From NCBI GenBank assembly GCA_902776765.1, contig CACYRP010000003.1:1-64000 (forward strand): a stretch of 64,000 bases of DNA. The letters are read 5' to 3'. Under the pieces are notes generated by a model, which saw only the letters and a list, made by a program, of their open reading frames with translations, did not search any database and was not told where the DNA came from. Below, one piece after another: positions 1-64,000 of this stretch. Position numbers and translations under genes: made by a program. Position 1 is the stretch's first letter. Each line of letters starts with the position of its first letter. The stretch comes from Fibrobacter succinogenes (GTDB lineage Bacteria; Fibrobacterota; Fibrobacteria; Fibrobacterales; Fibrobacteraceae).

Positions 1-1333
1 TGAGGATGACCTTCGTTTCGTCGATGTATTCCATCGTTTCGAATGTGCCGCGCTTTTCTTCGCAAAGCGTCATCATGGCGCCGACGTATTCCTTAGGCGT
101 AAAGATTTGGGCTTTCACATACGGCTCTTCGATGTAGTCATAGCGGCTAGCGTCGGGGAGCTTGGACGGGCTTTCGATTTTCACCATGGAGCCGTCGCTC
201 ATGTAAACGTGGTATTCCACGTTCGGCACGGTCGTGATGATGTCCACATTGAATTCGCGGTCCAAACGTTCCTGCACGATTTCCATGTGCAAAAGTCCGA
301 GGAAGCCCGTGCGGAAGCCAAAGCCGAGAGCTTCGGATGTTTCGGGTTCCCAGCAGAGGGCGGAGTCGTTGAGGCGGAGCTTTTCGAGGGCTTCGCGCAA
401 GTCCTTGTAGTCTTCCGGATCGATGGGGTAGATCCCCGAGTAAATCATCGGGAGCACGTCCTTGTAGCCTGGGAGCGGTTCTGCGGCAGGGTTTGCTGCA
501 TCCGTGAGTGTGTCACCGATCTTCACGTCGCTAATCGTCTTCACGTTTGCAAGCACGTAACCGACCATGCCTTCGGAAAGTTCCGGGCGCGGGTCGCGAC
601 GCATGCTGAACGTACCGACTTCTGTCACTACGTATTCGCCGCCTGTCTTCATCATGCGGATCTTCATGCCCGCTTTGAGGGTGCCTTCCACAATGCGGAT
701 GTAGTTGATCACGCCGCGGTAGGAATCGTAAACGGAGTCAAAGATGAGCGCCTTGAGCGGTTTGCCGGTATCACCCTTCGGGGCCGGGATTTCGTCAACA
801 ATCTTGTCGAGCACTTGTTCCACGTTGAGGCCTGTCTTTGCGGAGATGCGTGGAATTTGGTCGGGGTCGTAACCGAGCAAGTCGCCTACGAGTTGTGCCA
901 CATGGTCGGGCTGTGCACCCGGAAGGTCTACTTTGTTCAAAACCGGAATGATGGTAAGATCGTTTTCAATCGCAAGGTAGAGGTTCGAAAGCGTCTGGGC
1001 TTCGATACCCTGGCTAGCGTCCACTACGAGAATGGCGCCTTCGCAAGCGGCGAGGGAACGGCTTACTTCGTAGGTGAAGTCCACGTGCCCCGGGGTGTCG
1101 ATCATGTTCAGAATGTATTCTTCACCGTCCTTTTCGTAAACCATGCGGATGGCGTGTGCTTTAATCGTAATGCCGCGTTCGCGTTCCAGGTCCATGTCGT
1201 CCAGGAGCTGGTTCATCATTTCGTTCTTGGAAACTGTCTTGGTCAGTTCGATCATTCGGTCGGCCAAGGTGGATTTGCCGTGATCGATGTGGGCGATAAT
1301 GCTAAAATTACGGATATTGTTGTTTTGCGGCAT
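1..1333 (-). CDS. lepA: Elongation factor 4 (LepA), C-terminus cut by window edge
   Basis: This is a translational GTPase that back-translocates stalled ribosomes. The N-terminus reads [20 protein letters not shown], so the G1 loop AHIDHGKST lies about 20 residues in, and the frame stays open to the window edge. About 444 of the usual roughly 600 residues are present, which covers the GTPase domain, domain II and part of the EF-G-like domains. The last visible residues ([19 protein letters not shown]) match the LepA-specific region. The ATG at 1333 is chosen because it precedes the G domain by the usual distance. The gene diverges from the cyclophilin gene. Identification is firm; only the distal third is missing. 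Confidence 0.95.
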
Positions 1334-1473
1334 ATTAAAATGTTGAAGAGTTTTTGCGTAAATATAGAAATCTTGTGCCTGTTTTATGGAACTCGCTGTG
1401 AACCCTTTAAAAAAAAACTATATTCTAGTCGAACAATTTGTTCTTTTATAACGATAACGACGGAAGAAAAGCT

Positions 1474-1998
1474 TTGTTTAAAAAGTTCATTATTTGCAGT
1501 GCCTTGTGCCTTGCCGCAAACGCGTTTGCCGCGGGAAAAGTTTTTAATAAGGATTATACGGGTGTTTCCCAAATTCTTGCAGAAATTACAACTCATGAAG
1601 GAAAAATCGTTGTAGACTTGAATTTCAAGGCTGCTCCGAATACCGTTGCTAACTTTGTTGAACTAGCCAAATCCGGTTTTTACAATGGTCTCGTTTTCCA
1701 CCGCGTAATTCCGGGATTCATGATTCAGGGAGGTGACCCGAGTGGCGATGGAACGGGCGGTCCCGGTTACACTATCGACGATGAAACGAATGACCTCAAG
1801 CATGAGACCGGCGTGATTTCTATGGCTAATAAAGGTCCGAACACTGGTGGTTCGCAGTTTTTCATTACGCACCTGCCTCAACCTCACTTGGACGGCAAGC
1901 ATACGGTGTTTGGCAAGGTCATTGAAGGGCACGACGTCGTGTGCCGCATAGACCCGAATGATCCGATTTTGAACATTACAATTGTGGAAAAGAAGTAA
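1474..1998 (+). CDS. Secreted cyclophilin-type peptidyl-prolyl isomerase
   Basis: This protein catalyses cis-trans isomerisation of Xaa-Pro bonds. The core motifs [15 protein letters not shown] and GSQFFI are those of cyclophilins and the catalytic Arg of FHR is present. I chose the TTG at 1474 because GGAAG sits about 7 bases upstream and translation then opens with a clean signal peptide ([19 protein letters not shown]). A TTG at 1438 in the same frame would add 12 polar residues before that signal. The mature domain is about 150 residues, a minimal cyclophilin likely acting in the periplasm. The next gene starts 2 bases after the stop, so the two are probably co-transcribed. Confidence 0.88.
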
Positions 1999-2000
1999 AT

Positions 2001-3089
2001 ATGAGTTCCAAAAAAGCGACATCTAAAGCGCCTGCAAAGGCGAGTGCTTCTGAAAAGAAAGCTGCAAAGCCAGCGCCGAAAAAGGCGGCTCCGGCTAAGG
2101 CTGCTGCTCCGGCAAAAAAGGTTGCTGCAAAACCCGCTCCGGCCAAGAAACCGGCTGCGAAAGCGGCTCCCGCTCCTGCCAAAAAGGCTCCGGTGAAGGC
2201 GGCGCCTGCAAAGGCTGCTCCGGCCAAGAAGCCCGTCGCAAAGAAGGAAGTTCCTGCAAAAAAAGAACCTGTCAAAGCTGTGAAGGCCGCACCGGCTCCG
2301 GCAAAGAAGCCGACCGCTAAGCCTGCTGCCGAAGTTTCAAAGAAACCCGCTCCGGCAAAAAAGGTTGAACCGGCAGTCGAGGCCAAGGCTCCTGCAGCTC
2401 CGAAAAAGGTTGTCGAAAAAGAAGTTGTAAAGGAAGTCGAAAAGAAAATTGAGAAGGAACCTGTTAAGGAAGTTGCTGCGCAAATTCCGGAAAAGATTCC
2501 TGAGAAAGTTCCTGAAAAGGCTCCAGAAAAAGCTAAAATTGAGGCCCCTGAAAAAGTTGAAGTGAAGAAGGCGTCCGTGAAGTCTGATTATCCGTATGCA
2601 GTTTTGCTTGAAGGCGGCAAGAAGCCTTGCAAGTTCATCATGTTTGTTGAAATTGACGAACAAGAAGAACGCGCCAACAAGAAGAAGGTTACCTCAGAAA
2701 TGAAGAACCTCGAAAAGAAGCCGACTTCTGCCATCCGTCACAAGATTTCTCTTGCTGAAGAAACTCAGGAAGAATTGACGGAACGTATCTTGAAGGAACT
2801 TGAAGAACAGAATGCTGCGTTCACGCGTGAAGCAGCAACGCAGATTTGCACTCGCTGCAACAAGAACCTCGTGTCTCCGGAATTCTGGGTCGATAAGCAT
2901 CTCGGCTACTGTGAAGAATGTGCCGCTATTTTGCACTTGGGACAGTCCAAGGAAGCCCGCAAGGTGGAATACCAGTTGGGCGCTATGGGCGGTGACTCTC
3001 TCGATGAAGTGGAGGACGATGATATCGAAGGACCGGACGCAGCAGCTTTGAAGGAAGCTGAAGAAGAACTCGCCGATTTCGACGATTAA
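2001..3089 (+). CDS. Lys/Ala/Pro-rich protein with C-terminal Cys4 zinc-ribbon
   Basis: Residues 1 to about 195 consist almost entirely of imperfect repeats of Lys, Ala and Pro (APAKKAAPAKAAA type), later shading into EKVPEKAPEK repeats, like a histone H1 tail or a nucleic-acid-binding tail. Residues 196-362 form an acidic globular part with two CxxC pairs (CTRC near 283 and CEEC near 304) spaced like a DksA/TraR-type zinc ribbon, followed by an acidic end (DEVEDDDIEG, ADFDD). I infer a cytoplasmic nucleic-acid- or RNA-polymerase-associated protein; the exact family is not recognised. It is coupled to the secreted cyclophilin (2-base gap) and a strong terminator follows. The repeats also produce long Ala/Gly open frames on the other strand, which are artefacts. 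Confidence 0.75.
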   Translation: MSSKKATSKAPAKASASEKKAAKPAPKKAAPAKAAAPAKKVAAKPAPAKKPAAKAAPAPAKKAPVKAAPAKAAPAKKPVAKKEVPAKKEPVKAVKAAPAPAKKPTAKPAAEVSKKPAPAKKVEPAVEAKAPAAPKKVVEKEVVKEVEKKIEKEPVKEVAAQIPEKIPEKVPEKAPEKAKIEAPEKVEVKKASVKSDYPYAVLLEGGKKPCKFIMFVEIDEQEERANKKKVTSEMKNLEKKPTSAIRHKISLAEETQEELTERILKELEEQNAAFTREAATQICTRCNKNLVSPEFWVDKHLGYCEECAAILHLGQSKEARKVEYQLGAMGGDSLDEVEDDDIEGPDAAALKEAEEELADFDD

Positions 3090-3154
3090 TTCACACTGGA
3101 CTTATGCTCGTGATTCCCGCGACTGCGGAAAGCTACCAAGAGTTTGAATAAATT

Positions 3155-3185
3155 AAAAACCGAGGTTTGAAGCCTCGGTTTTTTG
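3155..3185 (+). terminator. Rho-independent terminator after the zinc-ribbon gene
   Basis: AACCGAGG (3158-3165) pairs with CCTCGGTT (3173-3180) around a 7-base loop. A-tracts precede the stem and a T-tract follows it, so it may act in both directions. Confidence 0.85.
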
Positions 3186-3357
3186 TTGTTACGTCATGGC
3201 GATTATGGACCTCGCGACTATCTTTGCGCTTGTCTTCGTGCTTTTCCTCGCGCTTGTCCTCGCTTGACGAGGATGATAAGGATGACGTAGATGGCATGAA
3301 TGACTTGGATGACGGGGATAATCTGCCATTCAGATTGCTTTGTCATCCAGAGGTATA

Positions 3358-3411
3358 AAAACAAGCCTGTGCTGGGCCTGCTGAAGTAAAGAACTCAGTT
3401 TAGCTTGTTTT
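3358..3411 (-). terminator. Possible lexA terminator
   Basis: AAAACAAGC (3358-3366) and GCTTGTTTT (3403-3411) are perfect inverted arms around a 36-base centre that contains a weaker CTGA/TCAG stem. It lies 8 bases past the lexA stop. The loop is long for a classical terminator. Confidence 0.45.
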
Positions 3412-3418
3412 GAATAAA

Positions 3419-4072
3419 TTAGTTCACTTTTCTCATGACGCCGATGACGCGGCCTGCAATTGAAAAGTCTTTTTTGTCGTTCACGATAATCGGCTTGTAC
3501 TTCGGGTTTGCCGGACGCAATTCTACATGGTCTGCGCTCGGGTGGTAGTACTTGACCGTAGCTTCGTTATCGATTTGTGCAACGACAATTTCGCCAAGGT
3601 CTGCGGTCTTTTGCTGACGGGCGAAAATCAAGTCACCATCGAAAATACCGGCGTTGATCATGGAATCACCTTTGACGCGCAGAGCAAAAACATCGCTGCG
3701 GCAGGCGAGGAAATCTCTGTCGATTGTAACAGTCCCTTCGAGATTTTGCACGGCAAGAATCGGTGTACCGGCGGCAACGCGACCGACAATAGGAATCTCA
3801 ATCGTATTGCTTGCAACTTCCTTATTCGATTCCTTGTCATCGCTCAGAATTTCGATACCGCGGCTGAGACGCGGGGAGCGATTGATGTAGCCTTTCTTGA
3901 TGAGGGCGGCGAGGATGGAACGCACACCGTTTGTAGAAGAAATATCGAAGTGGTTGCCGATTTCGCGGACTGTAGGCGGCATGTGGTTTTCTTTTGAATA
4001 CTTCTTGATGTATTCGTAAATTTCTTCTTGTCTGGCCGTCATTTCCTTGCGGTTTTCATTAAGTTTTTCCAT
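3419..4072 (-). CDS. lexA: SOS repressor LexA
   Basis: LexA represses DNA-damage genes and cleaves itself when RecA filaments form. The protein is 217 residues from the ATG at 4072, which is chosen because GAGAGG precedes it by 6 bases; a longer in-frame extension lacks this site and crosses the promoter. Residues 1-75 form the winged-helix DNA-binding domain ([17 protein letters not shown]). The cleavage bond is Ala101-Gly102 in GRVAAGTP, the catalytic Ser137 lies in KGDSM and Lys174 in EATVKYY. All catalytic residues are present. The promoter contains a Fibrobacter-type LexA box, so the gene should be autoregulated. The gene stands alone, divergent from tRNA-Pro. Confidence 0.97.
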
Positions 4073-4116
4073 GTTTTGCCTCTCGTCATAAAGGGTTCTG
4101 GAATTTATACAATATA

Positions 4117-4145
4117 AATATAATGCACAACTGGGCAAATGTCAA
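4117..4145 (-). promoter_or_regulatory. lexA promoter, TTGACA-N17-TATATT
   Basis: Reading the minus strand, -35 TTGACA is at 4145-4140 and -10 TATATT at 4122-4117, with an exact 17-base spacer. The LexA box fills most of the spacer, the ideal position for repression. Confidence 0.85.
4124..4137 (-). promoter_or_regulatory. LexA box TGCCCAGTTGTGCA
   Basis: The 14-base site fits TGC-N-C-N4-GTGCA, the LexA operator reported for Fibrobacter succinogenes. It differs from the E. coli (CTGT-N8-ACAG) and Bacillus boxes. It lies between the -10 and -35 of lexA. A partial half site (AGTGCACA) lies about 15 bases upstream. Confidence 0.88.
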
Positions 4146-4236
4146 TATTTTCAGTGCACAAAAGTGAAGTTTTTATGAAAATTTCTGTTTATGATTAATT
4201 TTTTTGCCAATAAGTTCATTTTTTATTCCATTTTTT

Positions 4237-4245
4237 TGCTATATT
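4237..4245 (+). promoter_or_regulatory. Extended -10 promoter of tRNA-Pro
   Basis: TGC-TATATT is an extended -10 ending 10 bases before the mature tRNA 5' end. No good -35 is visible. The same TTGC-TATATT string is found upstream of aspS. Confidence 0.55.
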
Positions 4246-4255
4246 TGGAGCACTT

Positions 4256-4329
4256 CGGGGTGTAGCTCAGCCTGGTAGAGCGTCTGCTTTGGGAGCAGAA
4301 TGTCGTCAGTTCGAATCTGGCTACCCCGA
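4256..4329 (+). tRNA. tRNA-Pro(TGG)
   Basis: The cloverleaf is complete. The acceptor CGGGGTG pairs with TACCCCG (one G-U), the D-arm is AGCTCAGCCTGGTAGAGC, the anticodon loop TTTGGGA has anticodon TGG, and the T-arm carries GTTCGAATC. Discriminator base A73 is followed by TACG, so CCA is not encoded and must be added enzymatically. A terminator follows directly. Copies of the last 15-16 bases recur three times downstream. Confidence 0.96.
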
Positions 4330-4365
4330 TACGAAAAAGGACCCCTTGCGGGTCCTTTTTTCGTA
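4330..4365 (+). terminator. Terminator of tRNA-Pro
   Basis: TACGAAAAAGGACCC and GGGTCCTTTTTTCGTA form a nearly perfect long hairpin with loop CTTGC and a T6 run. Confidence 0.88.
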
Positions 4366-5103
4366 TCATAGATAGTCAGTGAGAACAGACGAAGTCAGTT
4401 CGACAAAATCCGCCAATGTTTGAACGGAGAGAAAACGAATGGTGGATTTTGCGCTGCACGCGTGCGTACAGCCCGTAGGGTCCGAGCCACTCGGCGTAGC
4501 CGAATAGGGGCGAGGACATTAAAATCGGCGAGAGCATAGCGAACCCAGCCGGTTTTAAGCCTTGACTTGAGCGCAGCTCAAGCAAGCCCGGAGGGCAAAA
4601 CGCGAAACGAAGTGAGTGTTTTGGCCATCTGGCTACCCCGATGTGCAAAGTAGGGTAGCGAAGCGAAACCGAAGCCAGCGCCGCCACAAAATTCGCCAAT
4701 GATTAAACGGAGAGAAATCGTATGGAGAATTTTGCGCTACGTCGTAAGACGTAGCCCGTAGGGTTCGCGCCGCTCGGCGTAGCCGAATAGCGGCAAGAAC
4801 AATCTGGCTATCCCGATGAAAATGTTTTTTCGCGAATGAAATCTTGACTGGATTCCTCCGCCTTCGGCGTCGGAATGATGGAGCGCCCGGAGGGCAAAAC
4901 GCGAAACGAAGTGAGTGTTTTGGCCATCTGGCTACCCCGAAGCTGCATAAACAAAAATCTCCGCAACACAAGTGCTACGGAGAGTTTTGTTGTTTGGGGG
5001 ATATAGTCCAAATATAGTCATTCGTTTCAACGATATAAAACTTTTTACTTCATTAAATGGTATAGCTGTATCAAGTGTAATTGTGGTTTGTTGTTTTTAA
5101 AAA
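4366..5103. repeat. Gene-free tandem unit array carrying tRNA-Pro 3' ends
   Basis: The last 16 bases of tRNA-Pro (ATCTGGCTACCCCGAT, 4315-4330) recur at 4627-4642 (exact), 4802-4817 (one change) and 4926-4940 (15 bases). A 56-base block ending in this tag is identical at 4586-4641 and 4885-4940, 299 bases apart. A second, diverged pair of blocks is 283 bases apart (CGCCAATG at 4411 and 4694; GCCCGTAGGG at 4471 and 4754). The units contain small palindromes such as TCGGCGTAGCCGA and CTACGTCGTAAGACGTAG. I see no protein gene. Confidence 0.8.
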
Positions 5104-5931
5104 CTAATTTTCATCCTCATCAATGACTTGTGCTTGAACTTTTAAAACGTATCTGTTCACTGGTAACGCTATTATGATATTTTTTCTTTGGTAGATGGTA
5201 TAGAGGCTTTTGTCGATATACGTTTGTTCGTATTGATTCTTGTCTACTTTTAATTTGGAACCGCTGCTGAAATAAAGGTAATATTTGTGGACGCCTCTAA
5301 AAGATGTTTCTTTTTTGTAAGTTACGGTTTCTATTTGAACAGTAGATTTTTCACTGTTTGTCGGTGGTAAATCGAAGGTTTTAGGGACTGCAGTTGCCAA
5401 TGCCCAAGATACGAGAATCGCTGGGACGAGATGTGTTACAACAGAATAGCCCTCAACATCTTTTTTTCCTTCTTTGATGGATATGAATCCGAATGCGTAG
5501 AATATTGTGGCTGCCCCAAAGCAAATGGATGGTGTAAAGAAAATGTCGTATAGCGTTTGGTAATACACATAATCAGCAATTGAACTTAAAAAGTCATCAT
5601 CAATTATAAATCCAATGGAATTAGCGTCTACTTTTGTTTTCGCTATAACAACAATGCAAATAAAACAAATTGTGACAAACGCAAGAATTGCGAGTATCTT
5701 TTTTTCCGGTGGTATAATTTCTTTTATTGGGGTATAGGCTTCTTTATTGTCTTCTGAATGATTTTTGATAGGTAAATCGCCAGTTAGTTCTTCGATTCTC
5801 TTCTCTACTATATTGATTCTTTCGTTTGTTGAATCTTTTTGAATAATGTCCAAGACTTCATACAGTTCCTCAAGCGGGAGCTGGCGAATTTTTTCTTCGT
5901 ATTCTTTGAGGTATTCTTGCGTGAACGGCAT
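5104..5931 (-). CDS. Hypothetical membrane protein
   Basis: The protein has about 275 residues from the ATG at 5931 (MPFTQEYLKEYEEKI); a further in-frame ATG 19 codons upstream is possible. The N-terminal 75 residues are charged and probably helical. Hydrophobic segments follow at about residues 79-98 (ILAILAFVTICFICIVVIA), 140-160 and 172-190, and then a polar C-terminal domain of about 90 residues. I do not recognise the family. Ribosome-site support is weak and no neighbour is obviously linked. It is AT-rich compared with the housekeeping genes around it. Confidence 0.6.
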   Translation of the reverse strand: MPFTQEYLKEYEEKIRQLPLEELYEVLDIIQKDSTNERINIVEKRIEELTGDLPIKNHSEDNKEAYTPIKEIIPPEKKILAILAFVTICFICIVVIAKTKVDANSIGFIIDDDFLSSIADYVYYQTLYDIFFTPSICFGAATIFYAFGFISIKEGKKDVEGYSVVTHLVPAILVSWALATAVPKTFDLPPTNSEKSTVQIETVTYKKETSFRGVHKYYLYFSSGSKLKVDKNQYEQTYIDKSLYTIYQRKNIIIALPVNRYVLKVQAQVIDEDEN

Positions 5932-6046
5932 GATGCTAATGTACAAAAATTTGTTCGTGATATTCCATAGTTTCGGGGAATATAACAAAACCTCGCGGGG
6001 GAGTTTCCGCGAGGCATCTTGAATTGCTGTTGTTTGTTTATGGCGA

Positions 6047-8314
6047 TTACTTGAACACTGCCGTAATTGTCTGGCCTGCGCTCACTTGTACCAATCGCGG
6101 ATTTTCGGTGGATCCGTCGGACCAGCCCGTGAATACGGTTCCGGAGCTTGCGATTGCGGTCAGCAGCAGTTCGTTATTGCTGAAGAATTTGCATTGATAA
6201 TTGTTGCTCGGGAGTTTCATCCCGTCAACTAACACGGAGCCGTTTCCGCTTGCGCCAATCGTTACAGAAACTTCGTTTTCGAGGTCGAAGCGTTCGACCA
6301 TTTCTTTTTTGATGGTTTCGCTGCGGTTCTTGGCATAAGCAATTAAATTGTTGCCATTCGGATCCCACTTGAAGTTGCTTTGGTTGCGTGGCCATCTCTT
6401 TTCGTCACGCTGCTGTTCCGAAGAGGGGATGGTTGCCATCATGGATTGCACGGTCTTTTGCACCTTTTCGTAAGTCAAGTAGCTATTGAGAAGGATGCAG
6501 GCGTTGTTGATGAAAAGCCGTTTGAAGTCGGGATTTTCAAGGAGCTTGCTCAGCATGGTGCCGGGGCCTGCACTTGCGCCGCCGCCACCGAAGCCTCCGA
6601 AGCCGCCCCACATGCCGCCTTGATTGCCTCCCTGGCTATTGGATTTTGCACCGAGTACCCAGTCGAACATGTTCTGATTATCGACGTCAAAGCCGCTGAT
6701 GCCCGGCGAGAATCCAAATCCGTGGTCGGTATCGAATGCGACGAATTTGAACGGGTGACCGTTTCCGCCCCAAGCGCGAACGTTGTTTGTAGGCCAGTCG
6801 CCATTGTGGAAATACATTTCGGCGAACATGTATTGTGCAAAACTGTTGACGTTGATTTTTGATTTTATTTGTTCGTATTTTGTGTTGTTGTCGCCAGCAA
6901 AATTGCCGCTGCTAATTTCGTTGTATAGTTGCTGGTATTCTGAAGTCGAGGCGCCATTAGTGCCACTCGCTTCTAGGGTTGTTCCCGCAATTTTAACCAT
7001 GTTGATGGACTTGGAATCGATGCCATAATTTGTCTCAACAAAGTTTCTGTTCAAGCGTTCGCGCAAGTCGTGAATGCCGAAGTATTCACCGTTGTAGAAC
7101 ACAACCACTTGGCGGCTGCGCTGGTAATCTACATCGGTGCCTTCCATAAGGGCGGTCATCATGGCATCGCCAACATAGTCGCACCAGAATCGGTTACCGT
7201 TGTTGCGCAAGTTGAATGACTTGATTTTTTTTGCTTCTGGGCGAGTCTTGAACAATGAATATTTGAGGACCTTGTCGCCGTAATTATCGTTATCCATCTT
7301 GATGGCAACGCTCTTCTTGGGTTTGTAACGGCTCCAGTTTCCGATGATGGAAATGCCGGCGTCGATTTCCCAGGCTTTGCTCTTGGAGGAACTTCCGTTT
7401 TCGAAGTATTCCACGTGAGCGGGGAGTTCATCGTCTTTCCAGAAGTTTGCGCCCTTGCAGGGTTCCGTGCATTTTGGGTTGTTGTCGTCGGTTACGTTTC
7501 CGCCTCCGCCCATGTTGCCCCAGTTGCCCATGCCGCCGCCGATACCGCTGTTGATATTGCCTGTAGCGTAGAGGCCGTCTGTAGAGTCGAACATGTCGTG
7601 ATGATTTACGGTGATGGCTACGACCGGCATCGAAACGTTTTCGTTAATGAAGTACGTTTGTGTCGTAGTATCCATAGCCTGACCGTTTACAAATTCAGAA
7701 CAACGTATAACCGTGTTTTCGGTAAGCGTTTTAGCTTCTGTAATTTGAGCGGATTGTTGGGTGGGGAAGGAACCGTCAAAAGTGCAACGGATTTCACCGC
7801 CTTTTTGCGGCGTTAGCGGATTGATGGTGAGGTTGGAATAGAAACCTGCTGCCGGGAGGAAACTGTCCTTGGGTTTGTGATTGTCATCGTAATCTTTTAG
7901 CCCGCTAGAAGATGAAACCGCATTTGCTGCAGAAGAACTGCTTGTGGCTGAGGCGTTGGAAATAGCATAGGAGCTAGAAGAATATGTTGGGGGGAGTTGG
8001 GCTGGTGTTGAACTGCTTGCAGGTGCAACTGCAGAACTAGAAACCGTAGCCGCTGATGATGAACTTTTTATGGGATCTTCGCTAGAATTGTTCGATGGTG
8101 GTACTTGCGAGGATTCGCTGGAATGCTCTATGGACGAAGATGAAACTTCTACGGAAGCCGATAAATTTGGATTTTTGCTTTGTTCAATAGACGATGACGA
8201 ATCTTCACTGATTAGTGATGATTCATTCAACGGAGCCGCTGCATTATCGTCGGTGCAGCCGCAAAAATAAGTACTCGCGAAAACGAGACCCCAAACTACG
8301 AGTTTTTTCTGCAT
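6047..8314 (-). CDS. Ser-rich lipoprotein with CotH-type domain
   Basis: This is a 755-residue protein with an N-terminal lipoprotein-type signal ending FCGC (Cys18 or Cys20). A serine-rich linker follows (about 30-140), then a chitobiase/hexosaminidase C-terminal-like domain (about 155-225, GEIRCTFDGSFPTQ). A CotH-family domain spans roughly 230-620 with FGIHDLRERLNRNF, NGDWPTNNVRAW and KFVAFDTDHGFGF. A Gly-rich patch (QGGMWGGFGG) lies within it. The last 110 residues form a small beta-type repeat domain (GWSDGSTENPRLVQVSAG). CotH proteins are atypical protein kinases in spore coats; in gut bacteria, related secreted proteins occur with carbohydrate-active enzymes. Surface location is inferred. 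GGAATGAG precedes the ATG. Confidence 0.85.
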   Translation of the reverse strand: MQKKLVVWGLVFASTYFCGCTDDNAAAPLNESSLISEDSSSSIEQSKNPNLSASVEVSSSSIEHSSESSQVPPSNNSSEDPIKSSSSAATVSSSAVAPASSSTPAQLPPTYSSSSYAISNASATSSSSAANAVSSSSGLKDYDDNHKPKDSFLPAAGFYSNLTINPLTPQKGGEIRCTFDGSFPTQQSAQITEAKTLTENTVIRCSEFVNGQAMDTTTQTYFINENVSMPVVAITVNHHDMFDSTDGLYATGNINSGIGGGMGNWGNMGGGGNVTDDNNPKCTEPCKGANFWKDDELPAHVEYFENGSSSKSKAWEIDAGISIIGNWSRYKPKKSVAIKMDNDNYGDKVLKYSLFKTRPEAKKIKSFNLRNNGNRFWCDYVGDAMMTALMEGTDVDYQRSRQVVVFYNGEYFGIHDLRERLNRNFVETNYGIDSKSINMVKIAGTTLEASGTNGASTSEYQQLYNEISSGNFAGDNNTKYEQIKSKINVNSFAQYMFAEMYFHNGDWPTNNVRAWGGNGHPFKFVAFDTDHGFGFSPGISGFDVDNQNMFDWVLGAKSNSQGGNQGGMWGGFGGFGGGGASAGPGTMLSKLLENPDFKRLFINNACILLNSYLTYEKVQKTVQSMMATIPSSEQQRDEKRWPRNQSNFKWDPNGNNLIAYAKNRSETIKKEMVERFDLENEVSVTIGASGNGSVLVDGMKLPSNNYQCKFFSNNELLLTAIASSGTVFTGWSDGSTENPRLVQVSAGQTITAVFK

Positions 8315-8533
8315 ATCTCATTCCTTGAAAAACTCTAAACCCACACGTATATCCATAATATATAGTGGTTTTTAATACGTTTGATTGTATATATTGAAAA
8401 TTTTATTTAAGCGTTGTGAAAATTGTGATATTTGATAAAACGGTTGAAACGAAAATGCTCAAAAAAAGTGTCCCGCGCTTACTGAACACTTTCAAAAATA
8501 TGACGGTTGCTGTGAGGCTTGAATTTGAATGTT

Positions 8534-9463
8534 CTAGCAGAAAAAGTCTTTCCAGATCTGATTGCCGAGTTCGTTGAGTCGAATCTGGACTTTTTCGATT
8601 TGCTCGTGAAGCCCGTGGTCGATGATTTCTTCGATGGTTGTGAACGAAATGTCGGAACGCAGCTTTCCCAAGAGGCGTATGGATTCCGCATTGCTCTTGA
8701 TGGGGAATGCGATGTTCTTTAGACATAGTTCCGCTTTTTCCAGGCAGTAGCGCAGGGAGCGCGGAAAGTCCTCGGAAAGCAACAGAAATTCCGCGACGTT
8801 ATGCGGTGTCACGTCGGAATTGCGACGGTGAAACATCTCGTAAGCGCCAACGCTCTTAAGAACGGCGTTCCACTGCACGGTATCGAGTGCCATGCCCACC
8901 ATGCTCACGTCTGGGAGCAAGATATAGTACTTGACATCTAGAATTCGCGAAGTCTGATCGGCTCGTTCGAGCAGTGTTCCAAGGTGCGTAAAGTTCCACG
9001 CCACATCGTGGCTCATAGTTCCCTGGATAATGCCTGCCGTTAACTGGCTGAATTCCTTGACGCTGCTGTAAAACGCATGGGGTGCAGCCAGAACCTGCTT
9101 GGGCATTTCAGGGTCGCTCAGTTTCAAGTAAAACTGGTTGATGGCAATCCACAGCTCCGAAGAAATCCTTTCGCGCACACAACGGGCATTCTCACGCGCA
9201 GCTGCCACGCATGAAATAATGCTGCTCGGATTTTCCTTGTCGAACGTCAGGAACGTCAATGCGTTTTCGAAGGAGGCGTGGGCGTATTTCTTGAAGAAAT
9301 CGTCCGCATTGCCAGCGATCTGAATCACTGGTTCCCAAGGGCGCACTTCACCAGGCAAGTCCAGTTGGAGTTGTAGGTTCACGTCGATACTGCGCGCCAC
9401 GTTTTCGGCACGTTCTATGTAACGGGCAAGCCAATAAATGGAATTTGCGACTCTACTTAACAT
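8534..9463 (-). CDS. Alpha-E domain protein (DUF403)
   Basis: The 309-residue all-helical protein opens with the family signature MLSRVANSIYWLARYIERAE. Alpha-E proteins have no known chemistry of their own and occur in operons with circularly permuted ATP-grasp and transglutaminase-like proteins, where they are predicted to take part in amide/peptide bond formation. It is the last gene of the four-gene minus-strand operon, 38 bases after the ATP-grasp stop. The gap is filled by a 7-base periodic array. The signature residues YxERAE are intact, unlike in the fused paralogue upstream. Confidence 0.9.
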   Translation of the reverse strand: MLSRVANSIYWLARYIERAENVARSIDVNLQLQLDLPGEVRPWEPVIQIAGNADDFFKKYAHASFENALTFLTFDKENPSSIISCVAAARENARCVRERISSELWIAINQFYLKLSDPEMPKQVLAAPHAFYSSVKEFSQLTAGIIQGTMSHDVAWNFTHLGTLLERADQTSRILDVKYYILLPDVSMVGMALDTVQWNAVLKSVGAYEMFHRRNSDVTPHNVAEFLLLSEDFPRSLRYCLEKAELCLKNIAFPIKSNAESIRLLGKLRSDISFTTIEEIIDHGLHEQIEKVQIRLNELGNQIWKDFFC

Positions 9464-9464
9464 A

Positions 9465-9506
9465 TTACACTTCCTACTTCTAACTTCCTACTTCCTACTG
9501 TTTACT
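9465..9506. repeat. 7-bp periodic array (6 heptamers)
   Basis: Plus-strand units ending in ACT follow one another without gaps: TTACACT, TCCTACT, TCTAACT, TCCTACT, TCCTACT, GTTTACT. The last unit overlaps the stop codon of the ATP-grasp gene. Confidence 0.8.
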
Positions 9507-10995
9507 GCTGTTGCTGTTGTTGTTCCATCCATAGCTTGGCCTGGCCAAGTTCCGGAGCCTTTTCGTTTTCGGCAATGACCCAAGTATCCTTACAGCCACC
9601 GCCCTGCGAGCTGTTCACCACGATAGAGCCTTTGCGGAGCGCCACACGTGTAAGACCGCCGGGAAGAATGTAGGTTTCGCGGCCCTGCACAATATAGGGG
9701 CGTAAATCCACATGGCGTCCTTCGAAACCGCCGTTCACAATGCATGGCACGCGGCTGAGCGAAATCATCGGTTGCGCAATGTAGTTACGCGGGTTCGCTA
9801 TAATCTTGCTCTTGAACGCTTCGCTTTCTTCCTTCGTCGATTTGGGCCCGACGAGCATGCCGTAACCGCCAGATTCGCTTGCCGCCTTGACAACCATGTT
9901 TTCGATGTGGTCCAACACATGCTTCATATGCTTCGGGTTTTCGCACACGAAAGTCGGCACGTTCGGAATGATGGCCTCTTGATCCAAGTAGTACTTGATA
10001 ATCTGCGGCACGTAAGTGTAAATTGCCTTGTCATCGGCGACACCGCAACCAGGAGCGTTCGCGAGCGCCACGTTTCCAGCCTTGTACGCTTCGATGAGTC
10101 CGGGCACGCCGAGACAAGAATCCGGGCGGAACACCTTCGGATCCAGGAATTCGTCATCGACACGACGGTAGATCACATGAACCTGCTTGAGTCCACGCGT
10201 GGTGCGGGCATACACCTTCTTGTCCTGCACAATGAGGTCATCTCCGGTCACCAAGTCCACGCCCATCTGCTGCGCGAGATAGGAATGTTCGTAGTAAGCG
10301 GAATTGTAGATTCCAGGCGAAAGCACGACAACCTTGGGAGAAGCAATGGGTTCGGCCAAGTATTCCAGCGATTTGCGCAGGCGGGTACAGTATTCATCTA
10401 CCGGGCGGATCGAACAGTTTGAAAACACCTGCGGAAACGTGCGCTTTAGAATCTGGCGGTTCTGCAACACGTACGAAACCCCACTTGGGCAACGCATGTT
10501 GTCTTCAAGCACATAGAAAGTGCCATCGGTATCGCGGACGAGGTCTGTGCCGGTAATGTGCGCCCAGATTCCCTTGGGAGGCACAAAGCCTTCCATCTGC
10601 GGGCGGTACGCGGTGCAGGTGCTAATAAGGCTTTCGGGCACAATCTTGTCGCGCAGAATCTTGCGTTCGTTGTAGATGTCTGTCAAAAAGCAGTTCAATG
10701 CATCGGTGCGCTGTTTCAGGCCCGCTTCAAGGTGTTTCCAGTCGGAGGCGCTTACAATGCGGGGAATGACATCGAAGGGGATGATTTTATCCTTGCCATC
10801 CTTGTTGCCGTAAACAGCGAAAGTAATGCCATTGTCATAAAATGCCGATTCTGCAATTTTCTGGCGGCGTTGCAGTTCTCCTTCGGGAAGCTCGTTGATT
10901 TTTGTAAACAACGGTTCTGCGGCCGGGCGGGGCGTCCCATCGGGTAAGCAAAGCTCGTCGTAAAAGCCTTCGGTATCGTAGTTTCCAAATCGCAT
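9502..10995 (-). CDS. Circularly permuted ATP-grasp protein (DUF404/DUF407 type)
   Basis: This is a 497-residue predicted amide-bond ligase. The ATG at 10995 (MRFGNYDTEGFYDEL) is chosen because AAGGAAA precedes it; an upstream in-frame start would add 15 basic residues. Family motifs include EDNMRCPSGVSYVLQNR, YRRVDDEFLDP, a VADDKAIYTYVP segment, the nucleotide-loop-like VVKAASESGGYGMLVGP, and HVDLRPYI with PGGLTRVAL near the end. These put it in the circularly permuted ATP-grasp group with an apparently complete active site. The protein ends in a Gln run encoded by CAA/CAG repeats. It lies 25 bases after the transglutaminase gene. Confidence 0.9.
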   Translation of the reverse strand: MRFGNYDTEGFYDELCLPDGTPRPAAEPLFTKINELPEGELQRRQKIAESAFYDNGITFAVYGNKDGKDKIIPFDVIPRIVSASDWKHLEAGLKQRTDALNCFLTDIYNERKILRDKIVPESLISTCTAYRPQMEGFVPPKGIWAHITGTDLVRDTDGTFYVLEDNMRCPSGVSYVLQNRQILKRTFPQVFSNCSIRPVDEYCTRLRKSLEYLAEPIASPKVVVLSPGIYNSAYYEHSYLAQQMGVDLVTGDDLIVQDKKVYARTTRGLKQVHVIYRRVDDEFLDPKVFRPDSCLGVPGLIEAYKAGNVALANAPGCGVADDKAIYTYVPQIIKYYLDQEAIIPNVPTFVCENPKHMKHVLDHIENMVVKAASESGGYGMLVGPKSTKEESEAFKSKIIANPRNYIAQPMISLSRVPCIVNGGFEGRHVDLRPYIVQGRETYILPGGLTRVALRKGSIVVNSSQGGGCKDTWVIAENEKAPELGQAKLWMEQQQQQQ

Positions 10996-11020
10996 GTTGT
11001 GTTTCCTTATGCTTTTATGT

Positions 11021-11899
11021 TTATTCCTTCGCATCCACATTCACGGACACTTTCAATGTATGGTCGCCGCCTCCGGTAATGACGCCTTTCAATGGGCTCA
11101 CATCGCCAAAGTCGCGCCCCCAGGCAAGCACGATGTGTTCGTCTCCACCGAGCACGTTGTTTGTCGGGTCGAGTTCCACCCAGCCGTGGCCGGGAACGTA
11201 CGTGCTGACCCAAGCGTGTGTCGCATCGGCGCCGACGAGCTTGGGCTGTCCTTCGCACGGGTGCGTGTGCAAGTATCCACTCACGTAACGGCAGGGGAGG
11301 TGCAACGACCGCATGCAGCCAATCATCAAGTGTGCAAAATCCTGACAAACTCCTTTTCTCCCACGCAAGATTTCTTGCGGCTGCGCTCCGATTCTCGTAG
11401 CGCCCGACGTGTACTTGCAATCCGTGTAGATTCGAGTCATGAGTTCGTTGGCGGCGTCGAAAATCGGGCGGTTCGGTTCAAAACTTTCGAGCGCATAATT
11501 GCGAACGGATTCTTCGAACTTCGCGAAAGGGGAGGCATAAGCGTACATCGCGGCGTCCAGCGTTTCTTCGCTTGTCGGGCGCTCCAAAAGTTTCGCCACC
11601 TGTTCCCATGGCATGGTATCGCTCGGGTTGGGCGGCTTTTCGGCCTGCACGTCTACAATCCCTGTTGTCTTGAATCGAAAGTGCTTATGTTCCTGCTCGA
11701 TGCTGAACGCCAAAACCTTGTTCCCATAAATATCGGTCCGTTCTTGCTGAATCGTTGGATTCGGATCCACTTCGATGCTGTGGCTAATCCAATTCTGTCG
11801 GCTAACTGTTCGCGGAAGCATGTGCGCCAGATGGTTGCTGTAAAGAACGGGAAGGTGATAATCGTAAATCGTTTCGTGATCGATTTGGTAAATAGGCAC
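11021..11899 (-). CDS. Transglutaminase-like cysteine protease-fold protein
   Basis: The 292-residue protein has an N-terminal bacterial transglutaminase-type beta domain (about 1-110) and a papain-like transglutaminase core with Cys185 (RKGVCQDFAH), His228 (DATHAW) and Asp244 (WVELDPTN), so the triad is complete. There is no signal peptide, so it should be cytoplasmic. In this operon type it is expected to hydrolyse or transfer the amide or isopeptide bonds that the ATP-grasp partner makes. It starts 1 base after the fused ATP-grasp/alpha-E stop, which implies translational coupling. Confidence 0.9.
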   Translation of the reverse strand: MPIYQIDHETIYDYHLPVLYSNHLAHMLPRTVSRQNWISHSIEVDPNPTIQQERTDIYGNKVLAFSIEQEHKHFRFKTTGIVDVQAEKPPNPSDTMPWEQVAKLLERPTSEETLDAAMYAYASPFAKFEESVRNYALESFEPNRPIFDAANELMTRIYTDCKYTSGATRIGAQPQEILRGRKGVCQDFAHLMIGCMRSLHLPCRYVSGYLHTHPCEGQPKLVGADATHAWVSTYVPGHGWVELDPTNNVLGGDEHIVLAWGRDFGDVSPLKGVITGGGDHTLKVSVNVDAKE

Positions 11900-11900
11900 T

Positions 11901-14363
11901 TTAAACCTCCGACATCTTTGTGGTTGTGGCGTGAAGAACGCCTGTGCGTGGAGCGTGGCTTAAGTAGAGCCTAGTGACGATTTCGGCAATCCGTTCGATA
12001 GAGCTTATCTGTACATCAAGTAGCTTTATGAGTTTCTCCCTATTATTGTTTACGGTTTCTGCAAGTTGTTCAATGTTTGCCAAGCGGAGTTCTGCAAGCA
12101 CTCGCATCAGTTCGCGGTCCAGTGGCGAGAAGGTCGCTTCGCTTTGGTTGTTGCCGGGCAAATGCTTTGACGCTTTCCGCAGTTTTGCCACTTGATAGGC
12201 GACGCTTCGCGGGTTCGATTCGTCGGAGAGCAGCAAGTCGATTACCGGCACCACCTGCAAACGGCCTCCATAGCGGCGGTGGTAAGTCATGAGTCCGTCG
12301 CCAATTTCGAGCACGGCCTGCAACAATCGCAAGTTCGTCATTTCATCGGCAGGGGCCGTAGAAAGCAAACTCTTGATGAGTTGCAATGTGCGGATGGCGC
12401 ATTCAATCTCGCGACCGAGTTCCAAGAAGCGCCATTCGTGGCCGCGCGTCATGGAGTCTGCAGCAAGTCCGGCCACAGCGGCACTGTCCGAAAGAACAGC
12501 TTTCAAGTACGGCAACAGTGCCGCCGCACCTGGCCCCGCCGGAATTTCCGCAATGCCAAAGCCGTTCAGGTAAAGCCACAAGTCTTCTGAAATGCGGTCG
12601 CGCAACTGCATTCCCAAATCGCGAATCTCTGTCAGCACGCATTGCATCCCGTCCTTGTTGTCTTTGCGCAAGACAAAGTAACGGAGCGCATTTTCTGGGT
12701 CTTGCGCGAGTCTCGACTGCGATTCGTCCGAGAGTCCCGCTTTCAAGATCCACGGCAGTTCCGGCATGTCCATCCACGATTCGTCCGAAAGCCTGACAGC
12801 GATGCCTCTCGCAATACGCGCCATCATGTTCGAAGCCGAAAGGTCTCGCCCCAGCCTGAACAAGTTTTCGGCGGCTCGGCTCGGCAAATTTCCGCTCGCT
12901 CTCGAAGGCGTAATCGCTTGGCCTGCCGGAGCGAGTAGCGAAAAGTTTGGCACGGGGCTTTCCGAAAGCACCCAGATGTCCTTTTCGCCAAGCCCTTTGC
13001 CCATAATTCCAAGCCCGCCTGGCATGACTGCCGTTTCGGTTTTCGTGTTGACGGCGAAGAATCGCATCAGCGAAACAGCTTGCGTGAACTCTAGGCTATT
13101 TGCCTTTTCGCTGTTGCTTTGCCTAATGTCACCTCGACTTGTCGGCGAAGAATCGCGGTAGGCGTAAACGGTTGCGACATCCATTGCCTTTTCTGCAATC
13201 CATTGTTCCGGCGCTTCTTCTATGGTCTGCATCAAGGCGAGCTGCGCTGTTGACGTCATCGAAGAATAGGATTTCGATTCTGTTGTTTTGGTACTCTCTG
13301 CATTGTGGAAAGCTTTCTTGAAAATCCATTTATCCGATTCTGCAAAAACGCGTTTTGCGTCTTCTTCGTTCCCGAGCCAAACCGTTTCCACATCGCGCAA
13401 CAACAGCTCTTCGCCAAGCAACTCGCGGCAAATCTCTGGCAAGAACGGCTTGAACATGGGGGATTCCAGAACGCCCGTTCCCAAGAAATTTGCAATCGCG
13501 ACATTACTTGCGCGGACCGTACTGATCAGGCCTACGGCGCCTTCGCCGCTATCGACGCGAAGCTCCAGCGGGTCGCACATTCTGTCTTCAACCCTGCGGA
13601 AAATCGTTCCAATCTTTTTGAGGCCCATGAGCGTCTTCATGTACACCTGCAAATTGCGAACGGCGAGGTCGTCGTTTTCAACAAGCGGAATTCCCAAGTA
13701 GCGCGCAATCACGGCATCTTCGGCGCGTCGCGGATTGTCTGGGCCCGAAGCGAGTAGCACAACTTTGTCTGGTTCTCCTTGTGTGTGAATGTCCTTGTGC
13801 ATTTCGTTAAGACCGTCCATCAATTTCTTGAAAAAGACTGCCAAGCGTTCCGTGCGCATGCTGCGGAAAAGTTCCGGGAATGCGCGGCTTACGCCAATGC
13901 GGTTTTCGAGCGCACGGCCTAAACCTTCGGGCACTTGCAAATGGTCTTCCACCGCTACAAACGATCCGTCTTTCAGGCGAACGACGTCTGTAGCCGTTAA
14001 ATTCACGAAAATACCTCCGGCGGGTTGAACCTTCCAAACGACCTGTAAAAAGTCGGGGTTTGCAAACAACAGCGCGGCGGGCAACTTGCCCTTTTTCCAA
14101 AGGCTTTGTTCTCCATAAATGTCTTTTGCCAACGCGTTAAAAAGTCGTGCTCTTTGCGCTACACCCGCTTCTAGCGTTTTCCATTCATCGCTCGAAATCA
14201 CCAAAGGAATAGGGTCGGTGCTTTTGTGGCTACCGCTCATGCTCGACGAAAGATCGTTTTCGTCCAAAACGTTGTGTAAACGCCTGCAGCGGTGCTCAAA
14301 TTCCACCTTCGACAATGCCGAAATAGATTTTATAAAAGTGTCTTCAGTCTCTACGTATTTCAT
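11901..14363 (-). CDS. Fused ATP-grasp and alpha-E protein, probably degenerate
   Basis: This is an 820-residue fusion. Residues 1 to about 480 align by eye with the permuted ATP-grasp protein (EDHLQVPEGLGRALENR, FRRVEDRMCDP, VMPGGLGIMGKG) and residues about 495-815 with alpha-E. Several catalytic-looking motifs of the intact paralogue are gone: ADDKAIYTYVP is LESPMFKPFLP, KAASESGGYGML is KKAFHNAESTKT, and VDLRPYI is replaced. The alpha-E signature YxERAE is also lost (LGRDLSASN). A regulatory or scaffold role is likely, which is inference. It is the first gene of the operon, preceded by AT-rich DNA that holds the promoter. Confidence 0.85.
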   Translation of the reverse strand: MKYVETEDTFIKSISALSKVEFEHRCRRLHNVLDENDLSSSMSGSHKSTDPIPLVISSDEWKTLEAGVAQRARLFNALAKDIYGEQSLWKKGKLPAALLFANPDFLQVVWKVQPAGGIFVNLTATDVVRLKDGSFVAVEDHLQVPEGLGRALENRIGVSRAFPELFRSMRTERLAVFFKKLMDGLNEMHKDIHTQGEPDKVVLLASGPDNPRRAEDAVIARYLGIPLVENDDLAVRNLQVYMKTLMGLKKIGTIFRRVEDRMCDPLELRVDSGEGAVGLISTVRASNVAIANFLGTGVLESPMFKPFLPEICRELLGEELLLRDVETVWLGNEEDAKRVFAESDKWIFKKAFHNAESTKTTESKSYSSMTSTAQLALMQTIEEAPEQWIAEKAMDVATVYAYRDSSPTSRGDIRQSNSEKANSLEFTQAVSLMRFFAVNTKTETAVMPGGLGIMGKGLGEKDIWVLSESPVPNFSLLAPAGQAITPSRASGNLPSRAAENLFRLGRDLSASNMMARIARGIAVRLSDESWMDMPELPWILKAGLSDESQSRLAQDPENALRYFVLRKDNKDGMQCVLTEIRDLGMQLRDRISEDLWLYLNGFGIAEIPAGPGAAALLPYLKAVLSDSAAVAGLAADSMTRGHEWRFLELGREIECAIRTLQLIKSLLSTAPADEMTNLRLLQAVLEIGDGLMTYHRRYGGRLQVVPVIDLLLSDESNPRSVAYQVAKLRKASKHLPGNNQSEATFSPLDRELMRVLAELRLANIEQLAETVNNNREKLIKLLDVQISSIERIAEIVTRLYLSHAPRTGVLHATTTKMSEV

Positions 14364-14596
14364 ATTCTTGTAAATCGCAAAAAATGTGCCAACCCATTTA
14401 TACGTAGTTTTTGCATGATTTTGTTACAAATTTTGTTTCTTTTACAATTTTTGAATGTAATAATATGGGCTGATTTTTCGTTTTTTAGCTCAATTACCTT
14501 GCTTTATCCCAAAATTTCCACGAAAAAGAGGGCCTTTTTTATGGATTGAACTTTTGGCATGAATTTTGCATAGCTCTCGCGGAGACATTTAAAATT

Positions 14597-16237
14597 ATGA
14601 ACACTGCTGAAGTTTTGATCAAATCCCTAGAAAGTGAGGGTGTCAAGTATATTTTTGGAATCCCCGGCGAAGAAACCTTGGAACTGATGGAAGCGATTAA
14701 AAAATCCTCCATCAAGTTCATTACGGTCCGTCACGAGCAGGGGGCTGCATTCATGGCCGATGTCTATGGCCGTTTAACAGGGAAGGCGGGCGTTTGCCTT
14801 TCGACGCTCGGGCCTGGCGCTACAAACCTTGTGACAGGTGTTGCCGATGCGAACTCCGACGGTGCCCCGCTGATTGCCCTTACAGGTCAGGTCGGCACGG
14901 AACGTATGCATTTGACGAGTCACCAGTATTTGGATCTGGTAAAAATGTTTACGCCGATTACCAAGCGCAGTAAACAAGTTGTTCGCCCGGACACGGTGAA
15001 TGAAATTGTCCGTATTGCGTTCAAGTACGCCGAAATGGAAAAGCCCGGTGCATGCCATATCGACTTGCCCTGCAACATTGCCGCAATGGAAGTCGAGGGC
15101 GAAGTTGCCCAAACGCCGTTAAAGCATCATCGTGAAAATACAGTGTACGCCAGTACCGATGCAATTCTTGCCGCTGGTGGAGTCTTTGCGTCTGCCAAGA
15201 ATCCCGTGATTCTTGTGGGCCATTCTGCCGTGCGAAACCATGCATCCGAGGCTTTGAGCGCATTTGCGTATTCGTCGAAGATTCCCGTGGTGTGTACCAT
15301 GATGGCTAAGGGCGTGGTCTCTAGCGACAATAAGTATTTCATGGGTTGCATTGGCATGCCGCAAAGGGATTTTCCGAACATCGTTATGGAAAAGGCTGAC
15401 CTTGTGATTGCCGTGGGCTACGACGTCGTGGAATACGCCCCTGCAAAGTGGAATCCGAATGGTGACAAGAAAATAATTCACATCGACGAAACGCCGAACC
15501 ATGTGAACAAATTCTATCAACCCGAAGAAGAAATTATTGGCGATATTTCGGCATCCTTGGATGCGCTCGGCAGCGTTTGCCCGAACACATGGGAACCGGA
15601 ATGGGCTTTGCAAATCCGCCAAATGATGATCGCGGACCATACACGCTATGATCATGATACGACATTCCCGCCTTCGCCGCAGAAAGTGCTCCATGACATT
15701 CGACTTGTAATGGACGAAGACGACATCTTGATTTCGGACGTGGGCGCCCATAAAATGTGGATTGCAAGGCAATACAATTGCTATCATCCGAATACTTGTA
15801 TAATCTCTAACGGTTTTGCGACCATGGGAATTGCTGTGCCCGGAGCCATTGCCGCTAAACTCTTGAATCCGAAAAAGAAAGTCTTGGCGGTTACCGGTGA
15901 TGGCGGCTTTATGATGAACAGCCAGGAATTGGAAACTGCATTTCGCGAACACATCCCGTTTGTGACGCTTATCTTTACTGACGGAGGCTATGGCCTTATT
16001 CGGTGGAAACAAGAGGAACGTTACGGAGATAGTTTCTCGGTCAATTTTACGAACCCGGATTTTGTGAAGTATGCGGAATCCATGCACTTGAAAGGATACC
16101 GTGTCGAACGCACTGAAGATTTACCTCGCATATTGCGCGAAGCGTTTCGCCAGAATGTGCCTAGCATTATCGAGTGCCCGGTGGACTATGCCGCGAACAC
16201 CGAACTCACGGAATACCTGAAAAATCTAAACGTATAA
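14597..16237 (+). CDS. Acetolactate synthase, large (catalytic) subunit type
   Basis: This thiamine-diphosphate enzyme condenses two pyruvates (or pyruvate and 2-oxobutyrate) in branched-chain amino acid or acetoin synthesis. The protein has about 546 residues from the ATG at 14597. Catalytic Glu47 lies in RHEQGAAFMADVYGR, and the ThDP/Mg motif is GDGGFMMNSQELETA. The sequence fits the single-subunit, AlsS-like or IlvX-like group (GIPGEETLELMEAIK); no small regulatory subunit gene is next to it, so an anabolic or catabolic role cannot be decided. GGAGA lies about 12 bases upstream, which is a long spacing. An ATG 17 codons upstream is in frame but gives a non-conserved extension. Confidence 0.9.
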   Translation: MNTAEVLIKSLESEGVKYIFGIPGEETLELMEAIKKSSIKFITVRHEQGAAFMADVYGRLTGKAGVCLSTLGPGATNLVTGVADANSDGAPLIALTGQVGTERMHLTSHQYLDLVKMFTPITKRSKQVVRPDTVNEIVRIAFKYAEMEKPGACHIDLPCNIAAMEVEGEVAQTPLKHHRENTVYASTDAILAAGGVFASAKNPVILVGHSAVRNHASEALSAFAYSSKIPVVCTMMAKGVVSSDNKYFMGCIGMPQRDFPNIVMEKADLVIAVGYDVVEYAPAKWNPNGDKKIIHIDETPNHVNKFYQPEEEIIGDISASLDALGSVCPNTWEPEWALQIRQMMIADHTRYDHDTTFPPSPQKVLHDIRLVMDEDDILISDVGAHKMWIARQYNCYHPNTCIISNGFATMGIAVPGAIAAKLLNPKKKVLAVTGDGGFMMNSQELETAFREHIPFVTLIFTDGGYGLIRWKQEERYGDSFSVNFTNPDFVKYAESMHLKGYRVERTEDLPRILREAFRQNVPSIIECPVDYAANTELTEYLKNLNV

Positions 16238-16245
16238 GGAATCTT

Positions 16246-16419
16246 ATGGGATACATCAATAGCCTATTTACGGGACAATCGGAATCATTCGGTGTTGCCG
16301 TATCCGAATCTTCCCGTTTTCTTTCCGTTGATAACATTTCGGGACATCCCGCCGTTTACCGCCATTTGAAACCCTGCGGTAATGTTGAAGAACATAAACA
16401 GCAGAAACAGAACTTGTAA
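16246..16419 (+). CDS. Small hypothetical protein (57 aa)
   Basis: An ATG at 16246 sits 5 bases after AAGGA and 8 bases after the acetolactate synthase stop. It gives 57 residues (MGYINSLFTGQSESFGVAVS...) with no recognised family. A terminator follows 20 bases downstream, so it lies inside the transcript. Coding status rests on the ribosome site and position only. Confidence 0.45.
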   Translation: MGYINSLFTGQSESFGVAVSESSRFLSVDNISGHPAVYRHLKPCGNVEEHKQQKQNL

Positions 16420-16800
16420 AAGACTCCTCCACTCCATACAAAATAGCCATCGGTAGCAATACCGGTGGTTATTTTCTGTCTTGACGTCATGGCGAGCGAT
16501 AGAATTTAGTCCATTATTTCTTGCTTTCCGGTTCTTTGTTCAAAAGAATCTGTAATACTAGAATCTTTTTAGAAGAAGATGTTGTGCCTAATGGTTTGGC
16601 TTTCGGGCCGGGAGCTTGTGTAAGCAGTTTTCCTCATGAAGCAGCGGAGATAAACATTGAAGTAAAACATCTTCTTTTTAAATTGTGTAAAATTTTTACA
16701 AATTACTCCATATTATAGCCAGATTTACCCATATTTTTCTACAATCTAGTATTCATTTACTACATTAATAATAAGCTCATTCCCTCAAAAAATATAAAAA
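16420..16800. other. Intergenic region, AT-rich in its right half
   Basis: It contains the terminator at 16440-16475. Beyond 16680 the DNA becomes very AT-rich, with a perfect palindrome TGTAAAA-T-TTTTACA at 16686-16700 that could be an operator for the next gene. A frame at 16521-16718 lacks a ribosome site and looks random. Confidence 0.5.
16440..16475 (+). terminator. Terminator after the acetolactate synthase operon
   Basis: AAAATAGCCATCGGTA and TACCGGTGGTTATTTT form a 16-bp stem (with G-T pairs) around GCAA. Confidence 0.8.
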
Positions 16801-18072
16801 ATGAACGAAACCTTTGAAATTCCCAACGAGGAAATTATATCAGATTCTCGAAAAAATCTTGAGAATCTAGTTCAATTTAGAGAACTTCTAATCAATTTAG
16901 GAATAAACGCACAACATTCAAGAATAGCAAAATACATAAATTTTTTTGAAACTCTATACAAAAATTCAGATTTTGATCCCTCAAAAATATTTACCGAAAA
17001 ACATGACGACCGTTTTCGCACCATCAGCGATTGGACTGTATATACACTAAGAGAATGCAGCGAACTTTACTGGATTTACAGAGCATTAAAAATTCAAATG
17101 CCTAAAGGTATAAAAGAAAAATTACAAATAATTAATTCTGGGAAAGATTTTACTGCTTTTGACACGAATTCAACAAGTAGAGACACACAATTTGAATTAC
17201 GTATAGCCAGCTATTTTTGCAAAAATGACCTTATTATCGATGTCTCAACAGAAACAGACATTATTGTCGAATTTGAGAATTTCTTTTTGTATATAGAATG
17301 CAAACGGATTCATAGCGAAAAAAAATTAATGAGAAAAATCTACGAGGCAAACGATCAACTTAAGTCCAGAATGCCCAAAAAACGTGGGAATAAGCCATGC
17401 TATGGCATCATTGCAATAGATGTTACCGCATTAGCATATCCACACCAAGGCTTAGTATTTGGTGTGACTTCAGAACATGTTCGTCAATTAATACGAGAAA
17501 AACTTTTTTACATTGCAAGTAACATAAATTCAGGAAGCGTCATGGCTCAAAATCCTAGACTTTTAACGATTTGGGAAAACATACACATTCCTGCTAGAAA
17601 AATGCAACCACCCGGTATTGAAACCTTTTTTTCGTGTAATTTCATTTCAAAACAATTTCAGCACAGATGCGAAAAACAAAAATTCACGCAAATCAGGGAC
17701 ATTATAGAAGCAACCATCGAAGAAAGTACGAAAGAAAATATCGTTAGAAAATTAACATTTCGCAAAAAAATTTCATTACCCAAAGAATTTGTTTTTGAAT
17801 ATAACAACTCACTATTACAACAATTCTTTGACAACAACGAGTATATCAAAAAAAATTGGATGGACTTAGATCCAATCTGCAAAGCCGAATATAAAGAGGA
17901 CAAAATCTATTTTTCCGTTTTAGAATTTGCAATGGCTCTAGACGAAATAGACGGCAAAAATGAAATAGCCAAAGTTGACAAGTTCCCTTTGGAAATTTTA
18001 CTAAACATGTTAATTAAGAGATTCCCTTATAACGAAATTGGTCCAAAATGGTTAAATTCTGAAGAAGACTAG
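16801..18072 (+). CDS. AT-rich orphan protein with PD-(D/E)XK-like core
   Basis: This 423-residue protein has codon use much more AT-rich than its neighbours, which suggests recent transfer. A central segment fits a restriction-endonuclease-like core: Glu in FELRIASYF (about 129-137), Asp in TDIIVEFENF (about 155) and the paired Glu/Lys in YIECKRIHSEK (about 168-175). The flanks are helical and charged, with no signal peptide. No methyltransferase is adjacent. No clear ribosome site precedes the ATG. Nuclease function is inferred from the spacing of these residues; a specific family is not recognised. Confidence 0.65.
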   Translation: MNETFEIPNEEIISDSRKNLENLVQFRELLINLGINAQHSRIAKYINFFETLYKNSDFDPSKIFTEKHDDRFRTISDWTVYTLRECSELYWIYRALKIQMPKGIKEKLQIINSGKDFTAFDTNSTSRDTQFELRIASYFCKNDLIIDVSTETDIIVEFENFFLYIECKRIHSEKKLMRKIYEANDQLKSRMPKKRGNKPCYGIIAIDVTALAYPHQGLVFGVTSEHVRQLIREKLFYIASNINSGSVMAQNPRLLTIWENIHIPARKMQPPGIETFFSCNFISKQFQHRCEKQKFTQIRDIIEATIEESTKENIVRKLTFRKKISLPKEFVFEYNNSLLQQFFDNNEYIKKNWMDLDPICKAEYKEDKIYFSVLEFAMALDEIDGKNEIAKVDKFPLEILLNMLIKRFPYNEIGPKWLNSEED

Positions 18073-18129
18073 ATAACCCCTACCCTTCGGCAAAAAACAA
18101 TCCCTGCTCTGTTGGCTTACATAACATTG

Positions 18130-18170
18130 AATGTTGCCTAAATTTGATATTTAGGCAAGCATTTTTTTTT
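18130..18170 (+). terminator. Terminator after the orphan gene
   Basis: TTGCCTAAAT (18134-18143) and ATTTAGGCAA (18149-18158) form a perfect 10-bp stem with loop TTGAT, followed by a T9 run. Confidence 0.85.
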
Positions 18171-18235
18171 GCGAAATATTTTTGATACGACCTTGGTTTG
18201 GTTGCATAACTCGGATGGGCTACCGGATATGAATC

Positions 18236-18373
18236 TACAAGGCGCACTTCTATTATGATTTTGTCAAGTACGAGGATTTCTTATTATGTGAGAATGATGG
18301 ATGGTGTATTATATGGGTTCGTCCAAATTTAAGTTATAAAGAGTTTGTCGAAAAAATTCTTTTTTTTGCATAA
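18236..18373 (+). pseudogene. Uninitiated coding remnant (45 codons)
   Basis: The open frame reads YKAHFYYDFVKYEDFLLCEN... to a TAA at 18371. The composition is protein-like (aromatic, Cys, Trp), but there is no start codon and a TGA lies just upstream in frame. It looks like the 3' end of a decayed gene next to the AT-rich island. It is too short to assign a family. Confidence 0.3.
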
Positions 18374-18471
18374 AAATGAATATAGATATTAGATTGAAGA
18401 ATATGAATTTTTTTAACCCTATGCCTAGGATATTAAATAACGTTTAACCTTTGAAAACAGCCTTTCAATAC

Positions 18472-18516
18472 AAAAAAAGAGAGCCGAAATTATCTTTCGT
18501 CTCTCAATTTTTTTTT
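18472..18516. terminator. Bidirectional terminator near aspS
   Basis: GAGAGCCGAAA and TTTCGTCTCTC form an imperfect stem (18479-18505) with an A-tract before and a T9 tract after, so it can serve aspS on the minus strand. Confidence 0.6.
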
Positions 18517-18586
18517 GTTCTAGTAACTAGAATCTAACGGGAATGCAGTCGCTAGGCTTGTAATTAAGTGGTTCGCATAGAATTTT

Positions 18587-18628
18587 CCTAACCACTAATC
18601 ACTGTCTACTGCCTACTTCCTACTACTT
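18587..18628. repeat. 7-bp periodic array at the aspS stop
   Basis: CCTAACC, ACTAATC, ACTGTCT, ACTGCCT, ACTTCCT and ACTACTT follow one another in strict 7-base phase. The aspS stop codon lies in the last unit. Confidence 0.75.
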
Positions 18629-20407
18629 TCCCTTCGGCAACTGCACAGAAATATGGATGTCCTGCAACTGCTGCAGATCCACTTCGCTCGGGCACTGGTC
18701 CATCGGGCTAGAGGCACTCGTGTTCTTCGGGAATGCGATGTAGTCACGGATAGATTCTTCACCTTCCATGGTAGCAACAACGCGGTCGAGACCGAAGGCG
18801 AGACCACCGTGCGGAGGAGCGCCGTACTTGAATGCATCGACGAAGAAGCCGAACTTGGTCTTCACCTGTTCTTCGGAGAGACCCAACAGGCGGAACACCT
18901 TTTCCTGAACTTCCGGGTTGTGAATACGGATAGAACCACCGCCGATTTCCACACCGTTAAGAACAAGGTCATAAGCTTCAGCGTTGCAATCCTTGAGGTT
19001 GCCGCTGAGCATCATGTCCAAATGTTCCGGAAGCGGGTTCGTGAACGGGTGGTGCATGGCCATGTAGCGGCCTTCCGTGTCGCTGTATTCGAACATCGGG
19101 AATTCGGTAATCCATACAAATTCACGCTTCTTCGGATCGCGGAGACCCTTGATACGGGCGACTTCCAAGCGGAGCTGGCCCATAGCCGTTGCTGCAATCT
19201 TTTCCGGACCGGCGATGAAGAACATCATGTCGCCGCACTTGGCGCCGACAGCGTCGCGGAGTTCGTTAAGTTGTTCGGTCGTAAAGAACTTGCCGACCTG
19301 AGTTTCCACTTCGTCATTTTCCTTGACGCGCATCCACACGAGGCCCTTGGAACCGTACTTGCCGACGAAAGCGGTGAGTTCGTCAATCTGCTTACGAGTA
19401 AAATCGACACAGCCCTTAGCGGCGATACCGCGGATCTTGCCACCAGCGGCAACGCAGTTCTTGAACACGCCAAAGTTGGACTTGGCACCGATTTCGGACA
19501 CATCGTGGATTTCGAGGTCGAAGCGGAGGTCCGGCTTGTCGGAACCGTACTTGAGCATAGCTTCTGCCCACTTCATACGGCGGATGTGACGCGGCGGTTC
19601 GAAGTTCCAAACCTTGCCTAAAACTTCAGTCACGAACTTGTCGAACATTTCCATGACTTCGTCCTGATTGACGAAAGACATTTCCACGTCAATCTGCGTG
19701 AATTCCGGCTGACGGTCAGCGCGGAGGTCTTCATCGCGGAAGCACTTGGCGATCTGGAAGTAGCGGTCCATGCCGGCAATCATCAAGAGCTGCTTGTACT
19801 GCTGCGGAGACTGCGGGAGGGCGTAGAACTTGCCCGGGTTCACGCGGGACGGCACGAGGTAGTCACGTGCGCCTTCCGGAGTGGACTTGCAAAGGCACGG
19901 AGTTTCGATGTTTTCAAAACCGTTAGAATAGAAGAAGTCGTACACGGCCTTGAGGAAGCGGCTCTTGAGGAGGAGCTTCTTCTGGATCCACGGACGGCGG
20001 AGGTCCAAATAGCGGTACTGCAAGCGGAGGTCGTCGTTTTCCTTGCATTCTTCGTTCGGGTCGTTAATGGCGAGCGGAGAAGTGAGGGCGGCGTTCAAAA
20101 TTTCGAGTTTGTCTGCCTTGACTTCGATTTCACCCGTGGCGAGCTTTTCGTTGGTGTTGCCTTCTTCGCGGGCATAAACCTTACCAGTCACGTAAATAAC
20201 GTATTCGTTACGGAGCTGTTCGGCGGTCTTCAACACGTCGGCGTTGTAGTCCGGGTTGAAAACGATCTGGGTCTTGCCATACTTGTCGCGGAGGTCAACG
20301 AAAATCACACCACCATGGTCGCGGCGGCGATCCACCCAACCGGCGAGTGTTACGGTCTGGCCAACATCTTCCTTGCGAAGCTGGCCGCAGTTATGTGTAC
20401 GTTTCAT
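18623..20407 (-). CDS. aspS: Aspartyl-tRNA synthetase
   Basis: This class II synthetase charges tRNA-Asp. The 594-residue length is that of bacterial AspS with the GAD insertion domain. It has the N-terminal OB fold (VTLAGWVDRRRDHGGVIFVDLRD), motif 2 (FRDEDLRADRQPEFTQID) and motif 3 (GLAFGLDRVVATMEG). The active-site sequence is intact. Whether it is discriminating or non-discriminating (making Asp-tRNA-Asn) cannot be read from this window. AAGGA precedes the ATG and an extended -10 lies about 35 bases upstream. Confidence 0.97.
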   Translation of the reverse strand: MKRTHNCGQLRKEDVGQTVTLAGWVDRRRDHGGVIFVDLRDKYGKTQIVFNPDYNADVLKTAEQLRNEYVIYVTGKVYAREEGNTNEKLATGEIEVKADKLEILNAALTSPLAINDPNEECKENDDLRLQYRYLDLRRPWIQKKLLLKSRFLKAVYDFFYSNGFENIETPCLCKSTPEGARDYLVPSRVNPGKFYALPQSPQQYKQLLMIAGMDRYFQIAKCFRDEDLRADRQPEFTQIDVEMSFVNQDEVMEMFDKFVTEVLGKVWNFEPPRHIRRMKWAEAMLKYGSDKPDLRFDLEIHDVSEIGAKSNFGVFKNCVAAGGKIRGIAAKGCVDFTRKQIDELTAFVGKYGSKGLVWMRVKENDEVETQVGKFFTTEQLNELRDAVGAKCGDMMFFIAGPEKIAATAMGQLRLEVARIKGLRDPKKREFVWITEFPMFEYSDTEGRYMAMHHPFTNPLPEHLDMMLSGNLKDCNAEAYDLVLNGVEIGGGSIRIHNPEVQEKVFRLLGLSEEQVKTKFGFFVDAFKYGAPPHGGLAFGLDRVVATMEGEESIRDYIAFPKNTSASSPMDQCPSEVDLQQLQDIHISVQLPKGK

Positions 20408-20440
20408 GGTTGTATCCTTGAAGATAATTTTTCGGCGGGA

Positions 20441-20450
20441 AATATAGCAA
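20441..20450 (-). promoter_or_regulatory. Extended -10 promoter of aspS
   Basis: The minus strand reads TTGC-TATATT 34 bases before the aspS ATG, identical to the tRNA-Pro promoter core. Confidence 0.6.
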
Positions 20451-20451
20451 T

Positions 20452-20486
20452 TTAGAACTTAGAACTTAGAACTTAGAGCTTAGAAA
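20452..20486. repeat. 7-bp tandem array (TTAGAAC)5
   Basis: There are three exact TTAGAAC units followed by TTAGAGC and TTAGAAA. The array starts directly behind the aspS -10 box, at the -35 position. Confidence 0.85.
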
Positions 20487-20722
20487 TTGCAGAAATAGTT
20501 ACTAGAAAACGAAGTTGGAATTGTGTTATTGACGGAGCACAGTCATTCTCGACCGAAGGGAGGGAATCCAGGCATTCTATGTCAAAAAAATCTAGGAATT
20601 TTTTTTATAGTGGTGGGGGAGGAATCCCCCTCGCTTCCATCGTCAGTCTCCGTGACAAAGGTCCCTGAGCCTGCCGAAGGGCCGCTACCCCTTCGAGCGG
20701 GGACACCCCGCAACGCCCCGTT

Positions 20723-21568
20723 TTACAGCCCTTTTGTAATTTCTTTCACTTTTTCGATAACCTCTTCTGGAGTTACAAAATTCAAAACGCTATATGCCGA
20801 AAATTCGGCTCCCATATCCTTAAAGCTGGCTCCAAAATGGTAAACCGTATCGTCAACGAGCAAGAACCGGTCATGGATGATTCGCATGGTCCTTATGTCA
20901 AATTCTGGATGCTGTTTCTTGTATAAAGCAGCTTCTTCCTTGAATTGGTGTGATATCCGTGCAGAGTAAATGGTAACAGAAACCCCTTCTGCCTTCATTG
21001 TTGCAAACTTCAATACGCTAATGTCCGCAAAAGGATTAATAAACACGATAGAACGCTTTGCTGATTTCACAAGGTCGGCAATTAGCACATAGCCATCGAA
21101 CCTCGTGTTTGGTGCGAGAACACCGCCGCTTGGAAGTTGTGTTGCTTTCACGAAGAAATCAATGTGTTGTTCAACTGCAGAAAGACGATTGTCAACATTG
21201 TTTATTCTTGTTTCTTGATTTTCAATGAGTTGCTTTTGTTCCTGCAAACGGTTTGCAATCTGTAGGTCCGTAGCAATTCTTCGTTGATTTATGGCATATC
21301 CTTTGAGCATATAGTCCTTTAAAATCTGATTTGCCCAACGACGAAAATGCGTGCCTTGAATGGATTTAACTCGATAGCCGACAGAAATGATAACATCTAA
21401 ATTATAATAGTTTGTTGGTTTTGTAGAAAAATCGGAATTTCCGATTTTTCTCACGGATTGGCTTTTTTCAAGCTCTTTTTCTGAAAAAGCATTGAGAATA
21501 TGCTCGTTTATGGTTGAACGGGACTTTGCGAATAACAAAGTTCTCCAAGGAATTCCGAGGCGATTCAT
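20723..21568 (-). CDS. RhuM-like domain fused to a phospholipase-D-like domain
   Basis: The protein has 281 residues. Residues 10-95 match the RhuM/Fic-associated domain (KSRSTINEHILNAF, NLDVIISVGYRVKS, GTHFRRWANQILKDYM). A coiled coil follows (about 100-140), then a phospholipase-D-like domain with one HxD motif (IHDRFLLVDD) and GASFKD, which normally acts as a dimer. The usual RhuM N-terminus (a short helix-turn-helix stretch before KSRST) is absent and is replaced by about 13 unrelated residues, so the gene may be 5'-truncated. Such proteins occur in mobile and defence regions. A single-strand nuclease or DNA-binding role is possible. Confidence 0.75.
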   Translation of the reverse strand: MNRLGIPWRTLLFAKSRSTINEHILNAFSEKELEKSQSVRKIGNSDFSTKPTNYYNLDVIISVGYRVKSIQGTHFRRWANQILKDYMLKGYAINQRRIATDLQIANRLQEQKQLIENQETRINNVDNRLSAVEQHIDFFVKATQLPSGGVLAPNTRFDGYVLIADLVKSAKRSIVFINPFADISVLKFATMKAEGVSVTIYSARISHQFKEEAALYKKQHPEFDIRTMRIIHDRFLLVDDTVYHFGASFKDMGAEFSAYSVLNFVTPEEVIEKVKEITKGL

Positions 21569-21621
21569 AGCAAATAAATCTAGTTTGGCATGTCACCTCG
21601 GAAATCGCGAAAAAGTACGGT

Positions 21622-23118
21622 CTATTTCAAAACTACATATTGCGTTTTTGCATTGCCGCATTTAACCATGTACATACCACGGCTTAAACCTGCGCTCGTC
21701 ATGATGTTGCGGAGTTCTCCGATATGTTCGGCTTGGAATTCGCCGATAAACGCTCCGAGCGGGCTAAATACTTTATATGTGCTTTGAAGGCTTTTTGGTG
21801 CAGAACGCATCTTGAATGCAATTGCCTCTGTAGAATCTGAGGGGGGCTCGACCTTTGGTTCTTGCCACAGAACGAATTCGACTGTCGTTGCACTGCGGGC
21901 CGGGACACTATAGCTGCACTTTGTCCCGTCTACATTGACTTCGCTTCCTTCCTTGAGGTTGCTGTTGTCGTCGGTGACGTAGGGCTTGAAGCTAGCAATT
22001 TTTGTGTTTCCGAAGTCAAAGTCCGCCTTGAATTCCTCGTTCTTGGAATTGAGAATGACGACTGCGATTTTCTTCTTGAGTGTGTCGCGGTAGGCGGTGA
22101 CCTTTACATTTGCTTCGGGATTCTTGGTGGCATCGATTCTCCTTGCGCCGGGGCGTGCGAATCGGCTGTAGTTCCCCATGACCCAGAGTCGCTTGGTGGG
22201 TTCTAGATTGTCGGGGCTACCTTTTCCTTGCGGCCAAAGGGCTCCGTTGCCACAGCTGGGTTCGCTACAAGAATAAATCCACCAGAAATGCCAGGCGTTC
22301 ATGTTCGAAATCGTAAGGGCGTCATGAATCATGCCTGCAACGCGGAGAGCACTTCCCATGCCAACGTCTTCCTTGTTGCTTCCAAGATCATAGACTTCGG
22401 TTTCCCAGAATTCTTTTCCGGCTTCGTGGATTTCGGGGTAGGCGGCCGGGTCTCCGCCATATTCGTGCGTTCCAAAAATGTCCGTGTATTTCAAGGCGGC
22501 AGGGTTGTTGAAGAAGGCTTTTTTGTAATTAGGGAATCCGTACCAGTTGATGGCTTCGGTGCCAATGATTTTGATGCCTGTGGTATCGAGAGTGGGGCCG
22601 AGGTAGTCGCCAACCCAACGCGCCAATTCATCGGGTTCGTAGTGGTTATCGCCGGTGCCGTCGGGCTCATTTTGCGACGAAACTGCGTATAAGTTAACCC
22701 CCGCTTTTCGCATGTCTTGCGTAAACTTTAAGATGGTGTTGGCCCAGTCCTGGGCGTGATTGAAATCCAGGTGCTTTTTGTCGCCGTCGTAATTTACGGT
22801 GTATTTAGACGTCCATGGGGCGGCCCATACTTTGACGCCGTATTCACTCGCTTTCTTGGCGATACTTGTTTCGGAGGTGGAACCGTCCGGAGCGATGCGG
22901 ATGCGGTGCAGCGTAAGCCCAGCGCCGCTAGTGGAGTCCCAAAGGAAAGCGGCGTTCTTGTCGGTGATGGAACCCGCCCATGCTGATGCGGCGCCAAAGC
23001 CGCTGATGCGCTGGTATTCTTTGTCAATATTTACGTTTATTGTTGCAGCACTCGCGAGGGTGCTTAAAAATGCGATGGAACCCGCAAAAAGAGAAAATCC
23101 CTTAATTGAAAACCTCAT
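21622..23118 (-). CDS. Secreted GH30 family glycoside hydrolase (xylanase-like)
   Basis: The protein has 498 residues and starts with a signal peptide (to about residue 24, STLASA). The (beta/alpha)8 domain carries acid/base Glu151 (SSQNEPDG) and nucleophile Glu241 (FWETEVYD). The side beta-domain spans roughly 330-410. The overall pattern (RISGFGAASAW, APWTSKYTVNYDG) fits GH30 subfamilies acting on glucuronoxylan or beta-glucans; the substrate is not certain. The last 60 residues (YKVFSPLGAFIGEF...GLSRGMYMVKCG) resemble a type A sorting domain of surface-secreted enzymes. AGGAGG lies 5 bases before the ATG. The gene stands alone, consistent with a cell-wall-polysaccharide degrader. Confidence 0.9.
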   Translation of the reverse strand: MRFSIKGFSLFAGSIAFLSTLASAATINVNIDKEYQRISGFGAASAWAGSITDKNAAFLWDSTSGAGLTLHRIRIAPDGSTSETSIAKKASEYGVKVWAAPWTSKYTVNYDGDKKHLDFNHAQDWANTILKFTQDMRKAGVNLYAVSSQNEPDGTGDNHYEPDELARWVGDYLGPTLDTTGIKIIGTEAINWYGFPNYKKAFFNNPAALKYTDIFGTHEYGGDPAAYPEIHEAGKEFWETEVYDLGSNKEDVGMGSALRVAGMIHDALTISNMNAWHFWWIYSCSEPSCGNGALWPQGKGSPDNLEPTKRLWVMGNYSRFARPGARRIDATKNPEANVKVTAYRDTLKKKIAVVILNSKNEEFKADFDFGNTKIASFKPYVTDDNSNLKEGSEVNVDGTKCSYSVPARSATTVEFVLWQEPKVEPPSDSTEAIAFKMRSAPKSLQSTYKVFSPLGAFIGEFQAEHIGELRNIMTSAGLSRGMYMVKCGNAKTQYVVLK

Positions 23119-23545
23119 AAAGCCTCCTAATTAAACCTTACTTACTTTAAAATATGTTGGGAAACTCGCTTGTTATAAGGCTAAAAACGATTTCGTTTTG
23201 ATAAAATGTCCAAACAAGGCTTAATGGCTCCGCGGTGTCCTCTCTCGTCACTCGTCTTTCGTCTCTCCTCTCAGCTTACACCCTCTGTAACACCCCTTAC
23301 GGGGCTTGTAAATGACCTACATTTAGTGTAAAAAATGACCTTACGGCACGGATTTTGCAAGTGGTGCAAATTTTCCATTTGTCGCCGATTTTAGTCTTTT
23401 TATCTTCATTTTTCGCAAGTAAACAATATTTTTGATTTTTTTTGTCAAAAATCTTGTCTTTTTCGAATTTTTGCTAGTATATTCTTTTCTGTGTTTAATG
23501 AAAATACCCTATTTTGGGGTGTTTTGGTTCAATTTGGAGATTTAA
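23119..23545. other. Divergent promoter region between the GH30 gene and the V-ATPase operon
   Basis: It contains the V-ATPase promoter (23454-23483), a CCCC-TTAC-GGGG hairpin near 23,305 and pyrimidine-rich repeats near 23,235-23,275. The part next to the operon is very AT-rich. No gene is seen. Confidence 0.55.
23454..23483 (+). promoter_or_regulatory. V-ATPase operon promoter, TTGTCT-N18-TATATT
   Basis: The predicted start near 23,490 leaves a leader of about 55 bases before TTTGGAGA and the first ATG. Confidence 0.6.
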
Positions 23546-24148
23546 ATGGCAGAAGATTTGCAAGCCCTGATGGAACGCATCCAGAAGGATGCTGTTGAAA
23601 AGGCTGAACTCGCAGCAGCAGATATTATTTCTAAGGCAAAAGACAAGGCCGCCGAAATTGTGAAGGCCGCCGAAGACGAAGCCAAGGCAAAACTCGAAAA
23701 CGCCGATAAGGAAGCACAAGCATTTACAGAACGTAGCGAACGCACTTTGGAACAGTCCGCACGTGATTTGCTCCTCTCGGTGGGCAAGAATCTTGAAAAA
23801 ATGATTCTCGATCTTCTCAGCCTCCAAGTTGAAAAATCTCTCGATGAATCAACTGTGAAGAACATGCTTCTCACCGTTGCCAAGAGCTATACCTCCGATA
23901 TCGAAATTGATTTCTCCGAAGCCGATGCGAAGGCTCTTTCGAGCTTTGTCATGGGCGAATTTGCGAAACAGCTCAAGGCTGGCGTCAAGGTCGAAAGCGA
24001 CAAGGGCGTCAAGTTCGGCTTCCGCGTCAAGCTCGATGGCGGCAAGGTCAGCCACGAATTTACAGAACAGGCAATGGCGGAATCTCTTTCTGCCTTGCTC
24101 AGACCGCAGCTTGCAAAGATTGTAAACAAGGCCGCCCAGGGCAAATAA
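23546..24148 (+). CDS. atpE: V-type ATPase subunit E (peripheral stalk)
   Basis: The protein has 200 residues. The first about 95 form a long Ala/Lys/Glu-rich helix (KAKDKAAEIVKAAEDEAKAK), and the rest is the mixed C-terminal domain that binds the catalytic head. It acts as the stator linking the V1 head and subunit I. It is the first gene of the operon, as in Chlamydia and Bacteroides V-ATPase clusters. GGAGA precedes the ATG. Confidence 0.9.
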   Translation: MAEDLQALMERIQKDAVEKAELAAADIISKAKDKAAEIVKAAEDEAKAKLENADKEAQAFTERSERTLEQSARDLLLSVGKNLEKMILDLLSLQVEKSLDESTVKNMLLTVAKSYTSDIEIDFSEADAKALSSFVMGEFAKQLKAGVKVESDKGVKFGFRVKLDGGKVSHEFTEQAMAESLSALLRPQLAKIVNKAAQGK

Positions 24149-24157
24149 GGCGGTCCA

Positions 24158-24694
24158 ATGAGCAGTCCAGCATATTTGATGGCATCGCTTCCGATGCTAG
24201 AACTGGGCGACGTTCCGCCCCTTAGCATGGCCGAGTTCCGTGGCCGTTGCGAAGGTGTGCTGGATGCCCCAGAACTCGAAGCGCTCGACGCTCTCTTAGC
24301 GGGCGAGGAGTGCGATGATGAATTTGTTCGGGAATACCAATCCCGTGAAACCCAGATGAGAAACGTTTCCGGAAGGCTCCGCGCCCAGGCGTGGGGCCCT
24401 GAAGTGCGTTTTGCGGAACGTTCTTTCTCTGGTTATGACGTCACCTTTGCAAAGATGATCCAGGACGCGTTCATGAAGTCGAATCCGATGGAAAAGGAAC
24501 AGGATATCGACCGCGCCCGTTTCTGGCTTGTCGACAATCTCGCCGGTGTAGGCGAGGGAACGGTCAAGCATGTTTATGCCTACGCCATCAAGCTCAAAAT
24601 TTGCGAGCGCTGGGCGGGCATCAACGAAATTGCGGGTGATAAAGCCGTCATCAATGTTATTAATGCTAACGATCCTGCGTTTAGGCAGGAATGA
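24158..24694 (+). CDS. V-ATPase-associated protein (DUF2764-like)
   Basis: The 178-residue, mostly helical protein lies between subunits E and A. In V-ATPase operons of Chlamydia, spirochaetes and Bacteroides this slot holds a DUF2764 family protein thought to stand in for subunit C. Features are MSSPAYLMASLPMLELGD at the start, an acidic helix and a C-terminal helical pair. The family call rests mainly on position and size. It ends 17 bases before the subunit A start. Confidence 0.75.
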   Translation: MSSPAYLMASLPMLELGDVPPLSMAEFRGRCEGVLDAPELEALDALLAGEECDDEFVREYQSRETQMRNVSGRLRAQAWGPEVRFAERSFSGYDVTFAKMIQDAFMKSNPMEKEQDIDRARFWLVDNLAGVGEGTVKHVYAYAIKLKICERWAGINEIAGDKAVINVINANDPAFRQE

Positions 24695-24711
24695 TTGGAG
24701 GTCCATTTTCA

Positions 24712-26469
24712 ATGGCTAGTATCGGAAAAATAACCGGCGTTAACGGAAACTTGATTCGTGTAAAGTTCGAAAGCGCCGTTTCCCAGAACGAAGTGGCTTA
24801 TGCAAAGCTCGTTACGAAGAACAAAGAAGGTAAGGCTGAAATCATTCCCCTCAAGAGCGAAGTGATTCGTATCCGCGGTGATTACGCTGAACTCCAGGTA
24901 TTCGAAGATACGACTGGCCTCAAGGCTGGCGACGAAGTCGAATTTACCGGTGAACTTTTGTCTGTTGAACTTGGCCCTGGCCTTCTGACTCAAGTGTTTG
25001 ACGGTCTCCAGAACCCGCTGCCGAAGCTTGCTGACGAATGCGGCTTCTTCTTGCAGCGCGGTAAGTACTTGAAGGCTCTCCCGCGTGATACCAAGTGGGC
25101 TTTTACTCCGGTTGCTAAAGTGGGCGATGTGGTTGTTGCCGGTGATACCATCGGTACGGTTCCCGAAGGCGTGTTCTCGCACCGCATCATGGTGCCGTTC
25201 AAGCTCCTTGGCAAGTGGACTGTAGATTATGTGACTCCGGCTGGTGACCGCGTTGTCGAAGATGTTGTCGCAAAGCTCAAGAACGATAAGGGCGAAACCG
25301 TCGATGTGACGATGGTGCAGACCTGGCCGGTCAAGATGCCGATCAAGGCTTTCGAAGAACGCTTGCGCCCCTCCAAGCCGCTTACTATGCAGCAGCGCAT
25401 TATCGATACGTTCTTCCCTGTGATGCAGGGCGGTACGTTCTGTACGCCGGGTCCCTTCGGTGCCGGTAAGACCGTGCTTCAGCAGCTTATGAGCCGCTAT
25501 GCCGACGTGGATATCGTGATCTTGGCCGCTTGCGGTGAACGTGCAGGTGAAGTGGTGGAAACCCTTCGTGAATTCCCGGAATTGATTGACCCGCGTACAG
25601 GCAAGTCCCTCATGGAACGTACGCTGATTATTTGTAACACGTCTTCGATGCCGGTGGCTGCTCGTGAAGCTTCCGTTTATACCGGCGTGACCCTCGCTGA
25701 ATACTACCGCCAGATGGGCCTCAACGTGCTCTTGCTTGCTGACTCGACTTCTCGTTGGGCTCAGGCCTTGCGTGAAATGAGTGGCCGTTTGGAAGAAATT
25801 CCGGGCGAAGAAGCCTTCCCGGCTTACCTCGAATCCGTGATTGCATCGTTCTACGAACGCGGTGGCGTTGTCCGCCTCAAGGACGGTTCTACAGGCTCCG
25901 TGACGATTTGCGGTTCCGTTTCTCCGGCTGGTGGTAACTTCGAAGAACCGGTGACCCAGGCAACCCTCAAGGTGGTGGGTGCATTCCTCGGCCTTAGCCG
26001 TGAACGTTCCGACCAGCGCCGCTTCCCGGCTATTCATCCGCTGGATTCCTGGTCCAAGTACGAAGGTATTATCGATTCCAAGAAGGTGGCCGAAGCCCGC
26101 ACCATTCTCGCTAACGGCGTGGATGTGAACAACATGATGAAGGTTGTGGGCGAAGAAGGTACTTCCATCGAAGACTTTATTGTTTATCTGAAATCCGAAT
26201 ACTTGGATGCTGTTTATCTGCAGCAGGACGCTTATAACGAAATCGACGCCGCCTGCTCTGCTGACCGTCAGAAGTACGTGTTCGACAAGATTTACACGAT
26301 TCTTAAAACGCCGATGTCGTTTGCCGAAAAGGATGTCGCTCGTACGTTCTTCCTCAAGCTCACGCAGGCTACCAAGGACTGGAACCGCGTGGCGTTTGAC
26401 AGCCAGGAATTCAAGGATCTTGAATCCAGTATTTTTGCTTCCGTGAAGGAGGTTTCTCTCAATGCATAA
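24712..26469 (+). CDS. atpA: V-type ATPase catalytic subunit A
   Basis: The protein has 585 residues from the ATG at 24712, which follows TTGGAGG; an ATG at 24691 would overlap the previous gene. The P-loop GPFGAGKT lies near residue 250, preceded by the A-subunit-specific non-homologous insert (about 115-185). [17 protein letters not shown] and [21 protein letters not shown] are the catalytic-site helices. It hydrolyses or makes ATP depending on direction. It overlaps the subunit B start by 8 bases. Confidence 0.97.
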
Positions 26470-27763
26470 TGTTGCTTACCATCGTATTGAACGCATTGCC
26501 GGTTCTGTGATTACTTTGAGAGCCGAAGGCGTTGCTAACCAGGAACTCGCTCAGGTTACAAGTTCTTTCGGTACATCCCTTGCCCGTGTTATCCGCATTG
26601 ATGGCGACCTCGTGGACTTGCAGGTGTTCGCTGGTGCTCGTGGTATTTCTACTGACTCCGAAGTGCGTTTCCTTGGTGAACCGATGAAGGTTCCGTACAG
26701 CGAAGCTTTGCTTGGCCGCGTGTTTAACGGTGCCGGCAAGCCCCGTGATAACGGCCCCGAAGTGGACGGCGAACGCATTACCATTGGCGGCCCGTCAGTG
26801 AACCCGGCAAGACGTATCATCCCGAAGACGATGGTGCGTACGGGTATTCCGATGATTGACGTGTTCAACACGCTCGTGGTTTCGCAGAAGCTCCCGATTT
26901 TCTCTATCGCTGGTGAACCGTATAACGAACTTTTGGCCCGTATTGCTTTGCAGGCTGAAGTTGACGTGATTATTCTCGGCGGTATGGGCCTCAAGCACGA
27001 TGACTACCTCTACCTCAAGGATTACCTCGAAAAGAACGGTGCTCTTTCCCGTACGGTGATGTTCATGCACACAGCATCTGACCCGATTGTGGAATGCTTG
27101 CTCGTTCCGGATGCATCCCTCGCTGTGGCTGAAAAGTTTGCAACCGAAGGCAAGAACGTGCTCGTGCTCCTCACGGACATGACGAACTTTGCCGACGCCA
27201 TGAAGGAAATCGCTATTACGATGGAACAGATTCCGTCGAACCGTGGTTATCCTGGCGACCTTTACTCTCAGCTCGCAAGCCGTTACGAAAAGGCTGTGGA
27301 CTTTAGCGATGCTGGTTCTATCACGATTTTGGCTGTGACCACTATGCCGGGCGACGACGTGACGCACCCGGTTCCGGACAACACGGGTTACATTACCGAA
27401 GGTCAGTTCTACTTGCGCAAGGGCCGTATCGAACCGTTCGGTTCTTTGAGCCGCCTTAAGCAGCAGGTGAACGGCAAGACCCGTAGCGACCACCGTACCA
27501 TCATGAATACCATGATTCAGTTGTACGCAAGCTACAAGGAAACCTTGGAAAAGCAATCCATGGGCTTCAACATGAGTAACTGGGACCAGAAGCTGTTGAA
27601 GTATGGTGTGCGCTTCGAAAAGGAAATGATGGACCTTTCAGTAAACATTCCTCTTGAAAAGGCTTTGGATCTCGGATGGGAAATCCTCGCCGATTGCTTC
27701 ACTCCTGAAGAAACCGGTATCCCCACCAAGATGATCAACGAATACTGGCCGAAGAAGTGGTAA
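26462..27763 (+). CDS. atpB: V-type ATPase regulatory subunit B
   Basis: This 433-residue non-catalytic partner of A lacks a canonical P-loop ([15 protein letters not shown] instead of GxxxxGKT), as expected for B. It shows the family-typical [16 protein letters not shown] and [24 protein letters not shown]. The start overlaps the end of A and its ribosome site (AAGGAGG) lies inside A, so the two are coupled, which suits their 3:3 assembly. Confidence 0.97.
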
Positions 27764-27764
27764 T

Positions 27765-28397
27765 ATGGCTAAGGTCAAGTTAACTAAAAACGCCCTCAAG
27801 GCGGAACGTGACGCACTGAAGCGCTTCCAGCGCTATCTGCCGACGTTGCTTCTGAAAAAGCAGCAGTTGCAGATGGAAATGCGTACGCTCCAGGAGAAGG
27901 TGATGGCGAAACGCGAAGAAGAGGATAAGCTCCGCAAGAGCATGGCTTCGTGGATTTCGCTTTTTGCCGAACCCATTGAGTGGGATAAGTATCTCTCGGT
28001 GAAGAGCGTCGAACAGGGCGAAGGAAACATCGCCGGCGTGCGCATCCCGACGTTCAGTGGCGTGGAATTCAACGTGAACATTCCGGATTTCTTTACGACT
28101 CCGGTGTGGCTCGACGACGGTATCCGCAGCTTGCAGGGACTTATTTCTCTGCGCTTGGAACGCCGCGTGCTCGAAAAGCAGTACGAGCTTCTTTCCAAAG
28201 AACTCCGTACCACGAGCCAGCGCGTGAACCTGTTCGAAAAGGTCAAGATTCCCGAGTCTAAGGATAACATCCGCAAAATCAATATTTTCTTGGGTGACCA
28301 GCAGACAAGCGGTGTGGCCCGTAGTAAGCTTGCCAAGGGCAAGGCTACGGCTAAGGCGCTTGCACTTGATGCCCAGAGTAAGGAGGTTGCCGCATGA
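27765..28397 (+). CDS. atpD: V-type ATPase subunit D (central rotor)
   Basis: The 210-residue protein forms two long helices (about 1-70 and 120-175) that make up the coiled-coil shaft turning inside the A3B3 head. KLTKNALKAERDALKRFQRYLPTLLLKKQ is the usual N-terminal helix, here about 20 residues of it visible as the family signature. It follows B by 1 base and overlaps subunit I through ATGA. No separate subunit F gene is present in the operon. Confidence 0.92.
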   Translation: MAKVKLTKNALKAERDALKRFQRYLPTLLLKKQQLQMEMRTLQEKVMAKREEEDKLRKSMASWISLFAEPIEWDKYLSVKSVEQGEGNIAGVRIPTFSGVEFNVNIPDFFTTPVWLDDGIRSLQGLISLRLERRVLEKQYELLSKELRTTSQRVNLFEKVKIPESKDNIRKINIFLGDQQTSGVARSKLAKGKATAKALALDAQSKEVAA

Positions 28398-30325
28398 TTA
28401 CTCCTATGAAAAAGGTAACCGTTCTTACGCTTGTTAGCCACAAGGAAGAAACTTTAAAAGCTTTGCGCGAAATGGAAATTATCCATTTGACTCCGCTCCA
28501 GAACGCTGTTGGCGTGTCTGTGAATGGGGCAAAGGGCGCTGTTGCCCGCGTGCAGAAGGCGATGGAAGTTGTTCCGGATAAGCTCCGCAAAGGTGTAACG
28601 CCTGCGGAAAAAGGCGCAAGTGGTGTAACGCTTGTCGAAGAAATTCAGACTCTTATTTCGGAAAAGAAAAATGCCGAAGTTCAGCTGGAACAGTCCCAAG
28701 AGGAACTGACAAAGCTCGGTGCTTTTGGAAACCTGGATCCGAGAACCGTGAAGGAACTCGCCGCCAAGGGCATTTTTGTGCGCCTTTATCTTGCCGATAC
28801 TTCGAAAGATCCTTTTGAAGTCGAAGGCGAGTGCGCTTACAAGCATGTCTTTGCCAAGGATGAAAATGGCACTTACATTGCCGTGTTCAGCAAGGGTGAT
28901 GCTCCTGCAAAGGTGACTGGCGCCTTTACCGAAATCACGATGCCTCAAAAATCTCTCGAAGAATATCGACAGATTGAAGAAGAAGCGAAGACGACGATTT
29001 CGGCTGTTGACGAACGCTTTGCTCAGCTTGCTTCTGTAAAGGACGAACTCGAAGATCGCCTCCTTGAAGTGACGGATCGTTACAATCTTGTGGAAGCCTC
29101 TGCAAGCATGCTCCAGAATAGCCAAATTGCTGCGCTCCAGGGATTCTGCCCGGAACCGCGCGTTGCCGAAATTAGGGCGGCTGCAAAGGCTAACGGCTGG
29201 GGTATCCGCGTCGAAGATCCAACGGATGAAGACAACATCCCGACGCTTCTTGGTTACAACAAGCTCTCGCGCCCGATGCAATGCCTCTATGATATTATTG
29301 GCATTTCTCCGGGTTACAACGAAGTCGATGTAAGCTCGGTGTTCCTGTGCTTCTTCAGCATATTCTTTGCGATGATTGTGGGCGACATGGCGTACGGCCT
29401 GTTGTTCCTTGGACTTGCTGTTTTTGCCCGCACAAAAATGCCGAAGGCGAGCAGCGCCGGATTCCACTTTATCTATTTGATGAGCTGGGCGACTATCATT
29501 TGGGGCGCCATCAATGCAAACTTCCTCGGCCTTACGCCGGAACTTGCAGGGTGGAGTTACTACCTCGATATCGCGAACTATAACTTTATCCCGGAAGGTG
29601 TCCGCAACGTGCTCTACTGGATTCGCAGTAACGCTCCGACGGATCCGGCCCGCTTTGAAGTGTACAAGCAGTTCTGCCAAGGCTTTACGTTCTTGCCGGA
29701 AACATTTGTCCCGAAGGCTGCGGGTGCGTCCCAGATGCAGCATATCCAGCTGTTCTGCTTCTGCATTGCCGTTGTGCACTTGAGTATCGCTCATGCGTGG
29801 AACGTGGTCGTGCGTATCAAGCGCAAGTCCTCGACGTTCATGGCGCAGGTGGGCTGGCTCATGGGTGCTTGGGTCATGTTCTTCCTCGCTTGCAACATGG
29901 TGCTCGGAATCGAAATGCCTAGTTTCGTCATCCCGATGTTCATCGTAGAAGCAGTACTTCTCGTGCTCTTTACGGTGCCGCCAAGCCGTCTCAAGCAGGA
30001 CTTTATCAGCATCCCGATGCTCGTGCTCGACGTCGTGAACAGCTTTACCGATGTCATCAGTTATATCCGTCTCTTTGCGGTGGGTATGTCTGGTGCCGCT
30101 ATCGCTGAAGCGTTTAACGACATGCTCTCGCCACTCTTTGGCTCTGCTGTTGGCATTGCTGGTGCTGCATTCATCTTGCTCTTTGTGCATGGCTTGAACA
30201 TTGCTCTTGCCGTGATGGGCGTTGCGGTGCATGCTGTTCGTCTTAACACTCTCGAATTTTCAAATGGACTTGGCCTTGAATGGAGCGGCTTTGCCTTTAC
30301 TCCTTTCGCCAAGCAAAAAAATTAA
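28394..30325 (+). CDS. atpI: V-type ATPase membrane subunit I (a-subunit)
   Basis: The protein has 643 residues. The cytosolic N-terminal arm (about 1-310) with coiled-coil segments is followed by seven or eight membrane helices. The stator Arg essential for ion transfer lies in SYIRLFAVGMSGAAIAEAF near residue 560. The start codon is shared in an ATGA overlap with subunit D, with AAGGAGG upstream inside D. It forms the ion half-channels against the K ring. Confidence 0.95.
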   Translation: MITPMKKVTVLTLVSHKEETLKALREMEIIHLTPLQNAVGVSVNGAKGAVARVQKAMEVVPDKLRKGVTPAEKGASGVTLVEEIQTLISEKKNAEVQLEQSQEELTKLGAFGNLDPRTVKELAAKGIFVRLYLADTSKDPFEVEGECAYKHVFAKDENGTYIAVFSKGDAPAKVTGAFTEITMPQKSLEEYRQIEEEAKTTISAVDERFAQLASVKDELEDRLLEVTDRYNLVEASASMLQNSQIAALQGFCPEPRVAEIRAAAKANGWGIRVEDPTDEDNIPTLLGYNKLSRPMQCLYDIIGISPGYNEVDVSSVFLCFFSIFFAMIVGDMAYGLLFLGLAVFARTKMPKASSAGFHFIYLMSWATIIWGAINANFLGLTPELAGWSYYLDIANYNFIPEGVRNVLYWIRSNAPTDPARFEVYKQFCQGFTFLPETFVPKAAGASQMQHIQLFCFCIAVVHLSIAHAWNVVVRIKRKSSTFMAQVGWLMGAWVMFFLACNMVLGIEMPSFVIPMFIVEAVLLVLFTVPPSRLKQDFISIPMLVLDVVNSFTDVISYIRLFAVGMSGAAIAEAFNDMLSPLFGSAVGIAGAAFILLFVHGLNIALAVMGVAVHAVRLNTLEFSNGLGLEWSGFAFTPFAKQKN

Positions 30326-30364
30326 ACCAAGGGTTAAATCCCGCTACTTAATGAGGATAATATA

Positions 30365-30823
30365 ATGGAACCGAATACAATGGTGACTCTCGCTAAAATG
30401 GGTGCTGCAGCTGCGCTTGGCATTGCGGCTATGGGCTCTGCCCTTGGTTGCGGAACGGCTGGTATGTCTGCTATCACGATGTGGAAGAAGGCTTACGCTC
30501 AGGGTAAGTCTGCTCTCTTCACGCTTCTCGTGTTCGTGGGTGCTCCGATTTCCCAGACGATTTACGGCATGCTTTTGATGAACTTCATTCTGGATGCAGC
30601 AAAGGCTAGTGACTTTACGAACTGGGGCGGCTGCCTCGGTGCAGGTATCTTCGGTGGCCTCGGCATGATGGCTTCTGCTTGGTATCAGGGCAAGTCTGCA
30701 GCTGTGGCTTGCGATGCTCTCGGTGAAACCGGCAAGGGCATGGTGAACTACCTCATGGTGCTCGGTATCGTCGAAACCGTCGCTTTGTTCGTGCTCGTGT
30801 TCTCCATGATGGTGCTTCATTAA
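30365..30823 (+). CDS. atpK: V-type ATPase proteolipid K, copy 1
   Basis: This 152-residue rotor-ring subunit has four membrane helices (two hairpins). The ion-site residues by alignment with Enterococcus NtpK are Ser63 and Gln64 (PISQTIYG), Gln108 (WYQGKSAA) and the essential Glu137 (GIVETVAL). These match the Na+-binding pattern Thr64, Gln65, Gln110 and Glu139 of NtpK. It lies 39 bases after subunit I with its own GAGGA ribosome site, which allows higher expression. Confidence 0.93.
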   Translation: MEPNTMVTLAKMGAAAALGIAAMGSALGCGTAGMSAITMWKKAYAQGKSALFTLLVFVGAPISQTIYGMLLMNFILDAAKASDFTNWGGCLGAGIFGGLGMMASAWYQGKSAAVACDALGETGKGMVNYLMVLGIVETVALFVLVFSMMVLH

Positions 30824-30841
30824 TCCAGTGAGGTAGCACGT

Positions 30842-31297
30842 ATGGATCAAACACAATTTTTGACGCTCGCAAAGCTCGGTGCGGTGGCGGCCCTTGGCCT
30901 TGCTGCAGTGGGTTCTGCGCTGGGCTGCGGGACTGCCGGTATGGCGGCCATCGGTGCTTGGAAAAAAGCGTATCTCAAGGGTAAGAACGCGCTATTTACG
31001 CTGCTCATTTTTGTGGGCGCTCCGATTGCGCAGACGATTTACGGCATGCTCCTGATGATGTACATCTTGAACAAGTCGCAGGCTGCTCCGGGCAACTGGG
31101 CTGCTTACCTTGGCGTAGGCATCTTCGGTGGCATCGGCATGATGGCTAGCGCTTGGTACGTGGGCAAGTCCGCTGCTGACGCTTGCAACGCTCTTGGCGA
31201 AACAGGCAAGGGTCTCGTGAACTACCTCATGGTGCTCGGCGTGGGCGAAACGGTCGCGCTGTTCGTCATGGTGTTCTCGATGATGCTTGTGTCGTAG
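30842..31297 (+). CDS. V-type ATPase proteolipid K, copy 2 (divergent ion site)
   Basis: The 151-residue protein is a close paralogue of copy 1, 18 bases downstream. The Glu is kept (Glu136, GVGETVAL) and so is Gln64, but two side-chain ligand positions differ: Ala63 instead of Ser and Val107 instead of Gln108 (WYVGKSAA). It could form a mixed ring with copy 1 or a ring with other ion preference; that is inference. A strong terminator follows. Confidence 0.92.
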   Translation: MDQTQFLTLAKLGAVAALGLAAVGSALGCGTAGMAAIGAWKKAYLKGKNALFTLLIFVGAPIAQTIYGMLLMMYILNKSQAAPGNWAAYLGVGIFGGIGMMASAWYVGKSAADACNALGETGKGLVNYLMVLGVGETVALFVMVFSMMLVS

Positions 31298-31380
31298 CCT
31301 GGTTACGAGTAGGTTGTTGGAAGTGCACGGCAACGTCATTGCGAGCACAGCGAATCAATCTACTTGAACGTTCTAAAACA

Positions 31381-31411
31381 AAAAAGACTGCTTAACGGCA
31401 GTCTTTTTTTG
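31381..31411 (+). terminator. V-ATPase operon terminator
   Basis: AAAAAGACTGC (31381-31391) and GCAGTCTTTTT (31398-31408) form an 11-bp stem with a T7 run. An interspersed GTCATTGCGAGCACAGCGAA motif lies between the last stop and this terminator. Confidence 0.9.
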
Positions 31412-31444
31412 TTGTTAAAAGGCACACAAAATCGCTAATTTTAT

Positions 31445-31474
31445 TTGTCATTTTCATATTTCTTTAAGTATATT
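31445..31474 (+). promoter_or_regulatory. Promoter TTGTCA-N18-TATATT of the kinase/IIA pair
   Basis: The -10 ends 6 bases before the ATG at 31481, so the transcript should start at or next to the start codon. There is no ribosome site between, which suggests a leaderless mRNA. Confidence 0.6.
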
Positions 31475-31480
31475 AAAAGC

Positions 31481-32503
31481 ATGCAAAACGATTCTATTCA
31501 AATTTCGCCGAGTATTCATGAGTACCTTTTGACTCATGGTTATACCGATAAATTTTCTATGACTCCCATTGCCGGTGCCGGTTCTGGAAGGCGTTATTTC
31601 CGTATTGCCGATGGCGAACGGAAGTGTGTCTTGCAGGTTAGCGCCGAAGTTAATGACGATTTCAAGCATTTTGTCGAATATTCCAAGACATTCCGCGAAT
31701 ATGGCTTGCCGGTTCCGCGCGTTTATTGTGTTGATGAATCCACATGCCAGGTCTTGCAAGAAGATTTGGGCAAACGCAGTCTTTTGGACGAAGCGTACCC
31801 GAACGGGAGCAAGGTGCTTTCGGGGAGTGTCCGCATTTTGTACCCGGAAGTGATTGATGCTCTTATTCAGTGGCAAAATGCAAGCCATCAGTTGTTCAGT
31901 CACCATACTGAAATTTGGCTTCGCCGTTTTGACTTTGCTGCTCTCAAGTGGGAAACGGATTACTTTACTGAAAATTATCTGAAACTTCATAAGGGCATTG
32001 ATGAAATTCCGGAATCGGTGCGCAACTTCTATTCGTTGGTGGCGGTTTCTGTTGAAGCACAGACGAAGGTCTTGATGCATCGCGATTTCCAGAGCCAGAA
32101 TATCATGATTCGCCCGAATTCCGAGGTGGCGTTCGTTGATTTCCAGGGCGCTCGTCGCGGTTCCATGTTCTATGACATTGCATCGTTGCTTTGGGACCCG
32201 TACGTAAGCCTTCCGCTTCCGATGATCAAGGACTTCTTTGAATATTGGCGCGGCTTGTATCGCGGTACGAGAATTTATACGAAGGATGATGCCTGGGAAG
32301 GCTTTGTGCATGCTAGTTTGCAGCGCTTGATGCAAGCTCTTGGCGCGTATTGCTTCCTTTCGAAGGTAAAGAAAATTGAAAAGTTTGAACAGTATATTGA
32401 GCCTGGCAAGGCGCAGCTCCGTACTCTGTTTGGCGAATTCAAGCTTATGGCCAAGGCCACTGACCCAGAAGTGTTCAAATTCATGGATTGGGCTTTGCAG
32501 TAA
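31481..32503 (+). CDS. APH/choline-kinase-fold sugar kinase, AmgK-like
   Basis: The 340-residue protein belongs to the aminoglycoside-phosphotransferase fold. The catalytic loop is LMHRDFQSQNIMI and the metal-binding Asp lies in VAFVDFQGARRG. The pattern resembles AmgK-type N-acetylmuramate/N-acetylglucosamine 1-kinases of cell-wall recycling, but no MurU-type uridylyltransferase is adjacent, so the substrate is uncertain. The ATG at 31481 is chosen because the promoter ends just before it; an in-frame extension upstream would run through the -10. The stop overlaps the next start (TAATG). Confidence 0.75.
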   Translation: MQNDSIQISPSIHEYLLTHGYTDKFSMTPIAGAGSGRRYFRIADGERKCVLQVSAEVNDDFKHFVEYSKTFREYGLPVPRVYCVDESTCQVLQEDLGKRSLLDEAYPNGSKVLSGSVRILYPEVIDALIQWQNASHQLFSHHTEIWLRRFDFAALKWETDYFTENYLKLHKGIDEIPESVRNFYSLVAVSVEAQTKVLMHRDFQSQNIMIRPNSEVAFVDFQGARRGSMFYDIASLLWDPYVSLPLPMIKDFFEYWRGLYRGTRIYTKDDAWEGFVHASLQRLMQALGAYCFLSKVKKIEKFEQYIEPGKAQLRTLFGEFKLMAKATDPEVFKFMDWALQ

Positions 32504-32925
32504 TGGTTCCTACATATGTGCGTGTTTACACGCAGCCGGTTGAATTCAATCGTGCTTTGGGGTATGCTTACGATGCTCTTGTGAATGGTCCTTACCGTTT
32601 TGACGCGATGGCGGCATGGAAAGGCCTTTCGGAGCGTATTGCCCAGGGCATTTACATGGGGCAAGGGCTTTTGCTTCCGCATACGCGTATTTCTGGTTTG
32701 CCGGGTCCGCTGATGGCTTTTGTTGTTTGTCGGGACGGCTTTACGGAAATAAAAACGCGTAATGACGAGAAGGCGCAATTTATGTGCGTGCTTCTCTCTC
32801 CGGCGGAATCGGCTATGGCGCATACGATGGAGATTGCCAATGTGGCAAAGCTTATGCTGAACCCAGAATGGAAAGAGAAAGCGCTCAGCGCAAATGACGA
32901 GGAAGAATTGAAAGTTTTATTCTGA
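32503..32925 (+). CDS. PTS EIIA-type (fructose/Ntr family) domain protein
   Basis: The 140-residue protein carries the EIIA type-2 signature around the phosphorylated His60 (GLLLPHTRISGL). No EIIB or EIIC is nearby and the protein is a single domain, so it is more likely a regulatory IIA (PtsN-like) than part of a transporter. Its start overlaps the kinase stop by one base, so translation is coupled. Coupling suggests it controls or signals with the kinase, which is inference. Confidence 0.75.
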   Translation: MVPTYVRVYTQPVEFNRALGYAYDALVNGPYRFDAMAAWKGLSERIAQGIYMGQGLLLPHTRISGLPGPLMAFVVCRDGFTEIKTRNDEKAQFMCVLLSPAESAMAHTMEIANVAKLMLNPEWKEKALSANDEEELKVLF

Positions 32926-32946
32926 GTTGAGTGTTTTGTGCTTAGA

Positions 32947-33068
32947 AGTTACTAGTCCAGAGTTACTAGTTACTAGAAATGTTTATACAGCAATCTCTAG
33001 TAACTTCTATCTATTAATTAGTAACTAGCCCGTAGGGCGAAGTAACTAATAACTAAGTTCTAAGATCG
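32947..33068. repeat. 7-bp periodic array, two phased blocks
   Basis: Block 1 (32947-32981) is AGTTACT, AGTCCAG, AGTTACT, AGTTACT, AGAAATG. Block 2 (32999-33068) has ten heptamers in phase, with AGTAACT at 32999, 33020 and 33041 and related units between (AATAACT, AAGTTCT). The blocks are offset by 3 bases from a common phase. Confidence 0.85.
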
Positions 33069-33105
33069 AAGCGGGCTAAGCTCTGCCAACTGCGGCGAAG
33101 CCGCC

Positions 33106-34536
33106 CTACCACTGCAGGCTGCCGACGGCATAAGTGCGGTAGCCTTTAAAGTCTCCGAAGAACCGCGTGTAGCTGCATCTAAAGCTAAACCAGTCCCACG
33201 GAGTTACCGCCAAATTGAATCCTAGTTCCTTGTAACGCACTGTTGTTTTGTCACTCAGGAATTTTTTATCCATGGCACTTTCGGGCGTATGTAGGTCGTT
33301 GATGTGCCCGCCGAAGGCGGTGTCTTTGGCGAGTGCGCCAAAGAAAAGTGTTGCTTGGAGGAATTTGTAGGCGGCACTGACTTCGGTGTGTACTTCTTGG
33401 CTATTCGGGCCGAGGTCGCTACCGAGGCTTTGGGCGTAACTGGCGTAGGTGTAGCCGCGGCCTTTATGGTGCGTGTAAACCCATGGCTCAATGCGGGTGT
33501 ATTCAAACATCCAGCCGAGTGTAGCTGGTCCGATGGCGATGCTGTCGCGGGCGACGCCGAGCGTTGTCGCCCATTTGTTGCCCCACCAAGAATCGTCAAA
33601 CATGCTTGTCGGGGATTTCATGTCGTCCCACAAGAGTTCTGCGTAGAATTCCCAATTCGGGAGTGTTTTGATGCTCAAGTCAAATGCAAGCGAGATGTTG
33701 TCTTGGTCGCCTTGCAAGTGCTCCTGGAAAACGTAGGGGATGAACGGAATGACGTATGCCCATTCGAATTCGCGGCCTGCGCTATCGCTATCGGGGTTCG
33801 GGTTGAATCCTGCCGCTTCGATGGAGGTGCCGTAAAGAGATGTTTCTGAAATGCCGAACGTGATGTCTTTGGGCAAGTTCAAGTTGAGGCGGTGGGCGTG
33901 GAAATACTTGCCGAAGTTTTTCTTTTCGTAGATTTTTGCGGCGTACTGCGTGTATTTAATTGGCCCAAGTGTGAACTGGTAGCCGAAATAGGGAGTCGGG
34001 GCGGCATCGGGAATGCGGCTGGAGCTGTCTTGCCATGGGCGGTAAATATTGCGTTCACCGCGTAAAATGACGTGGTTGCGGCGGGCGGGGCCCCATTCGA
34101 GGTAATCGAATCCGGCGAGGAGTTCTACGGGCTTGAGGCTGTAGCTAACGTTTGCGCCAAACAAATCCCAGGTGCGTTTCTTTTCGCTCTGCTTGTTGTA
34201 GGGGAGGCCTTCGTCCGGATTATAGTAATTAAAATTGATGTAACGGTTGGTATAGTCCGTGTTGACTTTTACACGGGCGTCAAAGTGGAATGCATCCGTG
34301 AATTTTCCGTCGAGGAAAAGACGGATGGACGTGGAATTGTCGTAATGTGTTTTCGCTTTCGAGAGATTCGTGACCGCAATAGAATCCAGGAGCTGCGCGT
34401 TGATGTTGAGCTCTTTGTCGTGTGCGGAATCAGAAAACGTGATGTGGCGTGGCATATCGACCGGTCGTGCCGAGCAGTTGAGTGCTGTGCCAAAGATTAA
34501 GCTGAAGGCGAGGGCCGATTTATGCCACGTTTGCAT
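33106..34536 (-). CDS. Predicted outer-membrane beta-barrel, Wzi-like
   Basis: The protein has 476 residues from the ATG at 34536 (MQTWHKSALAFSLIFGTALN), chosen for AAGGAAG upstream and a signal peptide; a longer in-frame opening has no signal. The mature part is rich in alternating aromatic strands and ends in W (GSLQW), typical of a barrel. The central ELLAGFDYLEWGPARRNH and GERNIYRPW resemble capsule-assembly Wzi proteins. It is the last gene of a three-gene minus operon and overlaps the DoxX-like gene by one base. Confidence 0.7.
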   Translation of the reverse strand: MQTWHKSALAFSLIFGTALNCSARPVDMPRHITFSDSAHDKELNINAQLLDSIAVTNLSKAKTHYDNSTSIRLFLDGKFTDAFHFDARVKVNTDYTNRYINFNYYNPDEGLPYNKQSEKKRTWDLFGANVSYSLKPVELLAGFDYLEWGPARRNHVILRGERNIYRPWQDSSSRIPDAAPTPYFGYQFTLGPIKYTQYAAKIYEKKNFGKYFHAHRLNLNLPKDITFGISETSLYGTSIEAAGFNPNPDSDSAGREFEWAYVIPFIPYVFQEHLQGDQDNISLAFDLSIKTLPNWEFYAELLWDDMKSPTSMFDDSWWGNKWATTLGVARDSIAIGPATLGWMFEYTRIEPWVYTHHKGRGYTYASYAQSLGSDLGPNSQEVHTEVSAAYKFLQATLFFGALAKDTAFGGHINDLHTPESAMDKKFLSDKTTVRYKELGFNLAVTPWDWFSFRCSYTRFFGDFKGYRTYAVGSLQW

Positions 34537-35261
34537 TACTTCACTTCCTTGTCTTTTTTCCAAATGCCAATGATGCTCTTGTTCTTGCGGAATGCAAGCC
34601 AGAGGGTCGGCCAAATGAGGATGAGGTCGCGGACGAGGCTTGTCCATGCTTCGGCTTTGTCGTGGGCATTGCCGTCTTCGAGTTCAAAGCAACCGCATGT
34701 GATGCCGAGATCGTTCCACAGCGCCCAGGCGAGTGCGATGATGAAGCTCACGAACATCCAGAAAATCGCAAATGCGGATTCGCGGACGAACGGCGATACA
34801 ATCATGGCGAGGCCGAACCAGAATTCAAATTGCGGATAGACAAGCGCAAAGAAGTTGTTCACGAAGTCGATGTGGAGCGCCGAGAAAAACTGGTACTGCG
34901 CCACAAGCGTTGCGAACTGGTGCGGGTCCTGGATTTTGAAAATCGAGGCGAAGATGAACATGCCGCCGATGCCAATGCGACAAAGCGTTTCGAGCGTGCG
35001 CGTGGCAAAGTCTTTTTGAATCTTGAGTGCGGGGGCGATCAAGGCGCATGCGATTACAACGGCGCCAACACCAACGTGGATGTTGTAGCGGTAAGCCTTC
35101 GGCCAAATATCCAAAAGCCACTCGTGGTCGGTGAATGTGAGGAATGTTTCGGGGAAACTGATTTCTGCAACACCGACTGCTACAAGGAACGTGGCGAGTG
35201 TGAGGAGAACGCCTGCGATAATCGTATTCTTGAGGTTTGGTTTTTCAAAACATGCAATCAT
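34536..35261 (-). CDS. DoxX/MauE-like membrane protein
   Basis: The 241-residue protein has about five membrane helices (IIAGVLLTLATFLVAVGVA at the start). The central GIGGMFIFASIFKIQDP is the DoxX/MauE hallmark and a CGCF motif lies near residue 200 (LGITCGCFELED), typical of members linked to redox chemistry or thiol oxidation. AAGGAG precedes the ATG. It sits between a small membrane protein and the barrel protein, so an envelope function is likely. Confidence 0.75.
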   Translation of the reverse strand: MIACFEKPNLKNTIIAGVLLTLATFLVAVGVAEISFPETFLTFTDHEWLLDIWPKAYRYNIHVGVGAVVIACALIAPALKIQKDFATRTLETLCRIGIGGMFIFASIFKIQDPHQFATLVAQYQFFSALHIDFVNNFFALVYPQFEFWFGLAMIVSPFVRESAFAIFWMFVSFIIALAWALWNDLGITCGCFELEDGNAHDKAEAWTSLVRDLILIWPTLWLAFRKNKSIIGIWKKDKEVK

Positions 35262-35270
35262 GGTCGCTCC

Positions 35271-35465
35271 TTACAGGATGTCTGCCGGTTTTTCGAGAAT
35301 TTCTTGTGAACCAATCCAATCAACGGATTTGGCGTCATCGACTCGAATGTTGTTGATGATGGCAAGGACGATGCAGAATGCTGCAATGCCGAGCAGGACA
35401 ATCCAATTTAAGGATTTGAGGTAGGCGAGGGCGTTTTGCTTGATTTTTTGAATGAATTCTTTCAT
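35271..35465 (-). CDS. Small single-span membrane protein
   Basis: The 64-residue protein (MKEFIQKIKQNALAYLKSLN...) has one membrane helix (WIVLLGIAAFCIVLAIINNI) and a C-terminal polar tail. It is the first gene of the operon with the DoxX-like protein (9-base gap, strong AAGGAG for the next gene). The family is not recognised; DoxX/MauE operons often hold such small partners. Confidence 0.65.
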   Translation of the reverse strand: MKEFIQKIKQNALAYLKSLNWIVLLGIAAFCIVLAIINNIRVDDAKSVDWIGSQEILEKPADIL

Positions 35466-35582
35466 GCTGTTCAATATACAAAAATGACGAACGTCATCCT
35501 GAACGAATGTGAATGATCCTGTCGATTATTTCGTCATCCTGAGGAGCGTAGGGACGAAGGATCCAGTGAAGTTTATGATATG

Positions 35583-35610
35583 AAAAAAGCCCTGCTAAAG
35601 CAGGGGCTTC
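35583..35610 (-). terminator. metG terminator
   Basis: AAGCCCTGC and GCAGGGGCTT pair around TAAA with one bulge. The A6 tract on the plus strand gives the U-tract on the minus strand. Confidence 0.7.
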
Positions 35611-35657
35611 GTATGGAAAGGTGTTCCCGGCACTGTGGCCGGGATGACATCTAGTGC

Positions 35658-37658
35658 TTAATGAATACCGTTGCCGTCGGCGACGTCGCAGGTCACGGCT
35701 TTGCCGTTCACTTCGAGAGCGGTTTCGCCACAGAACACAGCGCCGCCCTTTGCGGTGAGAGCAATCTTTTCGAAGTCCTTGACCTTGAGCTCGCGCGGTT
35801 CGCTCGGGGCAACACCCTTGAAGAGGGCGCGGTCACCCGGCTTGGCGTCTTCGGGGACGCTTACGAGGCGGCAAGTGTGGGCTTCGGCGTTGAGGTCGCC
35901 TGCAAAGAGCATGCCCTGGCTCATGATGCCACGGAGAGCATTTGGCTTCAAGTTTGCAAACAAGAGAATCTTACGGTTCTGGAGTTCTTCGGGCTTGTAG
36001 CTGTTTTTGAGGCCACTGCAAATGGTACGCGGTTCGCCTTCGCCAGCATCGACCTTGAGGACGTACAAACTATTTGCATCCGGATGGTCGGCGACTTCGA
36101 CAATCTGGGCCACGCGGAGGTCCATTGCTGCCGGAACGTCTGCGGCCATGAGCGGCTTGTTCTGCTTTGGCTTTTGCTGCTGTTGCGGCTGCTTCTTGAC
36201 TTCTTCTTCGATACGCGGGAAAAGCGGCTTGCCTTCGCCGAACTGTTCGCCGCCCTTGAGGATGCCCCAAACGAGGTCGTTTTGGTCGGTGAACTTGCTG
36301 CCAATCATGGCGAGACCTTCTTCGCTCTTGCCTGGGATGACCGGCCAAAGCATGCTCAAGGAAAGACGCACGGCTTCAGCAGAAACGTAAAGCACTGTGG
36401 CAAGTTCGTCCTTGAGGGCGGGATCCTTGGCGAGTTTCCACGGAGCCTTGACTTCGAGATAGCGGTTCACGCTACGGACAAGCGTCATGATTTCTTCGAC
36501 GACCTGTGAAAGCTTGACCTGCGGAATCCATTCCATCACGTTCGTGCGGACGCGGTTTGCAATGGCGATGACTTCGTTGGCTGCATCGTCGAGTGCAGCC
36601 GGAGCCGGGAGCTTGCCTTCGAAGTTCGTGAGCACCAAACGGTGAACGCGGTTCAAGACGTTTCCGAGGTCGTTGGCGAGGTCGCTGTTGATGCGGCGGA
36701 CAAAGCCGTCGTGCGTAAAGTTGGCATCTTGACCGACGACCATTTCGCGGGCGAGGAAGTAACGGAACGCGTCGATGCCGTACTTTTCCATGTAGTCCAT
36801 GGGGTTCACCACGTTGCCTGCGGACTTGCTCATCTTTTCGCCGCCGTTCACGAGCCACCAGCCGTGGGCGAGGATGTGCTGCGGGAGCGGAATGTCGAGG
36901 GGCCAAATCGGTGTGCCGTCGGCATAAGTCTTGTGGAAAGCGGTAGAAGCGCTCACGTAGTTGAGCAGTGCATCGAACCAAACGTAAGTCACGTAGTCCG
37001 GGTCGAACGGCAGCGGAATGCCCCAGCTCAAGCGAATCTTCGGGCGGCTGATGCAGAGGTCGTTCAGCGGCTGGCGCAAAAATCCGCGGATTTCGTTCCA
37101 GCGGTAGTCCGGCACAATCCAGTCTTTGTGGCTTTCCAAGAAGTCAATCAACTTCTGCTGGTAAGAACCCATCTTGAAGAAGTAGTTCTTTTCCTTGAGC
37201 CATTCTACCGGGCGGTGGCTGATGGGGTCGCACTTGTTTTCGTCCAGCTCGTCTTCGCTGAAGAATCGTTCTTCGCCGACGGAGTACCAGCCTTCGTATT
37301 CCTTGGAGTAAATTTCGCCCTTGTCCCAGAGCTTCTGCAAGCATTCCTGCACGTAAGCCTTGTGTTCCGGCATCGTGGTGCGGATGAAGAAATCATTGCT
37401 GATGTTCATCTTTTTCCAGAGGTCTTCGAAGCGGTGGTAGTATTCATCCACATGTTCTTGCGGGGTAACGCCACGCTTCGCGGCGGCGCGCTGCACCTTT
37501 TGACCGTGTTCGTCTGTGCCGGTCAAAAAGAATGTCTGGTAGCCGATAATCTTATGGAAGCGGGTAAGGATATCCGCGAGAACAGTCGTGTAGGAATGCC
37601 CGATATGCGGGGCATCATTGACGTAATAAATCGGAGTGGTAACGTAAAAATTTTTCAT
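35658..37658 (-). CDS. metG: Methionyl-tRNA synthetase with C-terminal tRNA-binding domain
   Basis: The protein has 666 residues. The class I HIGH motif is HIGHSYTT near the N-terminus and KMSKS lies in GGEKMSKSAGN. The insert region reads KCDPISHRPVEW, without the four-Cys zinc knuckle, so this is a zinc-free type. A Gln/Lys-rich linker precedes the C-terminal EMAP-like tRNA-binding domain (about 560-660; MDLRVAQIVEVADHP) used for dimerisation and tRNA affinity. The ATG at 37658 is chosen over an upstream in-frame ATG. TACATT lies 7 bases before it, so the leader is very short or absent. Confidence 0.96.
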   Translation of the reverse strand: MKNFYVTTPIYYVNDAPHIGHSYTTVLADILTRFHKIIGYQTFFLTGTDEHGQKVQRAAAKRGVTPQEHVDEYYHRFEDLWKKMNISNDFFIRTTMPEHKAYVQECLQKLWDKGEIYSKEYEGWYSVGEERFFSEDELDENKCDPISHRPVEWLKEKNYFFKMGSYQQKLIDFLESHKDWIVPDYRWNEIRGFLRQPLNDLCISRPKIRLSWGIPLPFDPDYVTYVWFDALLNYVSASTAFHKTYADGTPIWPLDIPLPQHILAHGWWLVNGGEKMSKSAGNVVNPMDYMEKYGIDAFRYFLAREMVVGQDANFTHDGFVRRINSDLANDLGNVLNRVHRLVLTNFEGKLPAPAALDDAANEVIAIANRVRTNVMEWIPQVKLSQVVEEIMTLVRSVNRYLEVKAPWKLAKDPALKDELATVLYVSAEAVRLSLSMLWPVIPGKSEEGLAMIGSKFTDQNDLVWGILKGGEQFGEGKPLFPRIEEEVKKQPQQQQKPKQNKPLMAADVPAAMDLRVAQIVEVADHPDANSLYVLKVDAGEGEPRTICSGLKNSYKPEELQNRKILLFANLKPNALRGIMSQGMLFAGDLNAEAHTCRLVSVPEDAKPGDRALFKGVAPSEPRELKVKDFEKIALTAKGGAVFCGETALEVNGKAVTCDVADGNGIH

Positions 37659-37854
37659 GGCTCCAAATGTAGTAAAAGTGTGCAAGGCGAGTAATGCGCG
37701 AAAGCTTGCTTTCGCATATTTGAGCCGTAGCCACGGACGCCTATACGAAACTTGCCACTTTAGTGGCTTAGTTGAGTTATCCTCTTTGGGGAAAAGGCGT
37801 CAAAAGTGTGCAAGTTCTTTGCTTTCTCTTTGGGAAAAATGTACATTGTTTCGT

Positions 37855-39126
37855 ATGAAACGCTTGTTAATGTTTTTTTTTAGTGTGTCGCTGCTTGCGA
37901 TGACGACTCTTGTTGCCTGTGGAGATTCGTCCTCTGCAGATTCTGATTCGTCGTCTGAATCAAACGATGCCAAGGGAAAATTTGTTGATTCCCGCGATGG
38001 TCAAACCTACAAGACCGTGACGATCGGTACGCAGACATGGATGGCTGAAAACCTTAATTTCAAAGTGGATTCTAGTTTCTGCTATCAAGATGAAGAAAAA
38101 AACTGCGACAAGTACGGTCGCTTGTATACTTTGGCAGCGGCGATAGACAGACCAGAGAGCGAGTGTGGCAGTGGCCATACATGTTCTATGCCATTAGGGA
38201 ATATTCAGGGAGTGTGCCCCGAAGGCTGGCATTTGCCTAGCGTAAAGGAATGGAACGTTTTGATTGCTGCTTTGGGAGGCGATGAAATAGCGGGTCCAAA
38301 ACTCAGGTCTACGGAGTGGAAATGCGGTGGCGGTGAATATAGGATTGCTGAGGATGGTACGAATGCTTCCGGGTTTTCGGCGCTCCCTGCCGGCTACAAG
38401 AGCTACTTCAGGTATGAGAGTGGCATCTCGTTTTTTTGGACTTCTTCCATCGGGGGAATTGATGACTACAACTACTTTGCGAGCATACGCCTGACTTGCT
38501 TTTTGCCCGACGACGTGAGTGAAGAATTCTCTCAAAAGAGCGAAGGGTTTTCTGTCCGTTGTCTCCAGGACGATGAAAATCAGAGCTCAAATGTTGACTC
38601 CACTGGTTCCGAGTCTGTAGAGGGAATTGTTGGTTCTATGACGGACTCTCGCGATGGTCAGACGTATAAGACGGTAACCATTGGTTCGCAGACGTGGATG
38701 GCTGAAAACCTTAACTACGAAGCTGATTCTAGTCTCAGCAACAACAATGAGAGTGTAGACAGTGCTAAGCATGAACGTCTTTATACTTGGGCGGCCGCTG
38801 TTGGTATGTCTGAGGAAGACTGTGGCCGTGAAAGGACATGTTATGTATTGCCTTCGGGAAATGTTCAGGGGGTATGCCCGAGCGGTTGGCACTTGCCTAG
38901 CAAGGCTGAATGGGAAACTTTGTTTGCCTCCGTTGGAGGGTCATTGACTGAAGCCAAGTCTCTAATTTCCATAGTTGGATGGAATGATGAAAGTGACGCC
39001 AATTTCTGGAGTGCAACTGAGTTTGGCAACTACAGCGCCTATCATATGGGTCAGACTAACGATGGTGTGAGACTTTATTATGGCAGTAAAAAATTCGAAT
39101 TTCCGGTTCGCTGTATCCAGGATTAG
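37855..39126 (+). CDS. Lipoprotein with two Fibrobacter major paralogous (FISUC) domains
   Basis: The protein has 423 residues. The lipoprotein signal ends TLVAC, followed by a Ser/Asp linker. Two tandem copies of the FISUC domain follow (about 43-238 and 258-423), each opening with DSRDGQTYKTVTIG-QTWMAENLN and containing GVCP-GWHLPS. This domain family is greatly expanded in Fibrobacter succinogenes and is found on secreted and surface proteins; its function is unknown. The second copy is shorter in its middle. The gene stands alone. Confidence 0.93.
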   Translation: MKRLLMFFFSVSLLAMTTLVACGDSSSADSDSSSESNDAKGKFVDSRDGQTYKTVTIGTQTWMAENLNFKVDSSFCYQDEEKNCDKYGRLYTLAAAIDRPESECGSGHTCSMPLGNIQGVCPEGWHLPSVKEWNVLIAALGGDEIAGPKLRSTEWKCGGGEYRIAEDGTNASGFSALPAGYKSYFRYESGISFFWTSSIGGIDDYNYFASIRLTCFLPDDVSEEFSQKSEGFSVRCLQDDENQSSNVDSTGSESVEGIVGSMTDSRDGQTYKTVTIGSQTWMAENLNYEADSSLSNNNESVDSAKHERLYTWAAAVGMSEEDCGRERTCYVLPSGNVQGVCPSGWHLPSKAEWETLFASVGGSLTEAKSLISIVGWNDESDANFWSATEFGNYSAYHMGQTNDGVRLYYGSKKFEFPVRCIQD

Positions 39127-39169
39127 TTGAAATATTATTAGGTAAACTTTTTTGACAGGAGAAATTTGT

Positions 39170-39691
39170 ATGTCTTTCATGGATTTGGCCAAAAATCGCT
39201 ACAGCTGCCGTGCATTTGCAGATCGTGCTGTAGAACCCGAAAAACTTATGATGGTGCTTGAGGCCGGACGCCTTTCGCCAACGGCTGTAAATGGCCAGCC
39301 GGTGATTGTCAAGGTGTTGGAATCGCCCGATTCCCTCAAGAAAATTCGTGGTCTTACCCGTATGGCCTACAACGCTCCAGTTGTGATTATGGTTTGCTAT
39401 GACGATACGAAGGTTTACACTCCGACAAATTACATGGATGATTTCAAGAGTGGCATCATGGATTCTAGTATTGTCGCGACATCGATGATGATGCAAGCGA
39501 CCGATCTCGGACTTGCAACGCTTTGGGCTCGCGGATTCAGCGCAGCTCACATTGAACATGAATTCGGATTCCCCGAAAACATCAAGCTTGCTTGCCTTTT
39601 GGATGTGGGTTATGCAGATCCTGTGGATGGATTGCCTTCTCCGCGCCATGAATTACGCAAGCCGATGAATGAGTTTGCCGAAGAAATGTAG
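39170..39691 (+). CDS. Nitroreductase family protein
   Basis: The 173-residue FMN-binding fold opens with MDLAKNRYSCRAFADRAVEP (RxSxRxF is the flavin-binding signature). A LSPTAVNGQP segment follows and the C-terminal GYADPVDGLPSPRHELRKP is the second FMN-phosphate region. It probably reduces quinones or nitroaromatics with NAD(P)H; the physiological substrate is unknown. ACAGGAG lies 8 bases before the ATG at 39170. Confidence 0.9.
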   Translation: MSFMDLAKNRYSCRAFADRAVEPEKLMMVLEAGRLSPTAVNGQPVIVKVLESPDSLKKIRGLTRMAYNAPVVIMVCYDDTKVYTPTNYMDDFKSGIMDSSIVATSMMMQATDLGLATLWARGFSAAHIEHEFGFPENIKLACLLDVGYADPVDGLPSPRHELRKPMNEFAEEM

Positions 39692-39721
39692 CGAATAGCG
39701 CTGTCTTGCTTTTTGTGGACT

Positions 39722-41305
39722 ATGGATAAGCTAAAGTACCTATTGCCTTTGGTTGTTTTTGGCGTATTTTCTTGTTCTGGAAAACAGCCGCAAGTTGAAG
39801 GCCTTGCGAATACTTTGGCTTCGCCCCGGAGCATCGTTGTCGTTTATGAAAACGATGTGCACTGCAATATGGATGGCTATGCAAAATTTGCTGGCCTTCG
39901 CGATGCAATTGCGGATACGGCTGACGTTTTGACGGTCTCGTCCGGTGATTTTTTGCAGGGCGGTGCGATGGGGAGCTTTTCGCGTGGTGGCTATGTAGTA
40001 TCCATGATGAATGCTGTCGGCTACGATGTTGTGACGCTTGGGAATCATGAATTTGATTATAAAATTCCACGCTTGATGGAACTATCGGATTCGCTGAACG
40101 CCGCAATTGTTTGTGCAAACCTTGTTCAAAAAGAAACTTCGATTCCGCTGTTCAAGCCTTATGTTTTAAAGCAGGTAGGCTCCAAGAAAATTGCGTTCGT
40201 TGGCGTGTTGACTCCGCAAACCTTAGTGGGCGAGTCTTACGCGTTCACGGATGATTCGTTAGAAACTTTGTACGATATCCCTGCGGAGAAAATTTTCAAT
40301 CTCGTGCAGATGGCGGTGAATGATGCGCGTAAAGCAGGTGCGGATTATGTGATTTTGCTTTCGCATTTGGGACTTGTGCCGCCGGTGACATCGCTTGAAG
40401 TTATTCAAAACACTTCAGGGATTGACGCCGTGCTAGATGGACATTCTCATAGCGTTGTTGAAGAAGATTTTGTTGTAAATGCTCATGGCGACAGTGTTCT
40501 TGTGTCGCAGACGGAAACGAAATTCCAGAATGTCGGAGTGCTCGATATTGCTCGCGATGGAAAATTTCATTCTCGGTTGATTCCGATGGATAGCGTTGTT
40601 GCGGTGAACCGTAAGGCCGCTGCGGTTTACGATAGCCTGCGAGCCTTGGCTGCTGTAGATTTGCAAAAGGTTGTCTCGAATACGAAATTTGAATTGACAA
40701 TCAATGGCGATGACGGAAAACGCTTGATTCGCAAAGGTGAAACGAACTTGGGCGACTTGGTGGCCGATGCCATGCGTTTTTCTGTGGGAGCGCAGATTGG
40801 AATCGAAAATGGCGGGAGTGTCCGCGTGACGATACCTGCGGGCGCAGTGAAATATCAAGACATTCTGAATGTGATGCCTTTTGCAAACGGAATGTGCTTG
40901 ATTCGTGCAACCGGGCGTCAGATCAAGGAGGCGCTTGCTCAAGGAGCTTCGAAATTGCCTGAGGAATTCGGTGGATTCTTGCACGTTTCGGGACTGCGCT
41001 ATACGGCTGTTGTTGAATCGAAAGACGGAGGCGAGGCAGCGCAAGTGCGTATTGAAAATGTACAGGTCGAGACGGAGAATGGCTTTGTCGCCATCGACGA
41101 AAATTCGCTTTACACCGTCGGCTTATCGTCTTATGTGGCGTATGAGGGCGGTGAAATTACAGCCTTCCGCGAAAGTGAAATCATCATGGATAAGGTGATG
41201 ACTGATGATGAAGCGATGGTGAAATTTTTGAAAAGTCTCGGTTCAGAAATCCCTGAGAATTATCGCAAACCCCAGGGAAGGATTGTGGTGAAATACGATA
41301 GGTAG
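39722..41305 (+). CDS. Lipoprotein 5'-nucleotidase / metallophosphoesterase (UshA-like)
   Basis: The 527-residue protein has a lipoprotein signal ending VFSC. The calcineurin-like metal site is complete: YENDVHCN, SSGDFLQGG, GNHEFDY, LLSHLG and DGHSHS. The C-terminal nucleotide-specificity domain (about 320-527) has ENGGSVR and PFANGM. It likely degrades nucleotides in the periplasm. It starts 30 bases after the nitroreductase stop on the same strand. Confidence 0.92.
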   Translation: MDKLKYLLPLVVFGVFSCSGKQPQVEGLANTLASPRSIVVVYENDVHCNMDGYAKFAGLRDAIADTADVLTVSSGDFLQGGAMGSFSRGGYVVSMMNAVGYDVVTLGNHEFDYKIPRLMELSDSLNAAIVCANLVQKETSIPLFKPYVLKQVGSKKIAFVGVLTPQTLVGESYAFTDDSLETLYDIPAEKIFNLVQMAVNDARKAGADYVILLSHLGLVPPVTSLEVIQNTSGIDAVLDGHSHSVVEEDFVVNAHGDSVLVSQTETKFQNVGVLDIARDGKFHSRLIPMDSVVAVNRKAAAVYDSLRALAAVDLQKVVSNTKFELTINGDDGKRLIRKGETNLGDLVADAMRFSVGAQIGIENGGSVRVTIPAGAVKYQDILNVMPFANGMCLIRATGRQIKEALAQGASKLPEEFGGFLHVSGLRYTAVVESKDGGEAAQVRIENVQVETENGFVAIDENSLYTVGLSSYVAYEGGEITAFRESEIIMDKVMTDDEAMVKFLKSLGSEIPENYRKPQGRIVVKYDR

Positions 41306-42167
41306 GGGGTGAATTATGGTTTATAAAGGCGGTTTCCGCATGATTCCTGCTATCGTTTGTTCAATCTAAACGTTAATCGGTATAACGGATTTTTTCGAAC
41401 GACTTTTTGCAAAAATTTGGATTTTTTCAAGGGAGTTTGGGTTGGACTTTAAAAATTTGAGACCCAAGGCCACAGAGCTTGCCGAAGTAAGGCTGAAATC
41501 TTATTTGGTCGTTTTACGCATTTTTTTGTTTTTTTTGCAATCTATCGTTTGCATTTTTTTCTTATATTACGCTTTGACATAGGGTATTGCAGAAATTTTT
41601 GGGTTCGGTTGGCGGTTGTCTTTTATGCCATTCCGGCTTCCGAACAGGAACCTGTTTCTGCAACACTCGTTTGAAGAGTTTATTAGCTCTTGTTCTCACG
41701 CTGAAATCTGCAAATTTCAAATAACCGAGGACAAGGCGAACGCTCACGTAAATGCGATTTTCGAACCGTAGCAATGCGGCTCGTTTAGGCGTATTTCGAC
41801 AAGAACAGCAACGTTCATCGTGTCATTGCGAGCCTTTCGCATGGCATCACGGATTCGTTCCGAGTGTCATTGCGAACCGAAGGCGAAGCTATCTATACGA
41901 AACTTGCTGTGTTTTCTGTCGCCCGCTTTGGGGCGTGGGTCGTTTGCATTTATCGGTTATGGGCAATGCAGAGCCTCAGCGTGATAAATTGCAGCGACCT
42001 GCGTCCTTTCTTTTTCCAAAGAAAATCGCTAGTTCGGGAATTATTTGTTCCGCCTGTAAATTTCATCGAGCAAGAGCGCAAAGTGCGTTTTGTGGCTTTG
42101 CGAAATTTGTCTGACGCCGTCGGCTTTTATCGCTTTGCTACGGATTGTGCAAAGGGCGATTTGATAG
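41306..42167. other. Long gene-free region before the defence island
   Basis: It holds a very short frame with a good ribosome site at 41316-41369 (17 codons, MVYKGGFRMIPAIVCSI), a weak CGTTA/TAACG hairpin with T6 near 41,371-41,395, the candidate structured RNA (41,575-41,760) and interspersed GTCATTGCGA repeat sequence at about 41,820-41,890. Longer frames at 41752 and 41864 lack ribosome sites and look random. Confidence 0.5.
41575..41760 (+). ncRNA. Candidate structured RNA
   Basis: GTATTGCAGAAA (41584-41595) pairs with TTTCTGCAACAC (41655-41666), 11 of 12. Nested inside are GTTCGG (41603-41608) with CCGAAC (41640-41645) and TGGC (41610-41613) with GCCA (41627-41630). Two further hairpins follow (AAGAG/CTCTT and TGAAAT/ATTTCA). 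A TATATT box lies at 41563-41568, with no good -35. It is not recognisable as tmRNA, RNase P or SRP RNA. Confidence 0.4.
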
Positions 42168-45104
42168 ATGGGTGGAACATTTGGCGTAAAAAGCAACGAA
42201 GAACAGTTGCAGGTGATTCGCACGACGGAATCTCCGCTTTTGGTTATTGCTGGCCCTGGCGCAGGCAAAACCAAGACTTTGGTGGATCGAGTATGCCATC
42301 TGATTTACGATTTGAATGTCTCCCCCGAAAATATTTTGATTGGTACTTTTACTGAGAAGGCGGCCAAAGAATTACTTTCACGAATCTCAACAGTTTCCGC
42401 CAATTATAAGGTCCAAAAAAATATTTCCGAAATCCGAGTAGGGACATTGCATTCGTTGTTCCTAGACTTTTTGGAAGAATATCGCGAATACACGGAACTT
42501 CGCCGTGGATACCGTGTTCTTGACGATTTTGAACAACAATACCTTGTTTACCGGAACGCTTCTAAATTCAATCAGGTTGAAGGACTGGTTGAAATTCTTG
42601 AAAGTGAATTTGCATATGGTTGGAAGTCTGCGAAAAAGATTTGCTACCTGGTAAACAAGGTTGCCGAGGAAAATCTGGATTTAGAAAAACTTGCTCAAAG
42701 CAAGGAATCGAATCGTCTTCTAGCTTTAGCGCAACTAGTTTCAGTATATCGAAAAATTTTGTTTGAAGAGAATGCGCTGGATTTTTCGCTGATTCAAACT
42801 AAAATGTGGGAGCTCCTTGATAATCAAGAGGTGCTCAAGGATATCCGAAAGAAAATCCATTACATCATGGTGGATGAGTATCAGGATACGAACCGAATTC
42901 AGGAACAGATTCTTTTGAAAATGGCGGTTCCCGACAATCGCATTTGTGTGGTTGGCGATGATGACCAGGCCCTTTACCGTTTCCGCGGTGCGACTGTCGA
43001 AAATATTTTGCGTTTTCGAGACAAATTCCCGGGCCTTTTCAGAAGCAAGTGTAAAAAGGTCGAGATGGATAAGAATTATCGTTCTCACCCAGACATCATC
43101 GATTTCTACAACAAATGGATGGAACGTCCGTATGATGGCGAGTGGGGCGAGTTTCGTCACAATAAGGTGGTTAAGTGTGCTGGCAAGCAGAATCGAAAGA
43201 ATTCTCCATACACAGGCGTTGTCAAATGTATGGGGCAGAATGTCGATGAATGGTGCCGCAACTTCTACAATTTTATACATAATCTTGAACTCAAGGGCTC
43301 ATTAACTGATTATAACCAAGTCGCGCTGCTCGCTTATTCCGTAAAGAATGAAAAGATTGTCGCTTTAACAAATTATTTGGAAAAACACGACATCCCTGTG
43401 TTTTCACCAAGATCGGGACAGTTCTTCAATAGAAAAGAAATACAGCTTGCTATCGGAGCCTTGCTATTCCTTTTCCCAAAATGTGAAGAGATGTATTTGG
43501 ATGACGGAAACAATGCGAAGTTCATGGAAGGAATCTGGGCATATTACGATTTATGCCTAGATGTTTTCGCAAATGAGTTAAGGAAAATGCCCCAAACGCA
43601 TAGAGAATTACAAGTTTGGGCTGTTACCAAGGCGAAGGAAATCGCCAAGGCGACAAGAAATACGGACTACTCCTTTGCGAATCTATTCTACGAAATGCTG
43701 CAGTTCCCGCTATTCGCTGATTTCTTGGATATGGAGCTTGATAGCGGTGTAAAAGACTTGCGTCCTCTCTATAATTTGGGTTTGTTTAGCCAGCTGCTTG
43801 CCCGCTTTGAAAGCATGAATGGTATCACGGGCATCTATGCCGACGAAAAAAAACGAACGCAGGAAATTCGCCGTTTGTTTAACGAGTATTTCAAGTTCCT
43901 GCACGATGGCGGGATTGCTGAATTTGAAGACTTTGACATGGTGACACCGTCGGGTTGTGTGAGTATCATGACAATCCACCAGAGCAAGGGGCTTGAATTC
44001 CCGGTGACTTGTGTTGATTCGTTGGATTGGAGTCCCCGTAAAAATTACGATGAACTTGATGTTGAAATTGCAAAATATTATCACGGAAAAGATCCGTGGG
44101 AACCTTTAGAGCGCACCAAGTTCTTTGATTTTTGGAGACTTTACTATACGGCTTTTAGCAGGGCGCAAAATTTACTGGTGTTGACCGGCATTGATAATAG
44201 TTCTGGGCGCGAAAGAGGCGAATTCAGAAGTCCTTCAAAATACTTCGCCCATGTTTATAAGGGTGTCCCTGATTTTACGAGGCTTTTTGTGGCGGGAACG
44301 CCGGACGTATCACTTGATTTAGTTAAGCCGAGTAATGTCAAACATCAGTATTCGTTTACCAGTCATGTGCTTCTCTACGAAAACTGCCCGACGCAATACA
44401 AATTCTTTAGAGAGGCGGAATTCAGCCCCGTACGCACGAACGCCATCTTGTTTGGTTCCTTGGTGCATGAGACCATCGAAGATGTTCACAGACAGGTGCT
44501 TGCAGGAAATGTCAAAAATGTGACTTCCGAAAATATGCGTGAGTGGCTGCAAGACAACTACCGTCAGATTTCCAAAGAATTGGGTGTTTATTTACGTCAG
44601 TCTTCATTGGATTCCATTTTGAATCATGTTGAAAATTATGTGGACTATGCAAGTCGCGATTGGGCGAAGGTGAAAGAAGCCGAAGTCCCCTTGACATTGC
44701 TTAAGGAAGATTACATTCTAGAAGGTCGTATTGACCTGATTCAGGGTTCCGGTGAAACATTGGAAATCCTTGATTTCAAGACGGATGTGAAGCCTGATGT
44801 CAATAATGCCAAAGACCGTGAAAAACTGAATCGTTACAAGCGGCAACTTGAAATTTACGCACACATTGTTGAAGAAAAATATGGTAAGCCAGTAAGCAAG
44901 ATGCATCTGTTCTACACAGGAACAAAGGACGGCTCGCCATACGTGACATACGATTACAGCCGTAGTTCAATAGAAAACACCATGAACGAAGTTGCCGATG
45001 TGGTGCAGAAAATTGAACGCAAGGATTTTACCCGCACTCACGAGCGCGACCCCAAGAAATGCTCGGAATGCGACTTTAGACACTATTGCAACAACCATTG
45101 TTAA
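42168..45104 (+). CDS. UvrD-type helicase fused to an AddB/Cas4-like Fe-S nuclease
   Basis: This is a 978-residue superfamily 1A helicase. Walker A is AGPGAGKT (28-35), motif II VDEYQDTN (near 235), motif III GDDDQALYRFRGA and motif VI YTAFSRAQN. The C-terminal 230 residues form a RecB-family nuclease: GRIDLIQGS, ILDFKTD near 868, a first Cys in YENCPTQYKFF and a C-terminal CSECDFRHYC cluster that would hold a 4Fe-4S centre as in AddB and Cas4. It is followed 11 bases later by a type III methyltransferase and then the restriction subunit, so it is probably an accessory of that system. The start codon choice is not strongly supported by a ribosome site. Confidence 0.88.
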   Translation: MGGTFGVKSNEEQLQVIRTTESPLLVIAGPGAGKTKTLVDRVCHLIYDLNVSPENILIGTFTEKAAKELLSRISTVSANYKVQKNISEIRVGTLHSLFLDFLEEYREYTELRRGYRVLDDFEQQYLVYRNASKFNQVEGLVEILESEFAYGWKSAKKICYLVNKVAEENLDLEKLAQSKESNRLLALAQLVSVYRKILFEENALDFSLIQTKMWELLDNQEVLKDIRKKIHYIMVDEYQDTNRIQEQILLKMAVPDNRICVVGDDDQALYRFRGATVENILRFRDKFPGLFRSKCKKVEMDKNYRSHPDIIDFYNKWMERPYDGEWGEFRHNKVVKCAGKQNRKNSPYTGVVKCMGQNVDEWCRNFYNFIHNLELKGSLTDYNQVALLAYSVKNEKIVALTNYLEKHDIPVFSPRSGQFFNRKEIQLAIGALLFLFPKCEEMYLDDGNNAKFMEGIWAYYDLCLDVFANELRKMPQTHRELQVWAVTKAKEIAKATRNTDYSFANLFYEMLQFPLFADFLDMELDSGVKDLRPLYNLGLFSQLLARFESMNGITGIYADEKKRTQEIRRLFNEYFKFLHDGGIAEFEDFDMVTPSGCVSIMTIHQSKGLEFPVTCVDSLDWSPRKNYDELDVEIAKYYHGKDPWEPLERTKFFDFWRLYYTAFSRAQNLLVLTGIDNSSGRERGEFRSPSKYFAHVYKGVPDFTRLFVAGTPDVSLDLVKPSNVKHQYSFTSHVLLYENCPTQYKFFREAEFSPVRTNAILFGSLVHETIEDVHRQVLAGNVKNVTSENMREWLQDNYRQISKELGVYLRQSSLDSILNHVENYVDYASRDWAKVKEAEVPLTLLKEDYILEGRIDLIQGSGETLEILDFKTDVKPDVNNAKDREKLNRYKRQLEIYAHIVEEKYGKPVSKMHLFYTGTKDGSPYVTYDYSRSSIENTMNEVADVVQKIERKDFTRTHERDPKKCSECDFRHYCNNHC

Positions 45105-45115
45105 AGGGATTGATT

Positions 45116-47020
45116 ATGGCAAACGAAAATGATACGTTCAAGTTCGAATTGGAACCCATCAAGGGATTCCCGGAACTCCGCTGGGCGGGCAAGCGTCCCT
45201 TTACTGGAACGGCCTATTATCCGGCGCAGTTGAAGGAATCCTATGGTGAACCTGCTGAAGATGGTTGGATGAACAAACTCTATTGGGGTGACAATTTGCA
45301 GGTGATGAGCCACTTGCTCAAAGAATACCGTGGCAAGGTGAATCTGATTTACATCGATCCGCCGTTTGATTCAAAGGCCGATTACAAGAAAAGAATTGAG
45401 CTAAGAGGGAAAGCTGCCTTAGGAAATAATAGCTCTTTTGAAGAAAAACAGTACGGTGATATTTGGTCTAATGATGAGTATCTTACTTTTATGTATGAAC
45501 GACTAATTCTTTGTAAAGAATTGTTGAGCGATACTGGTAGCTTTTATGTGCATTGTGATTGGCATATGTGCCATTATTTAATTTCAATAATGAATGAATT
45601 ATTTGGACAGGAAAATTTTGTAAATCAAATTTCTTGGAAGAGAACATTCGCTCACGGAGATATGGGGCAGGGCGCTAAACATCTGGGTCGAATTACAGAT
45701 TATATTTTGGTATATAAAAAGAGTAATCAATTCACTTTGAATCAATTATACACTCCTTACGAACAGTCATACATTGATAAAACTTTTAAATATAAAGATG
45801 ATGATGGTCGTCGGTGGCAGTCCGTTTCTTTAACAGCTCCTGGAGGTGCTGCTAAAGGAAACCCTTATTATGAGTTTTTAGGTGTTCATCGATATTGGCA
45901 GTATTCACAAGAAAATATGAAAAAACTTTATGAAAATGGGTATATATATCAAGGAGCCGCAGGGCAGGTCCCTCGAAAAAAAATGTATTTGGACGAGGCG
46001 AAAGGTGTTCCTTTGCAGGATGTTTGGACCGATATTGTTCCTGTTCAGGGTGGGGCTATTGAAAACTATAATTACCCAACGCAAAAACCAGAAAAACTTC
46101 TTGAACGAATAATAGAGCTTGCCTCTAACCCCGGTGATATTGTATTTGACTGCTTTATGGGAAGTGGCACGACACAAGCTGTTGCCATGAAACTCGGTCG
46201 CAGGTTCCTTGGTGCGGACATCAATCTTGGTGCAATTCAAACCACGACAAAACGCCTTGTTGCTCGCGCAAAAGAAATTTCATCTGATTCTACGCTTTTC
46301 AGCGAGCAAAAAAGTTATACAGGTTTTGAAGTTTACAACGTAAACGATTACGATTTCTTTCGCAATGAATTAGAAGCGAAACGCCTCATCATTGAAGCGC
46401 TCGGTATGCAGGCCTTGCCGGAAAACAACCTTTGGGATGCCGAATTGGATGGCCGCATGGTTGCAATTCTCGGAATCAATCGTATCGCGACAGCCGCTGA
46501 ATTCTCTAAAATCGTAAACAATATTGATATCGGTGACTGGACCCGCCGCCAAGCAGAAACACCGAATAAGCCCATTGAAAAAATTACCTTCGTCTGCATG
46601 GGCCATGACCCTAATCTCAAGGCCATGTTCATTGAAGAAATGCAGAAACTCGGTTTCAAGGTGGATCTTGAAATCGTGGATATCCTTCGCGACAAGAAGG
46701 ACTTGACATTTAAACGTGACTCCGACGCTCGCGTTAAAATTAGCGGCAATAGACTATCCATTACTGATTTCTATCCTATGAATCTATTGCAGAAACTTTC
46801 TATCCAATGTGAAGACGTTTCTGACTGGAAGGAATTGGTGGATTCCGTGATGATTGACTGGAATTACGATGGGGCTACATTCAGTCCGAGCATTACGGAT
46901 ATTCCCGCCAAGAATGATATGGTCAAGGGGGTCTATGAAATTCCCAAGGATGTCGGTACAATCCATATAAAAATCACCGACTTGCTCAGTGAAAGTTGGG
47001 AAGGCTCTTTTGAGGCGTAG
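45116..47020 (+). CDS. Type III restriction system adenine methyltransferase (Mod)
   Basis: The 634-residue beta-class N6-adenine methyltransferase has DPPF (81-84, YIDPPFDS) before the SAM-binding FxGxG motif (FDCFMGSGTTQA near 346), the order typical of Mod. The variable target-recognition region (about 100-335) is clearly more AT-rich than the two ends, which share host-like codon use. The ATG at 45116 follows AAAGGGA; the helicase stop is 11 bases upstream and Res starts 8 bases after the stop. Confidence 0.92.
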   Translation: MANENDTFKFELEPIKGFPELRWAGKRPFTGTAYYPAQLKESYGEPAEDGWMNKLYWGDNLQVMSHLLKEYRGKVNLIYIDPPFDSKADYKKRIELRGKAALGNNSSFEEKQYGDIWSNDEYLTFMYERLILCKELLSDTGSFYVHCDWHMCHYLISIMNELFGQENFVNQISWKRTFAHGDMGQGAKHLGRITDYILVYKKSNQFTLNQLYTPYEQSYIDKTFKYKDDDGRRWQSVSLTAPGGAAKGNPYYEFLGVHRYWQYSQENMKKLYENGYIYQGAAGQVPRKKMYLDEAKGVPLQDVWTDIVPVQGGAIENYNYPTQKPEKLLERIIELASNPGDIVFDCFMGSGTTQAVAMKLGRRFLGADINLGAIQTTTKRLVARAKEISSDSTLFSEQKSYTGFEVYNVNDYDFFRNELEAKRLIIEALGMQALPENNLWDAELDGRMVAILGINRIATAAEFSKIVNNIDIGDWTRRQAETPNKPIEKITFVCMGHDPNLKAMFIEEMQKLGFKVDLEIVDILRDKKDLTFKRDSDARVKISGNRLSITDFYPMNLLQKLSIQCEDVSDWKELVDSVMIDWNYDGATFSPSITDIPAKNDMVKGVYEIPKDVGTIHIKITDLLSESWEGSFEA

Positions 47021-47028
47021 AGGGTGAT

Positions 47029-49740
47029 ATGGCAAAGAAAAATATCGTAGAACTTCCTTTCTACAAGTACTTGTGGAATTTCTATTCCGTCCACAAGGCT
47101 GAAATCAAGAGTGAATATGACCCGCTAACCAAGCGAATCCTTTCGCATGCCAATCCGGAGAATCCAGGTGCGTTTCTTCGTAAGCCGCAATATGAAGCCT
47201 TTGAAATCTATGTATTTCTGAAGGAATACTTGGACAACCCGAAGCTATTTGATTTGTTCGATGATTGGCGACATAACAAGGGAAAGTTTTGCGTCAAAGA
47301 TACACAGTTGTTGGAATCCATTTCGACGGACCTTTTTGCCGAACAGGAGGAAATGCGAAAAATCGAAGATGCGAAAATCATCGAACCCGCTATTACTCAA
47401 TTACAAAATCTGAGACAGACTTATTCCAACTACATTTTCTCGCTTACGATGGGAACGGGTAAGACCATCCTGATGGCTCTTTGCATATTCTACGAATTTC
47501 TACTAGCGAAGAAACGTCCGAAGGACTTGCGCTACTGCCATAATGTTCTTGTTCTTGCTCCTGATACCACCGTATTGCAGTCGCTCAAGGAAATTCTCAC
47601 CTTTGACAAGTCAAAAATTTTCTCGCCGGAATATGCCAATACTCTTGACACGATTCTCAAGTTTCATTTCTTGGAAGACGATGGCATTAGTCTCTCGACG
47701 ATGGATGGTTCCGACTTTAACGTAATTATTTCGACAAGTCAAAAAATCATCCTTAAAAAGAAGCACAAGGAAGATTCTGCAAGCATCCAACTGTTTAAGG
47801 AAAGCTGGGAATCTGCGATGGAAAATAACCCTAATGCAGACCTTTATCAGCTTGATGAAACGGAATTGACTGCAAACCAGCGCTATGTGAAAATCACACG
47901 ACTTCCGCAACTTGGAATCTACGTGGATGAGGCCCACCATGCGTTTGGCAAGTCGCTCAAGAGCGACATGCTTGATCGCAGCAAGGAAACTAGTCTGAGG
48001 CTTACCATTGACAACTTGGCCAAGGAACTCGAACGTTCCGGATCCAAAGTTGTCGCTTGCTACAACTTTACGGGAACGCCCTATGTTGATAACCAGCTCA
48101 TGCCAGAAGTGGTATATGAATACGGGCTCCGCGAAGCAATCGATAACCGTTACTTAAAGGAAGTCGATGTCAAGGATTTTGACAACGTAAAAAGCGGAAC
48201 ATTCATTGATAAATCTATTGATGAATTTGTTCAGCAACATGCAAATCAAAAAGGAGTATTCAAAAGATACGAAGGGATGCTCCCGAAGATGGCTTTTTTT
48301 GCAAATACCATTGAAGAATTGACCAATGACTTGAAACCGGCCGTAGAGAGGGCTCTTATAAAGCATGATATTTCGCTGGATTCCATCTTGGTCAATGTGG
48401 GTGACGACAAGGTAACCAAAAGTGATGATTTGCGAGAATTTAAACTGCTTGATACCGCAGAATCTCAAAAACAATTCATTTTGTTGGTGGGCAAAGGAAA
48501 AGAAGGCTGGAATTGTCGTTCCTTGTTTTCTGTCGCCTTATATCGTGAACCCAAGAGCACCATCTTTGTATTGCAGGCCACAATGCGTTGCCTGCGTTCT
48601 ATAACAGAACAACAGCAACACGGCATCGTATTTCTTTCTTCTGAAAATCTCGTCATTTTGCAAAATGAATTGCAAAGTAACTTCAGGATGACTGTTAACG
48701 ACCTGACGCACAAAAATACGGATACAAAAAAAGAACGCCGGATTTATGTGCGCAAGAAGGTTCCCGTCAAGATGATGGAACAGGTTTCTACATTCAAGGT
48801 TGAACCTAAGCAGGTCGGTGAATACACCATTTTTGACGAAACATTTAATTTTGACTTGTGGCGAAAAACAGAAGGCTCTCATACACTTCGTAATATTGAT
48901 TCGGCGGCAATTCGAAAAGAAATACGTAGTTCTGTTGACCGCACATTTACGCCGTATAGCCTAGTTGCGGAAATATCACTTTACTTGACGCAGCACGAGT
49001 CTTCTGGTATTCTTTTTTCACCTTGCGAAATTCGCGAGTTGCTGGATCGTTCTACGGATGGGATAGACAGGATTCTGGAAAAGGTGAATTACGCAAATGA
49101 AATTCTCTACGACTTCGTCATTCCAAAACTTTTCAGTCAACTTTACAATGTCAAATATGAAGCTGGCGAGCCTAAGGAAGTCATAAAGTATATAGTCAAG
49201 GATCCTCCAAAGAATGGTCCTGATGAAGGTTCCGCATATTACACTATGCGCTTTAGCGATGACAAGTTTGTGTCCGATGTGAGTGCCAGGTATAATGCGT
49301 TCAATCAGATGGATGGCAACAAGAAAAGCTTTGATTTGTCGGGATATGGCTTTGACTCAAATCCTGAACGACAATTCTTTGATAGAAACCTCTTCAACAA
49401 TAACGAAATTAAGCATATCTGGTTCACGGGAATGCTTACTAACGGCCAATCCAATTTCTACGTACATTACATAGATCCGGAATCCCATTCGCTTCGCTCG
49501 TACTTCCCTGATTTCCTTGTCGAAGACAATGCAGGAAAATTCTACATCGTTGAAATCAAGGGCCGTAATCTGATAAGTCATCCGTCAACACGAGCAAAAG
49601 AAGAATATGCGAGACAGATGGCGACATTAAGCAAAATGGAATATGTGTTCATTCCAGATGACTTGGCAGATATGATATTGCAGGAATTTGTGGTGCAATC
49701 AAAAGCTAGTAACTCGGAAGATGCGGCGAAAATGTTCTGA
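47029..49740 (+). CDS. Type III restriction system helicase-nuclease (Res)
   Basis: The 903-residue superfamily 2 ATPase has Walker A in TMGTGKTILMAL (about 139-148) and DEAH-type motif II in VDEAHHAFG (about 299). Motif III-like FTGTPYVDN and motif VI-like QATMRCLRS follow. The C-terminal endonuclease domain carries PD-(D/E)XK residues in SYFPDFLVED (about 825) and VEIKGRN (about 842). All motifs are intact, so the enzyme looks functional. It needs Mod for site recognition. GAGGGTGAT precedes the ATG. Confidence 0.92.
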   Translation: MAKKNIVELPFYKYLWNFYSVHKAEIKSEYDPLTKRILSHANPENPGAFLRKPQYEAFEIYVFLKEYLDNPKLFDLFDDWRHNKGKFCVKDTQLLESISTDLFAEQEEMRKIEDAKIIEPAITQLQNLRQTYSNYIFSLTMGTGKTILMALCIFYEFLLAKKRPKDLRYCHNVLVLAPDTTVLQSLKEILTFDKSKIFSPEYANTLDTILKFHFLEDDGISLSTMDGSDFNVIISTSQKIILKKKHKEDSASIQLFKESWESAMENNPNADLYQLDETELTANQRYVKITRLPQLGIYVDEAHHAFGKSLKSDMLDRSKETSLRLTIDNLAKELERSGSKVVACYNFTGTPYVDNQLMPEVVYEYGLREAIDNRYLKEVDVKDFDNVKSGTFIDKSIDEFVQQHANQKGVFKRYEGMLPKMAFFANTIEELTNDLKPAVERALIKHDISLDSILVNVGDDKVTKSDDLREFKLLDTAESQKQFILLVGKGKEGWNCRSLFSVALYREPKSTIFVLQATMRCLRSITEQQQHGIVFLSSENLVILQNELQSNFRMTVNDLTHKNTDTKKERRIYVRKKVPVKMMEQVSTFKVEPKQVGEYTIFDETFNFDLWRKTEGSHTLRNIDSAAIRKEIRSSVDRTFTPYSLVAEISLYLTQHESSGILFSPCEIRELLDRSTDGIDRILEKVNYANEILYDFVIPKLFSQLYNVKYEAGEPKEVIKYIVKDPPKNGPDEGSAYYTMRFSDDKFVSDVSARYNAFNQMDGNKKSFDLSGYGFDSNPERQFFDRNLFNNNEIKHIWFTGMLTNGQSNFYVHYIDPESHSLRSYFPDFLVEDNAGKFYIVEIKGRNLISHPSTRAKEEYARQMATLSKMEYVFIPDDLADMILQEFVVQSKASNSEDAAKMF

Positions 49741-49872
49741 TATTTTGCAGCCTAAAAAGGATAATGCAGGTAAAGCTTTTTTTGAAGCGGGTTATATGCA
49801 ACATCTGTGAAATCGGCAAGGAACGCGTCTGCCGTGCTGGTATGAGGATTATGGATTCTATTGCCACTTCGA

Positions 49873-49912
49873 GGCTCCAGAATGACAACGCTGAATCTGT
49901 CATCCTGGAGCC
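49873..49912. repeat. REP-like inverted repeat
   Basis: GGCTCCAGAATGACA (49873-49887) pairs with TGTCATCCTGGAGCC (49898-49912), 14 of 15. The GTCATCCTG core also occurs in the intergenic DNA near 35,490 and 35,540. Confidence 0.7.
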
Positions 49913-50007
49913 TTTGATACTTGGCGAAGCCTTTCATGCCTTTTACCCCGGCTTCCGAGCTGGGGGATAGGAACCATTATTTATTGAATAGCATTTGCGA
50001 TAGGTCC

Positions 50008-50160
50008 ATGATTGCCCGCCTTGTCGCCTGATTTTACGAAGAAATTACCGAAAAATTCATCAAGTCTGTCATCGACGATCCCGATAGCGACAAGGTTCTC
50101 GACAACTTCGAGCAACTCTTTGTCCACTACTGCCCCTCCACTAAACGCAGGGTCGTTTAA
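50008..50160 (+). pseudogene. Gene remnant with in-frame TGA
   Basis: ATG at 50008 opens MIARLVA, then TGA at 50029, then the same frame continues as FYEEITEKFIKSVIDDPDS... to a TAA at 50158. The 43-residue tail is acidic, helical and clearly protein-like. It appears to be the end of a decayed gene. The family is not recognised. Confidence 0.4.
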
Positions 50161-50165
50161 TCAAA

Positions 50166-50246
50166 CATTTTGCGAAAATGCGTGATTTTAATTAAAAACA
50201 TTTTGCGAAAATGGAAAATTTTGTCAAAAAATATTTTGCGAAAATG
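50166..50246 (+). promoter_or_regulatory. Three 15-bp operator-like repeats at 33-bp spacing
   Basis: CATTTTGCGAAAATG occurs at 50166-50180 and 50199-50213, and with one change (first base T) at 50232-50246. Each is a CATTTT/AAAATG inverted repeat around GCG. The start-to-start spacing is exactly 33 bases twice, about three helix turns. The third copy overlaps the probable -35; the -10 TATATT is at 50257-50262. Confidence 0.75.
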
Positions 50247-50283
50247 ATTAAATGTTTATATTTTGAACAAAAAGAGGCAAAAT

Positions 50284-51612
50284 ATGATATTTAAACGCAA
50301 GATGTATGCAACAATGCTTCGTTGGAAAAACGAACGCCCGGGAAAGACCGCACTGCTGTTGAAAGGGGCTCGTCGTGTAGGCAAATCTACTCTGGTGGAA
50401 GAATTCGCGAAAAGGGAGTATAAATCCTACATTCTAGTGGATTTTTCTAGAAAATCCAAGGAAATCGATGAACTTTTCGACAACATGATGGATTTGGACT
50501 TTTTCTTCTTGCGTCTGCAGAACATTTTCGGGGTATCTTTGCACAAGCGTGAATCCGTCATTGTTTTTGATGAAGTGCAGATGCAGCCTCTGGCAAGGCA
50601 GGCTATAAAGCATTTGGTGAAGGATGGTCGTTACGACTATATCGAAACCGGCTCCCTATTGTCGCTGAAGAAAAACATCAAGGGAATTGTAATCCCGAGT
50701 GAAGAACATGCAGAAACGCTTTGTCCCCTTGATTTTGAGGAATTCTATTGGGCTATCGGGAACACGGTATCTCCTGAACAGATGCAAGACGCTTTCATGA
50801 TGAAGCGGCCCATGGGCGAGGCTGTGCATCGTCGCTGGATGCGAGACCTCAGACTCTATATGCTGGTCGGTGGAATGCCTCAGGCCGTGGAGGCGTATCT
50901 GGAGTCTAACGATATGAGTGTGGTCGATGAGGTTAAACGCGGAATTCTTGAAATATACGATTCGGATTTTTACCGTATTGACCCGTCTGGCCGTGCGTCC
51001 AAAATTTTTTCGGCAATCCCCAGTCAACTGAATAGCAACGCTTCGAGGTTCAGAATCGGCAGTGCTATCAAAAAGCAAAGTTACAATAAGACCGGTTCGC
51101 TTATAGCAGAAATTGAAAGTAGTAAGACGGTGACAATCGCTCATCATGTGAATGACCCTCAAGTAGGCATGGGAATGTTCGCTGATTTCAACGTTTATAA
51201 GATGTTTCTTGCAGATACAGGCCTGTTCGTAACGCTTGCTTTTAAGGATAAATTATATACAGAAAACGAAATTTATCGGAAGTTGCTTTCAGATAAGTTA
51301 GAATCCAACATGGGCTATGTCTATGAGAACCTTGTTGCTCAAATGTTGAAAACGAAGGGTTTTGAAATTTTTTATTACACGTTCCCTACTGAAAACAGGC
51401 ACAATTATGAGATAGATTTTTTGCTTTCTCGAGGCAAAAAGATTATTCCCGTCGAAGTAAAATCTTCCGGTTACAAGACTCATAAATCCCTTGATATGTT
51501 CTGCGAAAAGTTTTCGTCGCGGATTGGCGAAAGAATTTTGCTTTATACGAAGGATTATCAAAAAGATGGTCCCGTAACATGCCTTCCCATTTATTACACG
51601 CCATTTCTATAA
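50284..51612 (+). CDS. AAA ATPase of the DUF4143 (AAA_14) type
   Basis: The 442-residue protein has Walker A GARRVGKST (28-36) and Walker B VIVFDEVQ (about 93-100). The C-terminal DUF4143-like domain contains a restriction-endonuclease-like segment (HNYEIDFLLSRG, IIPVEVKSSGY). The ATG at 50284 follows AAAGAGG; a TTG at 50263 overlaps the -10. These ATPases are common near mobile and defence genes; their job is unknown. The end overlaps the next frame. Confidence 0.88.
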   Translation: MIFKRKMYATMLRWKNERPGKTALLLKGARRVGKSTLVEEFAKREYKSYILVDFSRKSKEIDELFDNMMDLDFFFLRLQNIFGVSLHKRESVIVFDEVQMQPLARQAIKHLVKDGRYDYIETGSLLSLKKNIKGIVIPSEEHAETLCPLDFEEFYWAIGNTVSPEQMQDAFMMKRPMGEAVHRRWMRDLRLYMLVGGMPQAVEAYLESNDMSVVDEVKRGILEIYDSDFYRIDPSGRASKIFSAIPSQLNSNASRFRIGSAIKKQSYNKTGSLIAEIESSKTVTIAHHVNDPQVGMGMFADFNVYKMFLADTGLFVTLAFKDKLYTENEIYRKLLSDKLESNMGYVYENLVAQMLKTKGFEIFYYTFPTENRHNYEIDFLLSRGKKIIPVEVKSSGYKTHKSLDMFCEKFSSRIGERILLYTKDYQKDGPVTCLPIYYTPFL

Positions 51613-51842
51613 CCGTAAATGTTTTTGCGGGGCAGCCATGCTACGACAATACCGTTTATCGTCGTGACTTGGGTAAGCGCAAAGGTCAGGTAAGCGTATT
51701 CGATCAAGATGACGTGGGCTTCTGTAACCACGATATCGAACTTTCCGAAAGTGAACTGCTCGCTAACATCCACAAGTCGCAGGATATATGTGTTTTAAAG
51801 CCCCGCCTTTTTATGCATGTAGGCGGAGGGAGTGAAAGATGA
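51579..51842 (+). CDS. Hypothetical 87-aa protein, possibly 5'-truncated
   Basis: The ATG at 51579 lies inside the ATPase gene. The frame (MPSHLLHAISITVNVF..., then CYDNTVYRRDLGKRKGQVSV) ends in an ATGA overlap with the next gene, which favours it being real. There is no obvious ribosome site. The first 15 residues may not be native, so it may be the C-terminal part of an older gene. The family is not recognised. Confidence 0.5.
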   Translation: MPSHLLHAISITVNVFAGQPCYDNTVYRRDLGKRKGQVSVFDQDDVGFCNHDIELSESELLANIHKSQDICVLKPRLFMHVGGGSER

Positions 51843-52396
51843 AGAATAGCGTAAACGCTGGTAGTGTCGGCATTTGGCTCGACGAAATTGTTCCCTGCCT
51901 CAAGGATACCGAAACTGGGGAAATCAAGGAAACTGTGGTATTCGGGATTGAAAGCAGGTCTTTCCTGAAAAAATTCAACGAAAAGAACGGATGGGGAATA
52001 AATTGGATTAAAATTCCAAAAGAAGTGGATGTTTTCGCCCTTGCGTTGAAGGAAAATAATGAAATTCAGGGGCTTGTTGGGGTGAAAAATGACGTGGATG
52101 TAAAAGCCGCCTATTTGCATTGGGCTTGTACGGCTCCGCACAATAATAAACATGCTTATGGCAGGCAAAAATATAGTGGCGTTGGGGGCCATCTTTTCGC
52201 CATAACAGTTGAAAAATCCATGCAATGGGGGTACGAGGGGACAGTACATGGTTTTGCCCTTAACAAAACGCTCTTAAATCACTATATTGAAGTTCTAGGG
52301 GCGACCTATTTAGGCGCTTTGCATCCCTATCAATTTTTTCTTGATAGAGATGCGGCACGGAAACTCTTGGAGGTCTATTCGTATGAATGGAATTAG
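51839..52396 (+). CDS. GNAT-fold acetyltransferase-like protein
   Basis: The 185-residue protein has a probable acyl-CoA binding turn in KYSGVGGHLFAITVEKSMQWG, followed by GTVHGFALNKTLLNHYIEVLG, which resembles GNAT motifs A and B. The N-terminal half is a beta-rich region (GIWLDEIVPCLKDTETGE). It overlaps the upstream frame by ATGA and the downstream gene by 14 bases. A toxin-antitoxin or protein-modifying role is possible but not shown. Confidence 0.65.
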   Translation: MKNSVNAGSVGIWLDEIVPCLKDTETGEIKETVVFGIESRSFLKKFNEKNGWGINWIKIPKEVDVFALALKENNEIQGLVGVKNDVDVKAAYLHWACTAPHNNKHAYGRQKYSGVGGHLFAITVEKSMQWGYEGTVHGFALNKTLLNHYIEVLGATYLGALHPYQFFLDRDAARKLLEVYSYEWN

Positions 52397-52574
52397 GAAA
52401 CCGGCCGTCATTTTGGCGGATTCCATGGAAGAGTATATGGCTCCTCCTAATCCGTACAAAAATCCTCCTAAAGGCAAACTGAACTTGCTGGAACTGGGAA
52501 GATACGCAAGGCGTGTCGGGAAAACTGTTGATAAATTGACCGCCGAGGAAATTCTACAGTTTAAGATTCCGTAA
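52383..52574 (+). CDS. Small protein of the GNAT cassette (63 aa)
   Basis: MNGIRKPAVILADSMEEYMA opens a 63-residue protein that ends LTAEEILQFKIP. Its start overlaps the GNAT gene by 14 bases with AGGAGG-like GGAGG upstream (TTGGAGGTC). Its size, overlap and polar nature suit an antitoxin or partner. A terminator-like hairpin follows. Confidence 0.6.
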   Translation: MNGIRKPAVILADSMEEYMAPPNPYKNPPKGKLNLLELGRYARRVGKTVDKLTAEEILQFKIP

Positions 52575-52660
52575 TACTGTGCACGTTCGATTCCCTAGAA
52601 GACATCGTTGTGCTTCGCAGTTAGCTTGATGCGTAATTATTTAATCATTAAAATATCAAG

Positions 52661-52687
52661 TTGATTTGAAAATCAATAATTTTTTTT
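52661..52687 (+). terminator. Terminator of the GNAT cassette
   Basis: A 6-bp stem TTGATT/AATCAA with loop TGAA is followed by TAAT and T8. The stem is short and AT-rich. Confidence 0.5.
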
Positions 52688-52925
52688 GAAAAAAAATACT
52701 GTGTCAAAATATGACGCTACAATGATGTAGACCGTTCGTCAAAACTTTCACTGCATCTGCGCCAATTGCAGAAACATATACAGCGACATTTGCTCCGACA
52801 CCAATGACGGAGATTTGCTCCCCTTTGAAAGTTTGGCGAAATTGACGCGAAAATAAGCGAAACGATTCTCTAAAACCTATCGGATGTTTGCAAGTGCATA
52901 TTTCAATCATCAATAAAAATTTTAA

Positions 52926-52955
52926 TTGTAAAAAGGAGTTTTCTTTTTCTACATT
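52926..52955 (+). promoter_or_regulatory. purB promoter, TTGTAA-N18-TACATT
   Basis: The predicted start near 52,962 leaves about 24 bases of leader containing AAAAGGA. Confidence 0.55.
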
Positions 52956-52985
52956 TGGACTGTAAAATTCAAAAAAGGATAAATC

Positions 52986-54428
52986 ATGCGTGATCAATTC
53001 GAAAGCCCGCTCATCAAGCGCTATGCTTCCAAGGAAATGAGTTTCATCTTCAGCCCGCAGTACAAGTTCCAGACTTGGCGCAAGCTGTGGATTTACCTCG
53101 CCGAATCCGAAATGGAACTCGGCCTCCCGATTACGCAGGAGCAAGTCGATGAACTGAAGGCCCACGAGAAGGATATCAACTTCGAAGTCGCCGAAGAAGA
53201 AGAAAAGCGCCGCCGTCACGACGTGATGAGCCACGTTTACGCTTATGGCGTCCAGTGCCCGAAGGCTAAGGGCATCATCCACCTCGGTGCTACGTCTGCA
53301 TTTGTGGGCGACAACACCGACCTTATCCAGATGCAGCAGGCCATGATCCTCGTGCGCAAGCGCCTTTGCCGCGTGATGGACAAGCTTTCCAAGTTTGCGA
53401 TGGAATACAAGGACATGGCCCAGCTCGGCGCCACGCACTTCCAGGCCGCCCAGCTCACGACTGTGGGTAAGCGCGCTTGCCTCTGGCTCCAGGACATGCT
53501 CATCGACCTCGAAGAATTGAACTTCCTCATTGAAGTGCTCCCGTTCCGCGGTGTGAAGGGCACCACCGGTACGCAGGCCAGCTTCATGGATCTGTTCAAC
53601 GGCGACGAAGAAAAGATTATGGAACTCGACCGCCGCGTGACCGCCAAGGCTGGCTTCAAGCGCGTGCTCACCATCACCGGCCAGACTTACACCCGCAAGT
53701 GGGACAACCGTGTGAACCAGGTCTTGAGCTCCATCGCTCAGAGCTTGCACAAGTTCGCTACCGACATGCGCCTCATGCAGGGCGTCAAAGAAGTGGAAGA
53801 ACCGTTCGAAAAGACCCAGATTGGTTCCAGCGCTATGGCTTACAAGCGTAACCCGATGCGCAGCGAACGCATTTGCTCTCTGGCTCGTTTCGTGATGGCC
53901 CAGGTGAACAGCACCGCCTTCACGCAGGCAACGCAGTGGTTCGAACGTACGCTTGATGACAGTGCGAACAAGCGTTTGGCTATTCCGGAAGCATTCCTCG
54001 CCATGGATGCCATGCTCATCATCGCCGAGAACGTGACGAACGGCCTCGTTGTTTATCCGAAGGTTATCGAAAAGCGCATCATGGCCGAACTCCCGTTCAT
54101 GGCTACCGAAAACATCATCATGGAAGGCGTCAAGAACGGTGGCGACCGCCAGGAACTCCACGAAGAAATCCGCGTGATGTCCATGGAAGCGGGCAAGGTC
54201 GTGAAGGAACAGGGCAAGGATAACGACTTGCTCGAACGCGTTTTGAAGAACGAAAAGTTCCAGAAGCTCGGCATCACCGAAGAAAAGCTCAAGGAAATCC
54301 TCGACCTCCGCAAGTTCGTGGGTCGCGCTCCGGGACAGGTCGTGAAGTTCGTGACCGAAGAAGTCCGCCCGGCGATTGAAAAGGTTCCCGACTGGAGCAA
54401 TATAGATGCTGGAGAGTTGAAGGTTTAA
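52986..54428 (+). CDS. purB: Adenylosuccinate lyase
   Basis: This enzyme cleaves SAICAR and adenylosuccinate in purine synthesis. The 480-residue protein has the fumarase/aspartase superfamily signature [11 protein letters not shown], with the catalytic Ser in the mobile loop, and [14 protein letters not shown] in the substrate-binding region. The family usually has Pro after GSSAM; here it is Ala, as in some other lineages. High use of C-ending codons marks it as well expressed. AAAAGGA precedes the ATG by 5 bases. Confidence 0.96.
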
Positions 54429-54460
54429 TTCAGCTCGTTTCTAGGCGATTTAGTGAATTT

Positions 54461-54490
54461 ACCCCATTTTTCTGAATGGGGTATTTTTTT
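54461..54490 (+). terminator. purB terminator
   Basis: ACCCCATT (54461-54468) and AATGGGGT (54475-54482) pair around TTTCTG and are followed by ATTTTTTT. Confidence 0.9.
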
Positions 54491-54550
54491 ATGTTAGCTT
54501 GTACTTTTGGAGTGCGAATAAAAGTATTTTATTGTTTAGTGTGGTAAAAT

Positions 54551-54943
54551 ATGGATATCCAAAAGTGTAAAGTTGAAAAGAATTGCGAATGGTCTGCTGC
54601 GGTCGTGAAAGGACTTGCTGTGTCTTTGGGTATGTCCGCACTAGTTTCGTTAGAGGGGTGTGCGAATAATGCCGTGAAAACGAACAATGATTTGGCCGCG
54701 TCGATTCCGCCGTCGTCTTCTTCGGTGTTGTCAAGTTCTTCAATGTCCGATTCGATTTCTAGTTCATCGAGTAACGAATCTGAAAAAAATAAAGAGATGA
54801 CTCCAGAAGAAATTCTTGATTTTGAGGATCCTTTTAGTAACATGTCCGAGGAAGAAATGATGGAGAAACTGAAGGAGTATCTTGAGACTCATAAAGACTA
54901 TCCTGATGGAGGGGTAATTGAGATGTATAATGGAGAAAATTAA
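54551..54943 (+). CDS. Small Ser-rich lipoprotein upstream of radical SAM enzyme
   Basis: The 130-residue protein has a probable lipoprotein signal ending in LEGC (Cys near 37) after a hydrophobic helix. A Ser-rich linker follows (about 54-78), then an acidic helical tail (MTPEEILDFEDPFSNMSEEE) ending GVIEMYNGEN. It lies 34 bases before a radical SAM/SPASM gene, as in known radical-SAM/lipoprotein pairs in which the lipoprotein is the presumed substrate. TAAAAT directly abuts the ATG, so the true start could be slightly downstream. Confidence 0.65.
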   Translation: MDIQKCKVEKNCEWSAAVVKGLAVSLGMSALVSLEGCANNAVKTNNDLAASIPPSSSSVLSSSSMSDSISSSSSNESEKNKEMTPEEILDFEDPFSNMSEEEMMEKLKEYLETHKDYPDGGVIEMYNGEN

Positions 54944-54977
54944 ATATAGATATCAAAAAGATAAATCTTGAATAATA

Positions 54978-56062
54978 ATGAATCTTGTCTTATCCCTTAC
55001 CGAACGGTGCAATTTACGTTGCAGTTATTGTTATTATAAAGTAAGCCATGAGTCTCACTCGCTTACGATGCAGAATGATATTATGGAAGCGGCAATTCTT
55101 CTTGCTTTTGAACGTACGCTTTCGCTGGGGCAGAATTATCTGAACATCACTTTTTTGGCGGTGAACCGCTGCTTTGTATGGGCTTGATCCATAAAGGTGT
55201 GGAATTTGCAAAAGCTTTGGCGCAAGGACGTGATAAATTTCGTTTGCGTTTTGCGGTAAATACAAATGCGACTTTGCTTAACGATTCCATTATTGAATAT
55301 TTGAAGCGTGAAGACTTTCGAGTTTATGTTTCGCTTGACGGTCCCGAAAAACATCATGACATTTGCCGTAAAATGAAGAATGGGGGAGGCTCGTTCAAAC
55401 TTATTGAACCGCATATTCCTGCATTGCGAGAACTCGATACCATTGTGTTTTCTGTAGTGACACGAGAAAATATGCATTCGCTTTCGGAATCTGTTCGGTG
55501 GATTCAAGCTCAAGGCTTTAAATCTATGACAACGGCTGTAGATTTTGATGGCAAGTGGACGGGGGATGAATTTGATGTTCTTGCACGTGAATATACGGAA
55601 CTCGCAAAGTTTTGGATGGAACTCAAACGTAATAAAGTTCCGTTTTATTTGGGGACGATTCAAGACAAGCTAAAGCTCAGGCTTGTGGGTGCACGTCATC
55701 GTACAACGAGTTGCTATGTGACCAAAGGCATTGTCGCCTGTGCTGCAAACGGGAACCTTTTCCCCTGCACACGCTTTATAACGAGTAAACCGGATGCTCC
55801 TTACGTTTTAGGAAATGTTTTTGACGCTCCTGCAAAAATTTTTGATGGGCCGGTTGCTCGAGATGTTCGTGATTTCTTTAACCGCGATAAAGAAGAGTGC
55901 GAGGGGTGCGCAATTCGATTCCGCTGCCACGCTCACGAATGTGCGTGTACATCATTTTATTCCACAGGTTCGATTCACGGTGTTTCCGCTGAAGTTTGTA
56001 CTCACGAAAGAATGCTGGCCGTTATTTGCGATTCTGCCGTATGTGAAAATTCAGTGCCGTAA
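54978..56062 (+). pseudogene. Radical SAM/SPASM peptide maturase, frameshifted in a T-run
   Basis: The first frame carries the SAM-cluster motif CNLRCSYCYYK (Cys11, Cys15, Cys18). At 55,151-55,156 a run of six T breaks the frame: with seven T the sequence reads NITFFGGEPLL, the expected GGEP motif, and continues in the frame that holds the rest of the enzyme to 56062. The SPASM region has CYVTKGIVACAANGNLFPC and CEGCAIRFRCHAHECAC. The restored protein would be about 361 residues. It would modify a peptide or lipoprotein, possibly related to the FibroRumin or rSAM/lipoprotein types. The break may be an inactivating deletion, phase-variable slippage or a sequencing error. Confidence 0.8.
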
Positions 56063-56095
56063 ATCGTGTGATGTTTGCGATGCAACCATTGAACG

Positions 56096-56130
56096 TGAAA
56101 AAAAACGAGCCCTTTCGGACTCGTTTTTGC
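56096..56130. terminator. Bidirectional terminator between rSAM gene and 19-codon gene
   Basis: AAAAACGAG and CTCGTTTTT form the lower stem with CC/GG above a C-A mismatch. A8 lies on the left and T5 on the right. Confidence 0.8.
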
Positions 56131-56140
56131 ATTTTTATGC

Positions 56141-56200
56141 TTACGGTTTAAACGGCGGAATGTAGTCGTCACCTTCGTTACTGCGACTATTTGTCTCCAT
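56141..56200 (-). CDS. 19-residue peptide gene with perfect ribosome site
   Basis: The peptide is METNSRSNEGDDYIPPFKP. AAAGGAGGG lies 4 bases before the ATG, the strongest ribosome site in the region, and a terminator starts about 11 bases after the stop. Convergent to the radical SAM gene, it could be a RiPP precursor, a leader peptide or a small regulatory RNA. No family is recognised. Coding is inferred from signals only. Confidence 0.5.
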   Translation of the reverse strand: METNSRSNEGDDYIPPFKP

Positions 56201-56302
56201 GTAACCCTCCTTTTTCCTATTGATGCCTCAAATATATTTAGGAAAGGGGGTGCTGGAGTGTGAAATTCCTCACTATGTGATGTTGTTCACAGTAGGGCTA
56301 TC

Positions 56303-57703
56303 TTATTCGCTGACTCCGTTGATTCCGTAGAGCCGGTTGTGGGCAAGGCAATCGGCTAGTTTTTTGTATTCCGTGACAAACGCTTCGTGGGCGGGGGCAT
56401 CGCCGAGCGCTTTATAGAGGGCGCTGGAGAGCGTTCCGCGTTCGAGCATTTTTTCCATGAAGCTCTGCGAGACTTCTGTGAGGTCGTTTTTCACGACGCT
56501 GTAGATGTGCTTCCAGAGGTCGCCAGCGGTAATTGGGGCGGCAGGAGTGTTAGCAGGGGATGTTGAAGCGGAGGCTGTCGCGAAATCCATGCCAAATACA
56601 GAGAGGTATTCTGCCCAGTCGATAGTGGCGTTTTCGGCGTCTTTCACGGTCTTGTTCAGGAGTTCTGCAAGGCGTGTCGTGTCGAAGTTGCGCAAAAATT
56701 CGCGGTATTCCTTGAGCGTGTGCGGCACGGGATTTGCGGCAATGTTTTCGCTGCTGGTGGAAATGTCCGCGGCATTACCAGTTGCGGAGTCAGAACTGCC
56801 CGCGGCATTGTTTGAGCGAGATGCCGCGAATTTGCCGTTCACGATGGCCTTGAGGGTTGCCATTTCAAGTTCGACGATGGCAATGTCGGCGTTCGGGCAT
56901 TCCTGAATATCGACGAGGCGGATTTCAATTGCTCCGCGGTCAAAGCGGGCTATGGCACCACGACTGTTTAAAAAGAAATGATTGAGCAAGTGTTCGGTAT
57001 CGTACGGGGCGATAGCCTTTTTTACCTTGTCAAAAATCATCTTGTTGTATTCGTCGTAGCTGTAAGCTTGTTCCGGAATGACTTGGCCCGTGATTTCGGG
57101 GACTTTGTCCTGATTGTGGCGATAGACGTTGATTCGTGCGTCGCGGTAGCCGGTGTACTTGCCGTCGAGATACGGGCTGCTTGCAGCAATGGCCGGAATC
57201 AGCGGCAAAAGCAGGCGGATGGCCGCGTGGAGTTCACCGAATTCTTCGTCACCGTCAAAAGAGAGGTTCAGGTGTGTGCTTTGCAGGTTTGCCCAGCCGT
57301 GGCCTTTGCAGTTGAAAATGCGGTCGTAAGTCTGGTAAATGTCGAGGCAATCATACGGCCAGAGTTTCATTTCTGCCGGATCCATGAAGGGGTGACATGC
57401 GCTTGGCAAAAGCATCGCATTGATCTTTTCGAGCTTCTTGTTTGCACGGCGAATCTCGTGGAAGAATCGCTTGCCGAGCCCATCGAATGTGGACTTGGGG
57501 TGAGCGCACTTGAATTCCAGCACATGGCTTACAAGTTCGTTCGAAAGTCCGATGTCGTCGTATTCTACATCGGAGAGTTGATTGCCGTCTTTATCTTTTC
57601 CGAGGGGAACATCGGCTCGCGGCAGCACGTTCAGCGTGTCGCGATCGACAATCATGAATTCCATTTCAACGCCGAAGCGTTCCCAAAGTTTGTAATTGCT
57701 CAT
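56303..57703 (-). CDS. GCS2-type carboxylate-amine ligase
   Basis: The 466-residue protein has the glutamate-cysteine ligase type 2 fold: ERFGVEMEFMIVDRDT at the start, WANLQSTHLNLSF, GAIARFDRGAIEIRLVDIQECP and TLKAIV. A Ser/Ala/Asn-rich insert (about 300-335) is unusual and may be a loop. GCS2 members next to an RLAN-type ATP-grasp ligase are predicted to build novel peptides or modify proteins rather than make glutathione. It is the second gene of the operon, 78 bases after the ligase, with a 7-bp array in the gap. Confidence 0.88.
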   Translation of the reverse strand: MSNYKLWERFGVEMEFMIVDRDTLNVLPRADVPLGKDKDGNQLSDVEYDDIGLSNELVSHVLEFKCAHPKSTFDGLGKRFFHEIRRANKKLEKINAMLLPSACHPFMDPAEMKLWPYDCLDIYQTYDRIFNCKGHGWANLQSTHLNLSFDGDEEFGELHAAIRLLLPLIPAIAASSPYLDGKYTGYRDARINVYRHNQDKVPEITGQVIPEQAYSYDEYNKMIFDKVKKAIAPYDTEHLLNHFFLNSRGAIARFDRGAIEIRLVDIQECPNADIAIVELEMATLKAIVNGKFAASRSNNAAGSSDSATGNAADISTSSENIAANPVPHTLKEYREFLRNFDTTRLAELLNKTVKDAENATIDWAEYLSVFGMDFATASASTSPANTPAAPITAGDLWKHIYSVVKNDLTEVSQSFMEKMLERGTLSSALYKALGDAPAHEAFVTEYKKLADCLAHNRLYGINGVSE

Positions 57704-57710
57704 GATAAAT

Positions 57711-57783
57711 AGTGGTTAGTGGTTGGTGGTTAGTGGTTAGGATTTTATCCTGTTTACTAACCACTGCATACTGTTTACTTCTT
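57711..57783. repeat. 7-bp periodic array, inverted halves
   Basis: Left: AGTGGTT, AGTGGTT, GGTGGTT, AGTGGTT (57711-57738). Right: ACTAACC, ACTGCAT, ACTGTTT, ACTTCTT (57756-57783). The halves face each other, so AGTGGTTAG can pair with CTAACCACT in a hairpin. The stop codon of the RLAN gene lies at the right edge. Confidence 0.85.
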
Positions 57784-59284
57784 AAAGAAACATATCCCTT
57801 TCGTGTTGCAACACTTTCTGTTGTGCTGCGTTTTGGCGGTCTTCGATGCGGTGGCGCAGGCTCCTCATCACGGCGAGATAAATCTTCTTTTTGCCGACGA
57901 GGTCTTCGATACCGTGGTCGATACTCGGGTTGTCGTTCACTTCAATCACGACTGGGTGACCGTTGATTTCCTTGAGGTCAACGCCGTAAAGTCCGTTACC
58001 GATAAGGCTTGCAACGCGGAGCGCCGTTTTCACAATTCCGTGCGGCACGCTTTCAATCGGGAGGCAATCCCACTTGCCACAAGTTTCGTTTTTATCCTTG
58101 CTGTCCCAGTTGTAAATCTGCCAGTGGTTTTTTGCCATGTAGTATTTGCAAGCGTAGAGCGGCTTTCCGTCGAGAATGCCGATTCTCCAGTCGAAATCCG
58201 TGGGCGTAAATTCTTGTGCGATAAGCAAATCGCTGTGCTCGAACATGGAATCGAGAATTTGTTCGAGTTCTTCTTTGTTGTTTGCCTTTTTGACGCCCAT
58301 GCTAAAGCTCGAATCCGGAGTCTTGATGACCATGGGAAAGCCGAGCTCCTTTGCGAGCGTGTGACGGTTTTCGCTATGGGCGATAATCGTCTTTGGCGCG
58401 GGAATCTTGCCGACCGTCATCAGTTCTTGCAAATAAACTTTGTTCGAGCAACGCAGAATGCTGTCGGGATCGTCAATGACGGCGATGCCTTCGCTCTGGG
58501 CACGGCGTGCAAATGCGTAAGTGTGATGGTTGACGTTTGTCGTTTCGCGGATGAAGATGGCATCGAATTCGCCAACGCGGTGGTAGTCCGTCTTGGTAAT
58601 CATCTCTACGCGGAAACCCGTATCTTGCGCAGCCTCGATAAAGAGCTGGATGGCTTCCTTGTTGCTCGGCGGTTCCACTTCTTCAGGATTCGTGAGGATG
58701 CCGAGGTCATAGACGTATTCTTCGGTCTTGGGCGACACAAAGCGTTCTTTCTGGAAGTATTCAATCGCGAACTGGTCCACCATTTCCTTGTGCGTTTCCG
58801 GGATTTCGTCAACGCTAATCGGGCGGATGGACTGGATGAACCATTTTTGCTTGAAGACAAATTTTGCACGCAGGAGCGGTGCCTGGAATGTGCGGTAAAG
58901 AGCCTGCGAAAGCTCCAGGTATTGCGGGCTCACGTTCTGCCCGAAGTAAATCGAAAGCACGAATTCCGTGCCCGTCAACTTACGGAGACTTTTTTGAATA
59001 AGCTCATCGATATCGTCGCTGATGATTTTCACGACAGCCGGGGCCTTGAAGTCGCGTATGTTCTTGACGTTTGGGATGACCTTGTGACCACGCGCTTCGG
59101 CAAGCAGGCTGACATAATAACCCTTGCTTTGGTAGCTGTAGTCCTTGCACAAGTTGAAAACGCGGACGTTTTTCTGTGTTGTAAAATCAGGATTGGTCAG
59201 GTAGTCTTTTGCCGAGACGATTTCGGCTTCGGGAATGTGAAACTTCCAATTCTTTGGAGTGTTCACTACAATTATCTTTTTCAT
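57782..59284 (-). CDS. RLAN/RimK-like ATP-grasp amide ligase
   Basis: The protein has 500 residues from the ATG at 59284 (MKKIIVVNTPKNWKFHIPEA). The N-terminal about 190 residues match the RimK-like ATP-grasp N-terminal (RLAN) domain. The ATP-grasp core has IRETTNVNHHTYAFARRA, GFPMVIKTPDSSFSMGV (nucleotide loop) and the metal site in VVIEVNDNPSIDHGIED. A longer in-frame opening adds 17 residues without a ribosome site. With GCS2 downstream it forms a two-ligase amidation system. Substrate unknown. Confidence 0.88.
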   Translation of the reverse strand: MKKIIVVNTPKNWKFHIPEAEIVSAKDYLTNPDFTTQKNVRVFNLCKDYSYQSKGYYVSLLAEARGHKVIPNVKNIRDFKAPAVVKIISDDIDELIQKSLRKLTGTEFVLSIYFGQNVSPQYLELSQALYRTFQAPLLRAKFVFKQKWFIQSIRPISVDEIPETHKEMVDQFAIEYFQKERFVSPKTEEYVYDLGILTNPEEVEPPSNKEAIQLFIEAAQDTGFRVEMITKTDYHRVGEFDAIFIRETTNVNHHTYAFARRAQSEGIAVIDDPDSILRCSNKVYLQELMTVGKIPAPKTIIAHSENRHTLAKELGFPMVIKTPDSSFSMGVKKANNKEELEQILDSMFEHSDLLIAQEFTPTDFDWRIGILDGKPLYACKYYMAKNHWQIYNWDSKDKNETCGKWDCLPIESVPHGIVKTALRVASLIGNGLYGVDLKEINGHPVVIEVNDNPSIDHGIEDLVGKKKIYLAVMRSLRHRIEDRQNAAQQKVLQHERDMFL

Positions 59285-59494
59285 AATATCTGCACGTGTG
59301 GCGTCTTCATGGCGAAGTTGCGTCGTGCGTGCCAAAAACCTCTTTGCTTTTTGACGATATAAAGATAGCTCAATATTTCAAGAATTGTAAAGTAAGGCAG
59401 GAAAATGGTTAAAATAAAACACAAAAATGGACCTGTACAGCTCTTAAACCTTAAAATGCTTCTTTAAAAGTGAAAAAAATGTATCTTATTTTAT

Positions 59495-60159
59495 ATGTAT
59501 CTTCGATTTCTGTTTTCCTTAATTTTTTGTGCAGGTTTTGACGCTTTTGAAAAGACTAAATTCAACCGGCATACCTCTCCAATCATAGGAAAATTTATGG
59601 CACAGGTGTAGATGCATATGAGTCAAAGTATATTAAGACATTCCCATTTATAATGGGCGTGATTAATAAATCCGAACATAACCCTATGGGTGGCGGCTTG
59701 CAATTTGAATTTAGACCGTGGATTTCTGAGTTGGGACGTGAATTACCATTTGGATCGAAAACTGTTTCAACTTTATATAGTAAAGAACAACCGAAAAAAT
59801 CTGAATATGTTAAAGGAGGCTATTACGAAGACCATCTATACACAGGTGGTATTGGATTTGATGTTTATGAAACAAAATATTTAAAGGTTGTACCATTTGC
59901 AGGTTGGCGTAATCCATTTGTCGCAGGGCTGCAACTAGAATATAGACCTTGGATTTCTAAACAAACTGATAAGTTTAGTGTGGGTGAATATTTTACGGTT
60001 AAAGCAAAACTCGAAATGAGATATGGATATAAATCTATGGAAAACGATGAGAAAGGTTGCAATGGAGCTGATGAGTGCAGTGGATTAGTGAAAAAAGAGA
60101 AAGGTCCACGAAAATTAAGGCCCCATATCTTCGGTGGTGTCGGCTTCCATTTCTGGTAA
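59495..60159 (+). pseudogene. Outer-membrane beta-barrel protein, frameshifted
   Basis: Frame 1 opens with a signal-like MYLRFLFSLIFCAGFDAFEK and stops near 59,610. The continuing reading IYGTGVDAYESKYIKTFPF runs in another frame to 60159, ending GGVGFHFW, a typical barrel C-terminus. The shift lies near 59,590 in the GGAAAATTTATGG stretch. Two internal repeats (VDAYESKYIK...FEFRPWIS and FDVYETKYLK...LEYRPWIS) show it is one gene. As with the radical SAM gene, a one-base change near a homopolymer breaks it. Confidence 0.65.
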
Positions 60160-60164
60160 TTGTT

Positions 60165-61724
60165 TTATTCGAATTTCGTTGTTATATCCAGCGTGTCGCC
60201 ACGACCGTATTGGTCTTTATAGACAAGTTTCCATGTAATGGTTGAGTCCTTGTAAGATTGAAGCGATTTGTTGAAAAGCTGATAGTTGTAAACACGGGCT
60301 TTTTCGGGCAATTCTTCGAAAATAACGTTACGGTATTGTTTGTAGGGATCGGGACGTTTGGACGCACTCCGATATTCAAGGGTGCACATCTTTTTCTTTT
60401 TAGAAATCTCTTTAACGATTACTTTCGGAAAGTCTCTTCGCCATTCGAAATCCTTAGGTAGCCCGATGGGTTCTATACTGTAATTGGATTTGAATGTCAG
60501 CAATGCAGAACAGGATGTGCTTGGCAAAATAGAAAAGAGTTTTACTACAGAGTCGCGATTGAATTCGGGAATGTTTGCTACAGGAATGTAATTTGTGATA
60601 GCATCTTTTCCAAAGTTCAGATCTTTATAAGTCGCTTTTGCATAATATTTTTTTTGGTACGGGTAATCGCATAGTGTCTCTCTGGGGGCTGATACTTTAC
60701 GAACGCATGAAAAAAGATTATCTAAAAAAGTTGCATTTGCATAATTGTAGTACGGGTAAATGCATTGTTCTTCCTTGGGTGCAGATACTCTACGAATGCA
60801 AGAAAAACGATTACCGAAAATTTTACAATCAGAAGGATGCCAAATAATGGTATCTCCTCTAAAATCAAGAATACGATAAAAGGGGATGTTTTTTGTTGAA
60901 CTTATTTTTCTTGCAGAATCGTAGCACTTTATGGGAGTGTAGTTTTGACTTGTTTCGAATTTTGTCGTGATATCTAGTGTGTCTCCGCGACCATACTGAT
61001 CTTTATAGACAAGTTTCCATGAAAAAGTAGTGTCTTTATATAGGAGAGAATAGTTAAGTAGTTGGTATTTATAGATTTCTTTTTTTTCGGGTAAATAACG
61101 GACATCAACATCATGTCTTGACTGATTAAATTTTTTGTTAGTTGGATAATAAAGAGGACGTCCTGTAGGAAGTTTTGATACTATATCATTTAAAGATATG
61201 CATGTGTTTTGTCCTGCTTTGTTTTTGCGAATGTATAATTTATCTGCATCTTCCGTCTTCCATTTAAAATAATCAGGAAGTCCAATTGCCTCAATTTTAT
61301 AATTTGAACGGAATGTTAAAAGAAAGGTGCATGGCTCTCCTGATAGGTGCGAAAATAACTTTGCGACGTTGTTCCGGTCGAATGCAGGAATATCTGCTAT
61401 AGGAATATAATTTACAATGGCGTTTTTACCGAAATTTAAATTTTTGTAAATGACTTTTTGTTTTTTTTGAAGCGCTGTATCTGATTTTTGCTTTTGGGTT
61501 CTAAGCCTTTTTTCTATATCAGGAAAATTATATATGATCTCTTTACTGCACGAAAACGAAGAATCGTGAATGGTGCAGTCGGCAGGATCCCAGACTGTTG
61601 TATCTCCGTTGAACTCCAAAATTCGGTACATGATCTGGGTTTTCTCGCACTCGTTTTTAAATACGAAGAACAACAATATGGTTAAACAAACCAGCCCGAA
61701 AATGACAATAAACTTCTTTTTCAT
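60165..61724 (-). CDS. Hypothetical anchored protein with internal duplication
   Basis: The 519-residue protein has an N-terminal membrane helix (MKKKFIVIFGLVCLTILLFF, residues 4-23). Two tandem copies of about 235 residues follow, each with YRILxFxGDTxxWxPxDC at the start, LNFGKxAIxNYIPxAxIP, LTFxSNYxIExIGLP and WKLVYKDQYGRGDTLDITTK at the end. Copy 2 holds a further short duplication (SCIRRVSAPKE / SCVRKVSAPRE). It ends right after the second copy. I do not recognise the family. The ATG at 61724 is chosen over an upstream TTG. It is convergent to the frameshifted barrel gene (5-base gap). Confidence 0.7.
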   Translation of the reverse strand: MKKKFIVIFGLVCLTILLFFVFKNECEKTQIMYRILEFNGDTTVWDPADCTIHDSSFSCSKEIIYNFPDIEKRLRTQKQKSDTALQKKQKVIYKNLNFGKNAIVNYIPIADIPAFDRNNVAKLFSHLSGEPCTFLLTFRSNYKIEAIGLPDYFKWKTEDADKLYIRKNKAGQNTCISLNDIVSKLPTGRPLYYPTNKKFNQSRHDVDVRYLPEKKEIYKYQLLNYSLLYKDTTFSWKLVYKDQYGRGDTLDITTKFETSQNYTPIKCYDSARKISSTKNIPFYRILDFRGDTIIWHPSDCKIFGNRFSCIRRVSAPKEEQCIYPYYNYANATFLDNLFSCVRKVSAPRETLCDYPYQKKYYAKATYKDLNFGKDAITNYIPVANIPEFNRDSVVKLFSILPSTSCSALLTFKSNYSIEPIGLPKDFEWRRDFPKVIVKEISKKKKMCTLEYRSASKRPDPYKQYRNVIFEELPEKARVYNYQLFNKSLQSYKDSTITWKLVYKDQYGRGDTLDITTKFE

Positions 61725-62097
61725 TCCAAAACCCAATCGTTAATAATCACAACCGCAAAATACAAAAAAAAGAATATTTCTTTTATTCTTTGAAATAAAA
61801 AGAAATGTAAAATGTTTATATGATTTCTTATGCTTGCGTATAAGCGAGATGTGTGGTTAAATAATATGATGATAATGATTGTTCGTCAGAAAAATGAAAG
61901 CGTCGGCCAAGGTGTTTTCTTCGCAGTAGCGTGCAAAACGAGAGTCGCGAACGACTGCTAGCAGGCGTTCATGACCGAGTGAAGCCGCTGACGCCATAGG
62001 CGTCAACTCTGAGCTGGGGCCCCGCCCGCATGACGTACTTTTTGCATTTTAAAACGGGGTTTTGGCGGTGAGCCTTTTTTTTTCTACATTTCCCTCT
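61725..62097. other. Intergenic region before mfd
   Basis: It is AT-rich next to the duplicated gene and GC-rich repeat-like near 61,970-62,030, with a TGACGCC-ATA-GGCGTCA hairpin. The mfd promoter lies at the right end. No gene is seen. Confidence 0.5.
62062..62090 (+). promoter_or_regulatory. mfd promoter, TTGGCG-N17-TACATT
   Basis: The -10 ends 7 bases before the mfd ATG and no ribosome site fits, so this transcript may also be leaderless. Confidence 0.45.
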
Positions 62098-64000
62098 ATG
62101 CTTACCATTTCGGAATTCCTTCAAGAAAATTCGTTCCCTGCGATTTCGCTTTTTGAAAATGCTAATAACGAGGCCATTCACGTCAATGGCGCGTCGGTTC
62201 CGCTTGCCTCGATGATGGTCGCAAACCGTTTCTTGAAAAGTCCGCAGAACATTCTGGTGATTGCGAAAGATTACCGCAGTGCCGAAGTCTGGGTCGAGAA
62301 TCTCGAAAGCATGGTGGGCGAGGAGTTTGTTCGTTTTTTCCCGTCGCTCGGCTTGAAACCTTACGAAATCAAGGTACCGTTCGAAGGCGTGCTTGAGGAA
62401 CGTCTGAAGTTTTTCCGCGATGTTTCGCGTACAGATAAGCCGTTCGTTGTCGTTTGTCCGCTCGATGCGTTTTTGATGAAACTCCCGGAACCGGGTGATA
62501 TTATGCGTCAGGTGCGTACGCTCCGCGTTGGCGACCAGCTGGAGCCTTCGTCTTTACGCCCGTGGTTCCTCGATCATGGTTTTGTAGAACAGCCGATGGT
62601 GAGCGGCGTGGGCGAGTTTTCGATTCGCGGTTGCATTGTCGATGTGAACTGCTTGCTTTATCCGCATCCGATCCGTATTGAATTTTACGGTGACGAAATA
62701 GAATCTATCCGAGCATTCGATATTTTCTCGCAGCGCTCGCTGGAGCAGATGACGCATATCGAGTTTTTCCCGATGGGTGAATTTACGGTGCCGGAATCGG
62801 TGATGGCGGGCGAAGAATGTTCTGCAGAATCGCTGTGGTGGCATCGTCCGCATCACCAGCGTTTGGTGGCGAGCCTCTTGGATTACATGCCGCGTGCGTC
62901 GCTTGTTTTTGAAGAACTTTCGTTGCTTTCGGAAACAGCTTCGAAAATGTATGGTGCATTCCGCGGTGCTTATGACGAGGCCCGTGTTACGGATGCGGGA
63001 ATCGCTTCGCCTGCCGATTTGTGGTTCAAGATTGGCGAACTTTCGCGTTTGTTCGTAGGACGCGCGTCGCTGGATATGACGCGAGTCAAGGTGGATGATG
63101 GCAACTGGCACGAAATGCACATGCGTCCGCAAGATTTTACTTCGAATGGCGCGGATGCAGTCGCCAAAGAAATCGAGGAATTTTATGACAAGGGCGGTTG
63201 CGTTTATGTAATGGCTCAGACGCTTGGCGGCGTGAACCGCTTGCGTGAAATTTTTGATGGCTTGCCGGTCGAAGATTATTTTATCGGAAACTTGAGCGAA
63301 GGCTTTTGGCTCGAAGACGATAATGTCGCGTTCCTCACGGAATCGAGAATTCTAAACCGCCATGCGAACAAGGCTCGTAAGCACAAGATTGCGGGCTCGG
63401 TGACGAATGCGTTGATGGTGGAGTCGCTCAATCGCGGTGACCTCGTGGCTCACGAAGACCACGGCATTGGCCGCTACTTGGGCCTTGTCCGTGTTGAAGT
63501 CAACGGCGGTATGGTTGACTGCGCGTTGCTCGAATACGATGGCGGCGACCGTTTGAAGTTCCCGGTGTCGGACTTGCAGAAGATTGAACGCCTCGACCGC
63601 TCGGACGATGTTGAAACGAAGCTTGACCGCCTCGGCAGCAAAACTTGGGAAAACATCAAGAAGCGCGTCAAGGAAAAGGTTATCAAGATTGCGCGCGATC
63701 TCGTGGAACTTTATGCTAAGCGTGAACTCGTCGAAGGATTCGGATTCCCGCCCGATGGCAACATGCAAAAGGAATTCGAGGATTCGTTCGAATACGATCC
63801 GACGCCAGACCAGCTCCGTGCCACGGCCGACATCAAGCGCGATATGGAAAGCCGTCGCCCGATGGACCGCCTCATTTGTGGTGACGTGGGTTTTGGAAAG
63901 ACGGAAGTTGCCATGCGTGCTGCATTCAAGTGCGTGGCCTCCAACAAGCAAGTCGCCATTCTCGTGCCGACGACGATTCTTGCTGCACAGCATTACGAAA
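62098..64000 (+). CDS. mfd: Transcription-repair coupling factor Mfd, C-terminus cut by window edge
   Basis: This translocase releases stalled RNA polymerase and recruits UvrA. About 634 residues are visible of the usual about 1,100. They include the UvrB-homology domains (GVGEFSIRGCIVDV, IRIEFYGDEIESIRAFD), the RNA polymerase interaction domain (GDLVAHEDHGIGRYLGL) and the start of the helicase core with Walker A GDVGFGKTEVAMRAAF near residue 600 and VPTTILAAQH. The ATG at 62098 opens MLTISEFLQENSFPAI. Identification is firm. Confidence 0.96.
   Translation, partial: MLTISEFLQENSFPAISLFENANNEAIHVNGASVPLASMMVANRFLKSPQNILVIAKDYRSAEVWVENLESMVGEEFVRFFPSLGLKPYEIKVPFEGVLEERLKFFRDVSRTDKPFVVVCPLDAFLMKLPEPGDIMRQVRTLRVGDQLEPSSLRPWFLDHGFVEQPMVSGVGEFSIRGCIVDVNCLLYPHPIRIEFYGDEIESIRAFDIFSQRSLEQMTHIEFFPMGEFTVPESVMAGEECSAESLWWHRPHHQRLVASLLDYMPRASLVFEELSLLSETASKMYGAFRGAYDEARVTDAGIASPADLWFKIGELSRLFVGRASLDMTRVKVDDGNWHEMHMRPQDFTSNGADAVAKEIEEFYDKGGCVYVMAQTLGGVNRLREIFDGLPVEDYFIGNLSEGFWLEDDNVAFLTESRILNRHANKARKHKIAGSVTNALMVESLNRGDLVAHEDHGIGRYLGLVRVEVNGGMVDCALLEYDGGDRLKFPVSDLQKIERLDRSDDVETKLDRLGSKTWENIKKRVKEKVIKIARDLVELYAKRELVEGFGFPPDGNMQKEFEDSFEYDPTPDQLRATADIKRDMESRRPMDRLICGDVGFGKTEVAMRAAFKCVASNKQVAILVPTTILAAQHYE

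Follow-up and report, generated by a model that had tools for sequence, protein, structure and literature searches.

A UvrD-Cas4 helicase-nuclease gene linked to divergent type III-like mod and res genes in Fibrobacter and other bacteria

The locus and its genes

We analyzed a window of 64,000 nucleotides from a contig within the 3.92-Mb draft genome (G000) of Fibrobacter, the proteins of which have paralogous domains of the Fibrobacter type. It holds three plus-strand frames lying head to tail (Table 1), which a sequence-only reading of this DNA had described as a UvrD helicase with an AddB/Cas4-like Fe-S nuclease (here UvrD-Cas4), a Mod and a Res, separated by gaps of 11 and 8 bp; all of this proved correct to the base. 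The length of Mod is counted from an ATG, and a longer frame with a TTG start opens at 45086. That reading had also named a separate promoter as evidence against a functional link. Promoter-like sites in the three-gene block number 17, against 16.3 expected from shuffling, so there is no excess. Since several copies of the trio also have overlapping reading frames, we rejected a promoter of its own for Mod or Res.

Table 1. Features of the Fibrobacter trio and of the slot that holds it
Feature	Position	Strand	Description
UvrD-Cas4	42168..45104	+	978 aa; SF1 UvrD-type helicase, ~aa 8-720; RecB/AddB/Cas4-type nuclease, ~aa 725-978
Mod, beta-class N6/N4 DNA methyltransferase	45116..47020	+	634 aa; N6_N4_Mtase; IDPPFD and CFMGSG motifs
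Mod target-recognition region, swapped segment	45596..46075	+	aa 161-320
Res, SF2 helicase-like motor and C-terminal PD-(D/E)XK nuclease	47029..49740	+	903 aa; ResIII, TnsA-like N
Variable cargo slot, 5'-nucleotidase gene to purB	41306..52950		Flanking genes near-adjacent in relatives

Pfam places PF00580 and PF12705, a UvrD helicase and a Cas4-like nuclease, on the single 978-aa chain of UvrD-Cas4 (UvrD-helicase, E 1.1e-66; PDDEXK_1, E 6e-23; Cas_Cas4, E 3.8e-6; also UvrD_C). The helicase and nuclease motifs are present (Walker A GAGKT, DEYQDT, H767, GRID, DFK, QxxxY), as are four cysteines, C740, C965, C968 and C974. The nuclease thus has the iron-staple arrangement, a four-cysteine Fe-S pattern spanning the domain together with RecB nuclease motifs. 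Thirteen catalytic or Fe-S residues are invariant in the 22 trios that we compared, and C740, C965, C968, C974, H767, D856, D869, K871, Q893 and Y897 are unchanged in every one. An AlphaFold2 model of the protein (pLDDT 76) was matched by Foldseek to AddA, UvrD, PcrA, AdnB and RecB.

Mod carries an N6_N4_Mtase domain (E 3e-51) and, among PDB sequences, matched the EcoP15I Mod (4zcf, E 1.6e-17) as well as MboIIA (1g60). It has the layout of a type III methyltransferase, D81-P82-P83-F84 and F347-G349-G351 with the variable stretch of aa 161-320 in between. Its profile aligned with 99.5% probability to the canonical Mod of a second type III system in the same genome, L010. Res matched ResIII above the cut-off (E 2.1e-6) and has the motifs MGTGKT, DEAHH, QATMRCLR and PD828-E842-K844 (PD-EIK); its helicase and nuclease centers are invariant in 22/22 trios. 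The AlphaFold2 model of Res, built from six sequences, reached a pLDDT of 48.6.

The trio is mobile cargo in a variable chromosomal slot. In two relatives (G001 and G014) the slot is empty, with the 5'-nucleotidase gene and purB 35-75 bp apart, and in two others (G004 and G006) different genes fill it. Another copy (G003; L008, L134, L135) is part of, or adjoins, a contractile-tail prophage with genes for tail sheath, major head protein and head protease. The G026 copy is flanked by leuS on one side and by a second copy of the 3' part of leuS on the other (L009, 3306-5999 and 18000-18884), as if it had been inserted with duplication of the end of its target gene. Elsewhere in the window, three tandem 33-bp repeats (AAACATTTTGCGAAAATG...) at 50163-50261 directly precede a DUF4143/AAA_14 ATPase gene (50263-51612) and could be its operator.

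Linkage to Mod and Res and exchange of specificity

UvrD-Cas4, Mod and Res were each used as a separate query, so that the choice of query does not fix the answer on linkage. All three matched the same 6 of 168 Fibrobacterota genomes (G000, G003, G026, G132, G143 and G150). The chance of two random 6-of-168 sets coinciding is 1 in 2.9e10, a figure to be read with the kinship of these genomes, which makes them non-independent. Among 72,556 plasmid records, 14 have a Res match of at least 80% query coverage. Full-length Mod is found in exactly these 14, and each of them carries full-length UvrD-Cas4 as well; in the plasmid trios that we opened, the order was UvrD-Cas4, Mod, Res (8 of 8). In E. 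coli, UvrD-Cas4 and Res match the same 3 of 5,426 genomes. The trios there sit on chromosomal islands, in two cases with a tRNA-Sec and an integrase alongside; one E. coli trio is that of strain VG888-46E9 (NZ_CP128581.1, 1973803-1981297). The only full-length Res match among phage records, in Acutalibacteraceae phage NatCom_11578, also belongs to a trio.

The helicase-nuclease had been proposed to be locked to Mod and Res, with a search for the same gene order in other genomes as a check. Indeed, the three genes are neighbors in 6/6 Fibrobacterota genomes and occur together in 14/14 plasmids, 3/3 E. coli genomes, 1/1 phage and 3/3 viral contigs; with Res as the starting point, every set gave the same answer. 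The same order is found in Fibrobacterota, Bacillota, Bacteroidota, Pseudomonadota, plasmids and one phage record, and it is kept in the 22 trios, some of which have an additional gene separating UvrD-Cas4 from Mod. Adjacency by chance is ruled out by this census. Shortened Res pieces on enterococcal plasmids were considered as exceptions to the linkage; 2 of 10 start beside IS1216 and have downstream genes in common with the intact pDY28-poxtA locus, so these two look like remnants.

The additional genes between UvrD-Cas4 and Mod lie at 12920-13825 in L013, 12880-13647 in L014, 10915-12496 in L095, 10880-11620 in L105 and 5232-6095 in L109. As a shared fourth component they were rejected, being unrelated except for the L014/L105 pair (59%). 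Directly ahead of the L013 trio, from a Lachnospiraceae genome, are genes for a PDC-M30A-like protein and a radical SAM protein (7944-9973).

Within the sets searched (plasmids, phage and viral records, E. coli and Fibrobacterota), we found no full-length Res of the trio branch without UvrD-Cas4. Relatives of UvrD-Cas4 without Mod and Res do occur, on an Annamia plasmid (L096) and in Ruminococcus (L012). The dependence is one-sided: in this branch, Mod and Res require UvrD-Cas4 or at any rate always retain it, and the reverse association is looser. The UvrD-Cas4 scan of genome contigs was dominated by generic UvrD, and only its top matches are UvrD-Cas4 relatives. In Fusobacterium vincentii, a distant relative (L104, 7989-14666) stands ahead of genes that by eye resemble sbcD and sbcC, a repair context.

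UvrD-Cas4 has also evolved along with Res and the Mod core. The distance matrices of UvrD-Cas4 and Res correlate with a Mantel r of 0.96 (17 trios) or 0.95 (22 trios), those of UvrD-Cas4 and the Mod core with 0.84, and those of UvrD-Cas4 and the Mod recognition region with 0.21; such values are inflated by related sequences, and only complete trios entered the comparison. Purifying selection on UvrD-Cas4 itself is strong (dN/dS 0.07). In trees, all three genes of the G026 Fibrobacter copy group with Lachnospiraceae and phage rather than with the other Fibrobacter copies, so the trio moves horizontally as one unit.

The recognition region follows a different course. Across trios, aa 161-320 of Mod are 12-35% identical. 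When our locus is compared with that of G150, identity reaches 98.1% for UvrD-Cas4 and 98.9% for Res, whereas aa 161-320 of Mod are 23-33% identical between flanking segments of 68-100%; the ends of Mod are 94-100% identical. Two E. coli alleles whose UvrD-Cas4 is 95% identical provide a second, independent case of a recognition-region swap. Since UvrD-Cas4 and Res stay nearly identical around a divergent aa 161-320, specificity is exchanged by recombination with no adjustment of the helicase-nuclease. UvrD-Cas4 thus appears to track Res and the Mod core and to ignore the recognized sequence, as expected for an enzyme that acts on ends or on a Res complex.

Relation to known systems

The trio had been labeled a type III system. 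The label stands as far as the Mod and Res motifs and the ResIII domain go, and it needs qualification because both proteins belong to a divergent branch. Pfam finds neither PF18273, the C-terminal Mod domain of EcoP15I, nor PF19778, the Res endonuclease, in the trio, and both are present in L010 (PF18273 T3RM_EcoP15I_C in Mod, PF19778 in Res), which has no helicase-nuclease neighbor; we therefore do not file the trio with the EcoP15I branch. Our Res and the canonical Res of L010 align in hhalign over 60 columns only (E 4e-4, probability 37%). Res has no match in PADLOC, and neither phmmer nor a profile search credibly matched it to any PDB sequence. The trio shares with EcoP15I, EcoPI and L010 a beta-class Mod with an internal recognition region, a mod gene before res, and a Res made of an SF2 helicase and a C-terminal PD-(D/E)XK nuclease. 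It differs from them in lacking PF18273, PF19778 and any PDB or PADLOC match for Res, and in having a third gene. Judged by sequence, Mod and Res of the trio form a divergent type III branch apart from that of EcoP15I. Their nearest relatives outside the trio branch, the Mod/Res pairs of L113 and L114, carry other third genes: an Ideonella relative has a HEC-01A-like AAA ATPase as accessory, and one from Sphingomonas has an AAA ATPase and a restriction endonuclease. Apparently, a third enzyme has joined a type III core more than once.

The combination was thought to be undescribed, and this did not hold up. In 2017, Hudaiberdiev et al. (PMC5704561) reported type III Mod and Res as the commonest neighborhood of UvrD-Cas4 fusions, which they considered probable parts of defense systems. 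Their Fig. 6 shares with our locus the UvrD-like SF1 helicase with a pfam12705 Cas4-like nuclease, Mod, Res and the proposal of defense; the likeness is drawn from domains and adjacent genes, and no structural difference between the two can be demonstrated. The arrangement is thus not new. What we add is a census that starts from Res, the one-sided dependence, the congruent trees and the uncoupling from the recognition region, together with carriage by phage and plasmids and the separation of Mod and Res from the EcoP15I branch. Our literature search, with subscription papers and preprints outside its reach, turned up no experiments on the trio.

Three other kinds of enzyme resemble UvrD-Cas4. 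Bad, a DNA2-like helicase-nuclease of Geobacillus encoded beside a type III Mod, was proposed to be part of a new class of restriction enzyme (PMC7430649). Like UvrD-Cas4, it joins a helicase and an Fe-S nuclease in a single chain next to a type III-like Mod. Unlike UvrD-Cas4, which is UvrD-type with a C-terminal nuclease, Bad has its nuclease at the N terminus, and its SF1B motor, of 5'-3' polarity, includes a central domain. The two are independent combinations of the same ideas. AddAB, AdnAB and RecBCD also pair a UvrD-type motor with a RecB-family nuclease, and the UvrD-Cas4 model matches AddA, AdnB and RecB. These complexes consist of two or three subunits, whereas UvrD-Cas4 is one chain, mobile and linked to Mod and Res. 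No second helicase-nuclease subunit is found among the open frames of the locus, and no evidence of Chi, nor any Chi-like or RecA-loading element, was identified for UvrD-Cas4. Finally, GajB of Gabija has the same UvrD-type helicase core, but it has GajA as its partner and no Cas4 nuclease domain. The best PADLOC matches of UvrD-Cas4 are the helicase domains of GajB and DRT, in both cases over the generic core only, and the open frames beside the trio include no gene for a GajA-like protein (OLD-like ATPase-TOPRIM). We therefore rejected membership in Gabija. With no PADLOC match for Res and a match to the generic core only for UvrD-Cas4, counts of such systems are probably too low.

Possible role of the helicase-nuclease

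The reading we favor, which we give about an even chance of being right, is that the trio is a type III-like restriction-modification module in which UvrD-Cas4 degrades DNA after Res cuts it. Mod would use its exchangeable recognition region to read an asymmetric site, and would methylate adenine on host DNA. Mod and Res would together survey DNA, with Res cutting at unmodified sites. UvrD-Cas4 would then load on the broken ends, or receive them from Res, unwind the DNA with a motor of the 3'-5' type and chop the strands with its Fe-S nuclease. A few cuts would in this way become an irreversible loss of invader DNA, even if a phage blocks host RecBCD, religates or recombines.

Several features of the trio bear on this proposal. 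Both nuclease centers are intact in 22/22 trios, so neither the UvrD-Cas4 nor the Res nuclease replaces the other. UvrD-Cas4 is first in the operon and hence made before Mod, the protecting methylase; as a first-made product, an enzyme that attacked unmodified DNA alone would be dangerous. Since UvrD-Cas4 ignores the recognized sequence, tracks Res, coexists with an intact Res nuclease and is expressed first, the most economical reading is a sequence-blind degrader that Res supplies with cut ends. The nearest folds of the modeled structure, AddA, AdnB and RecB, belong to end processing and may favor a degrader that acts after the cut. The distant relative beside SbcD/SbcC-like genes in Fusobacterium likewise seems to count for an end-processing role. 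Processing of cleaved ends, which the sequence-only reading had also offered, is accordingly the role that we would prefer, and UvrD-Cas4 is most likely a dedicated, sequence-indifferent partner that degrades DNA after Res cuts.

Some observations argue against the favored reading. With a RecB-like protein already in the host (E 1.9e-142, under the curated cut-off), a second end-degrader is partly redundant. EcoP15I-type systems work without a helicase-nuclease partner, and L010 also manages without UvrD-Cas4. The homologs without Mod and Res (L012 and L096) indicate that the enzyme has uses of its own, and the coevolution pattern would be identical if UvrD-Cas4 were a fixed subunit of a cutting complex.

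Restriction enzymes make a few cuts, and the fate of the pieces usually falls to host RecBCD. RecBCD degrades DNA after restriction cuts (PMC12707154), and a review describes degradation of phage DNA by RecBCD, inhibition of RecBCD by phages and the sensing of ends by other systems (PMC12904381). If our reading is true, a built-in degrader would explain how such systems cope with RecBCD-blocking phages and function in foreign hosts. The trio would then be a clean, widespread and apparently untested restriction system with its own DNA-degrading machine. Some copies are native to E. coli, which makes the question easily testable in a laboratory strain.

In the strongest alternative, UvrD-Cas4 is an obligate subunit. 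Mod and Res would find an unmodified site and license UvrD-Cas4 to unwind and degrade, with Res acting mainly as a sensor or nicking partner. Linkage to Res and coevolution with it are as tight as for subunits, full-length Res of the trio branch never occurs without UvrD-Cas4 in the plasmid, phage and viral sets, and the authors of the Bad paper proposed such a class for their enzyme (PMC7430649). However, the PD-(D/E)XK residues kept by Res in 22/22 trios suggest that Res probably cuts, and homologs of UvrD-Cas4 exist without Mod and Res. We consider this rather unlikely. We are only slightly less doubtful about a bolder version, in which the trio is not a type III enzyme with a helper but an ATP-dependent restriction enzyme of a class of its own. 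Its three parts would all be obligate, and an exchangeable Mod together with Res would license the helicase-nuclease to unwind and degrade invading DNA processively.

UvrD-Cas4 could instead protect the host, either by resecting accidental chromosomal breaks made by Res for repair or by limiting self-damage after a change of recognition region or entry into a new cell. Recognition-region swaps would leave the chromosome open to cutting until it is methylated, AddAB and RecBCD folds repair breaks, and a RecB/AddB-like role in recombination has been suggested for UvrD-Cas4 (PMC5704561). On the other side, no Chi-like or RecA-loading element was identified, the host already has its RecB-like protein, and type III systems in general manage without UvrD-Cas4. 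Phages and plasmids that carry the gene would also gain more from attack than from repair of the host. Protection of the host is therefore improbable.

The sequence-only reading had entertained a second line of attack; one that does not depend on Res is made less likely by the coevolution of UvrD-Cas4 with Res. Here UvrD-Cas4 would be a separate layer of defense, for example a Gabija-like sensor of phage ends that merely shares the operon. The matches to GajB and DRT and the stand-alone homologs would fit; the confinement of those matches to the generic core, the missing GajA gene and the constant presence of UvrD-Cas4 with full-length Res of this branch in the sets searched do not, and we think this very improbable. 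Lastly, the lack of any functional link, with three chance neighbors sharing a slot that is indeed variable, is scarcely credible given the same 6/168 genomes for all three genes, the same order in four phyla, plasmids and phage, and the overlapping frames of several copies.
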